NCBI GenBank assembly: GCA_003609755.1
Contig: AP017991.1
Coordinates: 3,179,501 to 3,243,500 of the forward strand
Direction: 5' to 3'
Length of the DNA: 64,000 bases
Source: Planktothrix agardhii NIES-204
GTDB taxonomy: Bacteria > Cyanobacteriota > Cyanobacteriia > Cyanobacteriales > Microcoleaceae
Shown one piece after another: positions 1 through 64,000 of the stretch. The notes beneath the pieces were generated by a model, which did not search any database, was not told the origin of the DNA, and saw nothing but the letters and a program-made list of their open reading frames with translations. Position 1 is the first letter of the stretch; each line of letters starts with the position of its first letter. A program made the position numbers and the translations under genes.

Positions 1-1
1 G

Positions 2-79
2 AGTAAAGTGGATGTGGTGGTGATTAATCCGAGTCAAGACCTCAGTTTAACCTTACAATCGGATATCATCTTCCGCTAA
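2..79 (+). CDS. 3' end of an unidentified gene (partial)
   Basis: An open frame runs in from the window edge and ends at TAA (77-79), giving the last 25 residues of a protein. The tail has a short beta-strand-like stretch (VDVVVINPS) and ends DIIFR. The VDVVVIN pattern loosely recalls the C-terminal strand of MNT-type nucleotidyltransferases, but this is too short to assign. A palindromic repeat follows four bases after the stop. Confidence 0.4.
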   Translation, partial: SKVDVVVINPSQDLSLTLQSDIIFR

Positions 80-82
80 ATT

Positions 83-140
83 GTAGTGAGGCGTTCACGC
101 CTCCTTCTTTCTTTCAAGACAGCCCTGAAGGGCTCACTAC
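83..140. repeat. Dispersed palindromic repeat (CCCTGAAGGG family), copy 1
   Basis: Outer arms GTAGTGAG (83-90) and CTCACTAC (133-140) enclose two small hairpins, one around GAGGCGTTCACGCCTC and one around AGCCCTGAAGGGCT. Related copies lie at 5418-5478 and 30914-31004, always between genes. The rest of the gap up to about 300 holds an HIP1-like site and no convincing gene. Confidence 0.65.
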
Positions 141-298
141 CTATGCGGATTTCCACGGCTAAAAAATACGCGATCGCATTCTGCCTAACTTTAGGGTTAT
201 AGCAGTCGCCACATCTATTAGGACATTCTTGAAGGCTAAAAGCTGCTCACAGTAAGTATTTACCTATAGCGAGATTGCCTATTCCCTATTGCCTCTTG

Positions 299-334
299 CT
301 ATAACTGATAACTGATGACTGATTACTGATTACT
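299..334. repeat. Short tandem heptamer repeat (ACTGATA/ACTGATT type)
   Basis: Degenerate heptamers of the ACTGATA/ACTGATT type run directly up to the 3' end of the GTPase gene. The same family recurs at 14155-14263 and 20743-20923. Repeats of this kind are common between genes of filamentous cyanobacteria. Confidence 0.55.
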
Positions 335-1928
335 CATCTTCCCAATCATCTAAATAACGCTTTAATAACGGTTTAATATCTGCTGCGATGGGTTGTTCTT
401 CTTCCTCTAATTCAGTATTATTAAAATTCAGGGGTTCAATAATTTTAGCAAAGGCATCCTGAACAAATTGTTTCACAAATTCATCCCGACGGGTTAACTG
501 AAATTGTCGTTGTACTACTTCTGTCATCCCTCCATCTCCCCAGTCTTGATCCTGGCGGAAATATTCAATAAAACTTTTACCTGCAATTCGGGTTAAATAA
601 GCAGCACTCACCGCTTGAATTGCCCGTCCGACTACTAAGGTTGCTAAATTTAATTGTAAGGCGGTTGAGACTAACTGAATTACCCCTTTTACTACACCTA
701 AACTCCCTAAAGTTTTTGCTAGGGATAGGGCTAATTCTCTACCGCGATCGCTATTTAATTCACACCCATAAATTTTACCAATTTCTATCACCATTTGGGT
801 ATTAACAGCCGCCGTAGCAATTAAATCAATTACGGGTAAAGGTGTTACGGCAATTACCCCCGCACCTATCCATTGAAACCGCTCCACAATTTTTTCGGCT
901 TCCCGTTTGCGTTGACTATCAATTAAGAGTCTAGCTTCTTCTCCTAACCGTTGGGATTGTAATAAAATATTATCAGCAATTAATTCTTCTCCTTCGGATC
1001 TTAAAATTAGGGCGATGCGTCTAATTAAGGGCATAATATCCGGTTCCTGTTGAATTATTTCCCCCGTTTCTAATTTAATTGATTGCGGATTCGCGGCGAT
1101 AGAAATGACATCATTTGCATCTAAAAATAGTTTAACTCTATCTTTAAGTTTTGCTAAAATAATATTTTGATCTGCTGCTGTGTACAAATCTTTTTTATTT
1201 AAAATAATTAGCGATCGCTTGCCAATTTCAATTAAAGCTTGTAAAGATTGATATTCCGATTGTCTTAAATCATTATCTAAAACAAATAATAATAAATTAG
1301 CATCAGTCGCCAGCGAACGGGCTAATTTTCCCCGCTCAGACCCGGCTATTCCTGCTTCTAAAATTCCGGGGGTATCGGTAATTAAAATTTCCCGCTCAAT
1401 TCCATCTAATTTTAAATGATAGGTTTCTCCCACTTCTGTTGTTCCCATGGGTGCATTAACTTTCCCCACCATTCGACCCATTAACGCATTAACTAAAGAG
1501 GTTTTTCCTGCCGAACCCGTACCAAATATAACCACCTGAATATTACCTTTAGCTAATTCTAAAGCCATTTCTTGAGAGCGACTTAATAAGGCTTTTTTAG
1601 ACACCTCATCCTGAATTTGAGTTACCTGTTCTTGTACAGATTTGATCGATGCTTCCGCCGCTTCTATCTTGTCTAAAGGTATTTTTAAAGGTCGCCGTTT
1701 TTTGCGAGATTTCCCTGATTTTTGGAAGAATCGAGTATAATAAAAAAAGGCAAAAATTGCCAATCCTAACAATATAATTAACAACAAAAGTAGCAAATTT
1801 GCTAAAATAGGATTTGCTGACCAAATTACCTGACTATAAAGATCCGATAGGGAACTAACCAGCCAAATCATTAACCCTAAAATTAGGCAAATTCCAAAAA
1901 TTAAAAGTAAATAGCGAGAGATGGGCAT
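330..1928 (-). CDS. Membrane-anchored Era-like GTPase with DUF697 C-terminal region
   Basis: A 532-residue protein. Two hydrophobic segments (about 5-25 and 40-64) anchor it in the membrane, followed by a basic stretch and a coiled-coil-like helix (85-125). A full GTPase domain follows: P-loop GTGSAGKT (136-143), TTEVG switch (163-167), DTPG (185-188) and NKKD (244-247). The C-terminal half (about 340-470) is hydrophobic and alanine-rich with a PLPVIDLIATAAVN segment typical of DUF697. Cyanobacteria usually carry paralogues of this architecture and their cellular role is unknown. It starts at ATG 1926-1928 and stands alone, facing the same way as the ATPase gene 200 bases upstream. The GTPase call is secure, the function is not. 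Confidence 0.85.
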   Translation of the reverse strand: MPISRYLLLIFGICLILGLMIWLVSSLSDLYSQVIWSANPILANLLLLLLIILLGLAIFAFFYYTRFFQKSGKSRKKRRPLKIPLDKIEAAEASIKSVQEQVTQIQDEVSKKALLSRSQEMALELAKGNIQVVIFGTGSAGKTSLVNALMGRMVGKVNAPMGTTEVGETYHLKLDGIEREILITDTPGILEAGIAGSERGKLARSLATDANLLLFVLDNDLRQSEYQSLQALIEIGKRSLIILNKKDLYTAADQNIILAKLKDRVKLFLDANDVISIAANPQSIKLETGEIIQQEPDIMPLIRRIALILRSEGEELIADNILLQSQRLGEEARLLIDSQRKREAEKIVERFQWIGAGVIAVTPLPVIDLIATAAVNTQMVIEIGKIYGCELNSDRGRELALSLAKTLGSLGVVKGVIQLVSTALQLNLATLVVGRAIQAVSAAYLTRIAGKSFIEYFRQDQDWGDGGMTEVVQRQFQLTRRDEFVKQFVQDAFAKIIEPLNFNNTELEEEEQPIAADIKPLLKRYLDDWEDE

Positions 1929-2134
1929 AATGCGATCGCTCCAACCTTAAATCAGCCAATTTTATCTTTCTATACTATAGCAATCATAAACAAGCATTGT
2001 TATAGTTTGCAACTATCAACTTGTGTAAAAAATAAAGTTTTGGCTTTAATTTATGGAGAAGAAAAATAATTTTATTTATACGCTGTTTAAACAAATTAAA
2101 TTCTGTGTTGGAGGAAATTGAGAAACCTAATTTA

Positions 2135-4825
2135 CTACTTCGTACCTGTGCGAATCATCTTGAAACCATAGACATAGATATCAGGAAACCCATAACGTGG
2201 CTCTTTTTCTCGCCATTTAGCTAGACCAATTTCCCTTAAAAAATTGGCAAATTCATCGAAATCAGGATATATTTCCTGTGCGCTTTTTTGCCATACTTGT
2301 TCAAGTTGTTCTCTTGAAGGTAAAGATTGAACACCTTCTAGGGCTTCAAAAAATTGGCATAACTCAGGATATTCCTGTTTAATTGCATCACAACGTTCCT
2401 CTGAAGCCTTTTCTAAACCAATCTCCAGAGAAGTTCCTCGGAGTAAACGATCAGTTGGATACTTAACAGATGTTTGTTCTTTATAAGTTAGCTCCTGCTC
2501 TTTTGCTCCTTGAAGTAAAGCACTTAAGCTGCGAGGAAATGCAGTACCATTTAAGTCGGATAAACGTTCGTAAACCCATCTATGAACATATTTAGCTCTG
2601 TTGCCTGTTCTTCGACGAATTCCCCATAATAAATCCAAGGCACAATTTAAGGTTTCTTCATTAGCATTATCAATATTTTCAACAGGTGCAGAACGATCTA
2701 CGAAACTTTTAAAATCTCGTGATTGCATGGCTTGACGAAGGGCTAATCGTAAGAAATCTACCCTTGTCCACGTCAAAAATAGATCACGTCCATTAAAGTG
2801 ACTTTTATTGTCAAAGTTTAACCGATTCCAAATATCTTCCCGTAGGAATATTTTAAATCGAATTGAGGTTAACCGACGGGCATCGCAAGCCTGAATCAGT
2901 TGAAATAAACCCGTTAAAGCTTGTTGTCTGACTCCATTTTTTTCGGGGAAATCTTCATCTAAATCGTCATATAAAAGCCAAAGGGTTTGATTTTTATCCC
3001 GTTGTTGTTCGTTCAGAATATCTAAGGCATCTGGTAGAACAAGTCTCAAATTTGAATCATTTGATAATTGAATTAATGCTTGGGTATGTTCAGACTGCCA
3101 TTTTTCGCGTGATAGTGCTTTCAGAATTTCGCGTAAAGTTTCAAATTTAGGTTTCTGAACCCCTTTATCTGGAAGTTTTAAACTGTTTTCTTGGAATAAT
3201 CGAACTATTAAGTAGGCTCGCCATAATTCTTCCCAACTTCCCTGATTTTCTTCTAACTTTTGATTGATGTATCGGAACTCGTCACGGGATGGACGACTAT
3301 TCGTGAATCCTCCATGACCAGAAAGGAAAGTTACGGAATCTAATCGACCACGAGCTAACTGTTTAGCATTAGATTCATGTCTTAATAGAAGTAAGTAAAG
3401 TGCCGTTTTTCCCGTGCCTTTTCGACCGCGTATAAGACAAGTTGTTTCATCTAAAAATTTGTCAAAATTAGCAGTTTTCTGAAATAGCAAATCAAGATTT
3501 TGGCTGGGATCGGCAGCATTTAATGGTTGAAATTGAAGGCTTTCGATAATTTTCCAGCGTTGTTCTGCATCTGTTCCCGTTAGAATTTCCTGTGAGCGGA
3601 TTTGATTAGTTTCTTCATCAATTAAGTTAGCAATTCGATTGTAGTAATCCAATAAGCCCGTTACAGGATAATGATCGGCTAGAGCAATGGGTTGAAGATA
3701 AGGTATTACTAATGGTTCTGCAATTTCCGATTGAGACTCATCTGAGTCATCCCCATTTTCACTCTGTTCATCTTGATCTATTTCTCGCTCAATTACTTCG
3801 CGCAAAAGTCGCCAAAGCTTTGTAACTTTAGCCATTCCAGTATCGCTGAGATCGGGAACAGGTGAAAACACAAAGTTTATTGACAGTTTGCCAAAAGAAT
3901 TAAGTGATTTTAGGAGAAGATCGATCCCTTGTCGATTCTGCTCATTTGGAAATAAAAATATAATCGCTTCATCAGCAGCTTGGAGTAAAGATAAAGCACC
4001 CCATTCATTGATTCCGGTACGCGAATCTACCAAGATAATATCTGGTTTTAGCTGCTCTTGAATTTCACGACTAAAAATAGACCAGAGGGTTTCACCCTGA
4101 TCAAGAATAGTAGTTGCTCGCAGATCATCAACTTTAGAAATATAATCAAGACTTAAAGAACCAGCAGGAACAATAAAAAGTCTTCCTGTAGCATCAGGTA
4201 TTGTAACTTCTCCAAATATTTTGGTGATTAAAATATTAGGTTTTAACCCTTTCGGTAAATAAGAACGTTCATAAAAATAATCCACAATACCGAATTCAGG
4301 TAGTGGGTTTAAGCTAAAAGCTGTACTTAAACCAGGTGCTTCTAAATCTAAGTCAACAGCCACAACTTTTCGACCGCGCATAGCCAAAATCCAAGCAACA
4401 TGGGTTAAGGCAGTTGTTCGACCCACTCCCCCTTTAAAGGAATAAAATGTTACTGTTCGAGGAATACGGGGTTGAGGTTGAGAAAATTGGGATTGATTTT
4501 GCGGATTTGCTGCCCATAATGCTAAATCTTGCCAAGTATTTATTGAGCTTCCATTTACAAGCTGTGGGGCTGACAAATTCAGGGATCGTGCTTCTTCTAA
4601 TGTATATAAAGAAATGAAACCTGGGGATATCTTAAATTGACTTAGGATGTTTTGTAATTGATCCCTTCTCTGTGGTAAAGATAATTCATTAAAGCGATCA
4701 CTTACAATTGTTAAATTCAGAAGTCCAGAAGTTGAAATATTGATGTCAGTCCATTCTTCCTGTGGACTCTGCACATAAGTGTCCGTAAGCTGCCGTTTCA
4801 ATGATAGTTGCCAGATTTCCTCCAT
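2135..4825 (-). CDS. Fusion of BolA-like segment, KGGVGR-type ParA ATPase and Sll1717-family P-loop ATPase
   Basis: An 896-residue cytosolic protein with three parts. Residues 1-85 show a BolA-like pattern (TIVSDRF, then QRRDQL, then ISLYTLEEA). Residues 120-400 are a MinD/ParA-type ATPase with KGGVGRTT at 131-138 (Arg where ParA proteins have Lys), DLDLEAPG at 158-165 and VDSRTG at 266-271. Residues 445-780 are a second ATPase with GRKGTGKTAL (467-476) and Walker B LLYDDLDE (617-624), in the style of the Sll1717 family. The last 100 residues are unassigned. An AGAGG ribosome site lies in the 10-base gap after the HEPN gene, so the two are probably one transcript. Such ATPase fusions beside HEPN genes suggest a conflict or stress-sensing role, which is inference. 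No catalytic effector is obvious in this protein itself. Confidence 0.75.
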   Translation of the reverse strand: MEEIWQLSLKRQLTDTYVQSPQEEWTDINISTSGLLNLTIVSDRFNELSLPQRRDQLQNILSQFKISPGFISLYTLEEARSLNLSAPQLVNGSSINTWQDLALWAANPQNQSQFSQPQPRIPRTVTFYSFKGGVGRTTALTHVAWILAMRGRKVVAVDLDLEAPGLSTAFSLNPLPEFGIVDYFYERSYLPKGLKPNILITKIFGEVTIPDATGRLFIVPAGSLSLDYISKVDDLRATTILDQGETLWSIFSREIQEQLKPDIILVDSRTGINEWGALSLLQAADEAIIFLFPNEQNRQGIDLLLKSLNSFGKLSINFVFSPVPDLSDTGMAKVTKLWRLLREVIEREIDQDEQSENGDDSDESQSEIAEPLVIPYLQPIALADHYPVTGLLDYYNRIANLIDEETNQIRSQEILTGTDAEQRWKIIESLQFQPLNAADPSQNLDLLFQKTANFDKFLDETTCLIRGRKGTGKTALYLLLLRHESNAKQLARGRLDSVTFLSGHGGFTNSRPSRDEFRYINQKLEENQGSWEELWRAYLIVRLFQENSLKLPDKGVQKPKFETLREILKALSREKWQSEHTQALIQLSNDSNLRLVLPDALDILNEQQRDKNQTLWLLYDDLDEDFPEKNGVRQQALTGLFQLIQACDARRLTSIRFKIFLREDIWNRLNFDNKSHFNGRDLFLTWTRVDFLRLALRQAMQSRDFKSFVDRSAPVENIDNANEETLNCALDLLWGIRRRTGNRAKYVHRWVYERLSDLNGTAFPRSLSALLQGAKEQELTYKEQTSVKYPTDRLLRGTSLEIGLEKASEERCDAIKQEYPELCQFFEALEGVQSLPSREQLEQVWQKSAQEIYPDFDEFANFLREIGLAKWREKEPRYGFPDIYVYGFKMIRTGTK

Positions 4826-4835
4826 ATCTGCCTCT

Positions 4836-5270
4836 TTAAAGTTGAGTAGCTTGCTTCTGTAACCAACCTATGAGACTCTTGTATGCAGATAGCCACTGCT
4901 TATAGTCTTCATCATTAGGTTCACTGCCATCGTAGCGCATATCTATAAAATGTTGATTTTTAGGATTTTCAACTGTGACCAGCCATTTCATGACCTGCGG
5001 AATCTTTTGAACCCTATCATAGAGCTTATGATGCCGCTTTAAAGCATCTTGAAAACTATGTCCTGGATTTGTGATTGTGTGACCATGATTATTAGAATCC
5101 GTCTTCCATTCTCGCTTTGCACTTTTGGGTAATGAAGCCAATATCATTGATTTTAGCAGACACTCTATGGTAACACCACCAAAGTGCATGGCGGCTACTT
5201 TTCGGTTAGATGAACAAAGTATTTCGGTATCCTTATGACGCTGTAAAAAAGCAGATTGGTAATCTTCCAT
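4836..5270 (-). CDS. HEPN-domain-like protein
   Basis: About 144 residues from ATG 5268-5270; an upstream TTG in frame would add ten residues and looks less likely. The core helix pattern AAMHFGGVTIECLLKSMI resembles the HEPN signature, in which a helix with alternating small residues and an ECxLK-type motif follows a YxxA helix. An HSFQDALKRHHKLYDR segment follows. I see no clear RX4-6H RNase motif, so it may be a non-catalytic HEPN partner or sensor rather than a toxin. It sits 10 bases upstream of the two-ATPase gene on the same strand, which implies translation from one message and a shared function. The HEPN call rests on pattern recognition only. Confidence 0.6.
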   Translation of the reverse strand: MEDYQSAFLQRHKDTEILCSSNRKVAAMHFGGVTIECLLKSMILASLPKSAKREWKTDSNNHGHTITNPGHSFQDALKRHHKLYDRVQKIPQVMKWLVTVENPKNQHFIDMRYDGSEPNDEDYKQWLSAYKSLIGWLQKQATQL

Positions 5271-5417
5271 GTTTGCCAGAGGTTTGGTGAAAATGATCAA
5301 TCTAACAAATAACTCTCTTGCTTATTATATTATTACCTAGATGTCCAGTTCTTCCGTACTTACTTAAAACTCCTAAATTGTTCTGGAGTTGACACCCAGG
5401 CTTCAGGGTTATCTCCC

Positions 5418-5478
5418 GTAGTAAGCCCTTCAGGGCTTTCTTAAAAAATATGGAATAGAAGCCTGAAGGGTTCACTAC
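5418..5478. repeat. Dispersed palindromic repeat (CCCTTCAGGG family), copy 2
   Basis: GTAGTAAGCCCTTCAGGGCT (5418-5437) and an inverted, slightly diverged copy ending TTCACTAC (5471-5478) face each other across 25 AT-rich bases. It overlaps the last four bases of the DUF1802 gene. Same family as 83-140 and 30914-31004. Confidence 0.65.
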
Positions 5479-6056
5479 GAGGGTTGAAGAATTTGATCAA
5501 TAGTTGATACTTGTTGATCGTAGTCTTCTTGCATTAATATAGGAACCATATTTTCTAATGAAATCGTTTCCTTTAAATCTATCCAAGACCGACATCCTCC
5601 ATAACTGGGATGATAAGCAATATTATAAACTTTCTCAAGTTTATAGGTTCTCAGTAATAAAATATAAAGGGGTTGATCGGGTTTGAATTGAAGGCGATCG
5701 CGCACAAATGCTTGATTCCAAATATGATATTTTATTAAGGAATTAATTAAAGATTCATCTTGAGCATTATTCCATGATAAAATATTAGTAATTTCCGCAA
5801 AACTACTAATTTTAACGGTTTCAGGATGCCAACCGGAAGCAACGGGTTGGACAAGATTTGCATATTCAGGTTTTAATAAAGTGGGTTTTTGATGTTCAAA
5901 GGTGGGATAGAGTAGAATTTTATCGTGATCTACCTTAAATTTTCCTCCTTGTTCTCGAATTCCGCCTTTTCTCAATAACATAATTGTTTCACCCATTTCT
6001 AGGGCTTGAATGGCAATATCCCATTCTTTTAAAGCATAATTTGTTACGGTTTCCAT
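5475..6056 (-). CDS. DUF1802 family protein
   Basis: A 193-residue soluble protein with the DUF1802 pattern: ALKEWDIAIQALEMGETIML near the N-terminus, LLRKGGIRE at 27-35, then FKVDHDKILLYPTFEHQ. The family is common in cyanobacteria and has no established function. It starts at ATG 6054-6056, divergent from the aldo/keto reductase with 72 bases between them. The stop codon lies inside the palindromic repeat, so the repeat probably inserted at, or evolved into, the transcript end. Confidence 0.8.
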   Translation of the reverse strand: METVTNYALKEWDIAIQALEMGETIMLLRKGGIREQGGKFKVDHDKILLYPTFEHQKPTLLKPEYANLVQPVASGWHPETVKISSFAEITNILSWNNAQDESLINSLIKYHIWNQAFVRDRLQFKPDQPLYILLLRTYKLEKVYNIAYHPSYGGCRSWIDLKETISLENMVPILMQEDYDQQVSTIDQILQPS

Positions 6057-6128
6057 GATTTAACTATAGATGCTAATTTTTGCTAAAATTACATACAATA
6101 ATAATAACCTACAACTGAGGAACTTAAC

Positions 6129-7091
6129 ATGGAAAAACGAACTCTGGGTCAATCTGATATTTTAATTACGCCCATTTTAATTGGAACTTGGCAAGCGGGA
6201 AAACGGATGTGGGTGGGAATTGAAGACGCAGAAACTATTAAGGCTATTCGTGCCGCCTTTGATGCGGGTATTACTACCGTTGATACCGCAGAAATTTATG
6301 GGGAAGGACACTCGGAACAAATTGTAGCTCAAGCGTTATCGAATGTCCGAGATCAAGTTATTTATGCTAGTAAAGTTTTTGCTAATCATTTAAAATATGA
6401 TCAAGTGATTGCAGCCTGTGAACGATCTTTAAAAAATCTGAATACCGATTATATTGACCTCTATCAAATTCATTGGCCTTCTGGATTTATGAATTCGGAA
6501 ATTGTTCCTATTGAAGAAACCATGAGGGCTTTAAATCACTTAAAAAAACAGGGCAAAATTCGAGCTATTGGTGTTTCTAATTTTTCTCGTTCTCAATTAG
6601 AGGAAGCCGCCCAATATGGAAGAATAGAAAGTTTACAACCCCCCTATTCTTTATTCTGGCGAAAGGTAGAAAAAGATGCCATGCCCTATTGCATTGAACA
6701 GAATATTTCGATTTTAGCCTATTCTCCCTTAGCCCAAGGATTATTAACGGGAAAATTTGGCTTTAATCATCAATTTGCCGAAGGAGATCATCGTTCTAAA
6801 AATAAACTTTTTGCTGATAAAGACCATTATCAACGGGTACAAAATGCCTTAGACAAATTACGCCCCATTGCTGAAGTTTATCACTGTACTTTAGGACAAT
6901 TAGCGATCGCTTGGTTAATTGCTCAACCTCAAACTAACGCGATTATTGGGTTTAGAAATGCCGAACAAGCCCAACAAAATACTCTGGCAACTGAGATTAT
7001 TCTTTCGCCCGAAGATATTGCAGAAATTGATAAAATCGGACGGACTGTTACTGATTATTTAGATGATAGTCCGGTGATGTGGAATTTTTAA
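6129..7091 (+). CDS. Aldo/keto reductase
   Basis: A 320-residue NAD(P)H-dependent oxidoreductase of the aldo/keto reductase superfamily (TIM barrel, cytosolic). The catalytic tetrad is visible as D52 and Y57 (VDTAEIYGEG), K82 (ASKVF) and H115 (YQIHWP). IGVSNFS, AYSPLAQGLLTGK and the late AIIGFRNAEQ coenzyme-binding segment are also present. GAGG lies eight bases before the ATG. Length is normal for the family. The physiological substrate cannot be read from sequence; general aldehyde or ketone detoxification is the usual role. It is a single gene ended by a heptamer repeat block. Confidence 0.9.
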   Translation: MEKRTLGQSDILITPILIGTWQAGKRMWVGIEDAETIKAIRAAFDAGITTVDTAEIYGEGHSEQIVAQALSNVRDQVIYASKVFANHLKYDQVIAACERSLKNLNTDYIDLYQIHWPSGFMNSEIVPIEETMRALNHLKKQGKIRAIGVSNFSRSQLEEAAQYGRIESLQPPYSLFWRKVEKDAMPYCIEQNISILAYSPLAQGLLTGKFGFNHQFAEGDHRSKNKLFADKDHYQRVQNALDKLRPIAEVYHCTLGQLAIAWLIAQPQTNAIIGFRNAEQAQQNTLATEIILSPEDIAEIDKIGRTVTDYLDDSPVMWNF

Positions 7092-7107
7092 AAGGTGATA
7101 TTCTTAA

Positions 7108-7170
7108 CCCATTCCCCATTACCCATTACCTATTACCTATTACCTATTACCTATTACCTATTACCCATTA
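7108..7170. repeat. Short tandem heptamer repeat (CCTATTA x about 6)
   Basis: Variants CCCATTA and CCATTCC lead into about five or six consecutive CCTATTA heptamers, filling the whole convergent gap between the aldo/keto reductase and the nucleotidyltransferase and reaching the latter's stop codon. The units are nearly identical, suggesting recent slippage. Confidence 0.75.
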
Positions 7171-8256
7171 AAATCCTTGCCGAGATACTAATTCAATGCA
7201 AAGTTGATTCACAACTTCCGCATCTACCTGTTTCGGCAAGGTAGAATTTTCTGCTGCTTGGTCGAGTTTCTCATAGAAACCTTTAGCAATTTCCATCACC
7301 TGATCATAAGAATATTTCCCTTTTTTGATGGCTAATAATTCCTCCGCATCTCCAGTTTCTCGACGGTCTACTATTAAAGATTGAGTTTCTAAAACCTCAA
7401 TTCCGGTTTTTAATAGCCGAATTGCTTGCATAGCAAATTTGCAATCATATCCCACCTTAGCCTCCATCTCAGCCCGATCTCGATTGCGATTTTTTTTCCA
7501 ATCTTGATAATGTTGGTATTCTCGACAGGCCCTTTGATACTGTTGACTTTTTTGCAATAATTGGATAAAATCGTTAGAGGAATTAGACAAATTTTGAGTC
7601 ATTTCTAAAGTAGATTCTGGTAAGGGATACTGTTTTAAAACTCCTTTAAAATCTATATCCGCAGTTAGCAGTTTATACAGTTCTTGGCTGGGTTCTAAAA
7701 ATTCAATGCGAGCGCGAACTAACCCATATAAATATTCTAAAAAACCATTCATTTGACTAACGGTTAAGGGCGGTATATCCACTAAACCAAATTCTGCCGC
7801 CGTCGGCTTTTCCGTTGGAGGATTCAATAACCAACGACGATGGGATTCTAACTTTTTAATTTGAGCATAGCCATAGCCAGAATAGGTTTGTTTGACTTTT
7901 TTAGATAAAAAAATCTGACGATGTTCTCTCAATCGTTCCCCAACTTCCGTCAGATGAATATAGTCTTTAAACCATAATAATTCTAAAATATTAGGGTTAT
8001 TATCAATCAAGAGTTTCAGAAATTTTTTTAATTCATATAAACAGGTATCTTGACATAAAAAGGGAAATTTTGCCGAGGGTTCTGTTTCCCAACCCCGATC
8101 TTTTTGTTCAATAATATTAAATCCCAAATAATAGGGTTCGGTGGCAATAAATACCCCACGATAATCATAATCAGAAGCAGGGGTGTCCAGTCCATAACCT
8201 CTGGAACCCGTTAACGCGAGTAAAATTGTCCGGTTTTCAATCTCTAAACGGTTCAT
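7168..8256 (-). CDS. YcgL-like (COG3541) predicted nucleotidyltransferase
   Basis: A 362-residue protein from the ATG at 8254-8256; an in-frame GTG at 8319 would add 21 residues that do not look conserved. The N-terminus has the polymerase-beta nucleotidyltransferase motif GSRGYGLDTPASDYDYRGV, with the GSR helix start and the DYD metal-binding pair. A helical region with ILELLWF and a long basic C-terminal half follows. COG3541 proteins have this layout. The substrate is unknown. It could modify RNA, nucleotides or proteins; I see no antitoxin-like partner. It faces the heptamer repeat and diverges from the DUF4870 gene. Confidence 0.75.
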   Translation of the reverse strand: MNRLEIENRTILLALTGSRGYGLDTPASDYDYRGVFIATEPYYLGFNIIEQKDRGWETEPSAKFPFLCQDTCLYELKKFLKLLIDNNPNILELLWFKDYIHLTEVGERLREHRQIFLSKKVKQTYSGYGYAQIKKLESHRRWLLNPPTEKPTAAEFGLVDIPPLTVSQMNGFLEYLYGLVRARIEFLEPSQELYKLLTADIDFKGVLKQYPLPESTLEMTQNLSNSSNDFIQLLQKSQQYQRACREYQHYQDWKKNRNRDRAEMEAKVGYDCKFAMQAIRLLKTGIEVLETQSLIVDRRETGDAEELLAIKKGKYSYDQVMEIAKGFYEKLDQAAENSTLPKQVDAEVVNQLCIELVSRQGF

Positions 8257-8374
8257 AAAGACAGAAATTAAAAAAGTGCGTTCTGCTATTTTACTGTAAT
8301 TCAATTTCAGGTCTAACACAAATGTTATCCGGGGTTGATATAATAAATCAATTACCCTTTAAGGAGTGATCCTC

Positions 8375-8713
8375 ATGGAACGAGATAAACGACTGATTCT
8401 ATCGGTACTGAGTCATGGTGCAATCTTTTTTAGTGCTACCTTAATCGCCATTGGTATTCCTATTGCTATTTTATTTCTAGTTCAAGATTCCGTTGTCAAA
8501 GCAAATGCCAGAGAATCCCTAAACTTTCATATCAATTTATACATTTATGCGTTTGTATTTACAATGCTGACTTTTTTATTAATTGGGTTTCCTTTATTAG
8601 TAATTTTAGGCGTTTTTAGTTTGGTCATGCCGATTTTGGCGATTGTTTCTGTTGTTTCTAATCCTGATCAACCCTATTCCTATCCTTTCATTTTTAGAAT
8701 TATTCAGGAATAG
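8375..8713 (+). CDS. DUF4870 domain membrane protein
   Basis: A 112-residue membrane protein starting MERDKRLIL. The start is set by AAGGAG at 8361-8366, eight bases before ATG 8375; an in-frame GTG at 8366 lies within the ribosome site and is unlikely. Three hydrophobic helices surround the conserved VKANARESLNFHINLYIY segment typical of DUF4870 (Tic20-like small membrane proteins). Function is not established. It is alone, convergent with the bestrophin gene. Confidence 0.8.
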   Translation: MERDKRLILSVLSHGAIFFSATLIAIGIPIAILFLVQDSVVKANARESLNFHINLYIYAFVFTMLTFLLIGFPLLVILGVFSLVMPILAIVSVVSNPDQPYSYPFIFRIIQE

Positions 8714-8769
8714 GGGAACAGGGAATTACAAATTACGAATTGGGGATAGGGAATAGGAGGAATACAAGT

Positions 8770-9741
8770 CTAGGTTTCAGAATCGGTAGTAGTCCTAAAT
8801 TCCTGGGCGATTGCTATATCATTAAGTTTAGATTTAATTTCCTGTTCGTAGGTCTGAACACTGGGGGGGAGGGAAATTAAATCTTGAATATTTTTTAACA
8901 TAGCTTGACAAATTGTATCTAGTTGGATGTCGTTTTCGTCATAACCAAAAGGATTTTCAATTTGGCGGGCAATTTCTTCAATTCCCAATAGGGTAAACGT
9001 CATAATTGCTACGACTAACCCGGTAAATAATCCTAGATTATTAACGATTTTCAAAGGTAAAATCAAACAGTAAATTAGTAAGATTTGTTGGAGGTGAATT
9101 TGATAGGCTAAAGGTAAAGGAGTTTTACTAATTCGTTCGCACCCCCCCAAAACATCGACCATGGTATCTAAAAGTTTATATAAAGCAGTTAATTGATAAA
9201 TATGAAGGTGATGGTGTTTGTTTTGAGCCTGTAAATAATCTCCTATCCAAAAGGCAATTTCCAGAGGGGGATGATTCATTGTTTGCAGTTTTGTATACTG
9301 TTCTGAGGAAATTAAAGCCTCAATTTCTGAATTAATTTTCTCTCCCCTTAAATGAAGTTTAGTTGCCACTGCAAAAGCAACTAATAGTTTTAATATAGCG
9401 ATTTTATTAGTGGTATCATTAATATCTTTTTCGGGAACTATTAACCAGATTTGACGAGAAAAATTTCTCACGGTATTGACTAAAGTTCCCCAAAGTTTCC
9501 GACCTTCCCAAAAGCGATCATAGGCTGTATTTGTTCGGAAAACTAATAATAAACCCAGAACCAAATCAGGAAAAATAAAATAATTAAAAACTTCCGATAC
9601 GATCGGCCAATCATGATAATCGAATAGAGAAATTGCCATGCCCAATGTTGTACATAGAATCACACGGGGCATGATCGCTGGAATAACAGAGTTTTTAATG
9701 GTGACTGTTAACTTAAACCAGTTTTTTTCGCTATTAGACAT
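8770..9741 (-). CDS. Bestrophin family anion channel
   Basis: A 323-residue inner-membrane protein of the bestrophin (UPF0187/YneE) family, whose members form pentameric anion channels. Recognisable parts are SVIPAIMPRVILCT (first membrane segment), FRTNTAYDRFWEGRKLWGTLVN (cytosolic linker after helix 2), late helices VNNLGLFTGLVVAIMTFTLLGIEEIARQIENPF, and the acidic FGYDENDIQLD segment. Related thylakoid channels tune the proton motive force in algae and plants; a similar role here is inference. Starts at ATG 9739-9741. Confidence 0.85.
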   Translation of the reverse strand: MSNSEKNWFKLTVTIKNSVIPAIMPRVILCTTLGMAISLFDYHDWPIVSEVFNYFIFPDLVLGLLLVFRTNTAYDRFWEGRKLWGTLVNTVRNFSRQIWLIVPEKDINDTTNKIAILKLLVAFAVATKLHLRGEKINSEIEALISSEQYTKLQTMNHPPLEIAFWIGDYLQAQNKHHHLHIYQLTALYKLLDTMVDVLGGCERISKTPLPLAYQIHLQQILLIYCLILPLKIVNNLGLFTGLVVAIMTFTLLGIEEIARQIENPFGYDENDIQLDTICQAMLKNIQDLISLPPSVQTYEQEIKSKLNDIAIAQEFRTTTDSET

Positions 9742-9786
9742 ATAAGTTTTTGAAGGTTTATCCTCCTAAAAATTCCTACTAACAGA

Positions 9787-10266
9787 CTATCCGGCAGAAG
9801 GTCGCAGTTCGACGACTTTATTTCCTGCTACGGTCGGGGTAGGCGGATTTAATTTTTGATTCAGTTCTCGAATTCGTCGAGATAATAAACGAATAATATT
9901 AATCGCAATTCCGGGGGTTTCATCAATCGCATCATAGAGTTGCATTTGGGTTAAGATCAAACATTCGCAGGTTTCTAGGGTGCTGACGGTGGCGGAGCGA
10001 GGTTCGGCATCAAATAGAGACATTTCACCGAAACAAGTCCCTTTTCCCAATTCGGCTAAATTGCGATCGCCAATGTGAACTCGTACCCGTCCAGAAACCA
10101 CAATATAAAGCGCCCGTCCTTCCTGACCCTCAGTAAAAATACTATGTTCATTAGGAAAGGATAATTCATCCATAACCGATGCTAGACGGACTAAAAAATC
10201 GTCTCGCAATTCTTTAAAAATCGGGACACCCCTGACAAATAAAAGGCGTTCAACGCTAGTTAACAT
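9787..10266 (-). CDS. Cyclic nucleotide-binding domain protein
   Basis: A 159-residue protein that is essentially one cNMP-binding domain. The phosphate-binding cassette reads FGEMSLFDAEPRSAT, keeping the Glu and Arg that contact cyclic nucleotide, preceded by IFTEGQEGRALYIVVSGRVRV. I start it at ATG 10264-10266 (MLTSVERLLF). An upstream ATG in frame would add 40 residues translated from tandem repeats, which is not credible. No DNA-binding helix-turn-helix follows, so it is not a CRP-type regulator. It lies 136 bases downstream of the MFS-HEAT gene on the same strand and may sense cAMP or cGMP for that transporter. Confidence 0.8.
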   Translation of the reverse strand: MLTSVERLLFVRGVPIFKELRDDFLVRLASVMDELSFPNEHSIFTEGQEGRALYIVVSGRVRVHIGDRNLAELGKGTCFGEMSLFDAEPRSATVSTLETCECLILTQMQLYDAIDETPGIAINIIRLLSRRIRELNQKLNPPTPTVAGNKVVELRPSAG

Positions 10267-10289
10267 AGGTTTACTAAAAAATTCATTTC

Positions 10290-10353
10290 TAGGAGGGAAC
10301 ACCGGAACACCGGAACACCGGAACACCGGAACAGGGAATAGGGAATAGGGAAT
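10290..10353. repeat. Tandem repeats (GGAACACC, then GGGAATA)
   Basis: About four tandem GGAACACC octamer-like units run into three GGGAATA heptamers. They lie between the MFS-HEAT gene and the cyclic-nucleotide-domain gene and create a false N-terminal extension of the latter. Confidence 0.7.
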
Positions 10354-10402
10354 AGGGGGAAAATCATTAACTTCTGTGTTCCGCACTCTATACCTTTGAT
10401 CG

Positions 10403-13400
10403 CTATTTCACTCCAAGCTGTATCATTAACTCCTCAACTTGGTTTGCGACTAAATGATCGGGATCATTTTGTAGCATTGGCAATAATTCTATCAAAGCCC
10501 GTTCAGATGCAATCTTTAGATATGCTAAGACAGCTTCTCGAACAAACCCGGTGGGATGACGTAAGCACATCAGGGCTTGTTCAGCCGTTAAACTCCATCG
10601 GGAGCTTTTAGCGACATGGAAACAACAAGCCAAAGCCCAGTCCGAGAGAAAATGACGTAACTCTAATAAACGGCGTAGGCGATCGCTCGGTTTCATGGGT
10701 TGATAGCTAACTAAATCGGATAAATTTTGCAATTTCTCCAATTTAGAGTGCTGATCGAGAATGCTAATTAATGCCCGTTTATGGGCAATATCAACAATAT
10801 TATCAATAATTTCTAACCCCCGTGCGACATTAGAAGAAGAATTGGACTGGACATTAAAGGATGCGGCTTGAACCGAGCTATGGGGATACAAAAACTTCAT
10901 TAACAGAAAGCAACGATCCACCGCATCAATTTCTAATCCTTCCAGGGCGCGTTTTAATAACTGTTGGGGAGCATGAATATCAGGGACAACCGGATCGAAG
11001 GGATCGAAGGGATCAAAGGTATCTGAATCTTCATCTTCCGAGTCCGATAGGATAGGTGTTTCTAGGGACAAATCTAGCAAAGCCGCATAAATTTGACCGA
11101 TGAACATTAATTCCTGCTCAATTAAAATTTCTACCCCGGTGCGTCCGACCCGATCTAATACTCCTTCAATTCCAGTATCTTGAGGAATTTTAAGCAAAAT
11201 TCTCAGGATATTGCGCCGGGTAGTTCCCCAGGAAATCATTAATTCACCGATCAAAGTATCCAGGGCTTCGGTAGTACCAATTTCGCCGAGGGCTGTCCAA
11301 GCCTGTAACCGCACTAAATCCGGCTTATATATATCACTAGCTTGCTGGATTAACAAAGGAATTGCCTCATTCCCTAATCTCACTAAAGCCTGTAAAGCCG
11401 TATCCCTTGTGGAACGATAGCAGAGAGCTTTCATTAAAGAAGGATAGTATTCTTCCAAATGGGTAGAGGCGATCACATCTAATAATGCACAACGGACGCG
11501 CAAAGATTCATCCTGTAACAAATCGTTAAGATAGAGCCGCAGTCCTTGTAAATAGTCAGCTTCTCCCAGGGCGCGGACTCCCATCACCCGTTCCCGTTCT
11601 TGGCCGTTGGTAATCATCCGCCGGATGGTATTGGTGGCGGCGGCCTTTTGTTCGCGATCGCCTCGACGCAAAATCAAGGCCCCGGCCGTTCCCCGCACCA
11701 CCGGATCAACCTGGGGTTGGAGATAGGGGCGCAACTGTTCCATATCGGGACTGGTTTCGGTTAACCACAGGTATCGCAAAGCCAGGGCCAGGACTTCCGG
11801 GGCCAAAGTCCCTTGGGTAAAAGCTCGGATTTCCTCCAAATAGGCGGGATTTGGGTGATTGAGCATAATTTCCAAGCTCTGACGCTGTAACCCTGGGGAA
11901 AGACTACCCAGGAGGGGAACCAGGGTTTCACCGACGTTTTTCGCATCCAGTTGACTCAAGAGTTCAATACAGGAGCGTTTATCGGCTTCTTCTCCGGGTT
12001 TCTTGAGGGTTTCCACCACATTCCGCTTGAGTTGGGGCATATCAATATCCGAGACACTCAGCCGCCCCCGTTCGGCGCTGCGAACCAATAAACTCACATA
12101 TTGGGCGCGAATTAACCAAACTACCAATAGCCAAACCACAGCCATGAGGATGATCAGACCGACGAACATTAATCCCTGTTCACTTTGTAACTGGGTTTGG
12201 GTCGATTCGGGAAAAATCAACCGCGAAATCCAGAGGGTAATTAAAATCAGTACCCCCGTCACCCCCGTGGACATGGGTTCAAACACCCCGTTTACCATTG
12301 ATTGAATATCGCTGCGAACGTGATCCGGCAATGGTTGGAACAGGACGGCTCCGGTGGTTTCAATTAAGGTGTAATGGAATAATTCATCTAAGAATCGCAG
12401 GATCACAAATCCTAAAAATACCGAAAATATCCCGGTAATTCCGCCAATCAAGGAAATCGTGCCTAAAATAATCACCCCAACGGGTAAAACAATGGCGGTG
12501 ACAAAGACTCCCGTGCGTTCAACTAATCGGCTAGACCCAAACCACTGTGTTAAGACTTGAGCTACACTCAAAATCCCTTCAAAGATTCCCAGGAAGCTAA
12601 CAATCCCACTGGCTCCGGCCGTATCGCTTTGAAATTCTAATTGACTAAAAAATTGAAAATCTACTAATACATATAGGGCTTCTGCTAGAACAAAAAACGA
12701 GACTAGGGGAATCACATAACCCAACACCGGGCCCTTGAGATTGCGGGTACTAAATTCTTGTTCTTCATCTTCCGGTGTCCAGCGCGTGGAGTCGGGGAAG
12801 GATTGACCGTAGCGTTGGGATAGATAAAATAAAATTACGGCGGCTAGGAGTACCATCACCCCGGAAACCAAAGTGACGTTATTCAGTCCCACCACTTTTA
12901 ATAGTAGGGGAAGGGAAAACCCACTAATTACCCCAGCGACTAGAAATCCACTACTAATAATTGGATAGGTGCGTTTAATTTCTCGAATATTAAACAGTTG
13001 GTTGGCGGTGATTGCATTATTTAAGTCGTTGAGAACATAAGACGCTTCCACCCATAACCACATTAAAAATAGGGTAATAAATTGAAGACTTAACCCTAAT
13101 ATTTTGATATCGGATAATCCTAGTCCCCAACGAAATAAAAATAGGGGTATTGCCATGATCACAAAGATAATGACAATCGCTTGACGTAGGGGAAAAACCC
13201 TTTGCAGCGATGAATAAACAAATCCCAAGCCTGAACCCATCCCGGCACTGGCGATATAGATCCAGGGTAATTTATCAGCACCGTATTCATCCAGGAATAA
13301 ACCCACGGTACTTAGTTCTAACCAAATTAACCCCACGGACGCTAAGGTGTAGACCAAAAACATCAGTAGGGTTCTTTCTACTTCTTCCTGACGGAGATTC

Positions 13401-13456
13401 AGCCCCCGCAGCACCCCCTGTCCCAGCATAGCGGAACCACTGACTGGTTTTTCCAT
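10403..13456 (-). CDS. Npt1/Npt2-like MFS nucleotide transporter family protein with HEAT repeats
   Basis: A 1017-residue protein. Residues 30-460 contain about twelve membrane helices in the style of ATP/ADP (Npt/Tlc) carriers, with features such as DELFHYTLIETTGAVLFQPLP and RSDIQSMVNG. The C-terminal half (about 480-1015) is soluble and made of HEAT-like helical repeats (for example PVVRGTAGALILRRGD and VRCALLDVIAS). Cyanobacteria commonly carry such fusions. Exchange of nucleotides is the family's role in intracellular bacteria and plastids, but in a free-living cell the substrate is unknown. A short acidic insert with DPFDPFDP repeats sits near residue 830. It starts at ATG 13454-13456. 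The downstream cyclic-nucleotide-binding gene may be co-transcribed. Confidence 0.85.
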   Translation of the reverse strand: MEKPVSGSAMLGQGVLRGLNLRQEEVERTLLMFLVYTLASVGLIWLELSTVGLFLDEYGADKLPWIYIASAGMGSGLGFVYSSLQRVFPLRQAIVIIFVIMAIPLFLFRWGLGLSDIKILGLSLQFITLFLMWLWVEASYVLNDLNNAITANQLFNIREIKRTYPIISSGFLVAGVISGFSLPLLLKVVGLNNVTLVSGVMVLLAAVILFYLSQRYGQSFPDSTRWTPEDEEQEFSTRNLKGPVLGYVIPLVSFFVLAEALYVLVDFQFFSQLEFQSDTAGASGIVSFLGIFEGILSVAQVLTQWFGSSRLVERTGVFVTAIVLPVGVIILGTISLIGGITGIFSVFLGFVILRFLDELFHYTLIETTGAVLFQPLPDHVRSDIQSMVNGVFEPMSTGVTGVLILITLWISRLIFPESTQTQLQSEQGLMFVGLIILMAVVWLLVVWLIRAQYVSLLVRSAERGRLSVSDIDMPQLKRNVVETLKKPGEEADKRSCIELLSQLDAKNVGETLVPLLGSLSPGLQRQSLEIMLNHPNPAYLEEIRAFTQGTLAPEVLALALRYLWLTETSPDMEQLRPYLQPQVDPVVRGTAGALILRRGDREQKAAATNTIRRMITNGQERERVMGVRALGEADYLQGLRLYLNDLLQDESLRVRCALLDVIASTHLEEYYPSLMKALCYRSTRDTALQALVRLGNEAIPLLIQQASDIYKPDLVRLQAWTALGEIGTTEALDTLIGELMISWGTTRRNILRILLKIPQDTGIEGVLDRVGRTGVEILIEQELMFIGQIYAALLDLSLETPILSDSEDEDSDTFDPFDPFDPVVPDIHAPQQLLKRALEGLEIDAVDRCFLLMKFLYPHSSVQAASFNVQSNSSSNVARGLEIIDNIVDIAHKRALISILDQHSKLEKLQNLSDLVSYQPMKPSDRLRRLLELRHFLSDWALACCFHVAKSSRWSLTAEQALMCLRHPTGFVREAVLAYLKIASERALIELLPMLQNDPDHLVANQVEELMIQLGVK

Positions 13457-13712
13457 GCGATGCCCAAACCCCTTTTTGTGATGTTCAAAACCTCTGAATA
13501 GAGTTTAACTGATTTATCGCCCCTCTTGGGTTGGAGTTGAGGGTTGGTGGTTTCTACTCTACAAATATTAACGTTTCTCCTTGATAAACTCTCCTACCTT
13601 AGAGGTAGACTAAAAGTAATAGAAAGCAACGAAGATAACTCACTGCCCAAGCTGTTGCCATGCTCCCAAGTTTCGACAAACCTTTAATTTTCTACGTTTG
13701 AGTCCAGTTATT

Positions 13713-14105
13713 ATGAACGCAGATACCTTTAACACCCATTCTGTTACCTGCCCAATTTGCCATCATACTAGCATTTTGCCCTCAATTGGAATGTTAGGTG
13801 GACTCTTTACTTGCCCTCACTGCCATACACATTTTGTCATGAGTCACAGTGGTCATTATGTGCGAGATCCCTTTTGTCTCCAGAAGTGTGCCGTTGCCCA
13901 AATGCTCCGACGCCAAAGTCATCCCCTTGCACGAATTCTACGAGATTTAAGCTTAACGAAAGGATTACCACTTTTAGCGATTATTAGCAGTCTTTTATTT
14001 TTGGGAGTATCCCTGACAATTAATGAAAAATTAAACTTAAATAATCAAACTATAGATTCTCAAGTAGAACCTTCACCCCGTTCTTCTTCCTCTGAACCCT
14101 ATTAA
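13713..14105 (+). CDS. Small zinc-ribbon membrane protein
   Basis: About 130 residues from ATG 13713 (an in-frame TTG lies 15 bases upstream). The N-terminus carries two CxxC knuckles, CPICHH and CPHCHTHF, forming a zinc ribbon. A basic stretch leads to one hydrophobic helix (LPLLAIISSLLFLGVSL), then a Ser/Pro-rich tail. The product is probably tethered to the membrane with the zinc ribbon in the cytosol. I do not recognise a named family; function unknown. Confidence 0.7.
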   Translation: MNADTFNTHSVTCPICHHTSILPSIGMLGGLFTCPHCHTHFVMSHSGHYVRDPFCLQKCAVAQMLRRQSHPLARILRDLSLTKGLPLLAIISSLLFLGVSLTINEKLNLNNQTIDSQVEPSPRSSSSEPY

Positions 14106-14114
14106 TAATTTAAG

Positions 14115-14263
14115 GTAATGGGTAATTGGTAATTGGTAATTGGTAATTGGTGATAGTGGTTTATTTTTCGATTAATAAATTAACAGTTAACGATTAACTC
14201 TCGCACTGATGACTTATGACTGATAACTCATAACTGATAACTGTTAACTGATGACTGATAACT
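14115..14263. repeat. Heptamer repeat blocks (GGTAATT and ACTGATA types)
   Basis: Five GGTAATT units (about 14122-14152) are followed by degenerate ACTGATA/TAACTGA units to the stop codon of the ArsA-like gene. They fill the convergent gap. Confidence 0.65.
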
Positions 14264-14265
14264 GG

Positions 14266-15360
14266 TTAAAAGCTAATCGTTAAATAACCGTTTTGAAACT
14301 TGGCTCCAGTTACGGGTTTTCCGGTTAGGGCTGGGGGAAGAAAGATATTCCGCCGTTGATCTCCGGCTTCTATCGTGACTTCTGGGCCGTATTGGGTTAG
14401 CTTGACTTGTTTTTTATCAAAACTGGGCAGAAACAGGCTGACCTTGCGTTGTGCCACATCAATACTAATTGGTTTTGGAGCTAACCCAGCCTGGGTAAAA
14501 TCAGGTAAAGACTTGATCAGAGGTTGCCAACTTTGACCGGAACGTGGGGGAATTACACTGACTTTTAACGGATCAAATGCCTCTGTAATTGCTTCTGTTA
14601 GGGATGTTTGGTTTAATAGCATCCCGCCCACGGTGAGTCCCACTTGTTGGGCGCTTCCCCATAAATATCTAGCTGTGGCGATCGCCACTTCATCTTGATT
14701 ACTGACTAAATAAGCCGCCACTCGCTGAGGATCGGATACCGCCGTTTTCCCTTGCTCCAAGATATTATTCATGTCTTGAGTCGGTTGGGCAAAAGTATCC
14801 CCAGAAATATCAATATTCAGAATACTACTAGCAATCGGTTGCACAAAAGGAGAGAGGGTTTTTCCCAAATCCGACTCCATAAATACATTCCGAAAACGGC
14901 GTAAATACCAGCTTAAAATCTCTGGCATTCCTAACATTCTCAGGGTATCTTGACTGGCTAACCCATCATAAACAATTACATCATATTCGCCACTGGCATC
15001 ATATTGGCGAATCGCGTTGAGGGCCAGGGCACTATCCATCCCGGGTAAAACCCCCAATTCCTGACCATAAACATTCCTAAAAAACGGGGTACGAACATAT
15101 TGGTTTTCCAGCTTTTTTACTTCTTCCCAACTGCGTTCGAGTAAAACTGCACTTTTCAATTGTACGGCTTTTAAATGGGTGGCGATTTCCGTTGGATCAC
15201 ATCCCACTTCCGTTTCTAGTAGGATATTCCAGGCGGGACTACCATCTTGTCCGACTAATAATACCCGCTTCCGACTGGCGGCCAATTGTTGAGCGGCTGC
15301 GATCGCCAGTGTTGTCCGACCCGTACCCCCCTTGCCCAAAAATGTTAATGTTAAGGCCAT
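14266..15360 (-). CDS. ArsA/Get3-like ATPase with C-terminal HSP20-like domain
   Basis: A 364-residue cytosolic ATPase. The deviant P-loop reads GKGGTGRTT (9-17), with Arg15 where ArsA and Get3 have Lys. A VIVYDGLASQDTLRM segment occupies the switch II position. The last 50 residues (about 312-364) look like the alpha-crystallin-type domain attached to many bacterial ArsA proteins (VTIEAGDQRRNIFLPP, then GAKFQNGYLTISF). No CxxC or metalloid-binding cysteines stand out and no arsenic genes are nearby, so arsenite export is unlikely. Cyanobacterial members may target or chaperone membrane proteins, which is inference. It starts at ATG 15358-15360. Confidence 0.8.
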   Translation of the reverse strand: MALTLTFLGKGGTGRTTLAIAAAQQLAASRKRVLLVGQDGSPAWNILLETEVGCDPTEIATHLKAVQLKSAVLLERSWEEVKKLENQYVRTPFFRNVYGQELGVLPGMDSALALNAIRQYDASGEYDVIVYDGLASQDTLRMLGMPEILSWYLRRFRNVFMESDLGKTLSPFVQPIASSILNIDISGDTFAQPTQDMNNILEQGKTAVSDPQRVAAYLVSNQDEVAIATARYLWGSAQQVGLTVGGMLLNQTSLTEAITEAFDPLKVSVIPPRSGQSWQPLIKSLPDFTQAGLAPKPISIDVAQRKVSLFLPSFDKKQVKLTQYGPEVTIEAGDQRRNIFLPPALTGKPVTGAKFQNGYLTISF

Positions 15361-15467
15361 TTATGATTTTCCTAATCTCGTTTATGGAAACTTGATCCTA
15401 CAACAAATCAATTAGAATAGGTATACGGCAATCCGGTATATTTTCAACTCATCAAGGAGCTAATTTG

Positions 15468-15695
15468 ATGAACTCTGAATTATCACTCAAACTCAACCAA
15501 CTTTATGAACAAGATTTCCATTTATGGATACAGTAAACGATTCAATTGCTAGAAAGCAAACATTTTGAAGAAACAGTCCCAGTCTCAAGCCATTTTTAGA
15601 AAATATTTTTATACAATGTTATCAAGGTGCTAAAAAATTAGCAGCCGCAGAAACAGGTTTACCCCGTTCTTCTGCTATATACGACAATTTCCAAA
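15468..15695 (+). pseudogene. DUF29 family gene remnant
   Basis: AAGGAG (15454-15459) precedes ATG 15468. The frame reads MNSELSLKLNQLYEQDFHLW, the usual start of DUF29 proteins, then hits a TAA where family members have a Lys-like codon, and continues TIQLLESKHFEE. The middle of the protein is missing. After a frame change, GAKKLAAAETGLPRSS, the typical DUF29 C-terminal segment, appears at about 15620-15670. Intact members have about 140-150 residues. The gene is dead through a nonsense change plus a deletion. Confidence 0.75.
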
Positions 15696-15699
15696 AATC

Positions 15700-15749
15700 A
15701 AGAGGATGATCCACAATAGCCTCAAGCCAAACTTGCAGATCATCCTCTT
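15700..15749. repeat. 12-bp inverted repeat
   Basis: Perfect arms AAGAGGATGATC (15700-15711) and GATCATCCTCTT (15738-15749) enclose 26 bases between the DUF29 remnant and the 3' end of petP. There is no clear U-run on either strand. It could end petP transcription or be a small mobile palindrome. Confidence 0.6.
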
Positions 15750-15779
15750 AATATTTCCCGTCCCCACCATAGGGGAATA

Positions 15780-15986
15780 TTAACGAGAAACTTCTAGTTC
15801 ATCTTCAAAGAACCAAGTTGCTGCTTTATTATCGAGTTGGACAATAAAACCGACTCCACTCCCATCTACCATTTTGAAGCCTTTGACAGTTCCAAAAGGA
15901 TTTTGCTTGAGTTGAGCGATAATATCGGCAGGGACTCGCTCTATAACTCGACGAATCTTGACTCTTTGACCAATTTCGATTGCCAC
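15780..15986 (-). CDS. petP: Cytochrome b6f complex subunit PetP (DUF2862)
   Basis: A 68-residue protein from GTG 15984-15986, chosen because AAGGAG lies at 15997-16002, ten bases before it; an upstream in-frame TTG is less likely. The pattern IEIGQRVKIRRVIERVP, then GTVKGFKMVDGSGVG and TWFFEDELE, matches PetP (Ssr2998-like), a small SH3-like cytosolic-side subunit of cytochrome b6f in cyanobacteria and red algae, reported to modulate electron transport. It stands apart from other photosynthesis genes, as petP usually does. Confidence 0.85.
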   Translation of the reverse strand: MAIEIGQRVKIRRVIERVPADIIAQLKQNPFGTVKGFKMVDGSGVGFIVQLDNKAATWFFEDELEVSR

Positions 15987-16196
15987 GTCCGGTGTTCTCC
16001 TTGGGGTATTAACCAATTCACAATTTAGTTTAATATGTCCTTGCCCCAGATTATCGAAAAAATGGGCAACTAAGAGGGAAAAACCCCATCTTTGAGTCCA
16101 GACAAGTTAATATGGATATTTGGGGTGGCTATTTCGGGGTTAGGATTAATGTGATGAATCTCACCTTTTATTCTAAATTGGGATCAGTCCCAGAAG

Positions 16197-17678
16197 CTAA
16201 ATCCAAGATCGAAACCACATCCGTAGTTGCCATTGTAGAGGAGATAAAGGCAGTCCCAAATATAAGGGCATCCAATACAAAAAACCAAATAAAACCAAGA
16301 ATATGATCAGAAATCCTAGCCACCGAAATTGTTGATTATGACTATATAACCATCGTTCTACACACCAAGCTAAAGCCATACAGCTAAACACAAATCCGGT
16401 CATATAGTGATAAATAAATAAACAGCGAGTAACTCTCACCCAGGGTAATAAATTTGCTAACCAATTCAAACTTAAAAATAGAGCCAACCACAGTTCCGGT
16501 GTCGGCGGAAATTCTAGGGATAATCTAGGTTTTAAATAGGGAAATCTAACAGATAAAGCCATCCAAACTCGTTGAATTAACAGAAAACATAATAATAAAC
16601 TTGCTAAGGTCGATAACCACCATAAAAATGGATTTCCCATCGCATGAACTGAATAAATAATGGGAAGTTCATCGGGATAACTTAAAGGTAAAGTTGGATC
16701 AAGGGGAGTGGTAGTATCAACTTTCTGATAAAAATAGGCAATTGGTCGTAACATCAGAATCCAACTGTACCATTTAGAACAGTAGGGATGAACTTTTGTA
16801 CCATCTCCTAAGTTATGATGATAAGCCCAAATTTTAGCTTGAAGACCCCAAAAGGGCGGATCTGGATTTTGTTGTAAATGGGGAAGCCAACCGATCCAAT
16901 AAACCAGAATAGGAATGATAATTAAGGTGACTAGAATAATAATTGTGGTGAGTTGATTTAGATTTTGTAAGGGAGATTTAAAAGATGTTTCTGGGATTAT
17001 TTTTTTTGAATTTTTGGTACAATATTGAATCAATCCTGAGACTATTAATATTAAATAAATCCCCAATAAAAATCCTAATCCATTCCATTTAGTTAGGGCT
17101 GCTGCTCCTAATCCAATTCCGGCTAAACCCATCCAAAACCAATGGTTAATCCCTTTTTTATGTAAAGCCTTTAAAAAAAATAGTTGTCCTAATAATCCAA
17201 AAAATACAATATAAATATTACTCAGAGCATAGCGAGATTCTACTAGAAATAATCCATCTGTTGCCATTAAAAAGGTAGCAATTAAAGTATAACTGCGACG
17301 TTGAGTTAGTTGATAGGCGATCGCACCTACAATTAAGGGAATAAACGAACCAAATAAAGCATTAAACCACCGATAACTCCAAGTAGATAGGGTCGAACCC
17401 GTTAAATTATTAATGGTTTCTTGTCCGAAGGGTAGTTTAGATCCGAGCCAAATTCCAATGGCAATTAAATATTGACTTAGGGGGGGATGGGAATTAAAAA
17501 AAGGAGTTTCAGTTAAATAATTATTAGCAAATTGAGCAAAATAAACTTCATCAAAAACCAAACTATTAAATCGGCCTAAACCCCAAAATCTTAAAAGAAT
17601 AGACCCAATAAATATTGAGATCATTCCCAAAGTAAAACTAGATAATTTGAGTTGAAATTTATATTTTGTATCAGTCAT
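16197..17678 (-). CDS. PMT-type (GT39) phospholipid-carrier glycosyltransferase
   Basis: A 493-residue membrane protein with about ten hydrophobic helices. The first loop carries the GT-C acidic pair in LVFDEVYFAQF, and FFNSHPPLSQY follows, as in dolichyl-phosphate-mannose protein mannosyltransferases. The late YHHNLGDGTKVHPYCSKWYSW segment is the conserved PMT C-terminal region. It probably transfers a sugar from a polyprenyl phosphate to a protein or other acceptor on the outer face of the membrane. The acceptor is unknown. It starts at ATG 17676-17678. Confidence 0.85.
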   Translation of the reverse strand: MTDTKYKFQLKLSSFTLGMISIFIGSILLRFWGLGRFNSLVFDEVYFAQFANNYLTETPFFNSHPPLSQYLIAIGIWLGSKLPFGQETINNLTGSTLSTWSYRWFNALFGSFIPLIVGAIAYQLTQRRSYTLIATFLMATDGLFLVESRYALSNIYIVFFGLLGQLFFLKALHKKGINHWFWMGLAGIGLGAAALTKWNGLGFLLGIYLILIVSGLIQYCTKNSKKIIPETSFKSPLQNLNQLTTIIILVTLIIIPILVYWIGWLPHLQQNPDPPFWGLQAKIWAYHHNLGDGTKVHPYCSKWYSWILMLRPIAYFYQKVDTTTPLDPTLPLSYPDELPIIYSVHAMGNPFLWWLSTLASLLLCFLLIQRVWMALSVRFPYLKPRLSLEFPPTPELWLALFLSLNWLANLLPWVRVTRCLFIYHYMTGFVFSCMALAWCVERWLYSHNQQFRWLGFLIIFLVLFGFLYWMPLYLGLPLSPLQWQLRMWFRSWI

Positions 17679-17713
17679 TATTTTTGGATTTAATTCCTAT
17701 GTTGGGTCTGATA

Positions 17714-17741
17714 GTAGAGACTCACCATGGCGCGTCTCTAT
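17714..17741. repeat. Small inverted repeat (GTAGAGAC / GTCTCTAT)
   Basis: Arms TAGAGAC (17715-17721) and GTCTCTA (17734-17740) flank 12 bases between two minus-strand genes. A stronger relative with 14-bp arms is at 62372-62411. It may act as a transcript end for the sensor kinase gene upstream. Confidence 0.5.
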
Positions 17742-17749
17742 ACTGATTA

Positions 17750-19093
17750 CTAATTAATGATTTCTAATTCTCTACAAATCGGAATCTCGATAATAAATTC
17801 CGATCCTTTTCCTAACTGAGAACGACACAATAATCGCCCTTTGTGGGTATCTTCAATAATCTTTCGACTAATGGATAGTCCCAGTCCTGTGCCTTTTCCT
17901 ACAGGTTTAGTGGTAAATAAATAATCAAAGGCACATTTTTTAGTATCTTCAGACATTCCCGTCCCATTATCCCTAACTGAAACAGCAACAGCACGACTAT
18001 TAGAAACCAGATAGGTTGAAATTATAATTTGATTCGGATGTTGCAGTAATTCTTGATAGGATTTAGTGGCGCTAGATTCATTTAAGGCATCAATAGCATT
18101 ATTAATTAAATTCATAAACACCTGATTTAATTGCCCCGGATAGCAGTCAACTAAAGGCATTTGACCATACTTTTTAATCACCTTAATATCAGGACGGTGA
18201 TCGGTTGCTTGTAATAAATGTTTCAGGATTAATAGGGTACTTTCTAACCCTTCATGAATATTAAAAGGAACTTGAGCCTTAATATCGCTCCGAGAAAAAG
18301 TGCGTAAACTGGTACTAATATTAGAAATTCGATCTGTGCCTAATTTCATAGAAGAAATCAATTTAGGTAAATCTTCGATTAAATAGTCTAAATCAATGGA
18401 TTCAGCATAGGCAAGAATAGAAGGATCGGCATTAGGATAATAACTTTGATACAGTTTTAAATGCTGAATTAAATCCTTAATATAAATATTAGCATGATTC
18501 AAATTACCCGCAATAAAGTTAATCGGATTATTAATTTCATGGGCTACTCCAGCAATCAAATGCCCTAAAGTTGACATTTTTTCACTTTGTACTAATTGCA
18601 TTTGAGACTGTTTTAAATCTTCTAATACTTGGGATAATTCGGCTGTTCTTTCTAAAACCCGTTGTTCTAATTCTTGATTTTTTTCTAATAATTGTTGTGT
18701 TAAAGAACTAATTTTTAAATGAATTTTAATTCTAGCAATTACTTCTTCAGCTTGAAACGGTTTAGTAATATAATCCACAGCCCCAATTGATAAGCCTTTG
18801 ACCTTTTCTAAATTATCCATCACTGCGGTCATAAAAATGATCGGAATATCATGGGTTGAAGCATGACTTTTCAGGTGTTTGCAGGTTTCAAACCCATCGG
18901 TTTCGGGCATGACCACATCTAATAAAATCAAATCAGGTTGTTCAGTTTCCGCAACTTGAATAGCTTGATTACTATGGTTTGCGATTAAAATTCTCCAGCC
19001 ACAATTATTAATAAAACCTGATAATAAATTAAGGTTTGTTGGGCTATCATCGACAATTAGTATGGTGGTTTCTTTGAATGAGTTGGAGTGCAT
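17750..19093 (-). CDS. Hybrid response regulator / histidine kinase
   Basis: A 447-residue soluble signalling protein. The N-terminal receiver domain has DD at 15-16, phospho-acceptor D59 in LILLDVVMPETDG and K111 in ITKPF. A coiled coil (about 130-170) leads to the kinase part: H185 in GVAHEINNPINFI, N-box NLINNAIDALNE, G1 DNGTGMS and G2 GKGTGLGLSISRKI. No membrane or sensor domain is present, so it must receive phosphate or signal from a partner protein. No partner kinase is adjacent. It starts at ATG 19091-19093. Confidence 0.9.
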   Translation of the reverse strand: MHSNSFKETTILIVDDSPTNLNLLSGFINNCGWRILIANHSNQAIQVAETEQPDLILLDVVMPETDGFETCKHLKSHASTHDIPIIFMTAVMDNLEKVKGLSIGAVDYITKPFQAEEVIARIKIHLKISSLTQQLLEKNQELEQRVLERTAELSQVLEDLKQSQMQLVQSEKMSTLGHLIAGVAHEINNPINFIAGNLNHANIYIKDLIQHLKLYQSYYPNADPSILAYAESIDLDYLIEDLPKLISSMKLGTDRISNISTSLRTFSRSDIKAQVPFNIHEGLESTLLILKHLLQATDHRPDIKVIKKYGQMPLVDCYPGQLNQVFMNLINNAIDALNESSATKSYQELLQHPNQIIISTYLVSNSRAVAVSVRDNGTGMSEDTKKCAFDYLFTTKPVGKGTGLGLSISRKIIEDTHKGRLLCRSQLGKGSEFIIEIPICRELEIIN

Positions 19094-19351
19094 ATTAAAT
19101 GGGATTATGATTTATGGATCAATCGAAATTGTTCCAGCAGAAAGCAAATTACTATCTCAACTCAACTTAATTATAAATATTCGTAGCCGTTGATCAATGA
19201 ATTTATTTTCAATGCCTCCCAAAAGGAAACAAAAGACACAATACCCCCAACCTGTTGAGTATCTAAACTTATATGGAACTATTTAGATTATATTTTACGT
19301 TGACTGATCATGATTTGACAATGACACCCATCACAACTAATGGCGGACTCA

Positions 19352-19376
19352 ACAAAAAACACCCCATCATGGGGTG
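19352..19376 (-). terminator. Rho-independent terminator of opcA
   Basis: On the minus strand CACCCCATGATGGGGTG (19360-19376) forms an eight-pair palindromic stem and is followed by TTTTTT (complement of 19354-19359). It lies 35 bases beyond the opcA stop codon. Confidence 0.8.
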
Positions 19377-19410
19377 CAACAAAGGGGGCTATTCTTACTT
19401 GAATCTGAAC

Positions 19411-20742
19411 TTATTGTAACTTCAGAATTTGAGCCGTTAGATCCAGACTTTCCTCATAGAGAACATCCCGTCCCCAACGCTGTAACTGTTGAGCCATAAG
19501 GGATTCCGCTTTTTGATCCGTGGCGGCGATCACTTGTTCAGTCCGACAAGATTGGGCACTTCCTCCGGCTTCCATCCGCATACATCCGGTGGTTTCCGAA
19601 CATAAAATTGTGCAGCAGTTGGCGTTAGGATTACTAGAAGTTAACCGTAACCCCACTAAATCTCCTGGAATTTCACCATAATCCGCCGTGGGAATTGCCG
19701 CGAGTTCGGCCATAATTTTTTTATCATTCGGCCCGATAAACTCCATAAGTTTTAAATCATAATCCCCACCTTTAGCTACAAAAGAAACAGGTTTCCATTC
19801 CAAACGACTCGCAAACCACCCCAAAAACATTAGGGCTTGAGCCGCATTGCCTTTTTCATAGTCAATGGTGATATTATCAATTTCGACCAAGGAAGCTCTA
19901 CGTTCTGGGGGGTCAAAGGCAGAGGCAGTTAATTCTTGCCAAGGGGAAAGTCGATGCCAATTCAAGTCAGCAATATAGGTTTCCTGTTCAATCAAATCGT
20001 TCATTTTTAACAATTCTGATTCTGGATCACTAAAATAAGAGGAATCCACAATCACACAATTACAACAACCCGCTAATTGTTTAAACAATTCCTGCTCTGG
20101 GTTAGGTGTGGCTTTCCACCAAACAAACTTAGGTAAATCGGGAATCATCAGGGAGGAAACCACACTTCCCACCCGTTCTAAGGCTGCTTTTGTGCCTCTG
20201 AGGGTAATATATTCACAACAGACTAACCCTTCTTCACTTTTTTTCTGAATCGGGCAGTAGGCAGAAACCTGGGCCGTAACTCCGGTATCCTCTCCTACAA
20301 TTGGACACAGGGTAATAATCCGACAGGGATTTTGAGCGGCAATGGTTTCACTAATACTAAATCCCCGTCCATCCAGATTCGGAATAATTTGATCTTCGGG
20401 GGGAAGTTTGGTAAATTCTTGGCGTAATTTTAGCAAGGTATCGGGGTCAACTCGCCCGTTAATGAGTAAACCATAAATTCTCTGAGCTTCTTTAATCGCA
20501 TTCCGGGTTGATGTTCCATGAATCCCATCAATACTGCCCAGATAAAACCCTAAAGCCCCCAACAATTGTTGAAATTCTTCGGGTTCATAAACCACCATAC
20601 TAAAGGTAGCCGCCCGGGTAGCAATGGCGGTGGTTTTCCCATTTCCAATATTCTGACTCAGCCAAATACTACTTAACTCAGCTTCAATTTGACTGAGGGA
20701 AATATCCTTGGGTTTTTGTAACGCAACAAGTGGTGTAGTCAT
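19411..20742 (-). CDS. opcA: Glucose-6-phosphate dehydrogenase assembly protein OpcA
   Basis: A 443-residue protein needed for assembly and redox control of glucose-6-phosphate dehydrogenase in cyanobacteria. Typical OpcA segments are PKFVWWKATPNPEQELF, CCNCVIVDSSYF and LTASAFDPPERR. Residues about 55-105 form a peptidoglycan-binding-type helical module (GFYLGSIDGIHGTSTRNAIKEAQ-like, with GSIDGIHG and TRNAI), present in many cyanobacterial OpcA proteins. Several cysteines (CCNC, C near the C-terminus) could be redox targets. It lies 181 bases downstream of zwf on the same strand, the usual zwf-opcA arrangement, and ends in a clear terminator. Confidence 0.92.
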   Translation of the reverse strand: MTTPLVALQKPKDISLSQIEAELSSIWLSQNIGNGKTTAIATRAATFSMVVYEPEEFQQLLGALGFYLGSIDGIHGTSTRNAIKEAQRIYGLLINGRVDPDTLLKLRQEFTKLPPEDQIIPNLDGRGFSISETIAAQNPCRIITLCPIVGEDTGVTAQVSAYCPIQKKSEEGLVCCEYITLRGTKAALERVGSVVSSLMIPDLPKFVWWKATPNPEQELFKQLAGCCNCVIVDSSYFSDPESELLKMNDLIEQETYIADLNWHRLSPWQELTASAFDPPERRASLVEIDNITIDYEKGNAAQALMFLGWFASRLEWKPVSFVAKGGDYDLKLMEFIGPNDKKIMAELAAIPTADYGEIPGDLVGLRLTSSNPNANCCTILCSETTGCMRMEAGGSAQSCRTEQVIAATDQKAESLMAQQLQRWGRDVLYEESLDLTAQILKLQ

Positions 20743-20923
20743 AATCAGTTATCAGTTAACAGTTAACAGTTATCAGTTATTAGTGATCAGTTATTAGTCA
20801 TCAGTTATTAGTTATCAGTTATTAGTTATCAGTTATCAGTAAAGAAAAGAAGTGATTAAGAAACAGTTGATCAAATTCTTAACTCTTACACTGATAACTC
20901 TTACACTGATAACTGATGACTGA
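20743..20923. repeat. Long heptamer repeat block (CAGTTAT / TCAGTTA type)
   Basis: About 180 bases made mostly of degenerate TCAGTTA-type heptamers fill the zwf-opcA gap. A short non-repeat patch lies at about 20838-20880. Any ribosome site for opcA must be made by the repeat itself. Confidence 0.7.
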
Positions 20924-22453
20924 TTAAAGTCTTCTCCAACGACGGCCATCCCGGTTGAGCAGAAGTTCTGATTCCACTGGCCCCCAAGTTCCGGCTTCAT
21001 AGAGCGGGATAGACTCGGCTGGGGCTGGGGCATCCCAAACTTCTAAAACCGGGGTGAGGGCTTGCCAAGAGGCTTCGACTTCATCCCCCCGTGTAAATAG
21101 GGTTTGATCTCCTAACATACAGTCAACCAATAAACGGGCATAGGCATCTGTATTCGCTTTACCAAAAGCCGTATCATAGCGAAAATCCATATCAACGGAA
21201 CGAGTCCGCAGAGAATTTCCGGGGGTTTTCACCTCAAAGCGCATGGAAATTCCTTCATTTGGTTGAATTCTCAAGACCAAAACGTTCGGGTTGGCCTGTT
21301 TTGCCGCGGACTGGAACATCAAAAATGGCACTTCTTTAAATTGAATGGCAATTTCCGTCACCTTTTTCGGCATTCGTTTTCCGGTTCGCAGATAGAACGG
21401 GACACCCTTCCAGCGCCAGTTATCAATATAAAATTTTAACGCGGCATAGGTTGGGGTGATGGACTCCAGGGCGGCTCCATCTTCGGAACGATAACCCGGA
21501 ACCTGTAGGCCATTCATCCAACCGGGGGTATATTGTCCCCGTACCGCAGAATATTCTAAAAAATTAGTATCAGCCAGGTGGGTTGCTTGTACCACCTTAA
21601 CTTTTTCGTTACGAATGCTATCGGCGTCGAGGGAGTTGGGGGGTTCCATCGCCGTCAGGGAAAATAACTGCATCAGATGGTTTTGTACCATATCCCGCAG
21701 CGCCCCGGAAGTTTCATAATAGCCCGCCCGTCCTTCTAAACCAACGGTTTCCGCCACGGTAATTTGGACGTGATCGACAAATTGACGGTTCCACAGGGGC
21801 TCAAAAATCGCATTGCCAAATCGAAACACCATCAAGTTTTGGACGGTTTCTTTCCCCAAATAATGGTCAATCCGATAGACCTGTTCTTCGCAACAGACTT
21901 GACGCACCACCCGGTTGAGAATTTGGGCCGAACCTAAATCTCGACCAAAGGGTTTTTCAATGACTAAACGCTGTTTTTTGGGGTCGGGGAGCATTCCGGC
22001 TCCACCTAATTGTTGAATGGCTTCGGCAAAAAAACGTGGGGCTACGGATAAATAAAAGACTCGGTTTCCTCTGGTGTGGCGCAGTTCATCGATTTCCCCT
22101 AAAAAGGCTTTGAGTTTTTGGTAACTTTCGGGTTCATCCATATTCCCCGAACAGTAAAAAATCCCTTGGGCGAAGTCGTCCCAAAGGGCTTGGGAATATA
22201 AACCGCCCCCAAATGCTTCCACCCCTTCCCGCAGGTGTTCGCGGAAAAAGTCGTGGCTCCATTCCCGACGAGCAACCCCGACAATGGTTATTTCTGGCGG
22301 AAGTTTGCGCTCTAATTTCATCTGGTAGAGGGCTGGGACTAATTTCCGTTGGGTTAAGTCTCCCGATGCACCAAAAATTACTAAAATCTGGGGTTCGGGA
22401 ATTCGATCTTGTTGCAGTCCCACCCGCAAGGGATTTTCAATCAGTGTTACCAT
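20924..22453 (-). CDS. zwf: Glucose-6-phosphate 1-dehydrogenase
   Basis: A 509-residue enzyme that oxidises glucose 6-phosphate with NADP+ to 6-phosphogluconolactone, the first step of the oxidative pentose phosphate pathway, which supplies NADPH in the dark. I start it at ATG 22451-22453 ([15 protein letters not shown]), the family's normal N-terminus; an upstream ATG would add 33 non-conserved residues. [13 protein letters not shown] is the NADP site and [15 protein letters not shown] the active-site segment with the catalytic His further on. opcA follows on the same strand. Confidence 0.95.
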
Positions 22454-22722
22454 GTCTATTCCTTTTGCGACAGCGAGATTATTTTTCTGGTGGACTCTAG
22501 GGATTAAGGTAGCACGTTTACCCGTCCTAAATCGGCTAGAGATGTTTCCCAATTATGGAATTGAGTTAATTTATAATTTTTACCCTTGACAGTGCTTGAT
22601 CCGGCAAAATTTTTGTTTAATTTAAGATTAGCTTGTGATTGCTGGTTTTTAGATATTAATTTTTCGGTAATTTTAACCCATTCCCAATAAGTACCTAAAC
22701 AAAATTAATTACACATCCTCCA
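22454..22722. other. zwf upstream region, no gene seen
   Basis: AT-rich DNA between zwf and a G/C-rich palindromic repeat. It should hold the zwf promoter, but I see no element strong enough to mark and no open frame worth calling. Confidence 0.4.
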
Positions 22723-22781
22723 CCCTGTTCCCTCCCCCCCTAGCCCCCCGTGCACGGCGGGTTTGGGGGGACTGTTCCCTC
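22723..22781. repeat. Palindromic repeat of the CCTGTTCCCTCCCCCCCTAG family, copy 1
   Basis: CCCCCCCTAGCCCCCCGTGC pairs imperfectly with CGGCGGGTTTGGGGGG around a GTGCAC-like centre, and CTGTTCCCTC flanks both sides. A second copy at 46666-46723 has better pairing. Both lie at the 3' end of minus-strand genes, where they could stop transcription. Confidence 0.6.
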
Positions 22782-22796
22782 TCTCAACTAGGTAAT

Positions 22797-25442
22797 TTAT
22801 TTTGTGTAACTACTTAGTACCAGCAGATTTAAAAATTCTTGAATATTAACTAAAATATCTTCGGAAAAAGGTTGAGGATAAACTAAACGGTGGAGATAGT
22901 AACCTGGGAAGGTTTCTCCAATATAATAATAGTAATCTAATTCGACTAAATTACTAATCCACCAATAGCAGTGATAGACATAATTTGGGGAAAATAACTC
23001 GATTACTTTGGTGTTGGGTTGACAAAAGACAAGATTGGTTAACCCACTCCCATGAGGTGCAATAATTATTTCAGCCTGGGAAAATAACCCAGCTTGTTCG
23101 ATCACAGACATTGATTCTAATTTAATAGAGTGGAATCCCCAGGGTTGTAAAACCCTTAATAATTCATCTTCGTTTAAAATTCGACGGCTTTTTGCGGCAT
23201 TTCTAGTAATATAAATTCGTTTAATATTAGGGGAACTTGTAATAACATCAGGATGCAAAAAATGTTGCTTTAAAAAATTACAAGTCCATGGAGGCATCCA
23301 AGCAGCACAACCAGGGAAAGAGGGCACAATTAAAGTTTGGGCTTGGAGATGATGGAATTCATTAATATTAATTTGTTTATTTGGGGGAATTTGTAATTTC
23401 TCTAAAGTCTCTTTTTGAAAAGACAAACGATTGTCAACAATAAAGTAATCAATTTCATTCCAATTCACACTGCTTTTTTTTAATAATTCTATTCGAGGTA
23501 ATACATCTAACATCCAATGAAAATAAACCGAATTTGAAAGTCCGGCTAAAATAGCGACAGTCCCGTTGATAAAATAAATTGGAGGTAATTTATTAAGGGA
23601 TAAAATAGAATGCTGACTGGGATTTTTGTCAGGATGACCCGGACTTAATAAAGGAAATTCTGGGGAAAGATCCCCTAAAAAATGTTGTTCTTGGGTTAAA
23701 ATAGCCGATTGAGTTTGATCAGAACTTAACCAAAATCGCCCTTGAGGAATTTTAAGCACAAAAGCAGCAGGAAGTTCCATCTGTTGACCAAATCTAAAAC
23801 TGAAATGGATAGAATTATCCAAGGATTTTGGGGGTTTTAGATTAACAATAGTTGCGGGATAAATTTGTTGATAATTGTCTGGAGTTGAAGGATTAGATTT
23901 TAGCCAATCTTCCGTTGATTGATCAAATTGAATTGGAGGGTTAATTGGTTTAATTTCCGAGAGATCAACAGAAGTATTTAATTTCCCTAATTCTGATAAA
24001 TTGTTTAATAAACTATCAATCCAATTCGCAACAGAAGATTCATAAATCATGGCTTTTTTAAGATAAGATAATCCGGCTTCAATTTGGTTATTATAAATTA
24101 ATAAAAATCCTAAATATCCTGAATATAAAGCTGATTTGGAATCAAATTTTAAACATTCTTTTAAACTATCAATGGCTTGATCAATTTCTCCAGTATGAAA
24201 TAAAGCCTGACCTAAACCATAATAAGCCTCAACTAGATTATAATTAAAATCAATAACTGTTTTAAAATTAGCGACCGCCTGTTGATAACAGTTTAATTTT
24301 AATCGACATTTTCCCAATGCCAAATGATAACGAGCTTGTCTTTCTTCCCAGGAAATAGTATTATCTATTACAGATAAAAAATCCGATAAATTAGCCGCTA
24401 AATAACACTGAAACGCTTCTACATAATCCTGTTTATAATTATAAAATATATCTCCAGATTTTAAATAAACTAGAAAGTTATTGGGGGCGATATCCTGAGC
24501 TTGTTGAAGTAAAATTAAGGCTGGATCTGGATAGAAACTAGATAACATTTTGCTCAAACCAAGATATAACTCTATTGGTGGTGTTGCGGGAGATAATAAT
24601 AAGTTTAAAAAATTAATTGTTAAGGAATTTATATTCCGAGTTGATAGGGTTTTATTCCCAGTTAAATCCTGATAAAATTGAGGCTGTTTCTCGATTCCTT
24701 GTTTAAGAAAACTAATTCCTTTTTCAAATAACCCCAAAATTATTAAACTAATTCCTAAATCGCTATAAGCGGGTGCATAGTTTGGCTGAAGTTGAATTGC
24801 ATTTTCAAAGGCATTAATCGCAGATTCCCATTGTTTAATCTGAGTTAAACATAATCCTAATTGGTAATAAATTAAATGGTCTGGGGAATATTTAATAACT
24901 TCTTGATAACATTGAATTGCGGCTTCAAATTGTTCTAATTTTTGAAAGATATTTGCTTGATTAAGATACATTTGAATAGAATTGGGTTCTAACTCAATCC
25001 CTTTTTGCCAAATCCTAATAGCTGCTTCTAAATCTCCTTGAAGTGCAATAGTATGACCTAGATTATCATAAACCTCAAGATCGGTTTCACACCATTCTAA
25101 AATTGCTTCATAAATTAGTTGGGCAAATTCAAAAGATTGGGAGGATAAATATTCTCTTGCTTTACCTTTTAAAAAATTGACAAATTCAGTAATTTCAGTT
25201 GTTTCTAAATTAGATTCAGCAAAAGCAGAAAACCATATTGTTTGCGCCTGTAATACATCTCCCTGTAATAACCAAGATAATCCCAAATACCAATAATTAG
25301 CAACAATATCAGGAGACTCCAAAATACATTGTTCATAAACCGAGATGGCTTTTAAAAACTGTTGTTGACCCAAATAAGTATGTCCTAGACTTTGGAGTTC
25401 AGGAATAGATAGAGGCTGATTTGAGGTTGTATTTTCTGACAC
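22797..25442 (-). CDS. TPR protein with C-terminal family 61 glycosyltransferase
   Basis: An 881-residue protein from GTG 25440-25442, with AAAGGT seven bases before it. Residues about 5-480 are tetratricopeptide repeats (examples: [54 protein letters not shown]). Residues about 590-870 match GT61 (DUF563): [15 protein letters not shown], then [17 protein letters not shown], then [19 protein letters not shown]. No signal peptide is present. GT61 enzymes move xylose or other sugars in polysaccharide or glycoprotein synthesis; the acceptor here is unknown. It sits 27 bases downstream of the metalloprotease gene, so the two may share a transcript. Confidence 0.85.
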
Positions 25443-25469
25443 TGGATTACCTTTTAATTCAATATAAAG

Positions 25470-28223
25470 TTAATTAGATTCCACCTGTGATTCCAATATT
25501 TTTTGAATCCGATTCTGAGTTTGTTCTAAATGCGCTAAGGTGTAAGCATTCATTTTATTCTTGCTTCGTTTTAAGGTTGTTTCTAACTGATTATTTAACT
25601 GTTTAAGCTGATACCAAGCTACGGTTTCTGCATCTTCAGGAATGAAAATTTTTCGTAATACCATATTACTTAAAATGTCTAAATGTTGCCGTTGTAAAGA
25701 ACGCCGTAGACTGGAAATTTCAATTTCTCCATTATTAGCTAAAATTTCCGTCCAGATGCCATTCTGAATAGTTTCAAATAATTCGGGTATGGTTAAAGCA
25801 TTATTCGCCGTTGTTTTTAATTCTAAATCTCGCAACCTAAATAACCTTATAGGATTAAATAAATCTTGTAAAACATAACGATGAATAAGACTAATTAAGC
25901 TAGTAATAGGATAATCTAACCGACTATTTTGATCGGGATTTGCCCAATCTGACCAACGAGACGGAGCTAATTTGTTTAATAAATCAGGAGAAAAATTAAA
26001 TGCTTTATCGTTAAAAATATAGGTTTCCAAGAGTTTTAACGCATTTCTTTGTTTTTCAATCGAAATCGGTTCCAAAGGTAGACGATTATTTCCATCTCCA
26101 GCCCGGGTTCGAGTAAAAGATTGTCCGCCAATATAAAGAGTTAAATGATTAGCTTGAATAAAATAATAGTTAACAATTGTATTAAACATTTTCCGAATTT
26201 TATCATAACCTTCTCCCCGACTTGGGGTATATTTTTCTAACCGTTTCCACATCTCAATTGCATTATCAAATTGCCATTGAGAATATTGCAACATATTATT
26301 ACTTAAATCGTCCTGATTAATTGCTGGGTCAAGAAAAAATCTCAAATCCTCATCGGTTGCATAGGCTAATTCCGGTTGAATTGATCGTTTGGCAATCTCT
26401 TGTAACCTTTGCCATTCTCCCTGTGGAGTTGTACTAGCAATTGGTTGATAACCATATTCAATTGCCCATTGATCATAGGGCCCAATTCGGGTAGAAAAAT
26501 AATCTCCCTGGATTGTTCCTTGGGGGGCTAAATTAACTGGAACATAATCCATAACTGAACTCACTAATCCTTTTTTTTGGGTAATTTCAGTATTATTTAA
26601 TTCCTCTGGAGCTAGGAGGGTACTGCCTTTAAAATTATGTCTTAATCCCAAGGTATGTCCGACTTCATGGGCAATTAAAAGACGTAAATATTGCTTGATA
26701 TAGAGTTCCATTTTAGGACTATTGGGCATCACATTTCCCAAGAGAGATAAAGCAATTGTTCCTACATTGAATTGTTGCTTAGAACCTCGATGAAAGCAGG
26801 ATTCATGGGTAAAATTAGCTAGGGCTTTTTTATTTTTTTGAGCTTCAGATTGATTGGCAATAGAATAGGCAGATAATCCCCTCGGACAAGGTTGATTTTC
26901 TGTCTTTAATCGTGAATTGGGCGGATGATTTTCTGTCCATATCGTTGATAAATTTTCTCCTGAAAATACATCTATTTCATCAGATAAACTTCGGATAGCA
27001 TTACTTTCTATAATAATATCTGCATCTAAAATTTCCCCGGTTAGGGGGTTAGTATGGGAGGGGCCATAACCACTAAAGTCAACATCAAAGGAAGTAGACC
27101 AGCGAATAGTATTATAACGGACATCTGCGGGGTTCCAGGGGGCATTGTCGGGCATTTGTTCGACTTGAATCGCATTTATAAATCCGGCTTGTTCAAAGGC
27201 TTTATTCCAGAATAAAATTCCCTCTCGAATTGTCTCCCGATATTCTAAAGGTACGGTATTTTCAATCCAAAATGTAATCGGTTTAACCGGGGGAGAAAAA
27301 TCAGTATTGGGGTCTTGTTTTTCCAAATTCCAGCGATTAATATAACGAACGGCTGTTGATCTTTCATCCCGTTTTGATAAATCTTTATAGGTGGTTGTAA
27401 AATACCCAACTCGTTCATCTGCTAACCGAGGAACATAATTATTACCATAAGGAACTGCTAATAAACTATAACGAACTTTTAAATTAAAGGTGCGGTTATC
27501 GGGTAAGGATGGAATATATTGTTCATCTGCATATTGTGTAAGAGAAAATCCAAATAGGGATTCAATTTCGACATTTTCTGGAAAGGTTTGAATTTCCGAA
27601 ATATAGGATTTACTCGGATCAATCGCATAGTTAGTTGTTAAAAAATCTGAGAATTGGATCATTAACCCGGGTAAATCACTTTCCCCATTGAATAAATCCC
27701 CAATTTCAATTAATATAGTTTTTGTATCAGGATTAATACTTAAAATAGGTAAAGTTTTTAAAACAGATTCACTAAAGGAACGATTGATAGAATCAATTTG
27801 AGGATCATTTTCTTGAGTACGAAAATTAATATTAGGAACAACAAATTGAATTTTATTCTGTAGATGACGAAATTGAAAGAGAATATCTCTAAGAGCATAT
27901 CCACTGAAAATTCCGGCTTCTCCGATACCAGATTCCAATGTCACAAAACACAGAAAATCTTGATTTAACTGTTCAGGTGTTAATTCTAAATAAACCTTTC
28001 CCGATTCTTTATTTTGATAAATTGTAAATAAACCTTCTAATTTTTTACTGCCTTTAATTATCTCCTCAAAAGACTGTTCAGCAACTTCTTGAGCCACTAA
28101 ATTTTCTCTAAATTCAGAGATGGAAACCTCTTGAGCATCAACTTGAGATAATCTTAAAATTACTATTAAAAATGATATCAACCCTAACAAAAAAAAACGT
28201 TTAACTTTCTTGAATTTAGTCAT
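25470..28223 (-). CDS. Secreted zinc-dependent metalloprotease
   Basis: A 917-residue exported protein. A signal peptide with KKVKRFF, a hydrophobic core and cleavage near VDA-QE (about residue 30) starts it. The catalytic zinc site is HEVGHTLGLRH at 519-529, with the Met-turn-like VSSVMDYVPVN about 30 residues later. The order (DUF5117-like N-terminal half, zincin core, DUF4953-like C-terminal part) matches the bacterial zinc-dependent metalloprotease family. Substrate unknown. Starts at ATG 28221-28223. The TPR-GT61 gene follows closely. Confidence 0.85.
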   Translation of the reverse strand: MTKFKKVKRFFLLGLISFLIVILRLSQVDAQEVSISEFRENLVAQEVAEQSFEEIIKGSKKLEGLFTIYQNKESGKVYLELTPEQLNQDFLCFVTLESGIGEAGIFSGYALRDILFQFRHLQNKIQFVVPNINFRTQENDPQIDSINRSFSESVLKTLPILSINPDTKTILIEIGDLFNGESDLPGLMIQFSDFLTTNYAIDPSKSYISEIQTFPENVEIESLFGFSLTQYADEQYIPSLPDNRTFNLKVRYSLLAVPYGNNYVPRLADERVGYFTTTYKDLSKRDERSTAVRYINRWNLEKQDPNTDFSPPVKPITFWIENTVPLEYRETIREGILFWNKAFEQAGFINAIQVEQMPDNAPWNPADVRYNTIRWSTSFDVDFSGYGPSHTNPLTGEILDADIIIESNAIRSLSDEIDVFSGENLSTIWTENHPPNSRLKTENQPCPRGLSAYSIANQSEAQKNKKALANFTHESCFHRGSKQQFNVGTIALSLLGNVMPNSPKMELYIKQYLRLLIAHEVGHTLGLRHNFKGSTLLAPEELNNTEITQKKGLVSSVMDYVPVNLAPQGTIQGDYFSTRIGPYDQWAIEYGYQPIASTTPQGEWQRLQEIAKRSIQPELAYATDEDLRFFLDPAINQDDLSNNMLQYSQWQFDNAIEMWKRLEKYTPSRGEGYDKIRKMFNTIVNYYFIQANHLTLYIGGQSFTRTRAGDGNNRLPLEPISIEKQRNALKLLETYIFNDKAFNFSPDLLNKLAPSRWSDWANPDQNSRLDYPITSLISLIHRYVLQDLFNPIRLFRLRDLELKTTANNALTIPELFETIQNGIWTEILANNGEIEISSLRRSLQRQHLDILSNMVLRKIFIPEDAETVAWYQLKQLNNQLETTLKRSKNKMNAYTLAHLEQTQNRIQKILESQVESN

Positions 28224-28468
28224 AATTTACAGTCTTCTTTATAATCCTATCAATGGGGATATAAGTAGTTGCCAAGAGTGCTCAGGACATAGACTCTCTC
28301 TCCGCTTACCCGCCGGACATGGCTATATTTTGTCCTCATAACCATGTCCATTACTATATAGCCCAAAACGAGGCGATCATTCTAAAACATGAAACATCCC
28401 TAGAAACTAGACTATTAAACTTAATTATAGTGCTTAATTTTAGAGCTAATTAAGGTCAGTTTCCACTC

Positions 28469-29854
28469 TTAGTCTAAAGTTTTTACCGTTAATACTTGGG
28501 GCGGAGTCGCATCGGGGGGATAAATCAACTCCACTCCCACAGCACGAGAACCCCCCGCAGGTAAATTTAAGCTAACTAACCCTTCCCCCTGTTGTCCCTG
28601 ACGTTGGACTAGGTGAAAATAACGCTGTTGGTTTTGTCCAAAATCATCAACATAACTCAGTCGCACCGTCCCGCGAAAAAATATTTGTCCCTGGGGGGGT
28701 TCAATAAAGGTTAACCGATTAGATGCCACATTTTGTTTAAATGGAGTTTGAATTGATAAACTCACGGTTTGGGATTGTCGGGTAGAATTATATAAGGGTA
28801 AAGTGAGACTATAACGCACCCCATAATTGCCATGGGCGCGAAGGGCTGTATCAGGATAACGAGCTAATAAGGGTGCGCTTTGAACCTGTTGGGTTCCTAA
28901 AGTTGCCGTCGATACCGTACTTAAAGGATAAGAAAAAGCCGAACCTCGATCGGGAATGGTTAAATAATTCATCCCCGGACGGTCTACTACTGTTCCCGTC
29001 CATTGGGAACCCACAGACACCCCCGCCACACGACCATAAACCTTTTCTCCCGTGTAGACATTATCCCCGAAGGTTGGGATCACATCTCTGGGTTCGGCTA
29101 GTTTTCCCGTATTTAAAAAATCCCACCATTGGGCTAAAGCTGGGATTTGTGGGGGGAAAAACGGAGATAAAGGTAAGCGGGGAATATTGGGAATCATCGG
29201 AGAATTCATTGGGGAGTTAAACCGCACTAAATTCGCTAGGTATACAGGGCTATTACTTTGTAATCGGAGTAGGGTCGAACGGGCGCTGGCCGTTGGGATG
29301 GGTAAACTAAACAACATCTGGGTTTGTTGGGGCGGAATTATGATTTGTTCAGGAAAGCTGAGTTGATTTCTTCCCCGTAAAATATCCCCCGCCATCCGTG
29401 ACCCTGGCCCAGAAAATACCCGACCCTGGGGGTCTTCCACCAAAGGTGGTAATTCCACAAAGGGCGCGTCCGGTGAGGTAACATAACTAATCCCTTGCAG
29501 AATATTCAGGGTAACGGGTTGAGGACTGGGGTTATAAACTAATACTCCTTGATATAGGGTTTGTTGTTTATTAATCGGACGAGCAATATGATGGGAAAAA
29601 AATTCAAACTCTCCACTGATAGGAACATTTAGGTGAGCATTAGGAAATTTTTTCGCTGTTTGGGGAAAGGTAGACAATAAAATTCCTTCCCCTTTAACCA
29701 CTTCGGGACTATTACTATTTAATACCGGAATTTCATTCAATTGTCCAGGTAAAGCTCGAATTTCCTGCGCTTGAGTAATATATCGTTTCCCTGGGTTTGG
29801 CGGGGGAATGGTAATCACTTCTGCTAAAACAAATGTAGGAATAAAAGGAAACAT
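28469..29854 (-). CDS. DUF3370 family protein, probably exported
   Basis: A 461-residue protein of the cyanobacterial DUF3370 family: EIRALPGQLNEIPVLNSNSP near the start, then EGILLSTFP, AHLNVPISGEFEFFSHHIAR and the C-terminal YPPDATPPQVLTV. The N-terminus MFPFIPTFVLAEV looks like the end of a signal peptide lacking its basic part; a stop codon lies seven codons before the ATG, so either the signal is minimal or the 5' end is damaged. Function not established; probably periplasmic or envelope-associated. Confidence 0.8.
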   Translation of the reverse strand: MFPFIPTFVLAEVITIPPPNPGKRYITQAQEIRALPGQLNEIPVLNSNSPEVVKGEGILLSTFPQTAKKFPNAHLNVPISGEFEFFSHHIARPINKQQTLYQGVLVYNPSPQPVTLNILQGISYVTSPDAPFVELPPLVEDPQGRVFSGPGSRMAGDILRGRNQLSFPEQIIIPPQQTQMLFSLPIPTASARSTLLRLQSNSPVYLANLVRFNSPMNSPMIPNIPRLPLSPFFPPQIPALAQWWDFLNTGKLAEPRDVIPTFGDNVYTGEKVYGRVAGVSVGSQWTGTVVDRPGMNYLTIPDRGSAFSYPLSTVSTATLGTQQVQSAPLLARYPDTALRAHGNYGVRYSLTLPLYNSTRQSQTVSLSIQTPFKQNVASNRLTFIEPPQGQIFFRGTVRLSYVDDFGQNQQRYFHLVQRQGQQGEGLVSLNLPAGGSRAVGVELIYPPDATPPQVLTVKTLD

Positions 29855-29874
29855 AGATAATGATTTAATCTCCT

Positions 29875-29903
29875 AAATTTACCAGCAAATATGGATTAAG
29901 CCC
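29875..29903. repeat. 29-bp repeat, matching 30961-30989
   Basis: A 29-base sequence beginning AAATTTACCAGCAAATATGG and ending in AAGCCC occurs here and again inside the palindromic element at 30961-30989. It suggests this site is a truncated copy of that element. Confidence 0.7.
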
Positions 29904-29964
29904 AGCAATGTCTGACTACGCTTAATAACTTTTGATTTGGGGGCGTCAACCGGAAACCTTGCTA

Positions 29965-30134
29965 TTATACGCTTATCTCTGCGATAAAAGCTTCGATTCG
30001 AGGATTGAGGACTAAAATTTTAGCACCGATTCTCCAAAAGTCTCAATATGAAATAGAATAGCTGGTCGCACATCATTTAAAGTTTCTTCATAAGTATAGC
30101 AATCCTGAATAGTTTGTGTTAGGGGGCAATTCAT
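29965..30134 (-). pseudogene. HicB-like antitoxin remnant
   Basis: On the minus strand a frame from ATG 30132-30134 reads QDCYTYEETLNDVRPAILFH then IETFGESVL, the central part of HicB-type antitoxins, and stops. A +1 change restores LNPRIEAFIAEISV and a stop at 29965-29967, the expected C-terminal end. The N-terminal strand region is missing. It is a frameshifted, 5'-truncated relic just downstream of the RelE-type pair. Confidence 0.65.
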
Positions 30135-30212
30135 GAATTGCACCTACCATCAGGATTAAATTTCAAGAAACCCGGTTTCTTAATTGATTGAATCTTGGAT
30201 AATTATCAGAAT

Positions 30213-30479
30213 CTAGGGAAAGTATCTGTAAATCTCTTTCCGATGCAATACCCTGATGAAAGACAGGACACTATCATTAAATTTGATACCGATTCGGTAA
30301 TCCCCAACTCTAATGCGATAGTAGTCTGCCTCACCTTTTAGTTTTTTTAGATTGCTAACTTCACTCAATTTTTCTACTTGCTCAACCCGTTCAATAACTT
30401 CCTGAATTCTGGGCAATAAGTTGGGATCAAGAATCTCGATTAAATCCTTTTCAAAACTCTTTCTAAATTCAATATTCAT
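30213..30479 (-). CDS. RelE/ParE superfamily toxin
   Basis: An 88-residue basic protein of the RelE fold: FRKSFEKDLIEI at the start, VSNLKKLKGEADYYRIRVGDYRIGI in the middle and VLHRKEIYRYFP at the end. The LKGE...YRIRVGDYRI block is the family signature. The likely role is an mRNA interferase that cleaves transcripts on the ribosome. Its ATG overlaps the antitoxin stop in an ATGA, so the pair is translationally coupled. It looks intact. Confidence 0.88.
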   Translation of the reverse strand: MNIEFRKSFEKDLIEILDPNLLPRIQEVIERVEQVEKLSEVSNLKKLKGEADYYRIRVGDYRIGIKFNDSVLSFIRVLHRKEIYRYFP

Positions 30480-30685
30480 GGTTTTCTATGCAGAATTTTG
30501 AAAATTTCCTCGCGGCTGACTAATTCAGTATTTTCGCCTTCTTTAATCGCATTTTCCATTCCGATATCTTGTATGACTTCGGCAAAAAGTTCAGAAAATA
30601 CTTCTTTTTCTTCTTGCACCAACTCAAAAATAGCTGTTTTGAGCAATTCTTTGAGTTTAGTTTCATCTAGGGTAATTTCAGTCAT
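30476..30685 (-). CDS. Antitoxin partner of the RelE-type toxin
   Basis: A 69-residue acidic protein starting at ATG 30683-30685 (MTEITLDETKLKEL); an upstream in-frame ATG at 30706 would add seven residues. It has long helices with FELVQEEKEVFSELFAEVI and ends AIKEGENTELVSREEIFKIL, a pattern common in cyanobacterial antitoxins beside RelE toxins. It should bind and neutralise the toxin and repress its own promoter. Its 3' end overlaps the toxin start by four bases. Confidence 0.8.
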   Translation of the reverse strand: MTEITLDETKLKELLKTAIFELVQEEKEVFSELFAEVIQDIGMENAIKEGENTELVSREEIFKILHRKP

Positions 30686-30913
30686 GGCTTTTTTTTGAGG
30701 TAACATATATTCTAGCTTAGTTATAGCTTAGTTATAGCTTCACGCCTCTAAAATAGTGCGTTGTAGCCAATTGTATCGCCTCTTCGTAGAAAATGAGGAT
30801 GGGGTGTTTTTCCGGTGTCACAGAATATCCCTTATAATTTATCGTGTCAATGTTTGGATGCGCTGGCAACAAAAAAAGTAATCTTGAATTTTAATGTTGA
30901 TTATTGCCTATTT
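30686..30913. other. Promoter-side region of the toxin-antitoxin pair, no gene seen
   Basis: A directly repeated TTAGTTATAGC (about 30717-30740) lies just upstream of the antitoxin start and could be an operator. The rest is AT-rich without a convincing frame. Confidence 0.35.
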
Positions 30914-31004
30914 GTAGTAAGCCCTTCAGGGCTTATTCATAAATCCCAATTATCAAGGATAAATTTACCAGCAAATATGGATTAAGCCCTTCAGGGCTTA
31001 CTAT
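30914..31004. repeat. Dispersed palindromic repeat (CCCTTCAGGG family), copy 3
   Basis: Two facing copies of AAGCCCTTCAGGGCTT (about 30920-30935 and 30984-30999), with outer GTAGT/ACTAT ends, flank about 48 bases that include the 29-bp repeat. It lies upstream of the CHAT gene. Confidence 0.7.
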
Positions 31005-31156
31005 GAAGTAGAATTGATTCATAAATGTTTAGGATCACTATAGCTCCTCATCAGTCCCTACGGACAGGAAATTTCCGGTTTCCGCAAGCAAATTTGCCTA
31101 ATATTAGTTACCCTAGACTCAGGAGCAAAATAGTTACATTTCCGTCATAGATTTTT

Positions 31157-33571
31157 ATGACTCAGGAATTCCATATTTCCGTTACCCCGGTTGGAGATAA
31201 TGAATATTTGGTGCGAACCGAAAAAGTCGCATCCGGTGTTCCTTTAGCCGAAGAACAAGTTAAATGGCCTGTGGACGAATGGTTAGCCCAGGCTCGTCAA
31301 TTGATGAATGATCCCCTGTTAGGTCTATTAGAGGGCCAAACAGTTCGTCGTTCCGGTGGTTTTGGCCAAACAATCGCATCTCAATCCACCAGTGATCCGC
31401 CTCTATTAAGTTTAGTAGAATTGGGTCAACAGCTTTATCATGGATTATTTCAAGGAACTTTACACAATAGTTGGACTTGCGCCCAAGCGATCGCCCAAAA
31501 TCGTCAAGAATTATTACAATTACGCTTAGGCGTAAAAGGCAAACGATTATCGAGTTTACCTTGGGAAGTATTGCACGCCGCAGATCGTCCAATAGCGACG
31601 GGAACCGATGTGGTTTTTTCCCGTTACCAACCGGGGATGAATTCTATTCCCCAAACCCAAGTTAGAAAACCCAATCAACCCTTAAAAATTTTAATTGCTA
31701 TTGCTGCCCCCACCGACCAAGAAACGCTACAACTAAAGCGGGAAGTGTTGCATTTACAAGAAGAATTGCGACGGGAAAATAGACGAAGTAACGGCAATTT
31801 TGTCAAACCCACAACCCCCGATATTCAACTAACTATTTTAGAACAACCCGACCGAGAACAACTCACTCAAGCCCTAGAACAAGGAGAATATCAAGTATTT
31901 CATTATGCCGGACATAGTAATTTAGGTGTATCTGGGGGAGAATTATATTTAGTTAGTCGTCGAACCGGGTTAACAGAAACCCTAAATGGCGATGATTTAG
32001 CCGGATTATTAGTTAATAATGGCGTGCAAATGGTGGTGTTAAATTCCTGTCGGGGAGCTTATGGAAATATACCAAATGTTAGCGATGATTCTGCCCAGTT
32101 AAATTTAGCTGAATATGCCGTTAAGCGCGGTATTCCAGGGGTGTTAGCTATGGCAGAACGTATTCCCGATGATGTGGCACTGACCTTAACGCGATTATTA
32201 TATAGAAATCTAAATCAGGGTTATCCGATTGATTTAAGTTTAAGTCGAGCCAGACAAGGATTAATTTCTGCTTATGGTTCCGATCAACTATATTGGGCAT
32301 TGCCAATTTTATATTTACATCGACAATTTGATGGATATTTAACCGCGAATCACGCCAATAATTCGATTCTCGAAGAACAGGAATTTTTACCTTTACCTTC
32401 TCCTCCAGTGGAACAAGAGTTGAAGCCAAAATCTACCACTAAAACTCTATCATTATCCGAATTAGATAACATGAATGATGATAATATCGAAGATCTATTA
32501 GATGATATCGTTTATGAAGATAATTTAGACAATGATTCAGATAATCTTGACTTTATTGGAGATTTTCTAAATAAATCAAAGGTTGAAAATCCCCCCATAA
32601 AAACCGAATCAATATCAAGTTTAGTATCAGAAAAAATACCTTCTTTATCTTTAAATTCACCGTCAAAACCTATTACAAATAAGTCTTTAAACTCTGATTC
32701 TAAAACCTTTTTATCGGGTTTAAGTGCCGTTAATTTATTTAAGGGAAAACGATTATTCTGGGTTTTACCATTTTTGCTCATTCCCTTGGGTTTTGGGGCT
32801 TTGTGGTGGCAAAATATGGCTTTACAATCGAAAAAATTAGCCAGTGATAGACAAACTCCTTTAGTTACTATTAACTCAAATCAACCTCAAGCTACGGATT
32901 TAAAAACAGCAAATACTGATTATGTTTTAGGAATTGCCGTTGAACAATTTTATCAGAGAAATCTATTATCGGCAGAAGAAGCAACGACGGAATTATTAGA
33001 TAGAGGGGCATTACAAAAAGCTAAAGCTGCCTTAGCTGCGGTACAGTTTCAAGATTTGAATAGTCCTATGGTTAATTTTCTTCATGGTCGGTTAGCTTGG
33101 CAATCTATTCAAAGGGGAAGTACAGAATATAAAATTGATGATGTCCGACGCCATTGGGCAAAAGCAGTTCAACAAAATCCTAAATCTATGAAGTATAAAA
33201 ACGCCTTGGGTTTTGCTTATTATACCGAAGGAAAGTTAGAAAATGCCTATCAAGTTTGGATGCAAGTTTTAGAGGTTGAGGAACCTACTTTATCAGGAAA
33301 AATAACACCCGGAACTGCTAATAATATCCAGTCTCAAGTTCAACAACAGGATAAGTTAACTGCTTATGCGGGAATTTCCTTGGTTTGGTGGAGATTTGCT
33401 CAAACTTTGCCTAGTCAAGAAAAAGAATTTATGTTGAGTAAAGCAGTTAAATTTAGTAGTAAAGTGATGAGTGAAGCTCCTACTAAATTTGAACCTAATG
33501 AATTATCTCAAAATTGGATGTGGTCTAAGGAGTTAATTAGAGATTGGCAATTATTACAAGAAGAAAAATAA
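31157..33571 (+). CDS. CHAT-domain (caspase-like) protease with membrane anchor and TPR-like tail
   Basis: An 804-residue protein. The CHAT peptidase domain (about 85-390) has catalytic His253 in FHYAGHSNLG and Cys298 in VVLNSCRGAYG, with LSSLPWEVLH and YWALPILYLHRQF also typical. A long acidic, Ser-rich linker (400-525) leads to one membrane helix (533-551, FWVLPFLLIPLGFGALWW). The last 240 residues are helical and TPR-like (ALGFAYYTEGKLENAYQVW). The protease therefore faces one side of the membrane and the TPR part the other. CHAT proteases act in cell-death-like responses and in type III-E CRISPR; the substrate here is unknown. No ribosome site is obvious. Confidence 0.85.
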   Translation: MTQEFHISVTPVGDNEYLVRTEKVASGVPLAEEQVKWPVDEWLAQARQLMNDPLLGLLEGQTVRRSGGFGQTIASQSTSDPPLLSLVELGQQLYHGLFQGTLHNSWTCAQAIAQNRQELLQLRLGVKGKRLSSLPWEVLHAADRPIATGTDVVFSRYQPGMNSIPQTQVRKPNQPLKILIAIAAPTDQETLQLKREVLHLQEELRRENRRSNGNFVKPTTPDIQLTILEQPDREQLTQALEQGEYQVFHYAGHSNLGVSGGELYLVSRRTGLTETLNGDDLAGLLVNNGVQMVVLNSCRGAYGNIPNVSDDSAQLNLAEYAVKRGIPGVLAMAERIPDDVALTLTRLLYRNLNQGYPIDLSLSRARQGLISAYGSDQLYWALPILYLHRQFDGYLTANHANNSILEEQEFLPLPSPPVEQELKPKSTTKTLSLSELDNMNDDNIEDLLDDIVYEDNLDNDSDNLDFIGDFLNKSKVENPPIKTESISSLVSEKIPSLSLNSPSKPITNKSLNSDSKTFLSGLSAVNLFKGKRLFWVLPFLLIPLGFGALWWQNMALQSKKLASDRQTPLVTINSNQPQATDLKTANTDYVLGIAVEQFYQRNLLSAEEATTELLDRGALQKAKAALAAVQFQDLNSPMVNFLHGRLAWQSIQRGSTEYKIDDVRRHWAKAVQQNPKSMKYKNALGFAYYTEGKLENAYQVWMQVLEVEEPTLSGKITPGTANNIQSQVQQQDKLTAYAGISLVWWRFAQTLPSQEKEFMLSKAVKFSSKVMSEAPTKFEPNELSQNWMWSKELIRDWQLLQEEK

Positions 33572-33578
33572 AAAATAG

Positions 33579-33658
33579 GGATCACAGATTTAATGGGATT
33601 TCACGGATTTCACAGATTTTAATCGGTGTTAATCAGCGTAATCCGCTTAAATCCGTGT
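33579..33658. repeat. Dispersed repeat (GATTTCACGGATTTCACAGA type), copy 1
   Basis: GATCACAGATTTAATGGGAT is followed by GATTTCACGGATTTCACAG and GTGTTAATC-type units. A diverged copy is at 61063-61131. Both directly follow the stop codon of a plus-strand gene. Similar repeats occur widely in bacterial genomes. Confidence 0.65.
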
Positions 33659-33707
33659 TCAGATTTGCCATTTAGTGTAATATTTAAAGATATTTGGGGA
33701 CAGGGAA

Positions 33708-35867
33708 ATGAATACTGACGAAATTCGCCAAAAAATTCAACAAGTCAAGGAACAACGCCTCACTGAATTAGATTTGAGCCATAATTCATTAACCGAAATT
33801 CTGATCGAGGTGTTTGAGTTGGAATGGTTGGAAAAGTTGAATTTAAGTTTCAACCAACTGACGAGCGTACCAGAATCTATCTCCCGTCTGACCAATTTAT
33901 CCGAACTTTTTTTAAGTTACAACCAACTGACGAGCGTACCAGAATCTATCTCCCGTCTGACCAATTTATCCACACTTTATTTACATGAAAACCAACTGAC
34001 GAGCGTACCAGAATCTATCACCCGTCTGACCAATTTATCCACACTTAATTTAAGAGGCAACCAACTGACGAGCGTACCAGAATCTATCACCCTTCTGACC
34101 AATTTATCCCAACTTAATTTAGGTTACAACCAACTGACAAGCGTACCAAAATCTATCACCCGTCTGACCAATTTATCCACACTTAATTTACATCACAACC
34201 AACTGACGAGTGTACCAAAATCTATCACCCGTCTCACCAATTTATCCGAACTTTTGTTAGGTTACAACCAACTGACAAGCGTACCAAAATCTATCACCCG
34301 TCTGACCAATTTATCCACACTTAATTTACATCACAACCAACTGACGAGTGTACCAAAATCTATCACCCGTCTCACCAATTTATCCGATCTTAATTTAAGT
34401 TTCAACCAACTGACAAGTGTACCAGAATCTATCTCCCATCTCACCAATTTATCCACACTTAATTTAAGAGGCAACCAACTGACGAACGTACCAGAATCTA
34501 TCACCCGTCTCACCAATTTATCCCAACTTGATTTAAGTCTCAACCAACTGACAAGCGTACCAAAATCTATCACCCGTCTGACCAATTTATCCACACTTAA
34601 TTTACATCACAACCAACTGACGAGTGTACCAAAATCTATCACCCGTCTCACCAATTTATCCGATCTTAATTTAAGTTTCAACCAACTGACAAGTGTACCA
34701 GAATCTATCTCCCATCTCACCAATTTATCCACACTTAATTTAAAAGGCAACCAACTGACGAACGTACCAGAATCTATCACCCGTCTCACCAATTTATCCC
34801 AACTTGATTTAAGTCTCAACCAACTGACGAGCGTACCAGAATCTATCTCCCGTCTCACCAATTTATCCCAACTTTATTTAGGTAGAAACCAACTGACAAG
34901 TGTACCAGAATCTATCGGCAGTCTCACCAATTTATCATATCTTTATTTAAGTGGAAACCAACTGACGATCGTACCAGAATCTATCGGCAGTCTTACCAAT
35001 TTATCCCAACTTAATTTACGGGACAACCCCCTCGAAGATCCCCCAATTGAAATTGCAGAACAAGGTATTAACGCGATTCGTGAATATTTCCGTCAAAAGC
35101 AAGCGTTGAGGGTTAATAAAATGGTACTTGAAGCCCCTGATATAAAAGCCAAACCAACTATTACCTGGGAACCCCTACCCGAAGACTTTGTATTACCCGA
35201 TGATCCTGTGGAAAATACTCAACAACCCGCTCTGGCTGCGGCTCTAACCGATGCACTCGGAGCCGCCGGATATATTCAGCCAGAAATGCTAATTGCTTCT
35301 AATTTAGGGCTAGTTGCAACTGTTAATAAAAACACTGTTGTTAAAGCTCCAGACTGGTTTTATGTGCCTCAAGTCCATCCTCTACCTGAAGGGTTAATTC
35401 GTCGGAGTTATAGCCCTAATATTGATGGTGCTAATATTGCGATTGTGATGGAATTTCTATCAGAAGCAGATGGAGGAGAATTATCCATCCGCTCAACTCC
35501 TCCCTATGGCAAATTCCACTTTTATGAACAGATTCTTCAAGTTCCTACTTATGTCACTTATGACCCCTACGATAGAAGTTTAGAAGTGCGTTATTTGCAA
35601 GATGGGCGATATGTTTTACACCCAGCAAATGATCAGGGACGGGTATGGATTCCACAACTAGAATTATATCTGGGAATTTGGTCTGGGGGACGGTTGCAAC
35701 AAACTATGAATTGGCTGCGTTGGTGGGATAATTCAGGTAATTTGTTGCTGTGGAGTTCAGAAGAAGCTATTCAAGAACGTCAACGAGCAGACCAAGAACA
35801 CCAACGGGCAGAACGATTGGCGGCTAAGTTGCGGGAATTGGGAATTGATCCAGATTTGCCAGATTAA
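33708..35867 (+). CDS. Leucine-rich repeat array fused to a Uma2-type nuclease domain
   Basis: A 719-residue protein. Residues about 15-445 hold 19 leucine-rich repeats of 23 residues (consensus LTNLSxLNLxxNQLTSVPES). A link (IEIAEQGINAIREYFRQKQA) joins it to a complete Uma2 (DUF820) domain, about 485-670, of the PD-(D/E)xK fold: Asp in VVKAPDWFYVP, Glu in AIVMEFLSEADGG, Lys in PPYGKFHFYEQ, then VPTYVTYDPYDRSLEVRYL. A charged coiled coil (QERQRADQEHQRAERLAAKL) ends it. Uma2 proteins normally stand alone, so the repeat array looks like an added recognition module. AGGGA precedes ATG 33708. Nuclease activity is inferred, not shown. Confidence 0.85.
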   Translation: MNTDEIRQKIQQVKEQRLTELDLSHNSLTEILIEVFELEWLEKLNLSFNQLTSVPESISRLTNLSELFLSYNQLTSVPESISRLTNLSTLYLHENQLTSVPESITRLTNLSTLNLRGNQLTSVPESITLLTNLSQLNLGYNQLTSVPKSITRLTNLSTLNLHHNQLTSVPKSITRLTNLSELLLGYNQLTSVPKSITRLTNLSTLNLHHNQLTSVPKSITRLTNLSDLNLSFNQLTSVPESISHLTNLSTLNLRGNQLTNVPESITRLTNLSQLDLSLNQLTSVPKSITRLTNLSTLNLHHNQLTSVPKSITRLTNLSDLNLSFNQLTSVPESISHLTNLSTLNLKGNQLTNVPESITRLTNLSQLDLSLNQLTSVPESISRLTNLSQLYLGRNQLTSVPESIGSLTNLSYLYLSGNQLTIVPESIGSLTNLSQLNLRDNPLEDPPIEIAEQGINAIREYFRQKQALRVNKMVLEAPDIKAKPTITWEPLPEDFVLPDDPVENTQQPALAAALTDALGAAGYIQPEMLIASNLGLVATVNKNTVVKAPDWFYVPQVHPLPEGLIRRSYSPNIDGANIAIVMEFLSEADGGELSIRSTPPYGKFHFYEQILQVPTYVTYDPYDRSLEVRYLQDGRYVLHPANDQGRVWIPQLELYLGIWSGGRLQQTMNWLRWWDNSGNLLLWSSEEAIQERQRADQEHQRAERLAAKLRELGIDPDLPD
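33840..35020 (+). repeat. 69-bp coding tandem repeats with a recent 276-bp duplication
   Basis: The LRR array is encoded by nearly identical 69-base units (CAACTGACGAGCGTACCAGA core). Units 9-12 and 13-16 are a four-unit block copied at a distance of exactly 276 bases (about 34267-34556 and 34543-34832), appearing to differ at one base (an Arg to Lys change). Units 6-7 and 8-9 form a smaller two-unit duplication. Confidence 0.85.
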
Positions 35868-35885
35868 ATACTATTAAATTCCACC

Positions 35886-35953
35886 AAAAAAACCAAAAAA
35901 AAAATTAGCAACTCCTATCTCTTGTTTCTAGGTAGAACCTAGAAACAAGAGAT
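35886..35953 (-). terminator. Terminator of the secreted repeat protein gene
   Basis: Perfect 17-base arms (35917-35933 and 35937-35953) with a three-base loop form a strong hairpin just past the minus-strand stop codon. For minus-strand transcription it is followed after about 12 bases by long T runs (complement of A runs at 35886-35904). The same hairpin may also serve the convergent LRR-Uma2 gene. Confidence 0.75.
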
Positions 35954-35955
35954 CC

Positions 35956-36693
35956 CTACAAATCAATAAAGGGTTCAGTGTTGTCACTGCTAGTATCAGG
36001 AAGCGTTTCAACAGTTGGAGTTGAAATATTATTATCCTTTGGTTGTTCAACAGTTGGAGTTGAAATATTATTATCCTTTGGTTGTTCAACGGGTGGAGTT
36101 GAAATATTATCCTTTGGTTGTTCAACAGTTGGAGTTGAAATAATATTATTATCTGTTGGTTGTTCAACAGTTGGAGTTGAAATAATATTATTATCTGTTG
36201 GTTGTTCAACAGTTGGAGTTGAAACGTTATTATCCTTTGGTTGTTCAACAGGTTTAATTAACGCACTATTCGCCCGGATAAAACAGTTTGCAGGTGTGCC
36301 ATCAAGTTTTTTCTTAACAAAAATCCAAGGTAAAAATTGAGCATCTCTGGTGAAAACAAAGCCACTATAACTCACTTGCGCTCGAAAAATCTCATCGGGT
36401 TTAAATGTGGCAACTACCGGCCAATTACTAATACTAGGAAATCCAGGGTTATCAGGATTCCAAATTTCTTCAATGCTTGAATTTCCCATGCGACAATTCA
36501 ACCCATTAGGATCGGAATCAACAACTTGCCAATATAGATGGGAAGATAGGCTCACATAGTTACCTTGAGCATTGGGTTCAGGGAGGGGTTGAGCAGCCCA
36601 AGTAGGTGTGATTCCCAGTAGGAAAACCAACCCTAAACTTAAAATTACTATCCTATAAATCGCTTTGAATCGGTTTAGCATCATAGTCCTCAT
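35956..36693 (-). CDS. Secreted protein with a C-terminal TPTVEQPxDNN repeat tail
   Basis: A 245-residue exported protein. A signal peptide (basic N-terminus, ILSLGLVFLLGI, cleavage near TWA-AQ) precedes a compact domain (about 40-150) with YWQVVDSDPNGLNCR, SNWPVVATFKPDEIF and ANCFIRANSALIKPV, which looks SH3-like. The tail has six or seven repeats of about 14 residues (STPTVEQPKDNN and variants), acidic and Pro-rich. ATG 36691-36693 is used here, but GAGGACT just before Met4/Met5 suggests initiation at 36684 or 36681. Family unknown; a wall- or sheath-associated protein is a guess. Confidence 0.7.
   Translation of the reverse strand: MRTMMLNRFKAIYRIVILSLGLVFLLGITPTWAAQPLPEPNAQGNYVSLSSHLYWQVVDSDPNGLNCRMGNSSIEEIWNPDNPGFPSISNWPVVATFKPDEIFRAQVSYSGFVFTRDAQFLPWIFVKKKLDGTPANCFIRANSALIKPVEQPKDNNVSTPTVEQPTDNNIISTPTVEQPTDNNIISTPTVEQPKDNISTPPVEQPKDNNISTPTVEQPKDNNISTPTVETLPDTSSDNTEPFIDL
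36008..36250. repeat. Coding tandem repeats of about 42-45 bp
   Basis: GGTTGTTCAACAGTTGGAGT with a variable ATT-rich spacer is repeated about six times, encoding the Pro/Asn tail of the secreted protein on the minus strand. Unit lengths differ by multiples of three, so frame is kept. Confidence 0.8.
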
Positions 36694-36946
36694 TGAATTA
36701 GGATTTTTTAGGTATCAGGAATTTACCCTTTGATTTGACTTGGGAGCAACCCCGTCCGGTGTGGTATGGCTATTCCTTGATTCTAACACTTCTTTAGAAT
36801 ATCCTTAAATACTATAAAATCATCAAACCTAAACATAAAAATTATTCTTCTATTCCCTCAGTGACAATCCCTTGCTCTATCCCCTGTTAAACTATATCTT
36901 AATCAAACCGTTCCTCGTTTTCAATAGATTTCTGGAACAATTTTAA

Positions 36947-37099
36947 TCAAAGTTACATGATTATCTAGTCGATAATTGTGCGCTAACGGTTCCGATTGCC
37001 GAAACCCCAGAACATATTTTAGCTACCCAAAAAGCCTTTCATTTGTGTGGTCAAAATGGGGGTATTATTTTACGAACGCAGTTGATCAATCCGGCCTAA
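36947..37099 (+). pseudogene. Possible 3' remnant of a lost gene
   Basis: A start-less plus-strand frame between stops reads LHDYLVDNCALTVPIAETPE, then HILATQKAFHLCGQNGG, ending at TAA 37097-37099. Composition is protein-like and unlike the surrounding DNA, but I do not recognise the family. It overlaps the 3' end of the DUF362 gene by 30 bases. The preceding stretch (36694-36946) shows nothing. Confidence 0.35.
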
Positions 37100-37846
37100 A
37101 TAACTGGGAATTATTTCCCCTGCAACCCTACAGGCTTCTCGATCAACGCTGATTAAATCTTCCCCCCAAAATACTTTTCCTAATGGGATTGATTCACCTC
37201 GGTCGGGTTTCCAATTAGGACTGATAAATTGGCGATCGCCATCTACAATAGCCCCATCAAATAAATGTCCGATACAAAAATAAACATCCTGTAAGATTAA
37301 CGGAACAGAAGGACGGTGTAATTGTCCTCGTGAATGGGGACTTCTCGCGCGATAATGCGCCCTGGGAAACAAACCATATAAATTTTTTAAGGATGCAGAA
37401 ATTAAAGGGTTTCCATTTAGAATAGTTCGTTTAAATGCCCCGATACTAATTCGACAGTCCACCTCTGTCAATAAACTGGGGGCGAACATCGATTTAAACC
37501 GCACGGGTTGGGGGGACAAATTTGGATATTCAGTTAAAGGGAGGATATCCGCATCCAAAATCCGCATTCCGTCCCCTAAAATTTGATCTATCCCATGACG
37601 ACGAACAATTTCACCCAGAGACACCGGAGAACAAACCCCTTCTACTATTAAAATTTCCGCATCAGGGTTTTGATGTCGCAGGGTTTGGATTACCGTGGTT
37701 AAGACCTGCAAACTGACGGTAACGGGCGGCCCAACGGGATATCCTAAATTGGGTTTGACCAAAATCCGTTTTGCCGTTAATGCGATTTGGGGGGGGTAAT
37801 AGACGAATTCTGCTGTTTTGACGCCCTGAACGATAGAATTTCTCAT
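37070..37846 (-). CDS. DUF362 domain protein
   Basis: A 258-residue protein. RILVKPNLGYPVGPPVTVS near the N-terminus, ILIVEG, DCRISIGAFKRTILNGNPLISASLKNL-type centre (with SLKNLYGLFP) and IVDGDRQFISPNWKPDRGES are DUF362 features. No ferredoxin-like CxxCxxC cluster is present, unlike the longer members of the family. Activity is unknown. Starts at ATG 37844-37846. Confidence 0.8.
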   Translation of the reverse strand: MRNSIVQGVKTAEFVYYPPQIALTAKRILVKPNLGYPVGPPVTVSLQVLTTVIQTLRHQNPDAEILIVEGVCSPVSLGEIVRRHGIDQILGDGMRILDADILPLTEYPNLSPQPVRFKSMFAPSLLTEVDCRISIGAFKRTILNGNPLISASLKNLYGLFPRAHYRARSPHSRGQLHRPSVPLILQDVYFCIGHLFDGAIVDGDRQFISPNWKPDRGESIPLGKVFWGEDLISVDREACRVAGEIIPSYLGRIDQLRS

Positions 37847-38212
37847 AAAACCTACATTTCAACGATTAACCAAATTCGGGAATTTTTAATATTTTTTTAA
37901 TGAATCGATTTTTATTAAACCATTTTTAGCAAAGGTACTCAAACTTCCATAACTAAAATACCATCAAAAAGCGATGTTCACCCAAAGAGTGGTAGCATTA
38001 TCTCAATTCAACTCCGAAAATAAAATCTTGTAGAGACTGAGTGTAGTGATTATTTGCCCTGTGATGATGATCACATCATTAACCAGATTTAATCACAGAT
38101 TTCGCCAGATATCTGTCACTGAGTAGCCCTAGATTTTCGGTAAGATTAATAATGTGGAACTTAATTTCTACCAGAATCTAACTTTTTATGCCCTATTTGT
38201 AGGAACCTCAAA
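37847..38212. other. Divergent intergenic region, no gene seen
   Basis: This 366-base gap between the DUF362 gene and the DUF2949 gene should carry both promoters. It is AT-rich at the left end. I see no open frame, repeat or strong hairpin. Confidence 0.4.
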
Positions 38213-38503
38213 ATGATTTCACCCAAACAAGCACAACTAATTCAGTTTTTACGTTGGGAGTTAGCGATCCCCGCGTCCTCAATTGCTACAGCTTTGCGCC
38301 ACCCTGAAAACGATTCAGGTCAGTTACCGATGATCCTATGGCAGTATGGATTAATTACACTAGAACAACTGGATCGAATTTTTGATTGGTTGGAACGATT
38401 TGGAAGCATCATGGAAGCGAAATCCGTCATGTATTCTTATCCTGATTATTCCCAGTCTTCAATGGATGAAACTATACATATCTCTGTTTCGCTGGCAGCG
38501 TAG
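38213..38503 (+). CDS. DUF2949 family protein
   Basis: A 96-residue soluble protein. The core LIQFLRWELAIPASSIATAL then LPMILWQYGLITLEQLDRIFDWLE is the DUF2949 pattern, a small cyanobacterial family of unknown function. AGGA lies nine bases before ATG 38213. It stands alone upstream of the NB-ARC/WD40 gene, with a hairpin between them. Confidence 0.8.
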   Translation: MISPKQAQLIQFLRWELAIPASSIATALRHPENDSGQLPMILWQYGLITLEQLDRIFDWLERFGSIMEAKSVMYSYPDYSQSSMDETIHISVSLAA

Positions 38504-38622
38504 TTTCCTCTGGCTTAAACTATTTTGAGAAAATGTCTTAAATCCAATTTTTTAAATTCTGTCTATGTCACGATGTTTAATTAGAAGATTTCAACGACCA
38601 CAATCTCAATTCAATAATTACT

Positions 38623-38654
38623 AAGTCAGCTTTAATACAAGGCTGACTTTAATT
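38623..38654 (+). terminator. Probable terminator after the DUF2949 gene
   Basis: Arms AAGTCAGC (38623-38630) and GCTGACTT (38642-38649) with an 11-base loop are followed by TAATTTT. It lies 120 bases past the stop. The remainder of 38504-38865 shows no gene. Confidence 0.55.
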
Positions 38655-38865
38655 TTAGTTAAGAATTACAACCGCCTCAAAAAGAAAACTTTCAAAGTTC
38701 ATTGATGTTAATGGATATGATATCTTCTATATAAAAAATAAAATTCTGACCTTGAGAAGATCAAAGATAAGTTCCGATATAACCACTTTCTGTTACAATT
38801 CCTGCCACGGTATAGTAAAGGTGCGAGATAAACAGCAAAAACAAACTCGGTTGTATCTGTTGGTC

Positions 38866-41800
38866 ATGATGAACTTTGAACAGGCACTTGCAATTACCGA
38901 TACATTGGTTTTTAACAAAACCGGAAAACACTTGACTGACGCACAAATCGCCGTTATTCAAGGAACTTGGTACTGTCAGAAATATCATGAAATTGCTTTA
39001 GAATATCGCTGTACTCCTGAATATCTGAAGCAGGACGTAGGGCCAAAATTATGGAAGTTATTATCAGATGAGTTAGGTGAAAAAGTTGGGAAAAAGAATT
39101 TTCGCGCCGTCATTGAACGTCGTTCCTTAGACGCTTTATTACAGGAAGATGGAGAAGTCAGTAGTACAATTGTTCTCCCTAGTTTGCTCTTAACCGTCAA
39201 CCCTCAACCCTCAAACCTTAATCCTCAAAAGTCAACCCCCTCAAATGTGGACTGGGGAGAAGCACCGGATGTGTCTCAGTTCTATGGACGCCTTCAAGAA
39301 CTCGCCCAACTTGAACAGTGGACTTTGCAGGAAGATTGTCGGGTGATTGCGTTATTAGGAATGGGGGGAATGGGAAAAACCTCTTTATCAGTAAAATTTG
39401 CTCAACAAATTCATCCTAATTTTGATTATGTGATTTGGCGATCGCTCAGAAATGCACCGCCATTAACTGAAATTTTAATCGATTTAATTCAATTTTTTGC
39501 TAATAAGACTGAATATAACTTGTCGACCGATCCTGCCCGTCAAATTTCTCAATTGATGGAATTATTAAGAACCTCTCAATGCTTAATTATTTTAGATAAT
39601 TTAGAATCAATTTTACAAGAAGGAAATCGAGTTGGACGCTACTATCCAGGTTATGAAAATTACGGGGATCTATTTAAACGTTTAGGAGAAACCCAACACA
39701 AAAGTTGTCTATTGATTACCAGTCGAGAAAAACCCAGAGAAATATCAGCATTAGAAGGTCAAACTCTGAAAGTTCGTTGTTTACCTTTACTGGGATTAGA
39801 TACAAAAAATTGCCAAGAAATCATTCAAACTAAAGGAGTTTATAGTTCCTTAAAACAATGGCAAGAATTAATTGAACGCTATGCCGGAAATCCCCTAGCA
39901 TTGAAAATTGTCACCACTACTATTTATGATTTATTTGCTGGGAATGTTAGTGATTTTTTAGACCAAATCCGGGAAGGAACGGCGATATTTGGGGATATTA
40001 GGGATTTATTAGAACAACAATTGGGGCGAATTTCTGAACTGGAATTAGAAACCATGTACTGGTTAGCGATTAATCGAGAACCTTCTACAATAGTGGATTT
40101 AAGGAAAGATTTGTTATCAATTATTTCCCCCGTAAAACTGATCGAAGCCCTAGAATCCTTGAGTCGGCGATCGCTAATTGAAAAAAGTAGTGGGAGTTTC
40201 ACCCAACAACCCGTAGTCATGGAATATATAATTGAAAAATTGATTGAAAAAGTTATCGAAGAAATCGAAACAGAAACCATTAATATTCTTAATCAATATC
40301 CCATAATAAAATCCCAAGCCAAAGATTATATTAGAGAAAGTCAAACCCGTTTAATCCTGCAACCGATTGTTCAAAAACTCCTCAACCGTTATCGAATTTC
40401 AGGAGAACTCAATCAAAAATTTAAAACCCTAATTGAACGGTTAAAACAAGACCGTCATTCCTCCGGTTATGGAGGCGGGAATATTCTGAATCTTTGTCAC
40501 CACTTAGATCTCGATTTAGCAGAGTATGACTTTTCTCAATTAACACTCTGGCAAGCCTATTTACAAGATGCTAACTTACAAAACGTTAACTTTTCCGGTT
40601 CCGATTTATCTCGATCAGTGTTTGCCAAAACCCTAGGAAATTCCCTCACCGTCGCCCTGGGAAATAACGGAATTCTAGCCACCGGAGATACAGAAGGCAA
40701 AATTATTTTATGGACAGTCGAAGAAGGTCAACTATTATTAGTCTGTCAAGGTCAAACCGGAAGCGTCAAGTCCCTCAGTTTCAATTCTGATGGTACTTTA
40801 CTCGCCAGTGGTAGTGAGGATCGAACTGTGCGACTGTGGAAAGTCTCAACCGGAGAATGCCTAAACCGTTGGTCAGACCATCAAGGAACGGTAAATTGCG
40901 TGGGTTTTAGCCCCCAAGGGGATTTATTAGCCAGTGGTAGCGATGACCAAAAGATTCGGATCTGGGATATTGATTCGGGACAATCTGTGCATCAGTTCAT
41001 CGGTCATACTGACCGTCTATCCACCCTCACCTGGAGTCCCAATGGTGAACAGATCGCCAGCACCAGTGAGGATCAGACGGTCAAACTCTGGGATATTCAA
41101 ACCGCAACCTGTGTACACACTTTCTATGGCAATGAGGCCTGGAATTGGGCCGTTACCTTCGTTGCTTCGGGATTAACTCCTGGTAAAATTCATTTGATCG
41201 CCAGTAGTACCCAGGAAAAAACAGTTCATCTATGGGATGCCAATACTGGTAACAGTTTCCATACCTTTGAAGGTCATCAAGACTCGGTTTGGATCGTGGT
41301 TTTTAGTCCCGATGGAGAACTATTAGCCAGTAGCAGCGATGACCAAACCGTGAAACTCTGGAATATCCGAACGGGAATGTGTTTAAAGACTTTAACCGGA
41401 CTGGAAAGTCAGGTCTGTTCCTTAGCCTTTAGTCCCGATGGTCAAACCCTCGCCACTGGAAGTGTAGATCGGATAGTGCAGTTATGGGATGTGCAAACTG
41501 GGCAACGGTTACGAACCTTACGGGGTCATCGTCATCAGGTTTGGTCGTTTGTTGTGAGTCCTGATGGTCGGCGTTTGGCTATTGGTAGTGATGACAATAA
41601 GGTGCGACTGTGGGATGTGGGGACAGGTCGTTGTCTCAAGCATTTACCCGGTCATCTGGATTGGGTATGGTCAGTGGTCTTTAGTCCCGATGGCGGGTTA
41701 ATCGCCACTGGGAGTTATGACCAAACGGTAAAACTTTGGGATGCACAGACGGGGGAATGTCTAAAAACCTTACATGGTCATAGCGATCGGATTCAAGCTG

Positions 41801-42519
41801 TGACCTTTAGTTCCGAAGGTATGCTACTCGCCAGTGCTAGTGATGACCAAACGGTGAAAGTCTGGGATGTACAGACCGGAGAACTGTTACAAACCTTAGA
41901 AGGTCATCGGCGTTGGGTGGGTTCGGTGGCTTTTAGTCCCCGGGATCGGATTTTAGCCAGTGGGAGTAATGACCACCAGATCCGAGTTTGGAATGTACTA
42001 ACGGGAGAATGTTTGGCGGTTCTCGAAGGTCACAGTGATCGGGTTCATGTTTTGGGGTTTACGGACAAGGGTTCTGTTTTAGTCAGTGGGAGTTATGATC
42101 GTTCGGTGAAATGTTGGAATGTTGAAACTGGTGAATGTCTGCAAACCTGGCGAGGTGAACTTGAACGAGTCCAAGGAATTTTATTCTATCTTCAGAAAGA
42201 AGTTTGGGTAAGTGGCAGCTATGATCATAATGTTAAATTGTGGGATATTGCCACCGGGGAATGTGTGAAAAACCTCAAGGGTCATGATCACCCCGTTTGG
42301 TCAGTTCATGGTGATCCTCAAGGAAATTTTTTGGCGAGTGGAAGTCATGATCAAGGGATTAAGGTTTGGGATTTACATACTAATGAATGTTTAAAAACCT
42401 TACGCGCTGATAAGCCATACAATGGCTTAAATATTACGGGTGTGACCGGAATTACAACGGCACAAAAAGTTACACTTAAAGCCCTGGGAGCCATCGATCT
42501 TAACCGTGATCAAAGCTGA
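38866..42519 (+). CDS. STAND NTPase: N-terminal HTH (vMAP-type), NB-ARC and 14 WD40 repeats
   Basis: A 1217-residue protein from ATG 38866 (MMNFEQALAITDTLVFNKTG); an in-frame TTG further upstream is not credible. Residues 1-90 are the HTH-like domain found at the start of vWA-MoxR-associated proteins (HLTDAQIAVIQGTWYCQKYHEIA). The NB-ARC ATPase has GMGGMGKT at 165-172 and Walker B CLIILDN near 240. A short pentapeptide-like stretch (LQDANLQNVNFSGSDL) leads into 14 WD40 repeats, enough for two seven-blade propellers. STAND proteins oligomerise on ligand binding and trigger an effector. No effector domain is fused, so it may act through a partner, and the HTH could bind one. Confidence 0.88.
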   Translation: MMNFEQALAITDTLVFNKTGKHLTDAQIAVIQGTWYCQKYHEIALEYRCTPEYLKQDVGPKLWKLLSDELGEKVGKKNFRAVIERRSLDALLQEDGEVSSTIVLPSLLLTVNPQPSNLNPQKSTPSNVDWGEAPDVSQFYGRLQELAQLEQWTLQEDCRVIALLGMGGMGKTSLSVKFAQQIHPNFDYVIWRSLRNAPPLTEILIDLIQFFANKTEYNLSTDPARQISQLMELLRTSQCLIILDNLESILQEGNRVGRYYPGYENYGDLFKRLGETQHKSCLLITSREKPREISALEGQTLKVRCLPLLGLDTKNCQEIIQTKGVYSSLKQWQELIERYAGNPLALKIVTTTIYDLFAGNVSDFLDQIREGTAIFGDIRDLLEQQLGRISELELETMYWLAINREPSTIVDLRKDLLSIISPVKLIEALESLSRRSLIEKSSGSFTQQPVVMEYIIEKLIEKVIEEIETETINILNQYPIIKSQAKDYIRESQTRLILQPIVQKLLNRYRISGELNQKFKTLIERLKQDRHSSGYGGGNILNLCHHLDLDLAEYDFSQLTLWQAYLQDANLQNVNFSGSDLSRSVFAKTLGNSLTVALGNNGILATGDTEGKIILWTVEEGQLLLVCQGQTGSVKSLSFNSDGTLLASGSEDRTVRLWKVSTGECLNRWSDHQGTVNCVGFSPQGDLLASGSDDQKIRIWDIDSGQSVHQFIGHTDRLSTLTWSPNGEQIASTSEDQTVKLWDIQTATCVHTFYGNEAWNWAVTFVASGLTPGKIHLIASSTQEKTVHLWDANTGNSFHTFEGHQDSVWIVVFSPDGELLASSSDDQTVKLWNIRTGMCLKTLTGLESQVCSLAFSPDGQTLATGSVDRIVQLWDVQTGQRLRTLRGHRHQVWSFVVSPDGRRLAIGSDDNKVRLWDVGTGRCLKHLPGHLDWVWSVVFSPDGGLIATGSYDQTVKLWDAQTGECLKTLHGHSDRIQAVTFSSEGMLLASASDDQTVKVWDVQTGELLQTLEGHRRWVGSVAFSPRDRILASGSNDHQIRVWNVLTGECLAVLEGHSDRVHVLGFTDKGSVLVSGSYDRSVKCWNVETGECLQTWRGELERVQGILFYLQKEVWVSGSYDHNVKLWDIATGECVKNLKGHDHPVWSVHGDPQGNFLASGSHDQGIKVWDLHTNECLKTLRADKPYNGLNITGVTGITTAQKVTLKALGAIDLNRDQS

Positions 42520-42911
42520 TAAGAAATAGCTTTACCGAATCTTTACAATTTATCGCTGATTTTTGCTAAATCTTTATAGAAGTTGTAATGATTTATCTAT
42601 AGAATATATGTATTATTACGTAAGCCACACTCTGCCTCAAGTTTTCAGTCATCCTTGGTTGATTCTTATTCAAATTTCTTTTGTTGTTACAGAAGAAGTG
42701 GGTTAAAGATAACTGGACGTTGTACTTGCCTCGATACCAGTAGGAGCATACTCCGAAAGAGACGGGAGGGAAAATTGAAATCTCACTTGTTCGAACATTG
42801 GGACGGTTAGGAAAACGGACTCAAGCAGGTTATGATGTTGGGTGACAGTTTGGGGTTGTAATAGTTTTCTTGTTGTGTTCGATCTGTCCCTAGAAAAAGA
42901 GGGGTTGTACC
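42520..42911. other. Intergenic region, no gene seen
   Basis: 392 bases between two plus-strand genes. One small hairpin (GGAGCATACTCC) lies near 42747-42758. No convincing frame or RNA gene was recognised. Confidence 0.35.
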
Positions 42912-44141
42912 GTGAATAGTTTGGGGTTCAGCCAGTATTACCATTCGTCAGATGAGCAAGTCATTTATGTTCATCTGCAATGCTGTGTTGATCTTGAAGC
43001 ACCCCTACAACTGATTCAGCGTTTCTTTAATCTGTTTATCCAAGGTGGGGAATACCCCGATTTAGGAGTTAATTTAGCCGTCGGTCGGATTGTTGATTCC
43101 GATTTAGCTAATATAGAATTTCAGTATGTTCTGAACCGCAGTTGCTATATTTTAATTAACCGATGGCGCAAACATCCCAGGGATCAGTGGGCGATTCCTG
43201 AACTGATTCATAGTTTTGAACAAACACCCTCGGGTTTACCCTCCTGTTGGACAGCAAAACGCCTCCGTTCATTAGTTAAACGATTTACTCAAACCGAACA
43301 ATACCAAGCTCTGCGCCGTTTGAGTATGGTTTTTGAAGAAAAAATCAAAGCGGAAGAAGATAAAAAAAGTGATAATGTCGAGGGTTTAATTAGTCGTTAT
43401 CCCTATTTATATGATCATTGTTTTTTAACCGATGATAGTCCCGATGAACAACGCCAGGAAATTCGGGATATGCGGACGCAGGCTCAAGAAACTTTTGAAC
43501 ATGATTTATCTCAATATCTCACCTTTAAAAATATTCATCGGGAACAACGGTTAATCTTACCAACTGTGGAAAACCCTACCCTATTAACGGATAAAAAATT
43601 GAATTTTTCCCTCAAACATTTTACGGGGAGAATTGACGGTTATCATACCTATGATGATTTAGCCAAAATTTTTGTCAATCAAATTCAAAACGCTCGTACC
43701 TATCGGACGTTTAAAGAAGAATTGTATGAATATTTAACGGATGCAGTTGATACTAAATATGCAAAAAAACATTTTAATAATCGCTTGTACCGAGAACTTC
43801 AAGGGACGCTCTCACACAATGATAGTCAGAAAGTGAATGATACTCTGATAGCGGGAACCTGTCGCAAGTTATTAAATTTCCTAGTCGTAGAAAGTCCCCA
43901 ACAACCCCATCACTTTGTGTTTTTAGATTTAAGCAGTAACTTGGGTGTGACTCGTTCAATTGGGTTACTCTTAAAAATTGTCTTAATTTGTCGGAAGGTT
44001 AAATCAGATTTAGAAAAACGGTTCTCGATTCTATTTAACCATTATGCCACTTTTCCCCGAGATAAAGTATTTTGGCTAGTGGAATCTTTGGAAAATCTCA
44101 ATATTGCTTTTGGTCTTAACTGGGGAAAGTTGAAAGTATAG
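42912..44141 (+). CDS. Conserved cyanobacterial protein of unknown function
   Basis: A 409-residue soluble protein from GTG 42912. I do not recognise a domain. Features are a structured N-terminal region with LILINRWRKHPRDQW-like basic and aromatic residues (CYILINRWRKHPRDQW), a charged helix around LSMVFEEKIKAEEDKK, and helical segments such as FVNQIQNARTYRTFKEELYEYL. No signal peptide or membrane helix is seen. Codon use and length look like a real core gene. It stands alone before transketolase. Confidence 0.7.
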   Translation: MNSLGFSQYYHSSDEQVIYVHLQCCVDLEAPLQLIQRFFNLFIQGGEYPDLGVNLAVGRIVDSDLANIEFQYVLNRSCYILINRWRKHPRDQWAIPELIHSFEQTPSGLPSCWTAKRLRSLVKRFTQTEQYQALRRLSMVFEEKIKAEEDKKSDNVEGLISRYPYLYDHCFLTDDSPDEQRQEIRDMRTQAQETFEHDLSQYLTFKNIHREQRLILPTVENPTLLTDKKLNFSLKHFTGRIDGYHTYDDLAKIFVNQIQNARTYRTFKEELYEYLTDAVDTKYAKKHFNNRLYRELQGTLSHNDSQKVNDTLIAGTCRKLLNFLVVESPQQPHHFVFLDLSSNLGVTRSIGLLLKIVLICRKVKSDLEKRFSILFNHYATFPRDKVFWLVESLENLNIAFGLNWGKLKV

Positions 44142-44458
44142 GAAGGAACACCGGAATAGGTAATAGGTAATAGGTAATATGTTAATTGATAAACATTTTT
44201 AAAGATATAGCAATCTTAAATTGGGGAAAATGGCAAGTAACGGGTAGGGTATTGACAAAATTGACAATTTGTGCATAGGCAAGAAAATAAACTTTGACCA
44301 AAAATCAAGAATTGGGTTGCTTGCGTGTCTCAAGTGATGAGATGATTGTGATGCGGTCTAAGGGTAATTCCAGAGCGACTTATGGCAGAGAATCACTTGT
44401 TGAGATTCTATAAAATGAGCGCTCACGCACTCACTAAAGTTTACAGATAACAATAATT
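44142..44458. other. Upstream region of transketolase with a short heptamer repeat
   Basis: Three GGTAATA heptamers (44158-44179) follow the previous gene. Further on, TATAAA near 44410 could be the -10 element of tkt. Nothing else is recognisable. Confidence 0.4.
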
Positions 44459-46465
44459 ATGGTTGATCCAGCCCAATCACTTGAAGAACTTTGCATTAAT
44501 TCGATTCGCTTCCTAGCCATTGATGCGGTAGAAAAAGCTAAATCCGGCCACCCAGGATTACCAATGGGTGCCGCGCCCATGGCCTTTGTGTTGTGGGATC
44601 GGTTTATGCGGTTCAATCCCAAAAATCCTAAATGGTATAACCGCGATCGCTTCGTCCTATCCGCAGGTCATGGCTGTATGTTGCAGTATGCCCTCCTTTA
44701 TTTAACGGGATATGATAGCGTCACCTTAGATGATATTAAACAATTCCGTCAGTGGGGTTCTCGGACTCCTGGCCACCCAGAAAACTTTGAAACTGAGGGT
44801 GTGGAAGTTACCACTGGCCCTTTAGGTCAAGGGATTGCCAATGGCGTTGGGTTAGCGATGGCCGAAGCTCATGACGCGGCGACCTTCAATAAACCCGATG
44901 CTGCACTGGTAGACCACTATACCTATGTGATCCTGGGTGATGGTTGCAACATGGAAGGGGTTTCTGGTGAAGCCTGTTCCTTAGCGGGACATCTGGGACT
45001 GGGTAAATTAATTGCCCTTTATGACGATAATCATATTTCTATTGATGGAAATACCGAGATTTCCTTTACCGAAGATGTGAGCAAACGGTTTGAAGCCTAC
45101 GGCTGGCACGTTCTGCACGTTGAAAATGGGAATACCGACTTAGATGGTATCGCCGATGCTATTGCTAAAGCCAAGGCTGTCACCGATAAACCCACTTTCA
45201 TTAAAGTTACCACCATCATTGGTTACGGTTCTCCCAACAGACAAAATACTGCTGGAGTTCACGGAGCCGCTTTGGGCGCAGATGAAGTGGCCGCGACTCG
45301 GAAAAACCTGGGTTGGAACTATGAACCCTTTGAAATTCCTGAAGATGCCTTAGCCCATACCCGCAAAGCCGTTGAACGTGGGGCTAATCTGGAAACTGAA
45401 TGGAATAAAACTTGGGCTGACTATAAAGCCAAATATCCCCAAGAAGCTGCGGAATTTGAACGCCGCACCAGTGGAATACTCCCCGAAGGTTGGGAAAAAT
45501 CCTTACCGACATTCACTCCCGATGAAAAAGGTAAAGCCACTCGCCAATATTCCGAAGGATGTCTGAATGCCTTAGCTCCGGCTATTCCCGAATTAATTGG
45601 GGGTTCGGCGGACTTAACCCACTCCAACTTAACGGAGATCAAGGGTTTTGGTAATTTCCAAAAAGGACAATATCAAAATCGTAACCTGCGTTTCGGTGTT
45701 CGGGAACACGGAATGGGGGCAATTTGTAATGGTATTGGCTTGCATGGTTCGGGGTTAGTTCCCTATTGTGCTACCTTCCTAGTCTTTGCCGACTATATGC
45801 GGGCGGCGATTCGTTTAGCTGCTTTATCGGAAATTGGTGTGATCTATGTGATGACCCATGACTCGATTGCCCTTGGGGAAGATGGCCCTACCCACCAACC
45901 TGTGGAAACCATTGCCTCCTTGCGGGTGATTCCTAACTTGTTGGTGATGCGTCCGGCGGATGGTAACGAAACGTCTGGTGCGTATAAAATCGCTGTGGAA
46001 AACCGTCATCGTCCCACATTGATAGCCTTAACTCGCCAAGCATTACCGAACTTAAACGGTAGTTCTATTGATGTGGTCGGCAAAGGGGCTTATGTTCTGT
46101 CCGATAGCGAAGGAACTCCCGATTTAATTCTAATCGGAACTGGAAGCGAGGTTTCTCTGTGTGTGGAAGTCGCCGAAAAATTAACCCAGGTTGGGAAAAA
46201 AGTTCGGGTGGTTTCTATGCCTTGTTGGGAACTGTTTGAAGAACAAGATGCTGCTTATAAAGAGTCTGTGTTACCTAAAGCTGTTACCAAACGTCTGGCT
46301 GTGGAAGCGGGTTGTGGTTTTGGTTGGCAACGTTACACAGGTAGCGAAGGCGACAGCATCAGCATTGATACCTTTGGTGCCTCGGCTCCGGGTGGTGTGT
46401 TGATGGAGAAATTCGGTTACACCGTTGATAATGTTTTGGCTAAGGCGAAAGCGTTATTGGGTTAA
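44459..46465 (+). CDS. tkt: Transketolase
   Basis: A 668-residue thiamine-diphosphate enzyme that moves two-carbon units between sugar phosphates in the Calvin cycle and pentose phosphate pathway. Markers are [20 protein letters not shown], the ThDP motif [20 protein letters not shown] with [12 protein letters not shown], the H-containing GVHGAALG, and in the second half [20 protein letters not shown] and [15 protein letters not shown]. Length is normal. It is monocistronic and ends in a strong terminator. Expression is expected to be high. Confidence 0.96.
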
Positions 46466-46489
46466 GCCAGAAATCAATTAGATTGATTG

Positions 46490-46512
46490 AGGTGGGCTAG
46501 ACCCACCTTTTT
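46490..46512 (+). terminator. Rho-independent terminator of tkt
   Basis: Stem AGGTGGG (46490-46496) and CCCACCT (46502-46508) with loop CTAGA, followed by TTTT. It starts 25 bases past the stop codon. Confidence 0.9.
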
Positions 46513-46635
46513 CCGTCTTGTGCATTTGTATTAAATTGACACTCTCAGGTCTGAAGACACTGAGTTTTCAAGCCACCAGACTTATCGTATAAACAGTATA
46601 GCAACCGCCAAGGTAGTTAGGACACCAGACGGATC

Positions 46636-47499
46636 TTAGAACCCAGACGGTGAAGTATTTTCCCCCCTGTTCCCTCCCCCCCTAGCCCCTAGTGCACGGG
46701 GGCTAGGGGGGGATGTTCCGGTGTTCCCTGCCATAACAGATTCTTCTTTGCTTCCCCGTAGTAAATCCATAATATCACCGACATATTTTTGAAATTCTAA
46801 TTGACGTTTGATTTTATAATTACGTTCTTCGGGTAAATTAATTATAAATTCATCTTGGATTTGTCCGGGTCTGGTACTTAATACATAAATTCTTTGGGAT
46901 AGAAATACCGATTCTTCAACGTCGTGGGTAATCATTAAAATTGTACAACCTGTTTTTTGCCACAGTTGCCGTAAAAATTGTTGCATGGTTTCTTTGCTTT
47001 GAATATCTAACGCCCCAAAGGGTTCATCCATTAACAAAATTTTCGGTTGTGTGGCTAAAGCACGGGCAATGGCTACCCGTTGTTTCATACCTCCTGAGAG
47101 TTGTTTGGGATAACATTGGGCAAAGGGAGTTAAGCTAACAACATCTAAATAATAGGAGGTTTGTTCTCGGCGTTGTTGATGGGAAACCCCCTGTAATTTT
47201 AAGCCAAATTCTACATTTTTTTGGACGGTTAACCAGGGATACAAGGTATAGCGTTGAAATACCATTCCCCGGTCTGCTCCAGGCCCGGTGACTTCCATTC
47301 CATCCACGATAATTTTACCCGAAGTGGGATAATCTAACCCGGCAATCATTCTTAATAGGGTGGATTTTCCTGAACCGGATGCGCCAACAGCACAGACTAA
47401 TTCTCCGGTTTCAACGTGCAGATTAATATTTTGTAAGGCGACTAAAAACCCTGTTCGGGTGGGAAATTGTTTATGAAGATTATTTATTTCTAGGTGCAT
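46636..47499 (-). CDS. ABC transporter ATP-binding protein of the guanidine operon
   Basis: A 287-residue ATPase of the nitrate/sulfonate/taurine (SsuB/TauB) type. Walker [11 protein letters not shown]-loop [10 protein letters not shown], signature [16 protein letters not shown], Walker [13 protein letters not shown] and H-loop ITHDVEE are complete. The last 30 or so residues ([19 protein letters not shown] and onward) are read from a palindromic repeat; the ancestral protein probably ended near residue 255. It is the last gene of a run that begins at the guanidine-I riboswitch, so it should energise uptake of guanidine or a related compound. Confidence 0.85.
46666..46723. repeat. Palindromic repeat of the CCTGTTCCCTCCCCCCCTAG family, copy 2
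   Basis: CCCCCCCTAGCCCC and GGGGGCTAGGGGGGG pair around TAGTGCAC. It lies inside the 3' coding end of the ABC ATPase gene. Copy 1 is at 22723-22781. Confidence 0.7.
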
Positions 47500-47629
47500 T
47501 TTTTTGAGTCCAAACTGAATTATACTATCGTTAGTATCAATTAAATTTTTATAAATTCTATGGCAATTCTTTCTAACTGAGAGTTAATTGTAACTAACAG
47601 TTAATTCATGAACTGTTAAGTAGGATACA

Positions 47630-47661
47630 TTATTTTAGATAATGGGCAAAGCCCATCCTAC
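47630..47661. repeat. Inverted repeat with GGGCAAAGCCCATCCTAC
   Basis: GTAGGAT (47630-47636) pairs with ATCCTAC (47655-47661), and GGGC/GCCC pair inside. It lies in the 180-base gap between the permease and ATPase genes. GGGCAAAGCCCATCCTAC-type repeats are widespread in cyanobacteria. Confidence 0.55.
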
Positions 47662-47678
47662 GGTTAGAATACAGTTGA

Positions 47679-48488
47679 TTAATCAACAGCCCATTTGCAG
47701 GTTGTTTTTAATAGGAGTCGAAAAGATAAATCAATGGCAAACCCAATTAAACCTAGAATGATTAAACAGGCAAAAATTTCATCGGTTCTCAGGAATTTTT
47801 GAGCAATAACAATGCGTTTGCCTAACCCCACTTCGGCGGCAATTAATTCGGCTACAACGACTAAATTCCAACCTGCTGCCATATTAATTCGTAAGGCATC
47901 AATAATATTAGGAATAATGGCAGGAATAATCACTTGCGTTAACACCTGTTGACGATTTCCTCCTAAAGTATAGGTGGTTTCAATTAAATCCTTGGGAACG
48001 AATTTCACCGCATCCATAACCATCAAGGTATTGAAAAACAATGTTCCGATAAAAATTAACATGATTTTCGGAGCTTCATTAATACCGAGATATAAAACTA
48101 AAAGGGGAATAAATGCCGGGGCGGGCATATAGCGTAAAATCCCAATTAAGGGTTCAGTTAATGCCCGAATACTGGCAAAAGATCCCATCGAAATTCCTAA
48201 CGGAATTGCTAACATTGCCCCCAAGAAAAATCCCAACGTCACCCGTGTAATACTGGCTACGGTATCCTGTACTAAATACCCTTTTTCCCAGAGTCCAAAA
48301 CCCGCTTGTAAAACTTGGGGAGGAGTGGGAAGAAAGCGAGAATTAAGAATTAACGCTAAGACCCACCATAAACAGAAAGGAATAACAATGGAAAGGGTGA
48401 CTAATACCCAATTGAGAGCGGGAGGAATGTTTTCAGCAATACGCCAAAAAACAGTGGGTTTTAAAGCTTGGCGAGGTTTGGGTTCCAT
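47679..48488 (-). CDS. ABC transporter permease of the guanidine operon
   Basis: A 269-residue inner-membrane permease of the SsuC/NrtB family with about six helices and the cytosolic EAA loop (ETTYTLGGNRQQVLTQVIIPAIIPNI). I start it at ATG 48486-48488, four bases after the stop of the binding-protein gene. Upstream ATGs at 48515 and 48536 are in frame and would make the genes overlap. It should form the channel of an importer with the adjoining ATPase and binding protein. Confidence 0.85.
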   Translation of the reverse strand: MEPKPRQALKPTVFWRIAENIPPALNWVLVTLSIVIPFCLWWVLALILNSRFLPTPPQVLQAGFGLWEKGYLVQDTVASITRVTLGFFLGAMLAIPLGISMGSFASIRALTEPLIGILRYMPAPAFIPLLVLYLGINEAPKIMLIFIGTLFFNTLMVMDAVKFVPKDLIETTYTLGGNRQQVLTQVIIPAIIPNIIDALRINMAAGWNLVVVAELIAAEVGLGKRIVIAQKFLRTDEIFACLIILGLIGFAIDLSFRLLLKTTCKWAVD

Positions 48489-48492
48489 TGAA

Positions 48493-49530
48493 TTATTGTT
48501 TGAGAGTTTCTGCATATTTTTTAACAAATTGAGCATCTAAAATGGGTTCTAAATTGGGTTTGGTTTTGAGGAGTCCCACTTGTAACATAAAGTCACTCAT
48601 TTTTTTGGCGGCAAAGGGTAAATGTTTCATGGAATTTCCAGAATTAAAGGCTTCTAAATTGTCTTGAATGGTAAAAAATTTAGTCCCATCATTAAACATT
48701 TTGAACTCCTCACCAGAAACTCCCGCCCGTTTTGCCATAATTTCATTGGCTTTTTCAGGATTTTTTGCCATAAATTCTCGAATATCAAACCAAGTTTTAA
48801 CTAATCCTTGCACCTGTTCAGGACGGTCTTGAATCAATTTTTGACTCACCACTAATAAATCGGGAATAGCCCCCGGAAATTCTTTAGAACTGATTAACTC
48901 TTTACTGCCTTTTCGTTGTAATGCTGTTAACCAAAAGGGAGGAAATGCCCCCACTGCATCAACTTGTCCCGCTACGAAGGCGGCAGATGCAGCCCCCGTT
49001 TCTAAGTTAACAATTTCTACATCTTGACGAGACATTCCCTCTTTTTCTAAAGCTAACGCCAATAAGAAATCATCCACTAAACCTTCTTCAACGGCGACTT
49101 TTTTGGCTTTTAAATCTTGAATTTTATTGATATTTTCTGCTACAATAATCTTATCATTTCCGGCAGAGTTATCATTAATTAAAACCGCCACTTGACCATT
49201 TTTAGAATCACCTACAAAGGCAATCGTATCATTTAAGGTTTGACAATTCCCATCTAATTGTCCCGCCGCCATTGCTTGTAAGGATTCTAAATAGCCATCA
49301 AACCATTTTAATTCAACGTTCAAGCCATTGGCTTTAAATAATCCTTCAGATTCTGCGATCGCCCAAGGCCACCATCCAGACCAATTACTATATCCTATAA
49401 TTAGGGGGGGTGTTGTCGGAGTTGAAGCGTTATTATTCGGTGTGGAATTTTGGGCTTGATTACAACTTACAATTAACGCTAAACTCGCTACAAATACCCC
49501 AAATAAGGATAAAATTTTTCTGCGTTTCAT
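48493..49530 (-). CDS. ABC transporter substrate-binding lipoprotein of the guanidine operon
   Basis: A 345-residue binding protein of the SsuA/NrtA/ThiY type. The signal peptide ends in a lipobox (LALIVSCNQAQ, Cys about 23), followed by an Asn/Thr/Pro-rich linker. The mature part begins IIGYSNWSGWWPWAIAESEG, and VNLETGAASAAFVAGQVDAV is characteristic of the family. Trp and acidic residues near the start (SGWWPW, YLESLQA) may form a cationic-ligand pocket. Sequence alone would suggest nitrate, sulfonate or taurine, but the operon under a guanidine riboswitch makes guanidine the better guess. Confidence 0.85.
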   Translation of the reverse strand: MKRRKILSLFGVFVASLALIVSCNQAQNSTPNNNASTPTTPPLIIGYSNWSGWWPWAIAESEGLFKANGLNVELKWFDGYLESLQAMAAGQLDGNCQTLNDTIAFVGDSKNGQVAVLINDNSAGNDKIIVAENINKIQDLKAKKVAVEEGLVDDFLLALALEKEGMSRQDVEIVNLETGAASAAFVAGQVDAVGAFPPFWLTALQRKGSKELISSKEFPGAIPDLLVVSQKLIQDRPEQVQGLVKTWFDIREFMAKNPEKANEIMAKRAGVSGEEFKMFNDGTKFFTIQDNLEAFNSGNSMKHLPFAAKKMSDFMLQVGLLKTKPNLEPILDAQFVKKYAETLKQ

Positions 49531-49569
49531 CGATTTTTACCAGATGATTGAGTGGTTAAGTTTTGAGAG

Positions 49570-50283
49570 TTAAATGGACTGAAGATTTAAGGCTTCTGGG
49601 GTTAGGGTTTGCTTGGCTTTGACTTGTGTTCTTACCCATGCAAACCAAGTTTCTAACCCTTCTCCCGTTTTCGCAGAAACCGGAATAATTTTAACGTGAG
49701 GATTCATTTGTCGAACATTAGCAGCGATGCGTTCAACATCAATCTCTAAATAGGGGGATAAGTCCATTTTTGTGATTAATAAACAATCGGCTTCCTGAAA
49801 CATAATGGGATATTTCAAGGGTTTATCTTCTCCTTCTGTGATACTTAATAACGCAATTTTAGCGTGTTCTCCAACTTCAAATTCGGCCGGACAAACTAAA
49901 TTTCCCACATTTTCCACAAAGACTAAATCAAAGCTTTGAGGATCATAATCTTGTTCTAATTTATGAATTCCACCCCAGACCATTTTAGCATCTAAATGAC
50001 AGGAACGCCCGGTATTAATTGCAATCACGGGAACGTTATATTGACGCAATCGTTCTGCATCTAATTCTGTGGTCATATCTCCTTCTATGACCGCAAATTT
50101 TAACTCTAAATTTAAAGCTTCTAGGGTTTTTTCTAATAATACCGTTTTTCCCGCCCCTGGACTACTCATAATATTTAAACAGGTGATTCCCCATTGATCA
50201 AAATGGGATCGGTTATCATCGGCTAAATGTTGATTAGCATGGAGTAAATTAATTCCTAAACTAAAATCAAAGGTTTGGTGCAT
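49570..50283 (-). CDS. hypB: HypB-like nickel-insertion GTPase (GhaB type)
   Basis: A 237-residue SIMIBI GTPase. P-loop MSSPGAGKT, switch [13 protein letters not shown], the nickel site [26 protein letters not shown] and the specificity motif [10 protein letters not shown] are all present. It lacks the His-rich N-terminal nickel store of many HypB proteins. HypB normally serves NiFe hydrogenase, but no hydrogenase gene is near. Between the GdmH-type enzyme and its transporter, the better role is delivering nickel to guanidine hydrolase, as established for the equivalent Synechocystis accessory proteins GhaA and GhaB. Starts at ATG 50281-50283. Confidence 0.88.
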
Positions 50284-50361
50284 TTTGTTCTCCTATTGTT
50301 AATTAAAGTTGTGCTGGCAGTTAGGACAGAGACTAAGGGCACAAACCAGAAGGTAAACTCT

Positions 50362-50401
50362 TTTCCTCCCTGTTCCCTGTTCCCTGTTCCCTGTTCCCTG
50401 C
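50362..50401. repeat. Heptamer repeat (TTCCCTG x about 5)
   Basis: Consecutive TTCCCTG units fill the gap between the hypA-like and hypB-like genes. The operon is thus split by a repeat without loss of gene order. Confidence 0.75.
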
Positions 50402-50420
50402 TATAGAATATTCAATACGA

Positions 50421-50750
50421 TCAATTTTTAATTCCCGACCGGAAACGAATATCCTCCATCGGTGACTGACAGGTCGGACAAGCATAATGTAAACCGATTT
50501 CTGGGCAATATTCCGTTTGACAAGTATGACAATAGGCAATTAATGGAGTTTCTTGAATTTCTAGGATTACCCCTTCTAAAAAAGTATTGCGGGTTTGCAC
50601 TTCAAAAGCAAACTGCAAACTAACAGGTTCAACACAGGTAAATTTACCCACAATCAAATGAATTTTATCAATTTTATAAGGTTCAGGCTGTGAATTCCAC
50701 CAGTTTTTTACCGTTAGAATTAACGCCTTTGTCATGTCAGTTTCGTGCAT
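50421..50750 (-). CDS. hypA: HypA-like nickel chaperone (GhaA type)
   Basis: A 109-residue protein from ATG 50748-50750, giving the MHETDMTKAL start whose His2-Glu3 binds nickel in HypA; an upstream in-frame ATG would bury this motif. The zinc site is CHTC and CPTC, spaced by EYCPEIGLHYA. ILEIQETPLIAYCHTC is the usual HypA run into the zinc domain. It works with the HypB-like GTPase encoded downstream to insert nickel, here probably into the guanidine hydrolase. Neighbours argue against a hydrogenase role. Confidence 0.88.
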   Translation of the reverse strand: MHETDMTKALILTVKNWWNSQPEPYKIDKIHLIVGKFTCVEPVSLQFAFEVQTRNTFLEGVILEIQETPLIAYCHTCQTEYCPEIGLHYACPTCQSPMEDIRFRSGIKN

Positions 50751-50836
50751 AATTAGGAAACAGGAGAGAGCAGATAGCAAAAGATGGGGAAATCATGAGA
50801 AACCCGACACATGAAACCCGACACCCGACACCTAAT

Positions 50837-52030
50837 TTATGACCATTGAACGAGTTCGGGTTGAGATTCGGGGTAAATGTAGGAGGATTTTTGTTTGCGG
50901 GGTAACTGTCCTGAAACCACTAAATGGGCGAGGGTATCGCAAATCACGCGAGTTGCCATTAAAGACGTAATATCGCTGATATCATAAGGCGGAGAAACTT
51001 CAACAACTTCTAAGCCACAAACGGGAGCATTTTGAACAATTTTTTTGAGTAAATGTAAGGCTTCACGAGGTAATAAACCCCCAGGTTCCGGCCATCCTGT
51101 CCCAGGGACAAAACCCGCATCAATACAGTCAATATCGAAACTAATATACACACAATCCGTGCCATCTAATGCCCGTTCTAAAGCAAAGTTTGCCGCCGCA
51201 TCTAACCCCATTTCTGTAATATCAGTTACCGTGAGAATATTAGTGGCTCGTTCTCGACAAACCTTAACGCCTTCACGGGGAACTTGCCAGCCACCAATGC
51301 CCAATTGAACTAAATTTTTAGCTGGGGCATTCTTCATATTTGTGGCATGAAACCAGGGACAAGTGTGCATCCGTTCATCTAAGTCGGTTTCCTGGGTATC
51401 AACGTGACGATCAAAATGAATAATCCCAACTTTTTTATCGCCTAAATGCCGACAAATACCCCGAACAGTGGGGAAACCAATGGAATGATCTCCGCCTAAA
51501 ATAATCGGAAATGCACCGGAACTAAAAACATGAGCAATGCCTTTAGAAATCTGATCAAAGGATTTTTCATTATTAGCGGGAATCGTAAAAATATCCCCGA
51601 CATCACAAACCGTAATTTGTTCGCGTAAATCAACCCCTAATTCAAAATTGTAGGGGGTATAAAGAGCAGAAATTCGGCGAATTCCTTGGGGGCCAAAACG
51701 AGTTCCGGGCCGATAGGTTGTACCCGAATCATGGGGAACTCCAATAATCGCAACATCATAATTTTCGACTAAACGAACATCTTCTAAATAAGGAGCTTTT
51801 AGAAACGTATTAATCCCCGCATAATGGGGTAATTCTCCTCTGGAAAACGTCGGAATTCGGCGATCTTTGATACTTTCTGCGGCTTCTAAACCGTATTCTA
51901 AACCGCGATCTACTTCCTGTTGCCAACCTGTTAAAGGTAAGCGATTTTCCCGTTCTAATGCGCGTTGAGCTTCAGTTGAAAATTCATTGAAATTTTCATC
52001 GGGAGGTTGAAAAACAGATTGCTCACTCAT
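50837..52030 (-). CDS. gdmH: Guanidine hydrolase (nickel-dependent ureohydrolase), often annotated agmatinase
   Basis: A 397-residue ureohydrolase. Metal-binding motifs are GGDHSIGFP, HFDRHVDT and SFDIDCIDAGFVPGTGWPEP. The long N-terminal extension (about 90 residues before VAIIGVPHDSG) and the CIDAGFVPGTGWPEPGG segment differ from ordinary agmatinases. The Synechocystis enzyme Sll1077, once called agmatinase, is a nickel-dependent guanidine hydrolase giving urea and ammonium. This gene shares its context: guanidine-I riboswitch upstream, then hypA-like, hypB-like and ABC importer genes. AGGAG (about 52036-52040) precedes ATG 52028-52030. A repeat with CCCGACAC units lies between it and the hypA-like gene. 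Confidence 0.88.
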   Translation of the reverse strand: MSEQSVFQPPDENFNEFSTEAQRALERENRLPLTGWQQEVDRGLEYGLEAAESIKDRRIPTFSRGELPHYAGINTFLKAPYLEDVRLVENYDVAIIGVPHDSGTTYRPGTRFGPQGIRRISALYTPYNFELGVDLREQITVCDVGDIFTIPANNEKSFDQISKGIAHVFSSGAFPIILGGDHSIGFPTVRGICRHLGDKKVGIIHFDRHVDTQETDLDERMHTCPWFHATNMKNAPAKNLVQLGIGGWQVPREGVKVCRERATNILTVTDITEMGLDAAANFALERALDGTDCVYISFDIDCIDAGFVPGTGWPEPGGLLPREALHLLKKIVQNAPVCGLEVVEVSPPYDISDITSLMATRVICDTLAHLVVSGQLPRKQKSSYIYPESQPELVQWS

Positions 52031-52070
52031 GGAATAACTCCTGTTAGATGCAGATCAATCCGTACCATGC

Positions 52071-52122
52071 AAAAAGCCGAGAGCCGTTGCGAGGTACGTC
52101 CACTCACAAACTTCTCCCGGGC
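52071..52122 (-). terminator. Riboswitch-controlled terminator
   Basis: In the RNA, GCCCGGGAG (complement of 52114-52122), the conserved 3' strand of the aptamer, can pair with CUCUCGGC (complement of 52076-52083) with one bulged C and one G-U pair. UUUUU (52071-52075) follows directly. Forming this stem would destroy the ligand-bound aptamer, the usual ON-switch logic of this class. Confidence 0.75.
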
Positions 52123-52242
52123 TTTTTTCCCGCCGTGTAGCTACCCTTTTTGAAGAACGGATTCCTAAAATCTGAATCCAGGATAGCTTGCTTCTCTCGG
52201 ACCTGGCGTTTTCAGCAATTTGCAGCAAACCGGAACCCTAGA
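52111..52242 (-). promoter_or_regulatory. Guanidine-I riboswitch (ykkC class) aptamer
   Basis: On the minus strand the region begins CTAGGGTTCCG, then has GGTCCGAGAG, then ACACGGCGGGA, an A-run, and GCCCGGGAGA, the conserved blocks of the guanidine-I aptamer in the right order and spacing. It lies 80 bases upstream of the guanidine hydrolase start. Binding of guanidine should stabilise the aptamer and let transcription continue into the six-gene operon. Confidence 0.93.
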
Positions 52243-52351
52243 AGCAATTAATTTGAGTTAAAACTTGTCCTGAAATTAACAAGTTCTGAATCGAAAGACA
52301 GTATCAAAAGTTACAGAAGTCTCATTTCCTGTTTTTAAGAGTTATGCAGAT

Positions 52352-52565
52352 TCACCTCAGAATTTGAGTATAAAGATCGCTTAATTTTAAGGCGACACCT
52401 TGCCAACTAAATTGAGTTTCTACTTGTTTTCTTCTCCATCACTAAAGCCCGGATTTGATCTCTAGGAACAAATTCTTCTGGGCCCGCAATTAACCGAATT
52501 GTGCGACAATTGGGACTATGCTGAACCATCAGGGGTTGATCAGGATGACTTCTGCGAGTGAACAT
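52352..52565 (-). pseudogene. Glycosyltransferase family 4-type gene remnant
   Basis: A minus-strand frame from ATG 52563-52565 reads FTRRSHPDQPLMVQHSPNCR then TIRLIAGPEEFVPRDQI, the typical N-terminal region of sucrose-phosphate-synthase-like glycosyltransferases. Soon the frame shifts to VETQFSWQGVALKLSDLYTQ and a stop (52352-52354), the typical C-terminal end. About 300 middle codons are missing, so an internal deletion fused both ends of a dead gene. The riboswitch operon begins just beyond. Confidence 0.75.
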
Positions 52566-52662
52566 ATCCACTGGCTATCCTGAGTTCGATATTATTTTAA
52601 TTGTCCTGAACGCCAAATCCTAAATTATTAACCCTAAGCCTAACTCATTAATTTTCTTGCTG

Positions 52663-53865
52663 ATGAACTTAAGACAAATTTTCCCTTTTTCTACCTCTTT
52701 TTTGACCCATTGGTCAACGGAAGCAAGATGGTTACACTGGATAACCTTTCTCTGGTTATTTGTAGGCTTAATTGTGATGTTTTCTGCTTCCTATCCCATC
52801 GCCTATGCTGAACAAGGAGATGGATTATATTATTTTAAACGTCAATTAATTTGGACAGCCGTAGGATTAGTCGGATTTAGTTTTATTGTTCAATCTTCCC
52901 TGAGATTTTGGTTAAAAATTGCCCAATGGGGGGTTTTAATTGTTCTGGGATTATTATTTCTGACTTTAGTTCCCGGATTAGGAACTACTATTAATGGAGC
53001 TACACGCTGGATTTCAATTGGGCCGATTCCGATTCAACCTTCGGAGTTAATGAAGCCTTTTTTGGTCTTACAAAGCGCTCGTTTTTTTGGCAATTGGTAT
53101 CGTTTAAATTGGCAAATTCGGTTAATTTGGTTAGGAATTTTTGGGATAGTTTTATTATCTATTCTTACCCAACCAAACCTCAGTACCACCGCCCTTTGTG
53201 GGATGACTCTTTGGTTAGTGGCTTTAGCGGCGGGACTGCCTTTTTCTTATTTAGGAGGAACAGCTTTAGGCGGGATACTTTTAGCTATTTTAAGTGTTAC
53301 TATTAAAGAATATCAAAGACGACGAATTTTATCTTTTTTAAATCCTTGGTCTGATCCAATGGGAGACGGATATCAGTTAGTTCAAAGTCTTTTGGCGGTA
53401 GGCTCTGGTGGATTTTGGGGAACGGGATTAGGATTATCTCACCAAAAATTATATTATTTACCGATTCAATATAGTGATTTTATTTTCTCGGTTTATGCGG
53501 AAGAATTTGGCTTTATTGGGGGGATATTATTGTTATTATTGTTAACAATTTATGCAACCCTAGCCCTAAGAGTGGCGATGAAAGCACAACAAATTGAACA
53601 TCAATTAGTAGCGGTGGGAGTGATGGTAGTGATGGTGGGACAATCTTTATTAAATATTGGGGTAGCCACGGGGGTTTTACCAACTACAGGTTTACCTTTA
53701 CCCCTATTTAGTTATGGGGGAAGTTCCATGATTGCTAGTTTAGCTTTAGCTGGGTTATTAATTCGGGTAGCTAGAGAAGAAAATCAAGCCCAGGTAATTT
53801 CTTTAGCTGATCATCGGTCAACCCCAAACCCACGTCGCGGAATTGGGCGATCGCCAATCCGTTAA
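52663..53865 (+). CDS. ftsW: SEDS-family peptidoglycan polymerase FtsW
   Basis: A 400-residue membrane protein with about ten helices, starting at ATG 52663 (an in-frame TTG lies six bases before). SEDS signatures are VMFSASYPIA, YYFKRQLIW, TINGATRWISIGPIPIQPSELMK, LNPWSDPMGDGYQLVQSLLA, YLPIQYSDFIFSVYAEEFG-type loop (with YSDFIFSVYAEEFGFIGG) and the C-terminal PLPLFSYGGSSM. It should polymerise lipid II at the division septum. RodA is the alternative, but the GDGLYYFKRQ and PLFSYGGSSM context fits cyanobacterial FtsW. Confidence 0.85.
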   Translation: MNLRQIFPFSTSFLTHWSTEARWLHWITFLWLFVGLIVMFSASYPIAYAEQGDGLYYFKRQLIWTAVGLVGFSFIVQSSLRFWLKIAQWGVLIVLGLLFLTLVPGLGTTINGATRWISIGPIPIQPSELMKPFLVLQSARFFGNWYRLNWQIRLIWLGIFGIVLLSILTQPNLSTTALCGMTLWLVALAAGLPFSYLGGTALGGILLAILSVTIKEYQRRRILSFLNPWSDPMGDGYQLVQSLLAVGSGGFWGTGLGLSHQKLYYLPIQYSDFIFSVYAEEFGFIGGILLLLLLTIYATLALRVAMKAQQIEHQLVAVGVMVVMVGQSLLNIGVATGVLPTTGLPLPLFSYGGSSMIASLALAGLLIRVAREENQAQVISLADHRSTPNPRRGIGRSPIR

Positions 53866-53883
53866 ACAATTATTCCATTTCAG

Positions 53884-54036
53884 TTAAGAACAGGTCATAG
53901 CATCTAAGCAAGGATTGAGGGATACAGAGGAATGATATTGAAATGTACTTTCTAACCCTTCATGTAAATTCGTGGGTTGCACCGTCAATTCATCTTTTCG
54001 TGAAAAATTTCTCAGCGATCGGGAAATTTCAAAAAT
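53884..54036 (-). pseudogene. Histidine kinase gene fragment
   Basis: A minus-strand frame bounded by stops (TAG near 54036 and TAA at 53884-53886) reads EISRSLRNFSRKDELTVQPT then NLHEGLESTFQY, matching the region after the phospho-acceptor helix in cyanobacterial hybrid kinases; the intact kinase at 17750-19093 has a similar SLRTFSRSD and IHEGLESTLLIL. H-box and ATPase parts are absent. The rest of the 53866-54189 gap holds nothing clear. Confidence 0.7.
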
Positions 54037-54189
54037 CTATTATTTGTATCTATTATTACACTGCTATAGGGGGTATTTCTCTCCCATAAAATTAAAATAG
54101 GGTTAAGAACAGTAGCTGCTAGACGAGTTTTTAACGTCTCTACTACAATTCTCAACCCGATGAATCGTTAAATTATTTTTGGCTAGAGG

Positions 54190-54492
54190 TTACGGTTTTT
54201 TGATTTCCTTGGCCAGATTTCGGTACATATCCATGCTGCTATCGGCTCGACGGCGTTCAGTTTTGCTAGAAGATTCCTCAGCCACAGGATTAAAAGATAC
54301 CTGTGCTTTTGGCGTTGTAGATTTAGGAGCCTCAACTTCAACGGGGAAAGTCTTCTTGACTGGAGGTAAATCCTTGAATCTGTCCATATCCCCCAGACCT
54401 TGGGCTGCATTACCGTCGAGATAGAAACCACTTCCCGTTTCTTCCTGGGGTTTAGAATCCCCTTTTCTGCCAAACAAACCAAATAATGCCAT
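54190..54492 (-). CDS. Small conserved cyanobacterial protein
   Basis: A 100-residue hydrophilic protein with the N-terminal pattern MALFGLFGRK, then GSGFYLDGNAAQGLGDMDRF and VKKTFPVEV. I have the impression that this YLDxxxAxxLGDxDxxR / RTFP pattern recurs in cyanobacterial proteins, but its function is unknown. The rest is low-complexity, rich in Ser, Lys, Pro. GGAG lies six bases before ATG 54490-54492. It may be co-transcribed after cphA, 108 bases upstream. Confidence 0.7.
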   Translation of the reverse strand: MALFGLFGRKGDSKPQEETGSGFYLDGNAAQGLGDMDRFKDLPPVKKTFPVEVEAPKSTTPKAQVSFNPVAEESSSKTERRRADSSMDMYRNLAKEIKKP

Positions 54493-54600
54493 CTTGCTCT
54501 CCCGCTAACTTGAGTTGTGAATAATTTTAAGTTTTATAACATTTTATCAGAAATTGTCTTTAATCTTAATTTGTTGTTGCTGCTAAAGCCCAACAACGAA

Positions 54601-57198
54601 TTAAGGGCAATTATGTGACTGAAGCAGAGCTAAAACTTTCTTCACACCTTCAGGGAAAATCACCACCAAACTACCCGGAGTTGCTTCACCCAGAGCAGTT
54701 TGAATAGCTTGCACTTCTTCGAGAATAATCTCATAATCAAAATCAGGATTTTCCTGTTTAACCCCAATTTCAATATATTTAGCGACTTCTCCCCGTTGAG
54801 ATCCTCGGTTATCCTCATCTTCCTTAATAATAATCCGCTCGAACATTTGGGCTGCTAATCGTCCTAATTCGGTAAAATCCTCCGGGCGTCGGTCTCCGGG
54901 CGCACAGACCACCCCAATTCTTTTCCCATCAGGCCAATTACGAACAAACTCCAGAATTGCTTGAAAACTGGCACGGTTATGGGCATAATCAAGTAAAACA
55001 TGGAAAGACTGGTAAGGAATTAAATTCATCCGTCCGGGGGTTTGTTCCACCGACATCTGGAATGTCCGCAAAGCCTGACTAATCTCCTCAATGGTGACTC
55101 CCTGGACATAGGCCGCTAAACTTGCGGCCAGAGCATTAGCAATCATAAAGGGAGCTAACCCCCGTAAGGTGAGGGGAACATTCGCCATCTGTTCCACCCG
55201 AATCATTTGATCTGCTTTTAAAAAGGATAAATAACCCGATTCATAAATCGCGGCAACTCCTCCCTGAGCAACGTGCTCACTAATAATTGGGTTATCAGCA
55301 TTTAGTGAAAAATAAGCCACTTTTGCTTTTACCTGTGATGCCATGGCTACAACTAAAGGATCATCGGCATTTAACACCGCATATTCACTAGCCGCCTTTG
55401 CCACAACGCTTTTCACCTCTGCCATCTCCTCCACGGTGTTAATATCCTGTAACCCCAGATGGTCTTCGGAAACATTCAACACCACTCCGACATCACAGCG
55501 ATTAAACCCCAACCCAGACCGGAGAATCCCCCCCCGGGCGGCTTCTAAAACCGCCAGTTCCACGGTGGGATCATTTAAAATTAAGGTGGCACTTTGAGGC
55601 CCGGTATTATCTCCGGCTTCTGCTAAAAAATCTCCGATATAAGTACCATCAGTGGTGGTAAAACCCACAACTTTTTTAGTTTTTTTAAGGATATGGGCGA
55701 TTAAGCGGGTGGTAGTAGTTTTACCGTTAGTTCCGGTAATGGCGGTAATCGGAATCTGACTAGAAGTTCCGGGGGGATAAAGCATATCCACAATCGGAAC
55801 TGCAACGTTTCGGGATTTGCCTTCATTGGGGTGAATGTGCATCCGTAACCCAGGGGCGGCGTTAACTTCCACAATCACCCCGTCCACTTCTCGCAGAGGG
55901 CGACTAATATCGGGGGCGGTAATATCAATTCCGGCAATATCTAAGCCAATAATTTGGGCGACGCGTTCGGCAATCCAAATATTTTCCGGGTGAATTTCAT
56001 CGGTTTTATCAATGGCAATGCCACCCGTACTTAAATTAGCAGTTGCCTTTAGATAACAAATATCTCCTTTTTTGGGAATACTTTCTAACCGATAGCCTTG
56101 TTGTTTTAAAATATCAATACTATTGCGATCAATTTCAATCCGAGTTAACATATTTTCGTGACCACTACCTCGACGGGGATCAAGGTTTGTTTCTTCGACT
56201 AATTCTATTAAATTTGAGCGACCATCTCCAATAACATGGGCTGGAACCCGTTGAGCTACCGCCACAACTTTTCCATCCACAACTAACACCCGATAATCAT
56301 TTCCTTGATAGTATCTTTCAACAATTATAGTGCCAATTTTTGATTCACTTTTAGCCATTTCGTAGGCGTTTTCCGCCTCGCTCCAGGTTTGAATATCTAG
56401 GGTAATACCTCTACCATGATTCCCGTCTAGCGGTTTTAAAACAATCGGGAATCCACCAATATCATCAATAGCTTTTTCTAAATCATCTAAACTATCAATA
56501 ACGGTTCCTTTGGGAACGGGTAAACGGGCTGCATCCAAAAGGGTTTTTGTGCCTTCTTTATCTCCAGCAAATTCAATTCCTAAAATACTGGTGCCGTCGG
56601 TTTGGGAAGATTGAATTCGTCGTTGTTTTTTGCCATAACCCAATTGAATTACATGGCGGGCGGGTAATTCTTTCCAGGGAATTCCACGAGCTTCAGCTTC
56701 TTGAACAATTGCCTCCGTTGTCGGGCCAAGTTGAGCCTCTGAGAAAATTTCTTGTAAGTCTTCTAAATCCTGCCGCAGTTCAGTTTCCCGATAAAATCCA
56801 TGATCAATTAAACTATGGCATAACCGCAGTGCCGACCTGGATACATAGCGTCCAGCTTTGGCTATTTTATATTCAAAGATCACTCGATAGACTCCGGGTT
56901 GGGAACTCGGACGAGTACAGCCAAAGTCTACGGGAATTCCGACTAATCTTTGCAATTCTAAGGCAACTTGTAGAACTACATCACTCATCAAGATTCCGGT
57001 CTTTAGATTTGTCAGGAAATCTTGATATTTTGGTTCAGTTAAATTGGGTAAAATTTCACAAAGTCCATCGCAGAAATCTGGAATTTCATGGGTGTAGCGA
57101 TTATCCTTTTCTAAATCGAGGTGAATAATAATCAGATTGTGAACATCAATACTCCAATAATTAGGCCCTGATAAGGTTTGAGTTTTTATAATTTTCAT
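54601..57198 (-). CDS. cphA: Cyanophycin synthetase
   Basis: An 865-residue enzyme that makes cyanophycin, a poly-aspartate with arginine side chains used as a nitrogen store, from Asp, Arg and ATP. The N-terminal domain begins KIIKTQTLSGPNYWSI. The ATP-grasp domain (about 210-470) includes FPIVLKPLDGNHGRGITLDI and EVNAAPGLRMH. The Mur-ligase-like half starts at ITGTNGKTTTTRLI (about 490). GGAGG lies seven bases before ATG 57196-57198. Length is near the usual 870-900. The cyanophycinase gene cphB, often adjacent, is not in this window. Confidence 0.95.
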   Translation of the reverse strand: MKIIKTQTLSGPNYWSIDVHNLIIIHLDLEKDNRYTHEIPDFCDGLCEILPNLTEPKYQDFLTNLKTGILMSDVVLQVALELQRLVGIPVDFGCTRPSSQPGVYRVIFEYKIAKAGRYVSRSALRLCHSLIDHGFYRETELRQDLEDLQEIFSEAQLGPTTEAIVQEAEARGIPWKELPARHVIQLGYGKKQRRIQSSQTDGTSILGIEFAGDKEGTKTLLDAARLPVPKGTVIDSLDDLEKAIDDIGGFPIVLKPLDGNHGRGITLDIQTWSEAENAYEMAKSESKIGTIIVERYYQGNDYRVLVVDGKVVAVAQRVPAHVIGDGRSNLIELVEETNLDPRRGSGHENMLTRIEIDRNSIDILKQQGYRLESIPKKGDICYLKATANLSTGGIAIDKTDEIHPENIWIAERVAQIIGLDIAGIDITAPDISRPLREVDGVIVEVNAAPGLRMHIHPNEGKSRNVAVPIVDMLYPPGTSSQIPITAITGTNGKTTTTRLIAHILKKTKKVVGFTTTDGTYIGDFLAEAGDNTGPQSATLILNDPTVELAVLEAARGGILRSGLGFNRCDVGVVLNVSEDHLGLQDINTVEEMAEVKSVVAKAASEYAVLNADDPLVVAMASQVKAKVAYFSLNADNPIISEHVAQGGVAAIYESGYLSFLKADQMIRVEQMANVPLTLRGLAPFMIANALAASLAAYVQGVTIEEISQALRTFQMSVEQTPGRMNLIPYQSFHVLLDYAHNRASFQAILEFVRNWPDGKRIGVVCAPGDRRPEDFTELGRLAAQMFERIIIKEDEDNRGSQRGEVAKYIEIGVKQENPDFDYEIILEEVQAIQTALGEATPGSLVVIFPEGVKKVLALLQSHNCP

Positions 57199-57551
57199 TG
57201 GTATTCCCTCCTAAACTAATGGATACAGCCATTTCAGCAATTCAATATCGAAATTAATTATCTCACAATTTAGGAATATATAAACACTAAAATGCCTGAA
57301 GTTGGACAAATTTGCCAAAATTTAAGGAAAATATTAGATTCTGTTAAGACTTTACAATCAACCCTACAATTCCCTGGAGCAAGGATTGACTAATTAATAA
57401 TGATTTAAACCCTAAGATCAGCTTTGGTTTTGAGAACATGACTAGCAACTGATCAAGCATCTCGAAGTAATTTTTTAGATCTCTTTTAAAGATTAATAGA
57501 AATCTATAGCAATCCGTGCCGAGGTTATGATTATTTTTTGACCTGCTAAAT
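57199..57551. other. Divergent intergenic region upstream of cphA, no gene seen
   Basis: AT-rich DNA expected to hold the cphA promoter. I see no frame, RNA gene or repeat to call before the hairpin element at 57560. Confidence 0.4.
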
Positions 57552-57559
57552 TATAGATG

Positions 57560-57594
57560 GAATCCCTGCCCGTTTACGCCGGGGAGGATGTCAA
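57560..57594. mobile_element. Possible solitary end of an IS200/IS605-type element
   Basis: GAATCCCTGCCCGTTTACGC followed by CGGGGAGGATGTCAA resembles the right-end hairpin found next to tnpB genes in cyanobacteria. CCT and CCCG pair with CGGG and AGG across one mismatch. No tnpA or tnpB frame remains nearby, so it would be a solo end, a MITE or a remnant. It ends about 75 bases before trpB. Confidence 0.45.
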
Positions 57595-57669
57595 TTTCTA
57601 TATCGAAAAAACAGGGTGGGTCGATCTATAATTATAAAATTGTTCTTCAGTAATTATTTCCCAATCGCC

Positions 57670-58920
57670 GTGACTACCACTCCCTTACCTCCCAACCCCC
57701 AACGCCCCGCCACAAAACGCCCAGACCTGCTCGGACGCTTCGGACAATTTGGGGGCAAATATGTCCCAGAAACCCTAATGCCCGCCTTAGCTGAACTGGA
57801 AACAGCCTATAATCATTATCGTCAAGATCCTGAATTCCAAGCCGAACTACAAAGCCTGCTGAAAGACTATGTGGGACGACCTAGCCCCCTATATTTCGCC
57901 GAACGCCTCACCCAATATTATGCCAGACCCGACGGCACTGGCCCACAAATTTATCTGAAACGGGAAGACCTCAACCACACCGGAGCCCATAAAATTAATA
58001 ACGCCCTCGCCCAAGCCCTATTAGCCAAAAAAATGGGCAAACAGCGCATTATTGCCGAAACCGGGGCGGGTCAACATGGGGTAGCCACGGCAACGGTTTG
58101 CGCCCGCTATGGCCTAGACTGTGTGATTTATATGGGTATTCATGACATGGAACGTCAAGCCCTAAATGTGTTTAGAATGCGACTATTAGGGGCGGAAGTT
58201 CGCCCGGTGGAAGCGGGTACGGGAACCTTAAAAGATGCCACTTCTGAGGCCATCCGCGACTGGGTAACTAACGTTGAAACCACCCATTATATTCTAGGTT
58301 CCGTGGCTGGCCCCCATCCCTATCCCATGATTGTTCGGGATTTCCATAATGTGATTGGGGTAGAAACCCGCGCCCAATGTTTGGAAAAATGGGGCGGTTT
58401 ACCTGATATTTTATTAGCCTGTGTCGGAGGTGGCTCTAACGCCATGGGGCTGTTTAATGAGTTTGTCCATGAAACCTCTGTGCGTCTAATTGGGGTTGAA
58501 GCCGCCGGGTCGGGGGTAGAAACGGGAAAACACGCTGCTACCCTCACCCATGGCCGGGTGGGAGTGTTACACGGGGCGATGAGTTATCTTTTACAGGATG
58601 ATGATGGCCAAATTATGGAAGCCCATTCGATTAGTGCGGGTTTAGATTATCCGGGGGTGGGGCCAGAACATAGTTATTTAAAAGATTTGGGTCGGGCGGA
58701 ATATTATAGCGTTACTGACCAGCAAGCGTTAGATGCGTTTCAACGGTTATGCCGTTTGGAGGGAATTATTCCAGCCTTGGAAACTGCCCATGCGATCGCC
58801 TATTTAGAAACCCTTTGTCCTCAATTAAAAGGCAGTCCTCGGATTATTTTAAATTGTTCAGGACGGGGAGATAAAGATGTTCAAACGGTACAAAAATTCT
58901 TGAATCATCCTAATAGTTAA
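57670..58920 (+). CDS. trpB: Tryptophan synthase beta chain
   Basis: A 416-residue PLP enzyme that joins indole and serine to make tryptophan, acting with the alpha subunit. I start it at GTG 57670, giving the normal cyanobacterial N-terminus TTTPLPP...; an upstream GTG at 57616 adds 18 unconserved residues. [20 protein letters not shown], the PLP lysine segment [32 protein letters not shown] and [10 protein letters not shown] are all present. No other trp gene is adjacent, as usual in cyanobacteria. Confidence 0.94.
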
Positions 58921-58973
58921 ATCAATCATTAAAAGCAGAATTGTTTGTAGGAAGGATGGGTGATACTAGAACA

Positions 58974-59744
58974 TTATTGGTTATGTCGCAAAAAAGCACG
59001 TAGCCTTTCAAGTTCATCGTTTTGTAAACACTTAGCAAAAGAACGATTAGCTCGCGCATTTGGATGGGGAAGAAATGTAAACAATCTTTGATTCCCCCCT
59101 ATTTCAATCGATTCGGATAGCAATTTTTCTGGGGGAATTTCAAATTCCCTTTGAATAACTTTTCTTGCAGGTGTTCCTAAGACGACTATCACCCTTGCTT
59201 TTGCTAGTTCTAAAATCCTCATTGAATAGGCTTGTACACATTGCTCTTGCGCTTGTTCTACACCAATTTCGTGATGGGATTTGCAATGCACAATTTCTGT
59301 CAGCGCATAATCGAATCCTGGGATAACATCTCGTTGAAGAAGTTCAATCGCACGTTTCCTCACTGCTGCCCAAAATTGAGTAACGCGACTATAGGTTCCA
59401 TCTGTTTGCAACGATTTTGTCCCATCCAGAATCCAGGTTTTATGTCCTCCTTCAAAACGATAATTAAAATAATCATGGACTTCTTTCGATGACCAATCCC
59501 AAGTAGGATAAGCTTCATCACCACCAATTGATGGATTGGAACTGAGAAATAGAATGGGTGCTTTCTCTATTTCCCCACTCCACGGTTCAGGAACTTGGAA
59601 TTTTTGTAAGCTGAGGGTATTTTGATACTCAACAATTGTACGACAAAGGTTTTCAGCAGCAGAATCCCCTAGGCATTGTTGTGCATGGGGGCAATTAACA
59701 ATTTCATCTAGGAGAGTTTTTTCGGTCATTTCCTTATCGGACAT
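58974..59744 (-). CDS. Uracil-DNA-glycosylase-superfamily-like protein
   Basis: About 256 residues from ATG 59742-59744, with AAAGG five bases before it; an in-frame TTG at 59771 would instead overlap the upstream gene by four bases. The layout fits the UDG superfamily: ILFLSSNPSIGGDEAYP (motif I position), ARVIVVLGTPARKVIQ in the middle and FTFLPHPNARANR (motif II position). Two Cys near the N-terminus and one in VHCKSHHE could hold a cluster as in family 4/5 enzymes, but the spacing is not convincing. Substrate unknown. It ends a compact three-gene group. Confidence 0.6.
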   Translation of the reverse strand: MSDKEMTEKTLLDEIVNCPHAQQCLGDSAAENLCRTIVEYQNTLSLQKFQVPEPWSGEIEKAPILFLSSNPSIGGDEAYPTWDWSSKEVHDYFNYRFEGGHKTWILDGTKSLQTDGTYSRVTQFWAAVRKRAIELLQRDVIPGFDYALTEIVHCKSHHEIGVEQAQEQCVQAYSMRILELAKARVIVVLGTPARKVIQREFEIPPEKLLSESIEIGGNQRLFTFLPHPNARANRSFAKCLQNDELERLRAFLRHNQ

Positions 59745-59767
59745 AAAACCTTTCCATGCAACAAGTT

Positions 59768-60046
59768 TCAATCGCTCTGGCGAACTTCAAGGCTAAATAG
59801 GCGTCCTTCCAGTGGCTCGTATTCATCTTCCAATAGCCAGAGTTGAGCTTCTTCATAGTTCTGAAAAGCTTTTACAAGACTATAACGCTCAGAGGGGTCG
59901 AAAATATAACAACCCTCCATTTTGTCACCTAGTAACAGCAAGATGTAGGGTGGTGATTGCATTGAATCTACCCAAACTTCTAAGAAGTTCCAATCATCTT
60001 TCACTAGGTCGGGTGCGAGGAATTGCGTGGTATCGGTTGTTTGCAT
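59768..60046 (-). CDS. Small acidic protein of unknown function
   Basis: A 92-residue protein from ATG 60044-60046 (the preceding TTG is also in frame). It is acidic and aromatic: DDWNFLEVWVDSM, then YILLLLGDKMEGCYIFDPSE, then EAQLWLLEDEYEPLEGRLF. I do not recognise the family. It starts inside the end of the upstream gene (53-base overlap) and ends 23 bases before the UDG-like gene. As an acidic partner of a basic neighbour it could be an immunity or antitoxin-like protein, which is speculation. Confidence 0.6.
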   Translation of the reverse strand: MQTTDTTQFLAPDLVKDDWNFLEVWVDSMQSPPYILLLLGDKMEGCYIFDPSERYSLVKAFQNYEEAQLWLLEDEYEPLEGRLFSLEVRQSD

Positions 60047-60332
60047 CAATTTTTACCTCACCGTAGAACAAAGGAGTTCTTGAACCGTCTGGACTCATCC
60101 GATAACCGATTGCTTCAGTAAAAAATAGCCCATAGCGCTCGTAATTCCGAACGCTGCCCGTGTATTCACCTCTTTCTATAATAGCTTGAGCAACTTGTAG
60201 CATCGTATCTTCATCATTGAAAACATGAATTGCTCGCCCTCGTAGGAGTAATCTCTGTGATTGAGGGGTGTTTGGTAGATGTTTAGGAATATGTTTAGGA
60301 TCTAGAAAAATCTCACGGCTAATTCCGCTCAT
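59994..60332 (-). CDS. DUF6972-like small basic protein, possible toxin domain
   Basis: A 112-residue protein. The second half, YTGSVRNYERYGLFFTEAIG then YRMSPDGSRTPLFYGEVKID and YHAIPRTRPS, resembles a domain seen as a stand-alone protein and as the C-terminal end of large polymorphic-toxin-like proteins. His and Arg near the end (YHAIPRTRP) could be catalytic. The N-terminal part has GRAIHVFNDEDTMLQVAQAII. It leads the group of three overlapping or abutting genes. I recall this domain as DUF6972 but could not check it. Confidence 0.55.
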   Translation of the reverse strand: MSGISREIFLDPKHIPKHLPNTPQSQRLLLRGRAIHVFNDEDTMLQVAQAIIERGEYTGSVRNYERYGLFFTEAIGYRMSPDGSRTPLFYGEVKIDANNRYHAIPRTRPSER

Positions 60333-60537
60333 AATGCTCAGGCTATTGCGCTCCCTGAGAATATTACAGACTAAAATGGGTTAAAAATACCGAACAGGGT
60401 TACGTCCATCACCGAAACCGGAAGCCACAACTAGGAATATTGACAAAAATCATAATTTATGCTGTAAACTAAAAGCGATCGCAATTTCCCAGACCTCTCG
60501 CAACATTACCGCGTCAACAATATAGCCAGAATAAACT

Positions 60538-61053
60538 ATGTTTAAGTTACCTGTAATGGGAATAGTCTTATTATTGGGAGGGTGTACATTTTTATCGAAA
60601 ACTAACTTAATTTCCCCATCTTTACCGGAGGTAAAACCTATTTTAGCTTCAAATTCTTCTAATATTGAACAATTAGAATTATCGGTTTATCAGCAAGTCA
60701 ATGAATATCGAAAATCCAAGAATTTACCTCCGTTAAAACTTGACCCTAATATTAGTGAACAGTCCCGAATTCATAGCTATGCAATGGCTAATGGGAAGGT
60801 TGCTTTTGGTCATGGGGGTGCGGAAGCTCGGTTTCAAAACATTAGTAAGTTTGCTCCATGGCGAGAAATTGCCGAGAATGTGGCTTTTAATTCTGGTTAT
60901 TCTAACCCAGGAAAAGAAGCAGTTGAAGGATGGATAGAAAGTCCGGGTCATCAACGAAATATGGTGGGAAATTTTGACTTAACTGGAGTGGGTATTGTTA
61001 AAAATGCTAAGGGAGAGTATTATTTTACTCAGATTTTTGTTGGGAAAAGATAG
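60538..61053 (+). CDS. CAP (SCP/PR1-like) domain lipoprotein
   Basis: A 171-residue lipoprotein: signal IVLLLGGC with lipobox Cys16, a Ser/Pro linker, then one CAP domain. Markers are VNEYRKSKNLPPLKLDPNIS, the HSYAMANGKVAFGHGG segment with the conserved His, EIAENVAFNS, and GWIESPGHQRNMVGNFDLTGVGI. These are the residues of the CAP cleft (two His, two Glu). Role unknown; cell-surface. It is followed by a dispersed repeat. Confidence 0.88.
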   Translation: MFKLPVMGIVLLLGGCTFLSKTNLISPSLPEVKPILASNSSNIEQLELSVYQQVNEYRKSKNLPPLKLDPNISEQSRIHSYAMANGKVAFGHGGAEARFQNISKFAPWREIAENVAFNSGYSNPGKEAVEGWIESPGHQRNMVGNFDLTGVGIVKNAKGEYYFTQIFVGKR

Positions 61054-61062
61054 TTAGGAATG

Positions 61063-61131
61063 GGGATCACGGATTTAAGAGGATTTCACGGATTTCACGG
61101 ATTTTAATCTGTGTTAATCTGCCTAATCCTC
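61063..61131. repeat. Dispersed repeat (GATTTCACGGATTTCACGGA type), copy 2
   Basis: A diverged copy of the element at 33579-33658, with GATCACGGATTT, GATTTCACGGATTTCACGG and GTGTTAATCTG units, lying just after the stop of the CAP gene. Confidence 0.65.
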
Positions 61132-61168
61132 AATAGGGTAAAATTAATTGAAACTGTTTTAAAATAAT

Positions 61169-61795
61169 ATGTCTAACTTTCAAGTTTGTGATGGGGATAT
61201 TTCCGAAGCATTATTATCTGAATATCTGACCGCAGATGCTTTAGCGGTAGATACGGAAACAATGGGGTTATTACCTTGGCGCGATCGCCTTTGCTTAATT
61301 CAAATTTGTGATCCTAAAGGTCAAGTGACCGCCATTAGAATTGCCAAGGGTCAAAAAGAAGCTCCTAATTTAAAACAACTCCTAGAAGCTCCTAATATTC
61401 TGAAGGTATTCCATTTTGCTCGATTTGATATTGCTACAATTCGTTATTATTTAGGGATTGAAGTTAATCCGATTTTTTGTACTAAAATTGCTAGTAAATT
61501 AGTTAGAACTTATACCGGAAAACATGGACTGAAAGAGTTAGTTCAGGAATTGGAGAAAGTCGAACTAGATAAAACCTCCCAAAGTTCGGACTGGGGAAAT
61601 GCGAGTAATTTATCGGACAATCAATTAAATTATGCCGCCAATGATGTGCGCTATTTATTAAATGTGCAGAAAAATCTGGTTTCTATGCTAGAGCGAGAAG
61701 ACCGTTTAGAACTCGCACAACAATGTTTTTCCTGTTTACCTGTACTTGTGACCTTGGATTTATTACAATTTAATGGTATTTTTGAACATCATTAA
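61169..61795 (+). CDS. RNase D-type 3'-5' exonuclease
   Basis: A 208-residue DEDDy exonuclease. Motif I LAVDTETMGL, then RDRLCLIQICDPKG, motif II FHFARFDIATI and motif III YAANDVRYLL (Tyr and Asp) are complete. It lacks the HRDC domain of enterobacterial RNase D, as the short cyanobacterial proteins usually do. Expected to trim 3' ends of tRNA or other RNA. It is followed by the 96-bp repeat array. Confidence 0.88.
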   Translation: MSNFQVCDGDISEALLSEYLTADALAVDTETMGLLPWRDRLCLIQICDPKGQVTAIRIAKGQKEAPNLKQLLEAPNILKVFHFARFDIATIRYYLGIEVNPIFCTKIASKLVRTYTGKHGLKELVQELEKVELDKTSQSSDWGNASNLSDNQLNYAANDVRYLLNVQKNLVSMLEREDRLELAQQCFSCLPVLVTLDLLQFNGIFEHH

Positions 61796-61811
61796 ATTTT
61801 AACGCCTAATT

Positions 61812-62335
61812 CTAATCGGGATATTCTGAAAAAAAAAATTCCCCCAACCTAAGTTGAAGGAAAACCATCAGGGTGCATCTACTCTTGCTTATTCGTTTAG
61901 AATTATTTCTGATCGGGATATTCTTAAAAAAAATTCCCCCAACCTAAGTTGAAGGAAACCATCAGGGTGCATCTACTTTTGTTTATTCTTTTAGGATTAT
62001 TTCTGATCGGGATATTCTCAAAAAAAAATTCCCCCAACCTAAGTTGAAGGAAAACCATCAGAGTGCATCTATTTTTGTTTATTCTTTTAAGATTATTTCT
62101 GATCGGGATATTCTCAAAAAAAAATTCCCCCAACCTAAGTTGAAGGAAAACCATCAGAGTGCATCTATTTTTGTTTATTCTTTTAGGATTATTTCTGATC
62201 GGGATATTCTCAAAAAAAATTCTCCCAACCTAAGTTGAAGGAAAACCATCAGGGTGCATCTACTCTTACTTATTCCTGGGCGATTGGTTCTGATCAGGAT
62301 ATTCTCAAAAAAAAATTTCCCCAACCTAAATATGA
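61812..62335. repeat. Tandem array of about 96-bp units (five full plus one partial)
   Basis: The segment ATCGGGATATTCT recurs at 61815, 61912, 62006, 62102, 62198 and (as ATCAGG) 62293, i.e. every 94-97 bases. Each unit holds an A run, TTCCCCCAACCTAAGTTGAA, CATCAGGGTGCATCTA and an AT-rich part. Unit lengths are not multiples of three and reading frames change, so it is not coding. CAACCTAAGTTG can form a small hairpin. There is no spacer diversity, so it is not CRISPR. Function unknown. Confidence 0.85.
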
Positions 62336-62371
62336 AATCCAATTATAGATGCTACAGATTATCCCTCCACC

Positions 62372-62411
62372 CCTCCTGTAGAGACTTTGTATGCAACGTC
62401 TCTACAGGAGG
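62372..62411. repeat. 14-bp perfect inverted repeat (CCTCCTGTAGAGAC)
   Basis: CCTCCTGTAGAGAC (62372-62385) and GTCTCTACAGGAGG (62398-62411) flank a 12-base loop containing TATGCAA. It is of the GTAGAGAC/GTCTCTAC palindrome type also seen at 17714-17741. No T run follows, so terminator function is uncertain. Confidence 0.75.
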
Positions 62412-62520
62412 AATATGTAGCAAACATTTCATGATGGAATATTATTTAATCAAATTGAAGAATTATTAAATAAATTCTGATATCCTTTAAATTATCCTAT
62501 AAGTTGTTGGCTTATTTGAG

Positions 62521-62661
62521 TTGAAAAATGAAACCGTACCTGCTAAATGGACTATTTACAAAGATAAAACATCAAGGACAATATTAACGCAGGAAGAACG
62601 GCAATGTCAAATAATTGCTGGGCGATTTCCTAACAGTCAATGTGGGCTTTGGATTCTCTAA
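62521..62661 (+). pseudogene. Short frame, possible gene remnant beside the methyltransferase
   Basis: A 46-codon frame from TTG 62521 reads TVPAKWTIYKDKTSRTILTQ then EERQCQIIAGRFPNSQ and ends at TAA 62659-62661, 11 bases from the convergent methyltransferase stop. Composition is protein-like. I do not recognise the family. It could be the tail of a lost gene, perhaps the missing restriction partner, but that is a guess. Confidence 0.3.
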
Positions 62662-62672
62662 AATATAACAGA

Positions 62673-63773
62673 TTAGCTCCATAATTCCGGTTGGATATAC
62701 TCTGCTATTTGTTGAGGTGAATTATTTGTCTTGTTACCTTTTCCATTTAGTTTACGATCTACAGGTCTATCTTTGCCACGAATATCAGCAGCAAAAGCCG
62801 ATTCTTCATAAAGTAAACGATCTTCCAACTCTTGTAAATGATATTCTTCCGGGTATATTTTCGCCTGACTGCGTTCGGTTGCCCTTTCACCTACTTGCAC
62901 ATCAAAACGAAATTTATCAATTGACTCCCCGGTTTTTTCTACATAATTTCGTAGAGTTTTTAAATTGGGAAAATAACCGCGATCATCTGGTTTTCCACTT
63001 AACCGCCGTTGGGCAATTTGATAATATTTATCATCGGTTTCTGCCCCTAAAAAATGACGTTCGTGATCTGTTGCTACAACTGCCACCGTACCCGATCCCA
63101 TATAGGGATCAAGTACAATCTCACCTTTTAAAGTTGTCACTAATACAATTCTAGCAATCAAGTCTTCTGGAAATTGACAAGGATGTATTGTTTGTTCTTC
63201 GTGATTATGTTTGACATTCCGAAACATCCAAATATCGCCGGGGTTTTTTCCGTCTGGGTTGCAGGAAAGTTGACCCTTGCGATCGCCTCGGAAATGCTTT
63301 TTGTTTTGATACTTTTGCGGGACTCTGATGGCATCTAAATTAAATGTATAACTGTCGGATTTTGTAAACCAAAGGATCGTTTCATGGCGACAAGAAAATT
63401 TTTTTTGAGCGTGAAGTCCATGCTGTCTCGCCCAGATAATTCTATTCCGAGGAATTAAGCCGCAAGATTCTAAAATGGGAAAAAAACGAACGTCTAGGGG
63501 TATTAACATTCCTCGGTCGGAAAAAGCACCGATTTGCCAGAAAAGTGAACCAGATTTTTTCAGAACACGACTACATTCTTGCAGTACAATTGTCTGTTCT
63601 TCTAGGTAAATTTCCAGAGCTTTTCTGGCTTCATATTCCTTACCTAAATTGTATGGTGGTGAGGATACAACTAAGTCAACACATTCATCGGGTAAGTTTT
63701 TTAGCAGTTCAATGCAATTCCCTGGAAAAATTTTATCTAGTGGGATATGTTTTTTATCCTGGTGATGTTCCAT
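62673..63773 (-). CDS. Site-specific DNA methyltransferase (beta-class, N4/N6 type)
   Basis: A 366-residue amino-methyltransferase. Catalytic motif IV is SPPYNLGKEY (about residue 36) and the AdoMet motif I is LDPYMGSGTVAVVA (about 217); this order marks the beta class, and SPPY is often found in N4-cytosine enzymes. NRIIWARQHG and HPCQFPEDLIARIV are usual supporting segments. A C-terminal extension (about 270-366) may help target recognition. AAAGGTG lies eight bases before ATG 63771-63773. No restriction enzyme gene is visible, so it looks orphan within this window. Confidence 0.88.
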   Translation of the reverse strand: MEHHQDKKHIPLDKIFPGNCIELLKNLPDECVDLVVSSPPYNLGKEYEARKALEIYLEEQTIVLQECSRVLKKSGSLFWQIGAFSDRGMLIPLDVRFFPILESCGLIPRNRIIWARQHGLHAQKKFSCRHETILWFTKSDSYTFNLDAIRVPQKYQNKKHFRGDRKGQLSCNPDGKNPGDIWMFRNVKHNHEEQTIHPCQFPEDLIARIVLVTTLKGEIVLDPYMGSGTVAVVATDHERHFLGAETDDKYYQIAQRRLSGKPDDRGYFPNLKTLRNYVEKTGESIDKFRFDVQVGERATERSQAKIYPEEYHLQELEDRLLYEESAFAADIRGKDRPVDRKLNGKGNKTNNSPQQIAEYIQPELWS

Positions 63774-63819
63774 TATAATTCACCTTTCAATTGAGATGAT
63801 TTAATTATCCCTAAAATAA

Positions 63820-63904
63820 CGGAGAGGGGGGGATTCGAACCCCCGGAACCTTGCGGCTCACCTGATTTCAAGTCAGGCGCATTCGACCACTCTGCCACCT
63901 CTCC
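63820..63904 (-). tRNA. tRNA-Ser (anticodon UGA)
   Basis: On the minus strand the acceptor GGAGAGG pairs with CCTCTCC, the anticodon arm is CCTGA-CTTGAAA-TCAGG with anticodon TGA, a long variable arm (GAGCCGCAAGGTTC) marks a class II serine tRNA, and the T arm GGGGGTTCGAATCCCCC is perfect. The discriminator is G and CCA is not encoded. Length is 85. Confidence 0.96.
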
Positions 63905-63928
63905 AGTTGCTCATCGTTGAGCTAAATA

Positions 63929-63956
63929 ATTATAGCATGGATGAGGATTGTGCCAA
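63929..63956 (-). promoter_or_regulatory. Promoter of tRNA-Ser
   Basis: Minus strand: -35 TTGGCA (complement of 63951-63956), 16-base spacer, -10 TATAAT (complement of 63929-63934), about 25 bases upstream of the tRNA. A near-consensus sigma-70 type promoter. Nothing else is seen from here to the window end. Confidence 0.7.
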
Positions 63957-64000
63957 GCGCCGAGATAATAATTCTGTTTCAACGACCTGGAAGTCCTTAC

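Follow-up and report, generated by a model that had tools for sequence, protein, structure and literature searches.

What does a bacterium gain from encoding an arginase-family hydrolase next to hydrogenase-type nickel chaperones and an ABC importer? Such a set, six genes plus a guanidine-I riboswitch, lies between tkt and ftsW in the bloom-forming cyanobacterium Planktothrix agardhii NIES-204; the window analysed here is the whole 64,000-nucleotide stretch of DNA around it. The set spans 46636-52252, and on the minus strand the riboswitch is followed by gdmH, hypA, hypB and the three importer genes (Table 1). The initial annotation had claimed an aptamer, a ureohydrolase with a GWPEPGG-type insert, HypA-like and HypB-like proteins and a three-part importer on one strand; all are present, with six open reading frames, and the gene coordinates stand as first given, whereas the aptamer ends 10 bases farther out, at 52252 and not at 52242. 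With a probability of about 0.94, we read the locus as a cyanobacterial guanidine-assimilation operon, gdmH-hypA-hypB-SBP-permease-ATPase (SBP, substrate-binding protein), like sll1077-sll1082 of Synechocystis. The operon set is real and complete, and it is of a kind already described in other cyanobacteria.

Table 1. Features of the guanidine operon region and the basis on which each was assigned.
Feature	Position in window	Strand	Basis
Guanidine-I riboswitch aptamer (RF00442)	52112-52252	minus	cmscan 82.6 bits, E 3.3e-13
Predicted expression platform (ON switch)	52070-52128	minus	alternative pairing, terminator-like hairpin with T-run
gdmH, predicted nickel guanidine hydrolase (guanidinase), 397 aa	50837-52030	minus	match to 7esr/7oi1, key residues
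hypA-like, putative nickel chaperone, 109 aa	50421-50750	minus	PF01155, TIGR00100
hypB-like, putative GTPase nickel chaperone, 237 aa	49570-50283	minus	TIGR00073, paralogue comparison
Substrate-binding lipoprotein, SsuA/TauA fold, 345 aa	48493-49530	minus	lipoprotein signal read by eye
Importer permease, 285 aa	47679-48536	minus	PF00528
Importer ATPase, 287 aa as ORF	46636-47499	minus	PF00005
Glycosyltransferase-gene remnants, outside operon	52342-52434 + 52455-52581	minus	match gene intact in L117

The guanidine-I aptamer proposed from the sequence is borne out by the covariance model: the RF00442 match scores 82.6 bits (gathering score 63), covers the complete model (1-107), and is the single match found in the 5.08-Mb genome. 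A conserved segment of the leader (about 52030-52260, minus strand) reads GGUCCGAGAG. The aptamer 3' segment AAAAAAGCCCGGGAG (52114-52128) is able to pair instead with CTCTCGGCTTTTTG (52070-52083), forming a duplex of -19.3 kcal/mol that 2 of 100 shuffles matched; a comparable alternative pairing (at most 5 of 100 shuffles as good) occurs in 65 of the 70 motif-bearing upstream regions, that of the window among them. A terminator-like hairpin appears in the minimum free energy fold of the leader (z -1.67, 12 of 200 shuffles as good), and the folding energy of the leader by itself is unremarkable (z -1.67 and -0.68). The proposed terminator is not in the output of the consensus terminator scan, which was restricted to loops of 3-8 and gave 8 hits against 7.0 expected; the consensus promoter scan gave 9 against 15.4, and neither count is informative. 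When guanidine is absent, the aptamer 3' strand is predicted to pair downstream, so that a terminator hairpin would form and transcription would stop before gdmH; once guanidine is bound the aptamer would, judging by the riboswitch class, keep its 3' strand and the operon would be transcribed. The riboswitch is not obligatory for gdmH loci, since 11 of 81 upstream regions yielded no aptamer 3' motif and 9 of these 11 loci gave no guanidine-I match by cmscan (E<=0.01) on the fetched stretch.

The importer is encoded by the last three genes of the operon, on the same strand, and belongs to the guanidine regulon. A fold search places its SBP nearest to TauA/SsuA, which does not indicate the ligand. 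The SBP is 49-71% identical to 34 others (set A1), and the residues invariant among the 35, i.e. W50, W53, W56, F77, D78, Y80, D120, D126 and E148, would suit a flat cation. At one compared locus (L069) the importer cassette and gdmH-hypAB each lie under their own guanidine-I aptamer (82.1 and 62.5 bits); from co-regulation, and most strongly from this case, we infer that the importer carries guanidine, which it would take up as guanidinium. The importer could instead serve mainly a substituted guanidine (methylguanidine, guanylurea or similar), as some relatives have a methyltransferase and/or GST-like gene inserted between gdmH and hypA, and the metformin and dimethylguanidine hydrolases are described as related enzymes with HypA/HypB (PMC11399263). 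The Planktothrix window, however, holds no extra modifying gene, the riboswitch class and the GdmH residues indicate free guanidine, and an ABC transporter is reported to import guanidine in Synechocystis (PMC12186494); we consider a preference for substituted guanidines unlikely.

The hydrolase carries GTGWPEPGG at residues 310-318. Its best solved relatives are guanidinases, namely 7esr/7oi1 (777 bits) and 9fek (596 bits), and its best match outside the guanidinases scores 176.6 bits; identity to the solved Synechocystis GdmH is 88% (327 of 372 residues). The guanidinase residues T105, H222 and W313 are present, and Thr, His and Trp at N. inopinata positions 105, 222 and 313 are reported to be required in guanidinase (PMC11410670). 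The triad occurs in 82 of 82 GdmH rows of the alignment and is complete in neither of the two agmatinase-type rows; these positions are S/H/T in the genome's second arginase-family protein (two of three absent) and S/N/T in E. coli SpeB. In a tree of 24 of the 84 rows, GdmH and the agmatinases separate at 95/93, the agmatinase branches being extremely long; the hydrolase joins Synechocystis GdmH, away from SpeB and the genome's own second arginase-family protein, and the grouping with true agmatinases that would have spoken against a guanidinase was not seen. Sequence comparison thus supports the assignment to GdmH, for whose Synechocystis representative nickel dependence and guanidine hydrolysis have been reported (PMC11410670, PMC12186494). 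The enzyme would release urea and ammonium from guanidine; breakdown would then be completed by urease, for which the genome carries a gene.

Automatic annotation suggests a different function, in agmatine or arginine catabolism, in which an agmatinase has chaperones for hydrogenase and an importer of sulfonate or nitrate as its neighbours. The initial annotation had expected all six proteins to be misnamed in this way, and four are: GdmH passes the NCBIfam agmatinase model TIGR01230 (176.5 bits, cut-off 174.3), HypA passes TIGR00100 hypA (100 bits, cut-off 88.1), HypB passes TIGR00073 hypB (311.9 bits, cut-off 121.2) and the SBP passes SsuA_fam (278.1 bits, cut-off 163.5), the last in keeping with its TauA/SsuA fold. 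For the permease, 0 NCBIfam families lie above cut-off (13 rows), and for the ATPase none does among the best 25 of 189 rows. The TIGR01230 pass is no proof of agmatinase activity, because the model fails to separate the Planktothrix guanidinase from agmatinases. Against catabolism of agmatine or arginine stand the guanidine-I riboswitch immediately upstream, the solved guanidinases, which far outscore any agmatinase, W313 and T105, replaced by T and S in both the genome's own paralogue and SpeB, the separate hypA/hypB elsewhere in the genome, and the reported preference of Sll1077 for guanidine (PMC8390497). On riboswitch, residues and best solved relatives we reject an agmatinase identity for the enzyme, and we regard this reading of the locus as very improbable.

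The two putative nickel chaperone genes correspond to ghaA (hypA-like) and ghaB (hypB-like); in Synechocystis, hypA/hypB are sll1078/sll1079. A longer hypA frame, starting with a TTG at 50780, is available, and the PF01155 match begins at its codon 11, an ATG. Elsewhere the genome has one NiFe-hydrogenase gene, urease, a second hypA/hypB pair and a second arginase-family gene. Operon HypA is 33% identical to its own-genome paralogue versus 56-98% over 73 of the 80 loci (matches over 90 aa). The other HypB of the genome has a His-rich N-terminus that operon HypB lacks. In a tree, 14 operon HypBs are placed together at 81/94, which falls short of high confidence, and the bootstrap had not settled. 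Because operon HypB shares 44% identity with its paralogue and 72-99% with the HypB of 69 of the 80 loci, the chaperones look dedicated to GdmH, into which the pair would load nickel, as reported in the literature for Synechocystis. The proposal that they do not serve hydrogenase gains indirect support, because the genome, with its one NiFe-hydrogenase gene, has another hypA/hypB pair apart from the operon; a role as hydrogenase chaperones is disfavoured by that other pair.

The ATPase has a full ABC domain, its residues 22-161 matching 1-136 of the 137 positions of PF00005. Its C-terminal tail is encoded within a palindromic repeat and differs from that in L002, and this final stretch of the frame is unlikely to be conserved in the protein. 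There is a very slight chance that the operon is decayed and non-functional in this strain, as this repeat-derived tail, the glycosyltransferase remnants upstream and a patchy occurrence (2 of 10 genomes of the genus) might suggest, but six of six frames are open, GdmH is 99% identical to that of L002 with the key residues kept, and the ABC domain is whole. Close tkt-ftsW neighbours are without the operon in 5 of the 7 regions fetched, and GC content, at 39.7% in the operon and 39.5% in the window, says nothing useful about recent transfer.

The guanidine-assimilation operon of Planktothrix is a known arrangement, because the literature already describes identical gene kinds under the same riboswitch in Synechocystis (PMC8390497, PMC12186494) and in Limnospira (PMC8400943), and by itself it reveals no new principle. 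In Synechocystis PCC 6803, sll1077-sll1082 is described as GdmH, HypA/HypB-like proteins, SsuA_fam, TM_PBP2 and NrtD/SsuB under a guanidine-I riboswitch; riboswitch class and gene set are common to both, and we found no difference in principle, Planktothrix having its repeat-derived ATPase tail and its tkt-ftsW setting. Limnospira indica PCC 8005, likewise filamentous and without heterocysts, has RNA182 (ykkC-yxkD) and the cassette _40486 to _40491 (agmatinase, hypA1, hypB1 and three ABC transporter genes), for which the published description retains the name and function of agmatinase. The comammox organism Nitrospira inopinata shares the guanidine-I riboswitch and a homologous guanidinase (9fek), but its locus as described has an APC permease in place of the ABC importer and no nickel chaperones (PMC11410670). 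The metformin and dimethylguanidine hydrolases are likewise nickel ureohydrolases activated by HypA/HypB encoded alongside; in contrast, they are heteromeric, act on other substrates and score at most 142 bits to Planktothrix GdmH (PMC11399263). Within the limited collection that we searched, we found nothing linking a guanidine riboswitch to Planktothrix.

Downstream sequence extends for 7.5 kb or more at 61 of the 80 loci, and at 41 of these 61 gdmH is followed by all five downstream genes. Some relatives carry a sodium:solute symporter (PF00474) instead of the ABC importer, once under its own guanidine-I riboswitch; in the same limited collection, judged partly by title, we found no paper on such symporters as cyanobacterial guanidine importers. 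We give even odds to the idea that cyanobacterial guanidine operons have exchangeable importers, the ABC cassette sometimes being replaced by one PF00474 symporter clade of sodium-coupled guanidine importers, and that some operons with a methyltransferase and a glutathione-S-transferase-like gene may handle modified guanidines. The comparison with relatives points to a possible second kind of guanidine importer, which can be tested. Symporter and ABC cassette are not strictly exclusive: one genome (G170) has an SBP gene beside hypB and a symporter elsewhere under its own aptamer, and at another locus (L034) the symporter has beside it a protein closely related to the importer ATPase (75% over 253 aa).

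The operon is read from the minus strand in the order guanidine-I aptamer, arginase-family hydrolase (397 aa), HypA, HypB, SsuA-family binding protein (SBP), permease and ATPase. The aptamer, proposed in the initial annotation from sequence motifs, scores well above the gathering score of its covariance model (see table); no second RF00442 match was found in the genome. The top solved relatives of the hydrolase are 7esr/7oi1 (777 bits), identified as the Synechocystis enzyme in the pertinent section of PMC11410670, and then Nitrospira 9fek (596 bits); after these guanidinases the next is a proclavaminate amidinohydrolase at 176.6 bits. Identity to the Synechocystis enzyme extends over 327 of 372 aligned residues. 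Guanidinases need Thr, His and Trp at three positions, as stated in that same section (PMC11410670). The window hydrolase has T105, H222 and W313, and the same three residues occur in 82/82 GdmH rows; at these positions the genome's second arginase-family protein has S, H and T, and E. coli SpeB has S, N and T. In a tree built from 24 of the 84 rows, the window GdmH falls with the other GdmH rows, apart from both the second arginase-family protein and SpeB (95/93), in line with the proposal of a guanidine hydrolase; since both outsiders sit on extremely long branches, the residues and scores outweigh the tree.

Features in the window and, where marked C1, on the contig of the window's own genome
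Feature	Position	Strand	Remark
Guanidine-I aptamer (RF00442)	52112-52252	minus	82.6 bits, gathering score 63, E 3.3e-13
Two glycosyltransferase-gene remnants	52342-52434, 52455-52581		gene whole in congener region L117
Palindrome crossed by ATPase ORF tail	46674-46713		GTGCAC core
Tandem array matching NsiR1	61810-62329		5.4 copies of a 96-nt unit
Second hypA/hypB pair	C1:2398545-2399653		same genome, outside operon
NiFe-hydrogenase large-subunit frame	C1:4102325		single in genome

The passages of PMC8390497 on sll1077 name as operon partners of this gene and its analogues under guanidine riboswitches hypA, hypB, SsuA_fam (sll1080), TM_PBP2 (sll1081) and ABC_NrtD_SsuB (sll1082), all of which, like the riboswitch, have their likeness in the window. 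Limnospira, in the corresponding part of PMC8400943, has a ykkC-type RNA upstream of an agmatinase gene that belongs to a six-gene cassette together with hypA1, hypB1 and three ABC transporter genes, resembling the window operon in its riboswitch RNA, hydrolase, hypA/hypB and three transporter genes. Given these published accounts, the window operon is a further instance of a known system, and the entire guanidine pathway is set out in a portion of PMC12186494. The warning that automatic naming would mislead here was correct, since four NCBIfam models pass their cut-offs: TIGR01230 agmatinase (176.5 against 174.3), TIGR00073 HypB, TIGR00100 HypA and TIGR01728 SsuA.

The comparison set, on which all counts of loci are based, is the best 80 out of 375 confirmed relatives; it consequently consists of the closest ones, chiefly from cyanobacteria, and includes some short contigs. 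Operon HypB shares 44% identity with the second HypB of the genome versus 72-99% with the gdmH-adjacent HypB in 69/80 loci, and operon HypA is 33% identical to the second HypA versus 56-98% over 73/80 loci (matches over 90 aa). The HypB tree agrees with these figures at weak support (81/94, bootstrap not settled). A His-rich N-terminus is present in the second HypB and absent from the operon HypB. A third HypB-related GTPase scores below the HypB cut-off and is probably UreG; the genome also encodes urease, which would complete the guanidine pathway.

An alternative partner is predicted for AAAAAAGCCCGGGAG, the aptamer's 3' strand: it is CTCTCGGCTTTTTG, which lies 39 bases upstream of the gdmH start, and 2/100 shuffles of the downstream stretch pair equally well. 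Among the upstream regions of the 80 loci and the window (81 in all), 70 contain the 3' motif. An alternative partner at <=5/100 shuffles is present in 65 of the 70, in 36 cases with an adjoining T-run; these are not independent events because many loci are related. Counting against the predicted switch, the folding energy of the platform hairpin is modest (z -1.67); the hairpin is also absent from a simple terminator scan of the window, which admits loops of 3-8 only. The motif was not found in 11 regions (L004, L012, L014, L027, L034, L041, L046, L060, L065, L076 and L078). A scan of the retrieved stretches at E<=0.01, which covered 9 of these 11 loci (L004, L012, L014, L027, L034, L041, L046, L065 and L078), gave no guanidine-I match, so some gdmH loci lack this switch. 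Among the loci without a match in that scan, L014 and L027 carry the complete set of five downstream genes; L004, L012 and L041 are further gdmH loci of this sort. L069 has two aptamers (1082-1202 and 5047-5184), one preceding the importer cassette and the other gdmH-hypA-hypB.

Directly 3' of hypB, five loci encode an SSF-family (PF00474) symporter, assigned by Pfam in L028, L033, L046 (where the match is split in two pieces) and L057 and by similarity in L051. In L034 the symporter lies on the opposite strand, 3.7 kb before gdmH, and beyond it is a gene for a protein closely related to the importer ATPase (75% over 253 aa). These six loci showed no SBP or permease matches. At E<=1e-120, 6/292 genomes contain a close relative of the symporter, and all six have GdmH (chance 8.6e-6 given 44/292, relatedness ignored). 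In three of the six the symporter directly follows hypB behind a guanidine-I aptamer (L099, L100, L101); in the remaining three, symporter and gdmH are on different contigs. Among the latter, the symporter of genome G170 has its own guanidine-I aptamer (L098:1273-1387, 86.3 bits), and those of L094 and L097 have none at E<=0.1 on 1.5-kb flanks. SBP adjoins hypB in G170, so the two importer kinds are not strictly exclusive. This symporter clade, replacing the ABC importer or carrying its own guanidine-I riboswitch, is a candidate sodium-coupled guanidine importer; our literature search turned up no publication on guanidine transport by a sodium:solute symporter. Between gdmH and hypA, the loci L019, L028, L039, L042, L051, L061 and L100 carry a methyltransferase and/or GST-like gene, Pfam-tested in L028 and assigned by similarity in the rest.

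GdmH, judged at E<=1e-150, is present in 44/292 genomes of the phylum, 3/59 of the family and 2/10 of the genus, counts that include the genome of the window. The region before ftsW was fetched for seven of the eight GdmH-less genus genomes, the eighth, 73% complete, being omitted; none of the seven regions yielded gdmH, hypA, hypB, SBP or permease. The tkt-ftsW distance is within 2.5 kb in five: the end of tkt is <=0.3 kb from ftsW in L113-L116, and in L117 they are separated by about 2.5 kb containing genes for a glycosyltransferase and a sulfotransferase-like protein. In the other two, tkt was not found within the fetched 12.5 kb. Homology between L113-L115 and the window ends at 46512 and restarts at about 52662. 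Gain of the operon in one lineage appears likelier than many losses.

Assignment of the window to Planktothrix agrees with its closeness to P. rubescens PCC7821 (L002): the two GdmH proteins share 99% identity, and 5.6 kb round the operon match at 97.9%. The ATPase frame of L002 stops earlier, with an insertion of ~1.4 kb at that place; in the window the ATPase tail crosses a palindrome of the kind CCCCTAGCCCCC...GGGGGCTAGGGGG. A closely similar pattern has 59 forward and 57 reverse matches in the genome, mostly the same places on both strands among the matches listed, and its reversed control has none in the genome. The window's own copy, spaced differently, was not seen among the matches listed.

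Planktothrix is not known to form heterocysts. The window contains a tandem array matching NsiR1, with two copies over the gathering score; an NsiR1-like RNA is also reported for Limnospira in part of PMC8400943.
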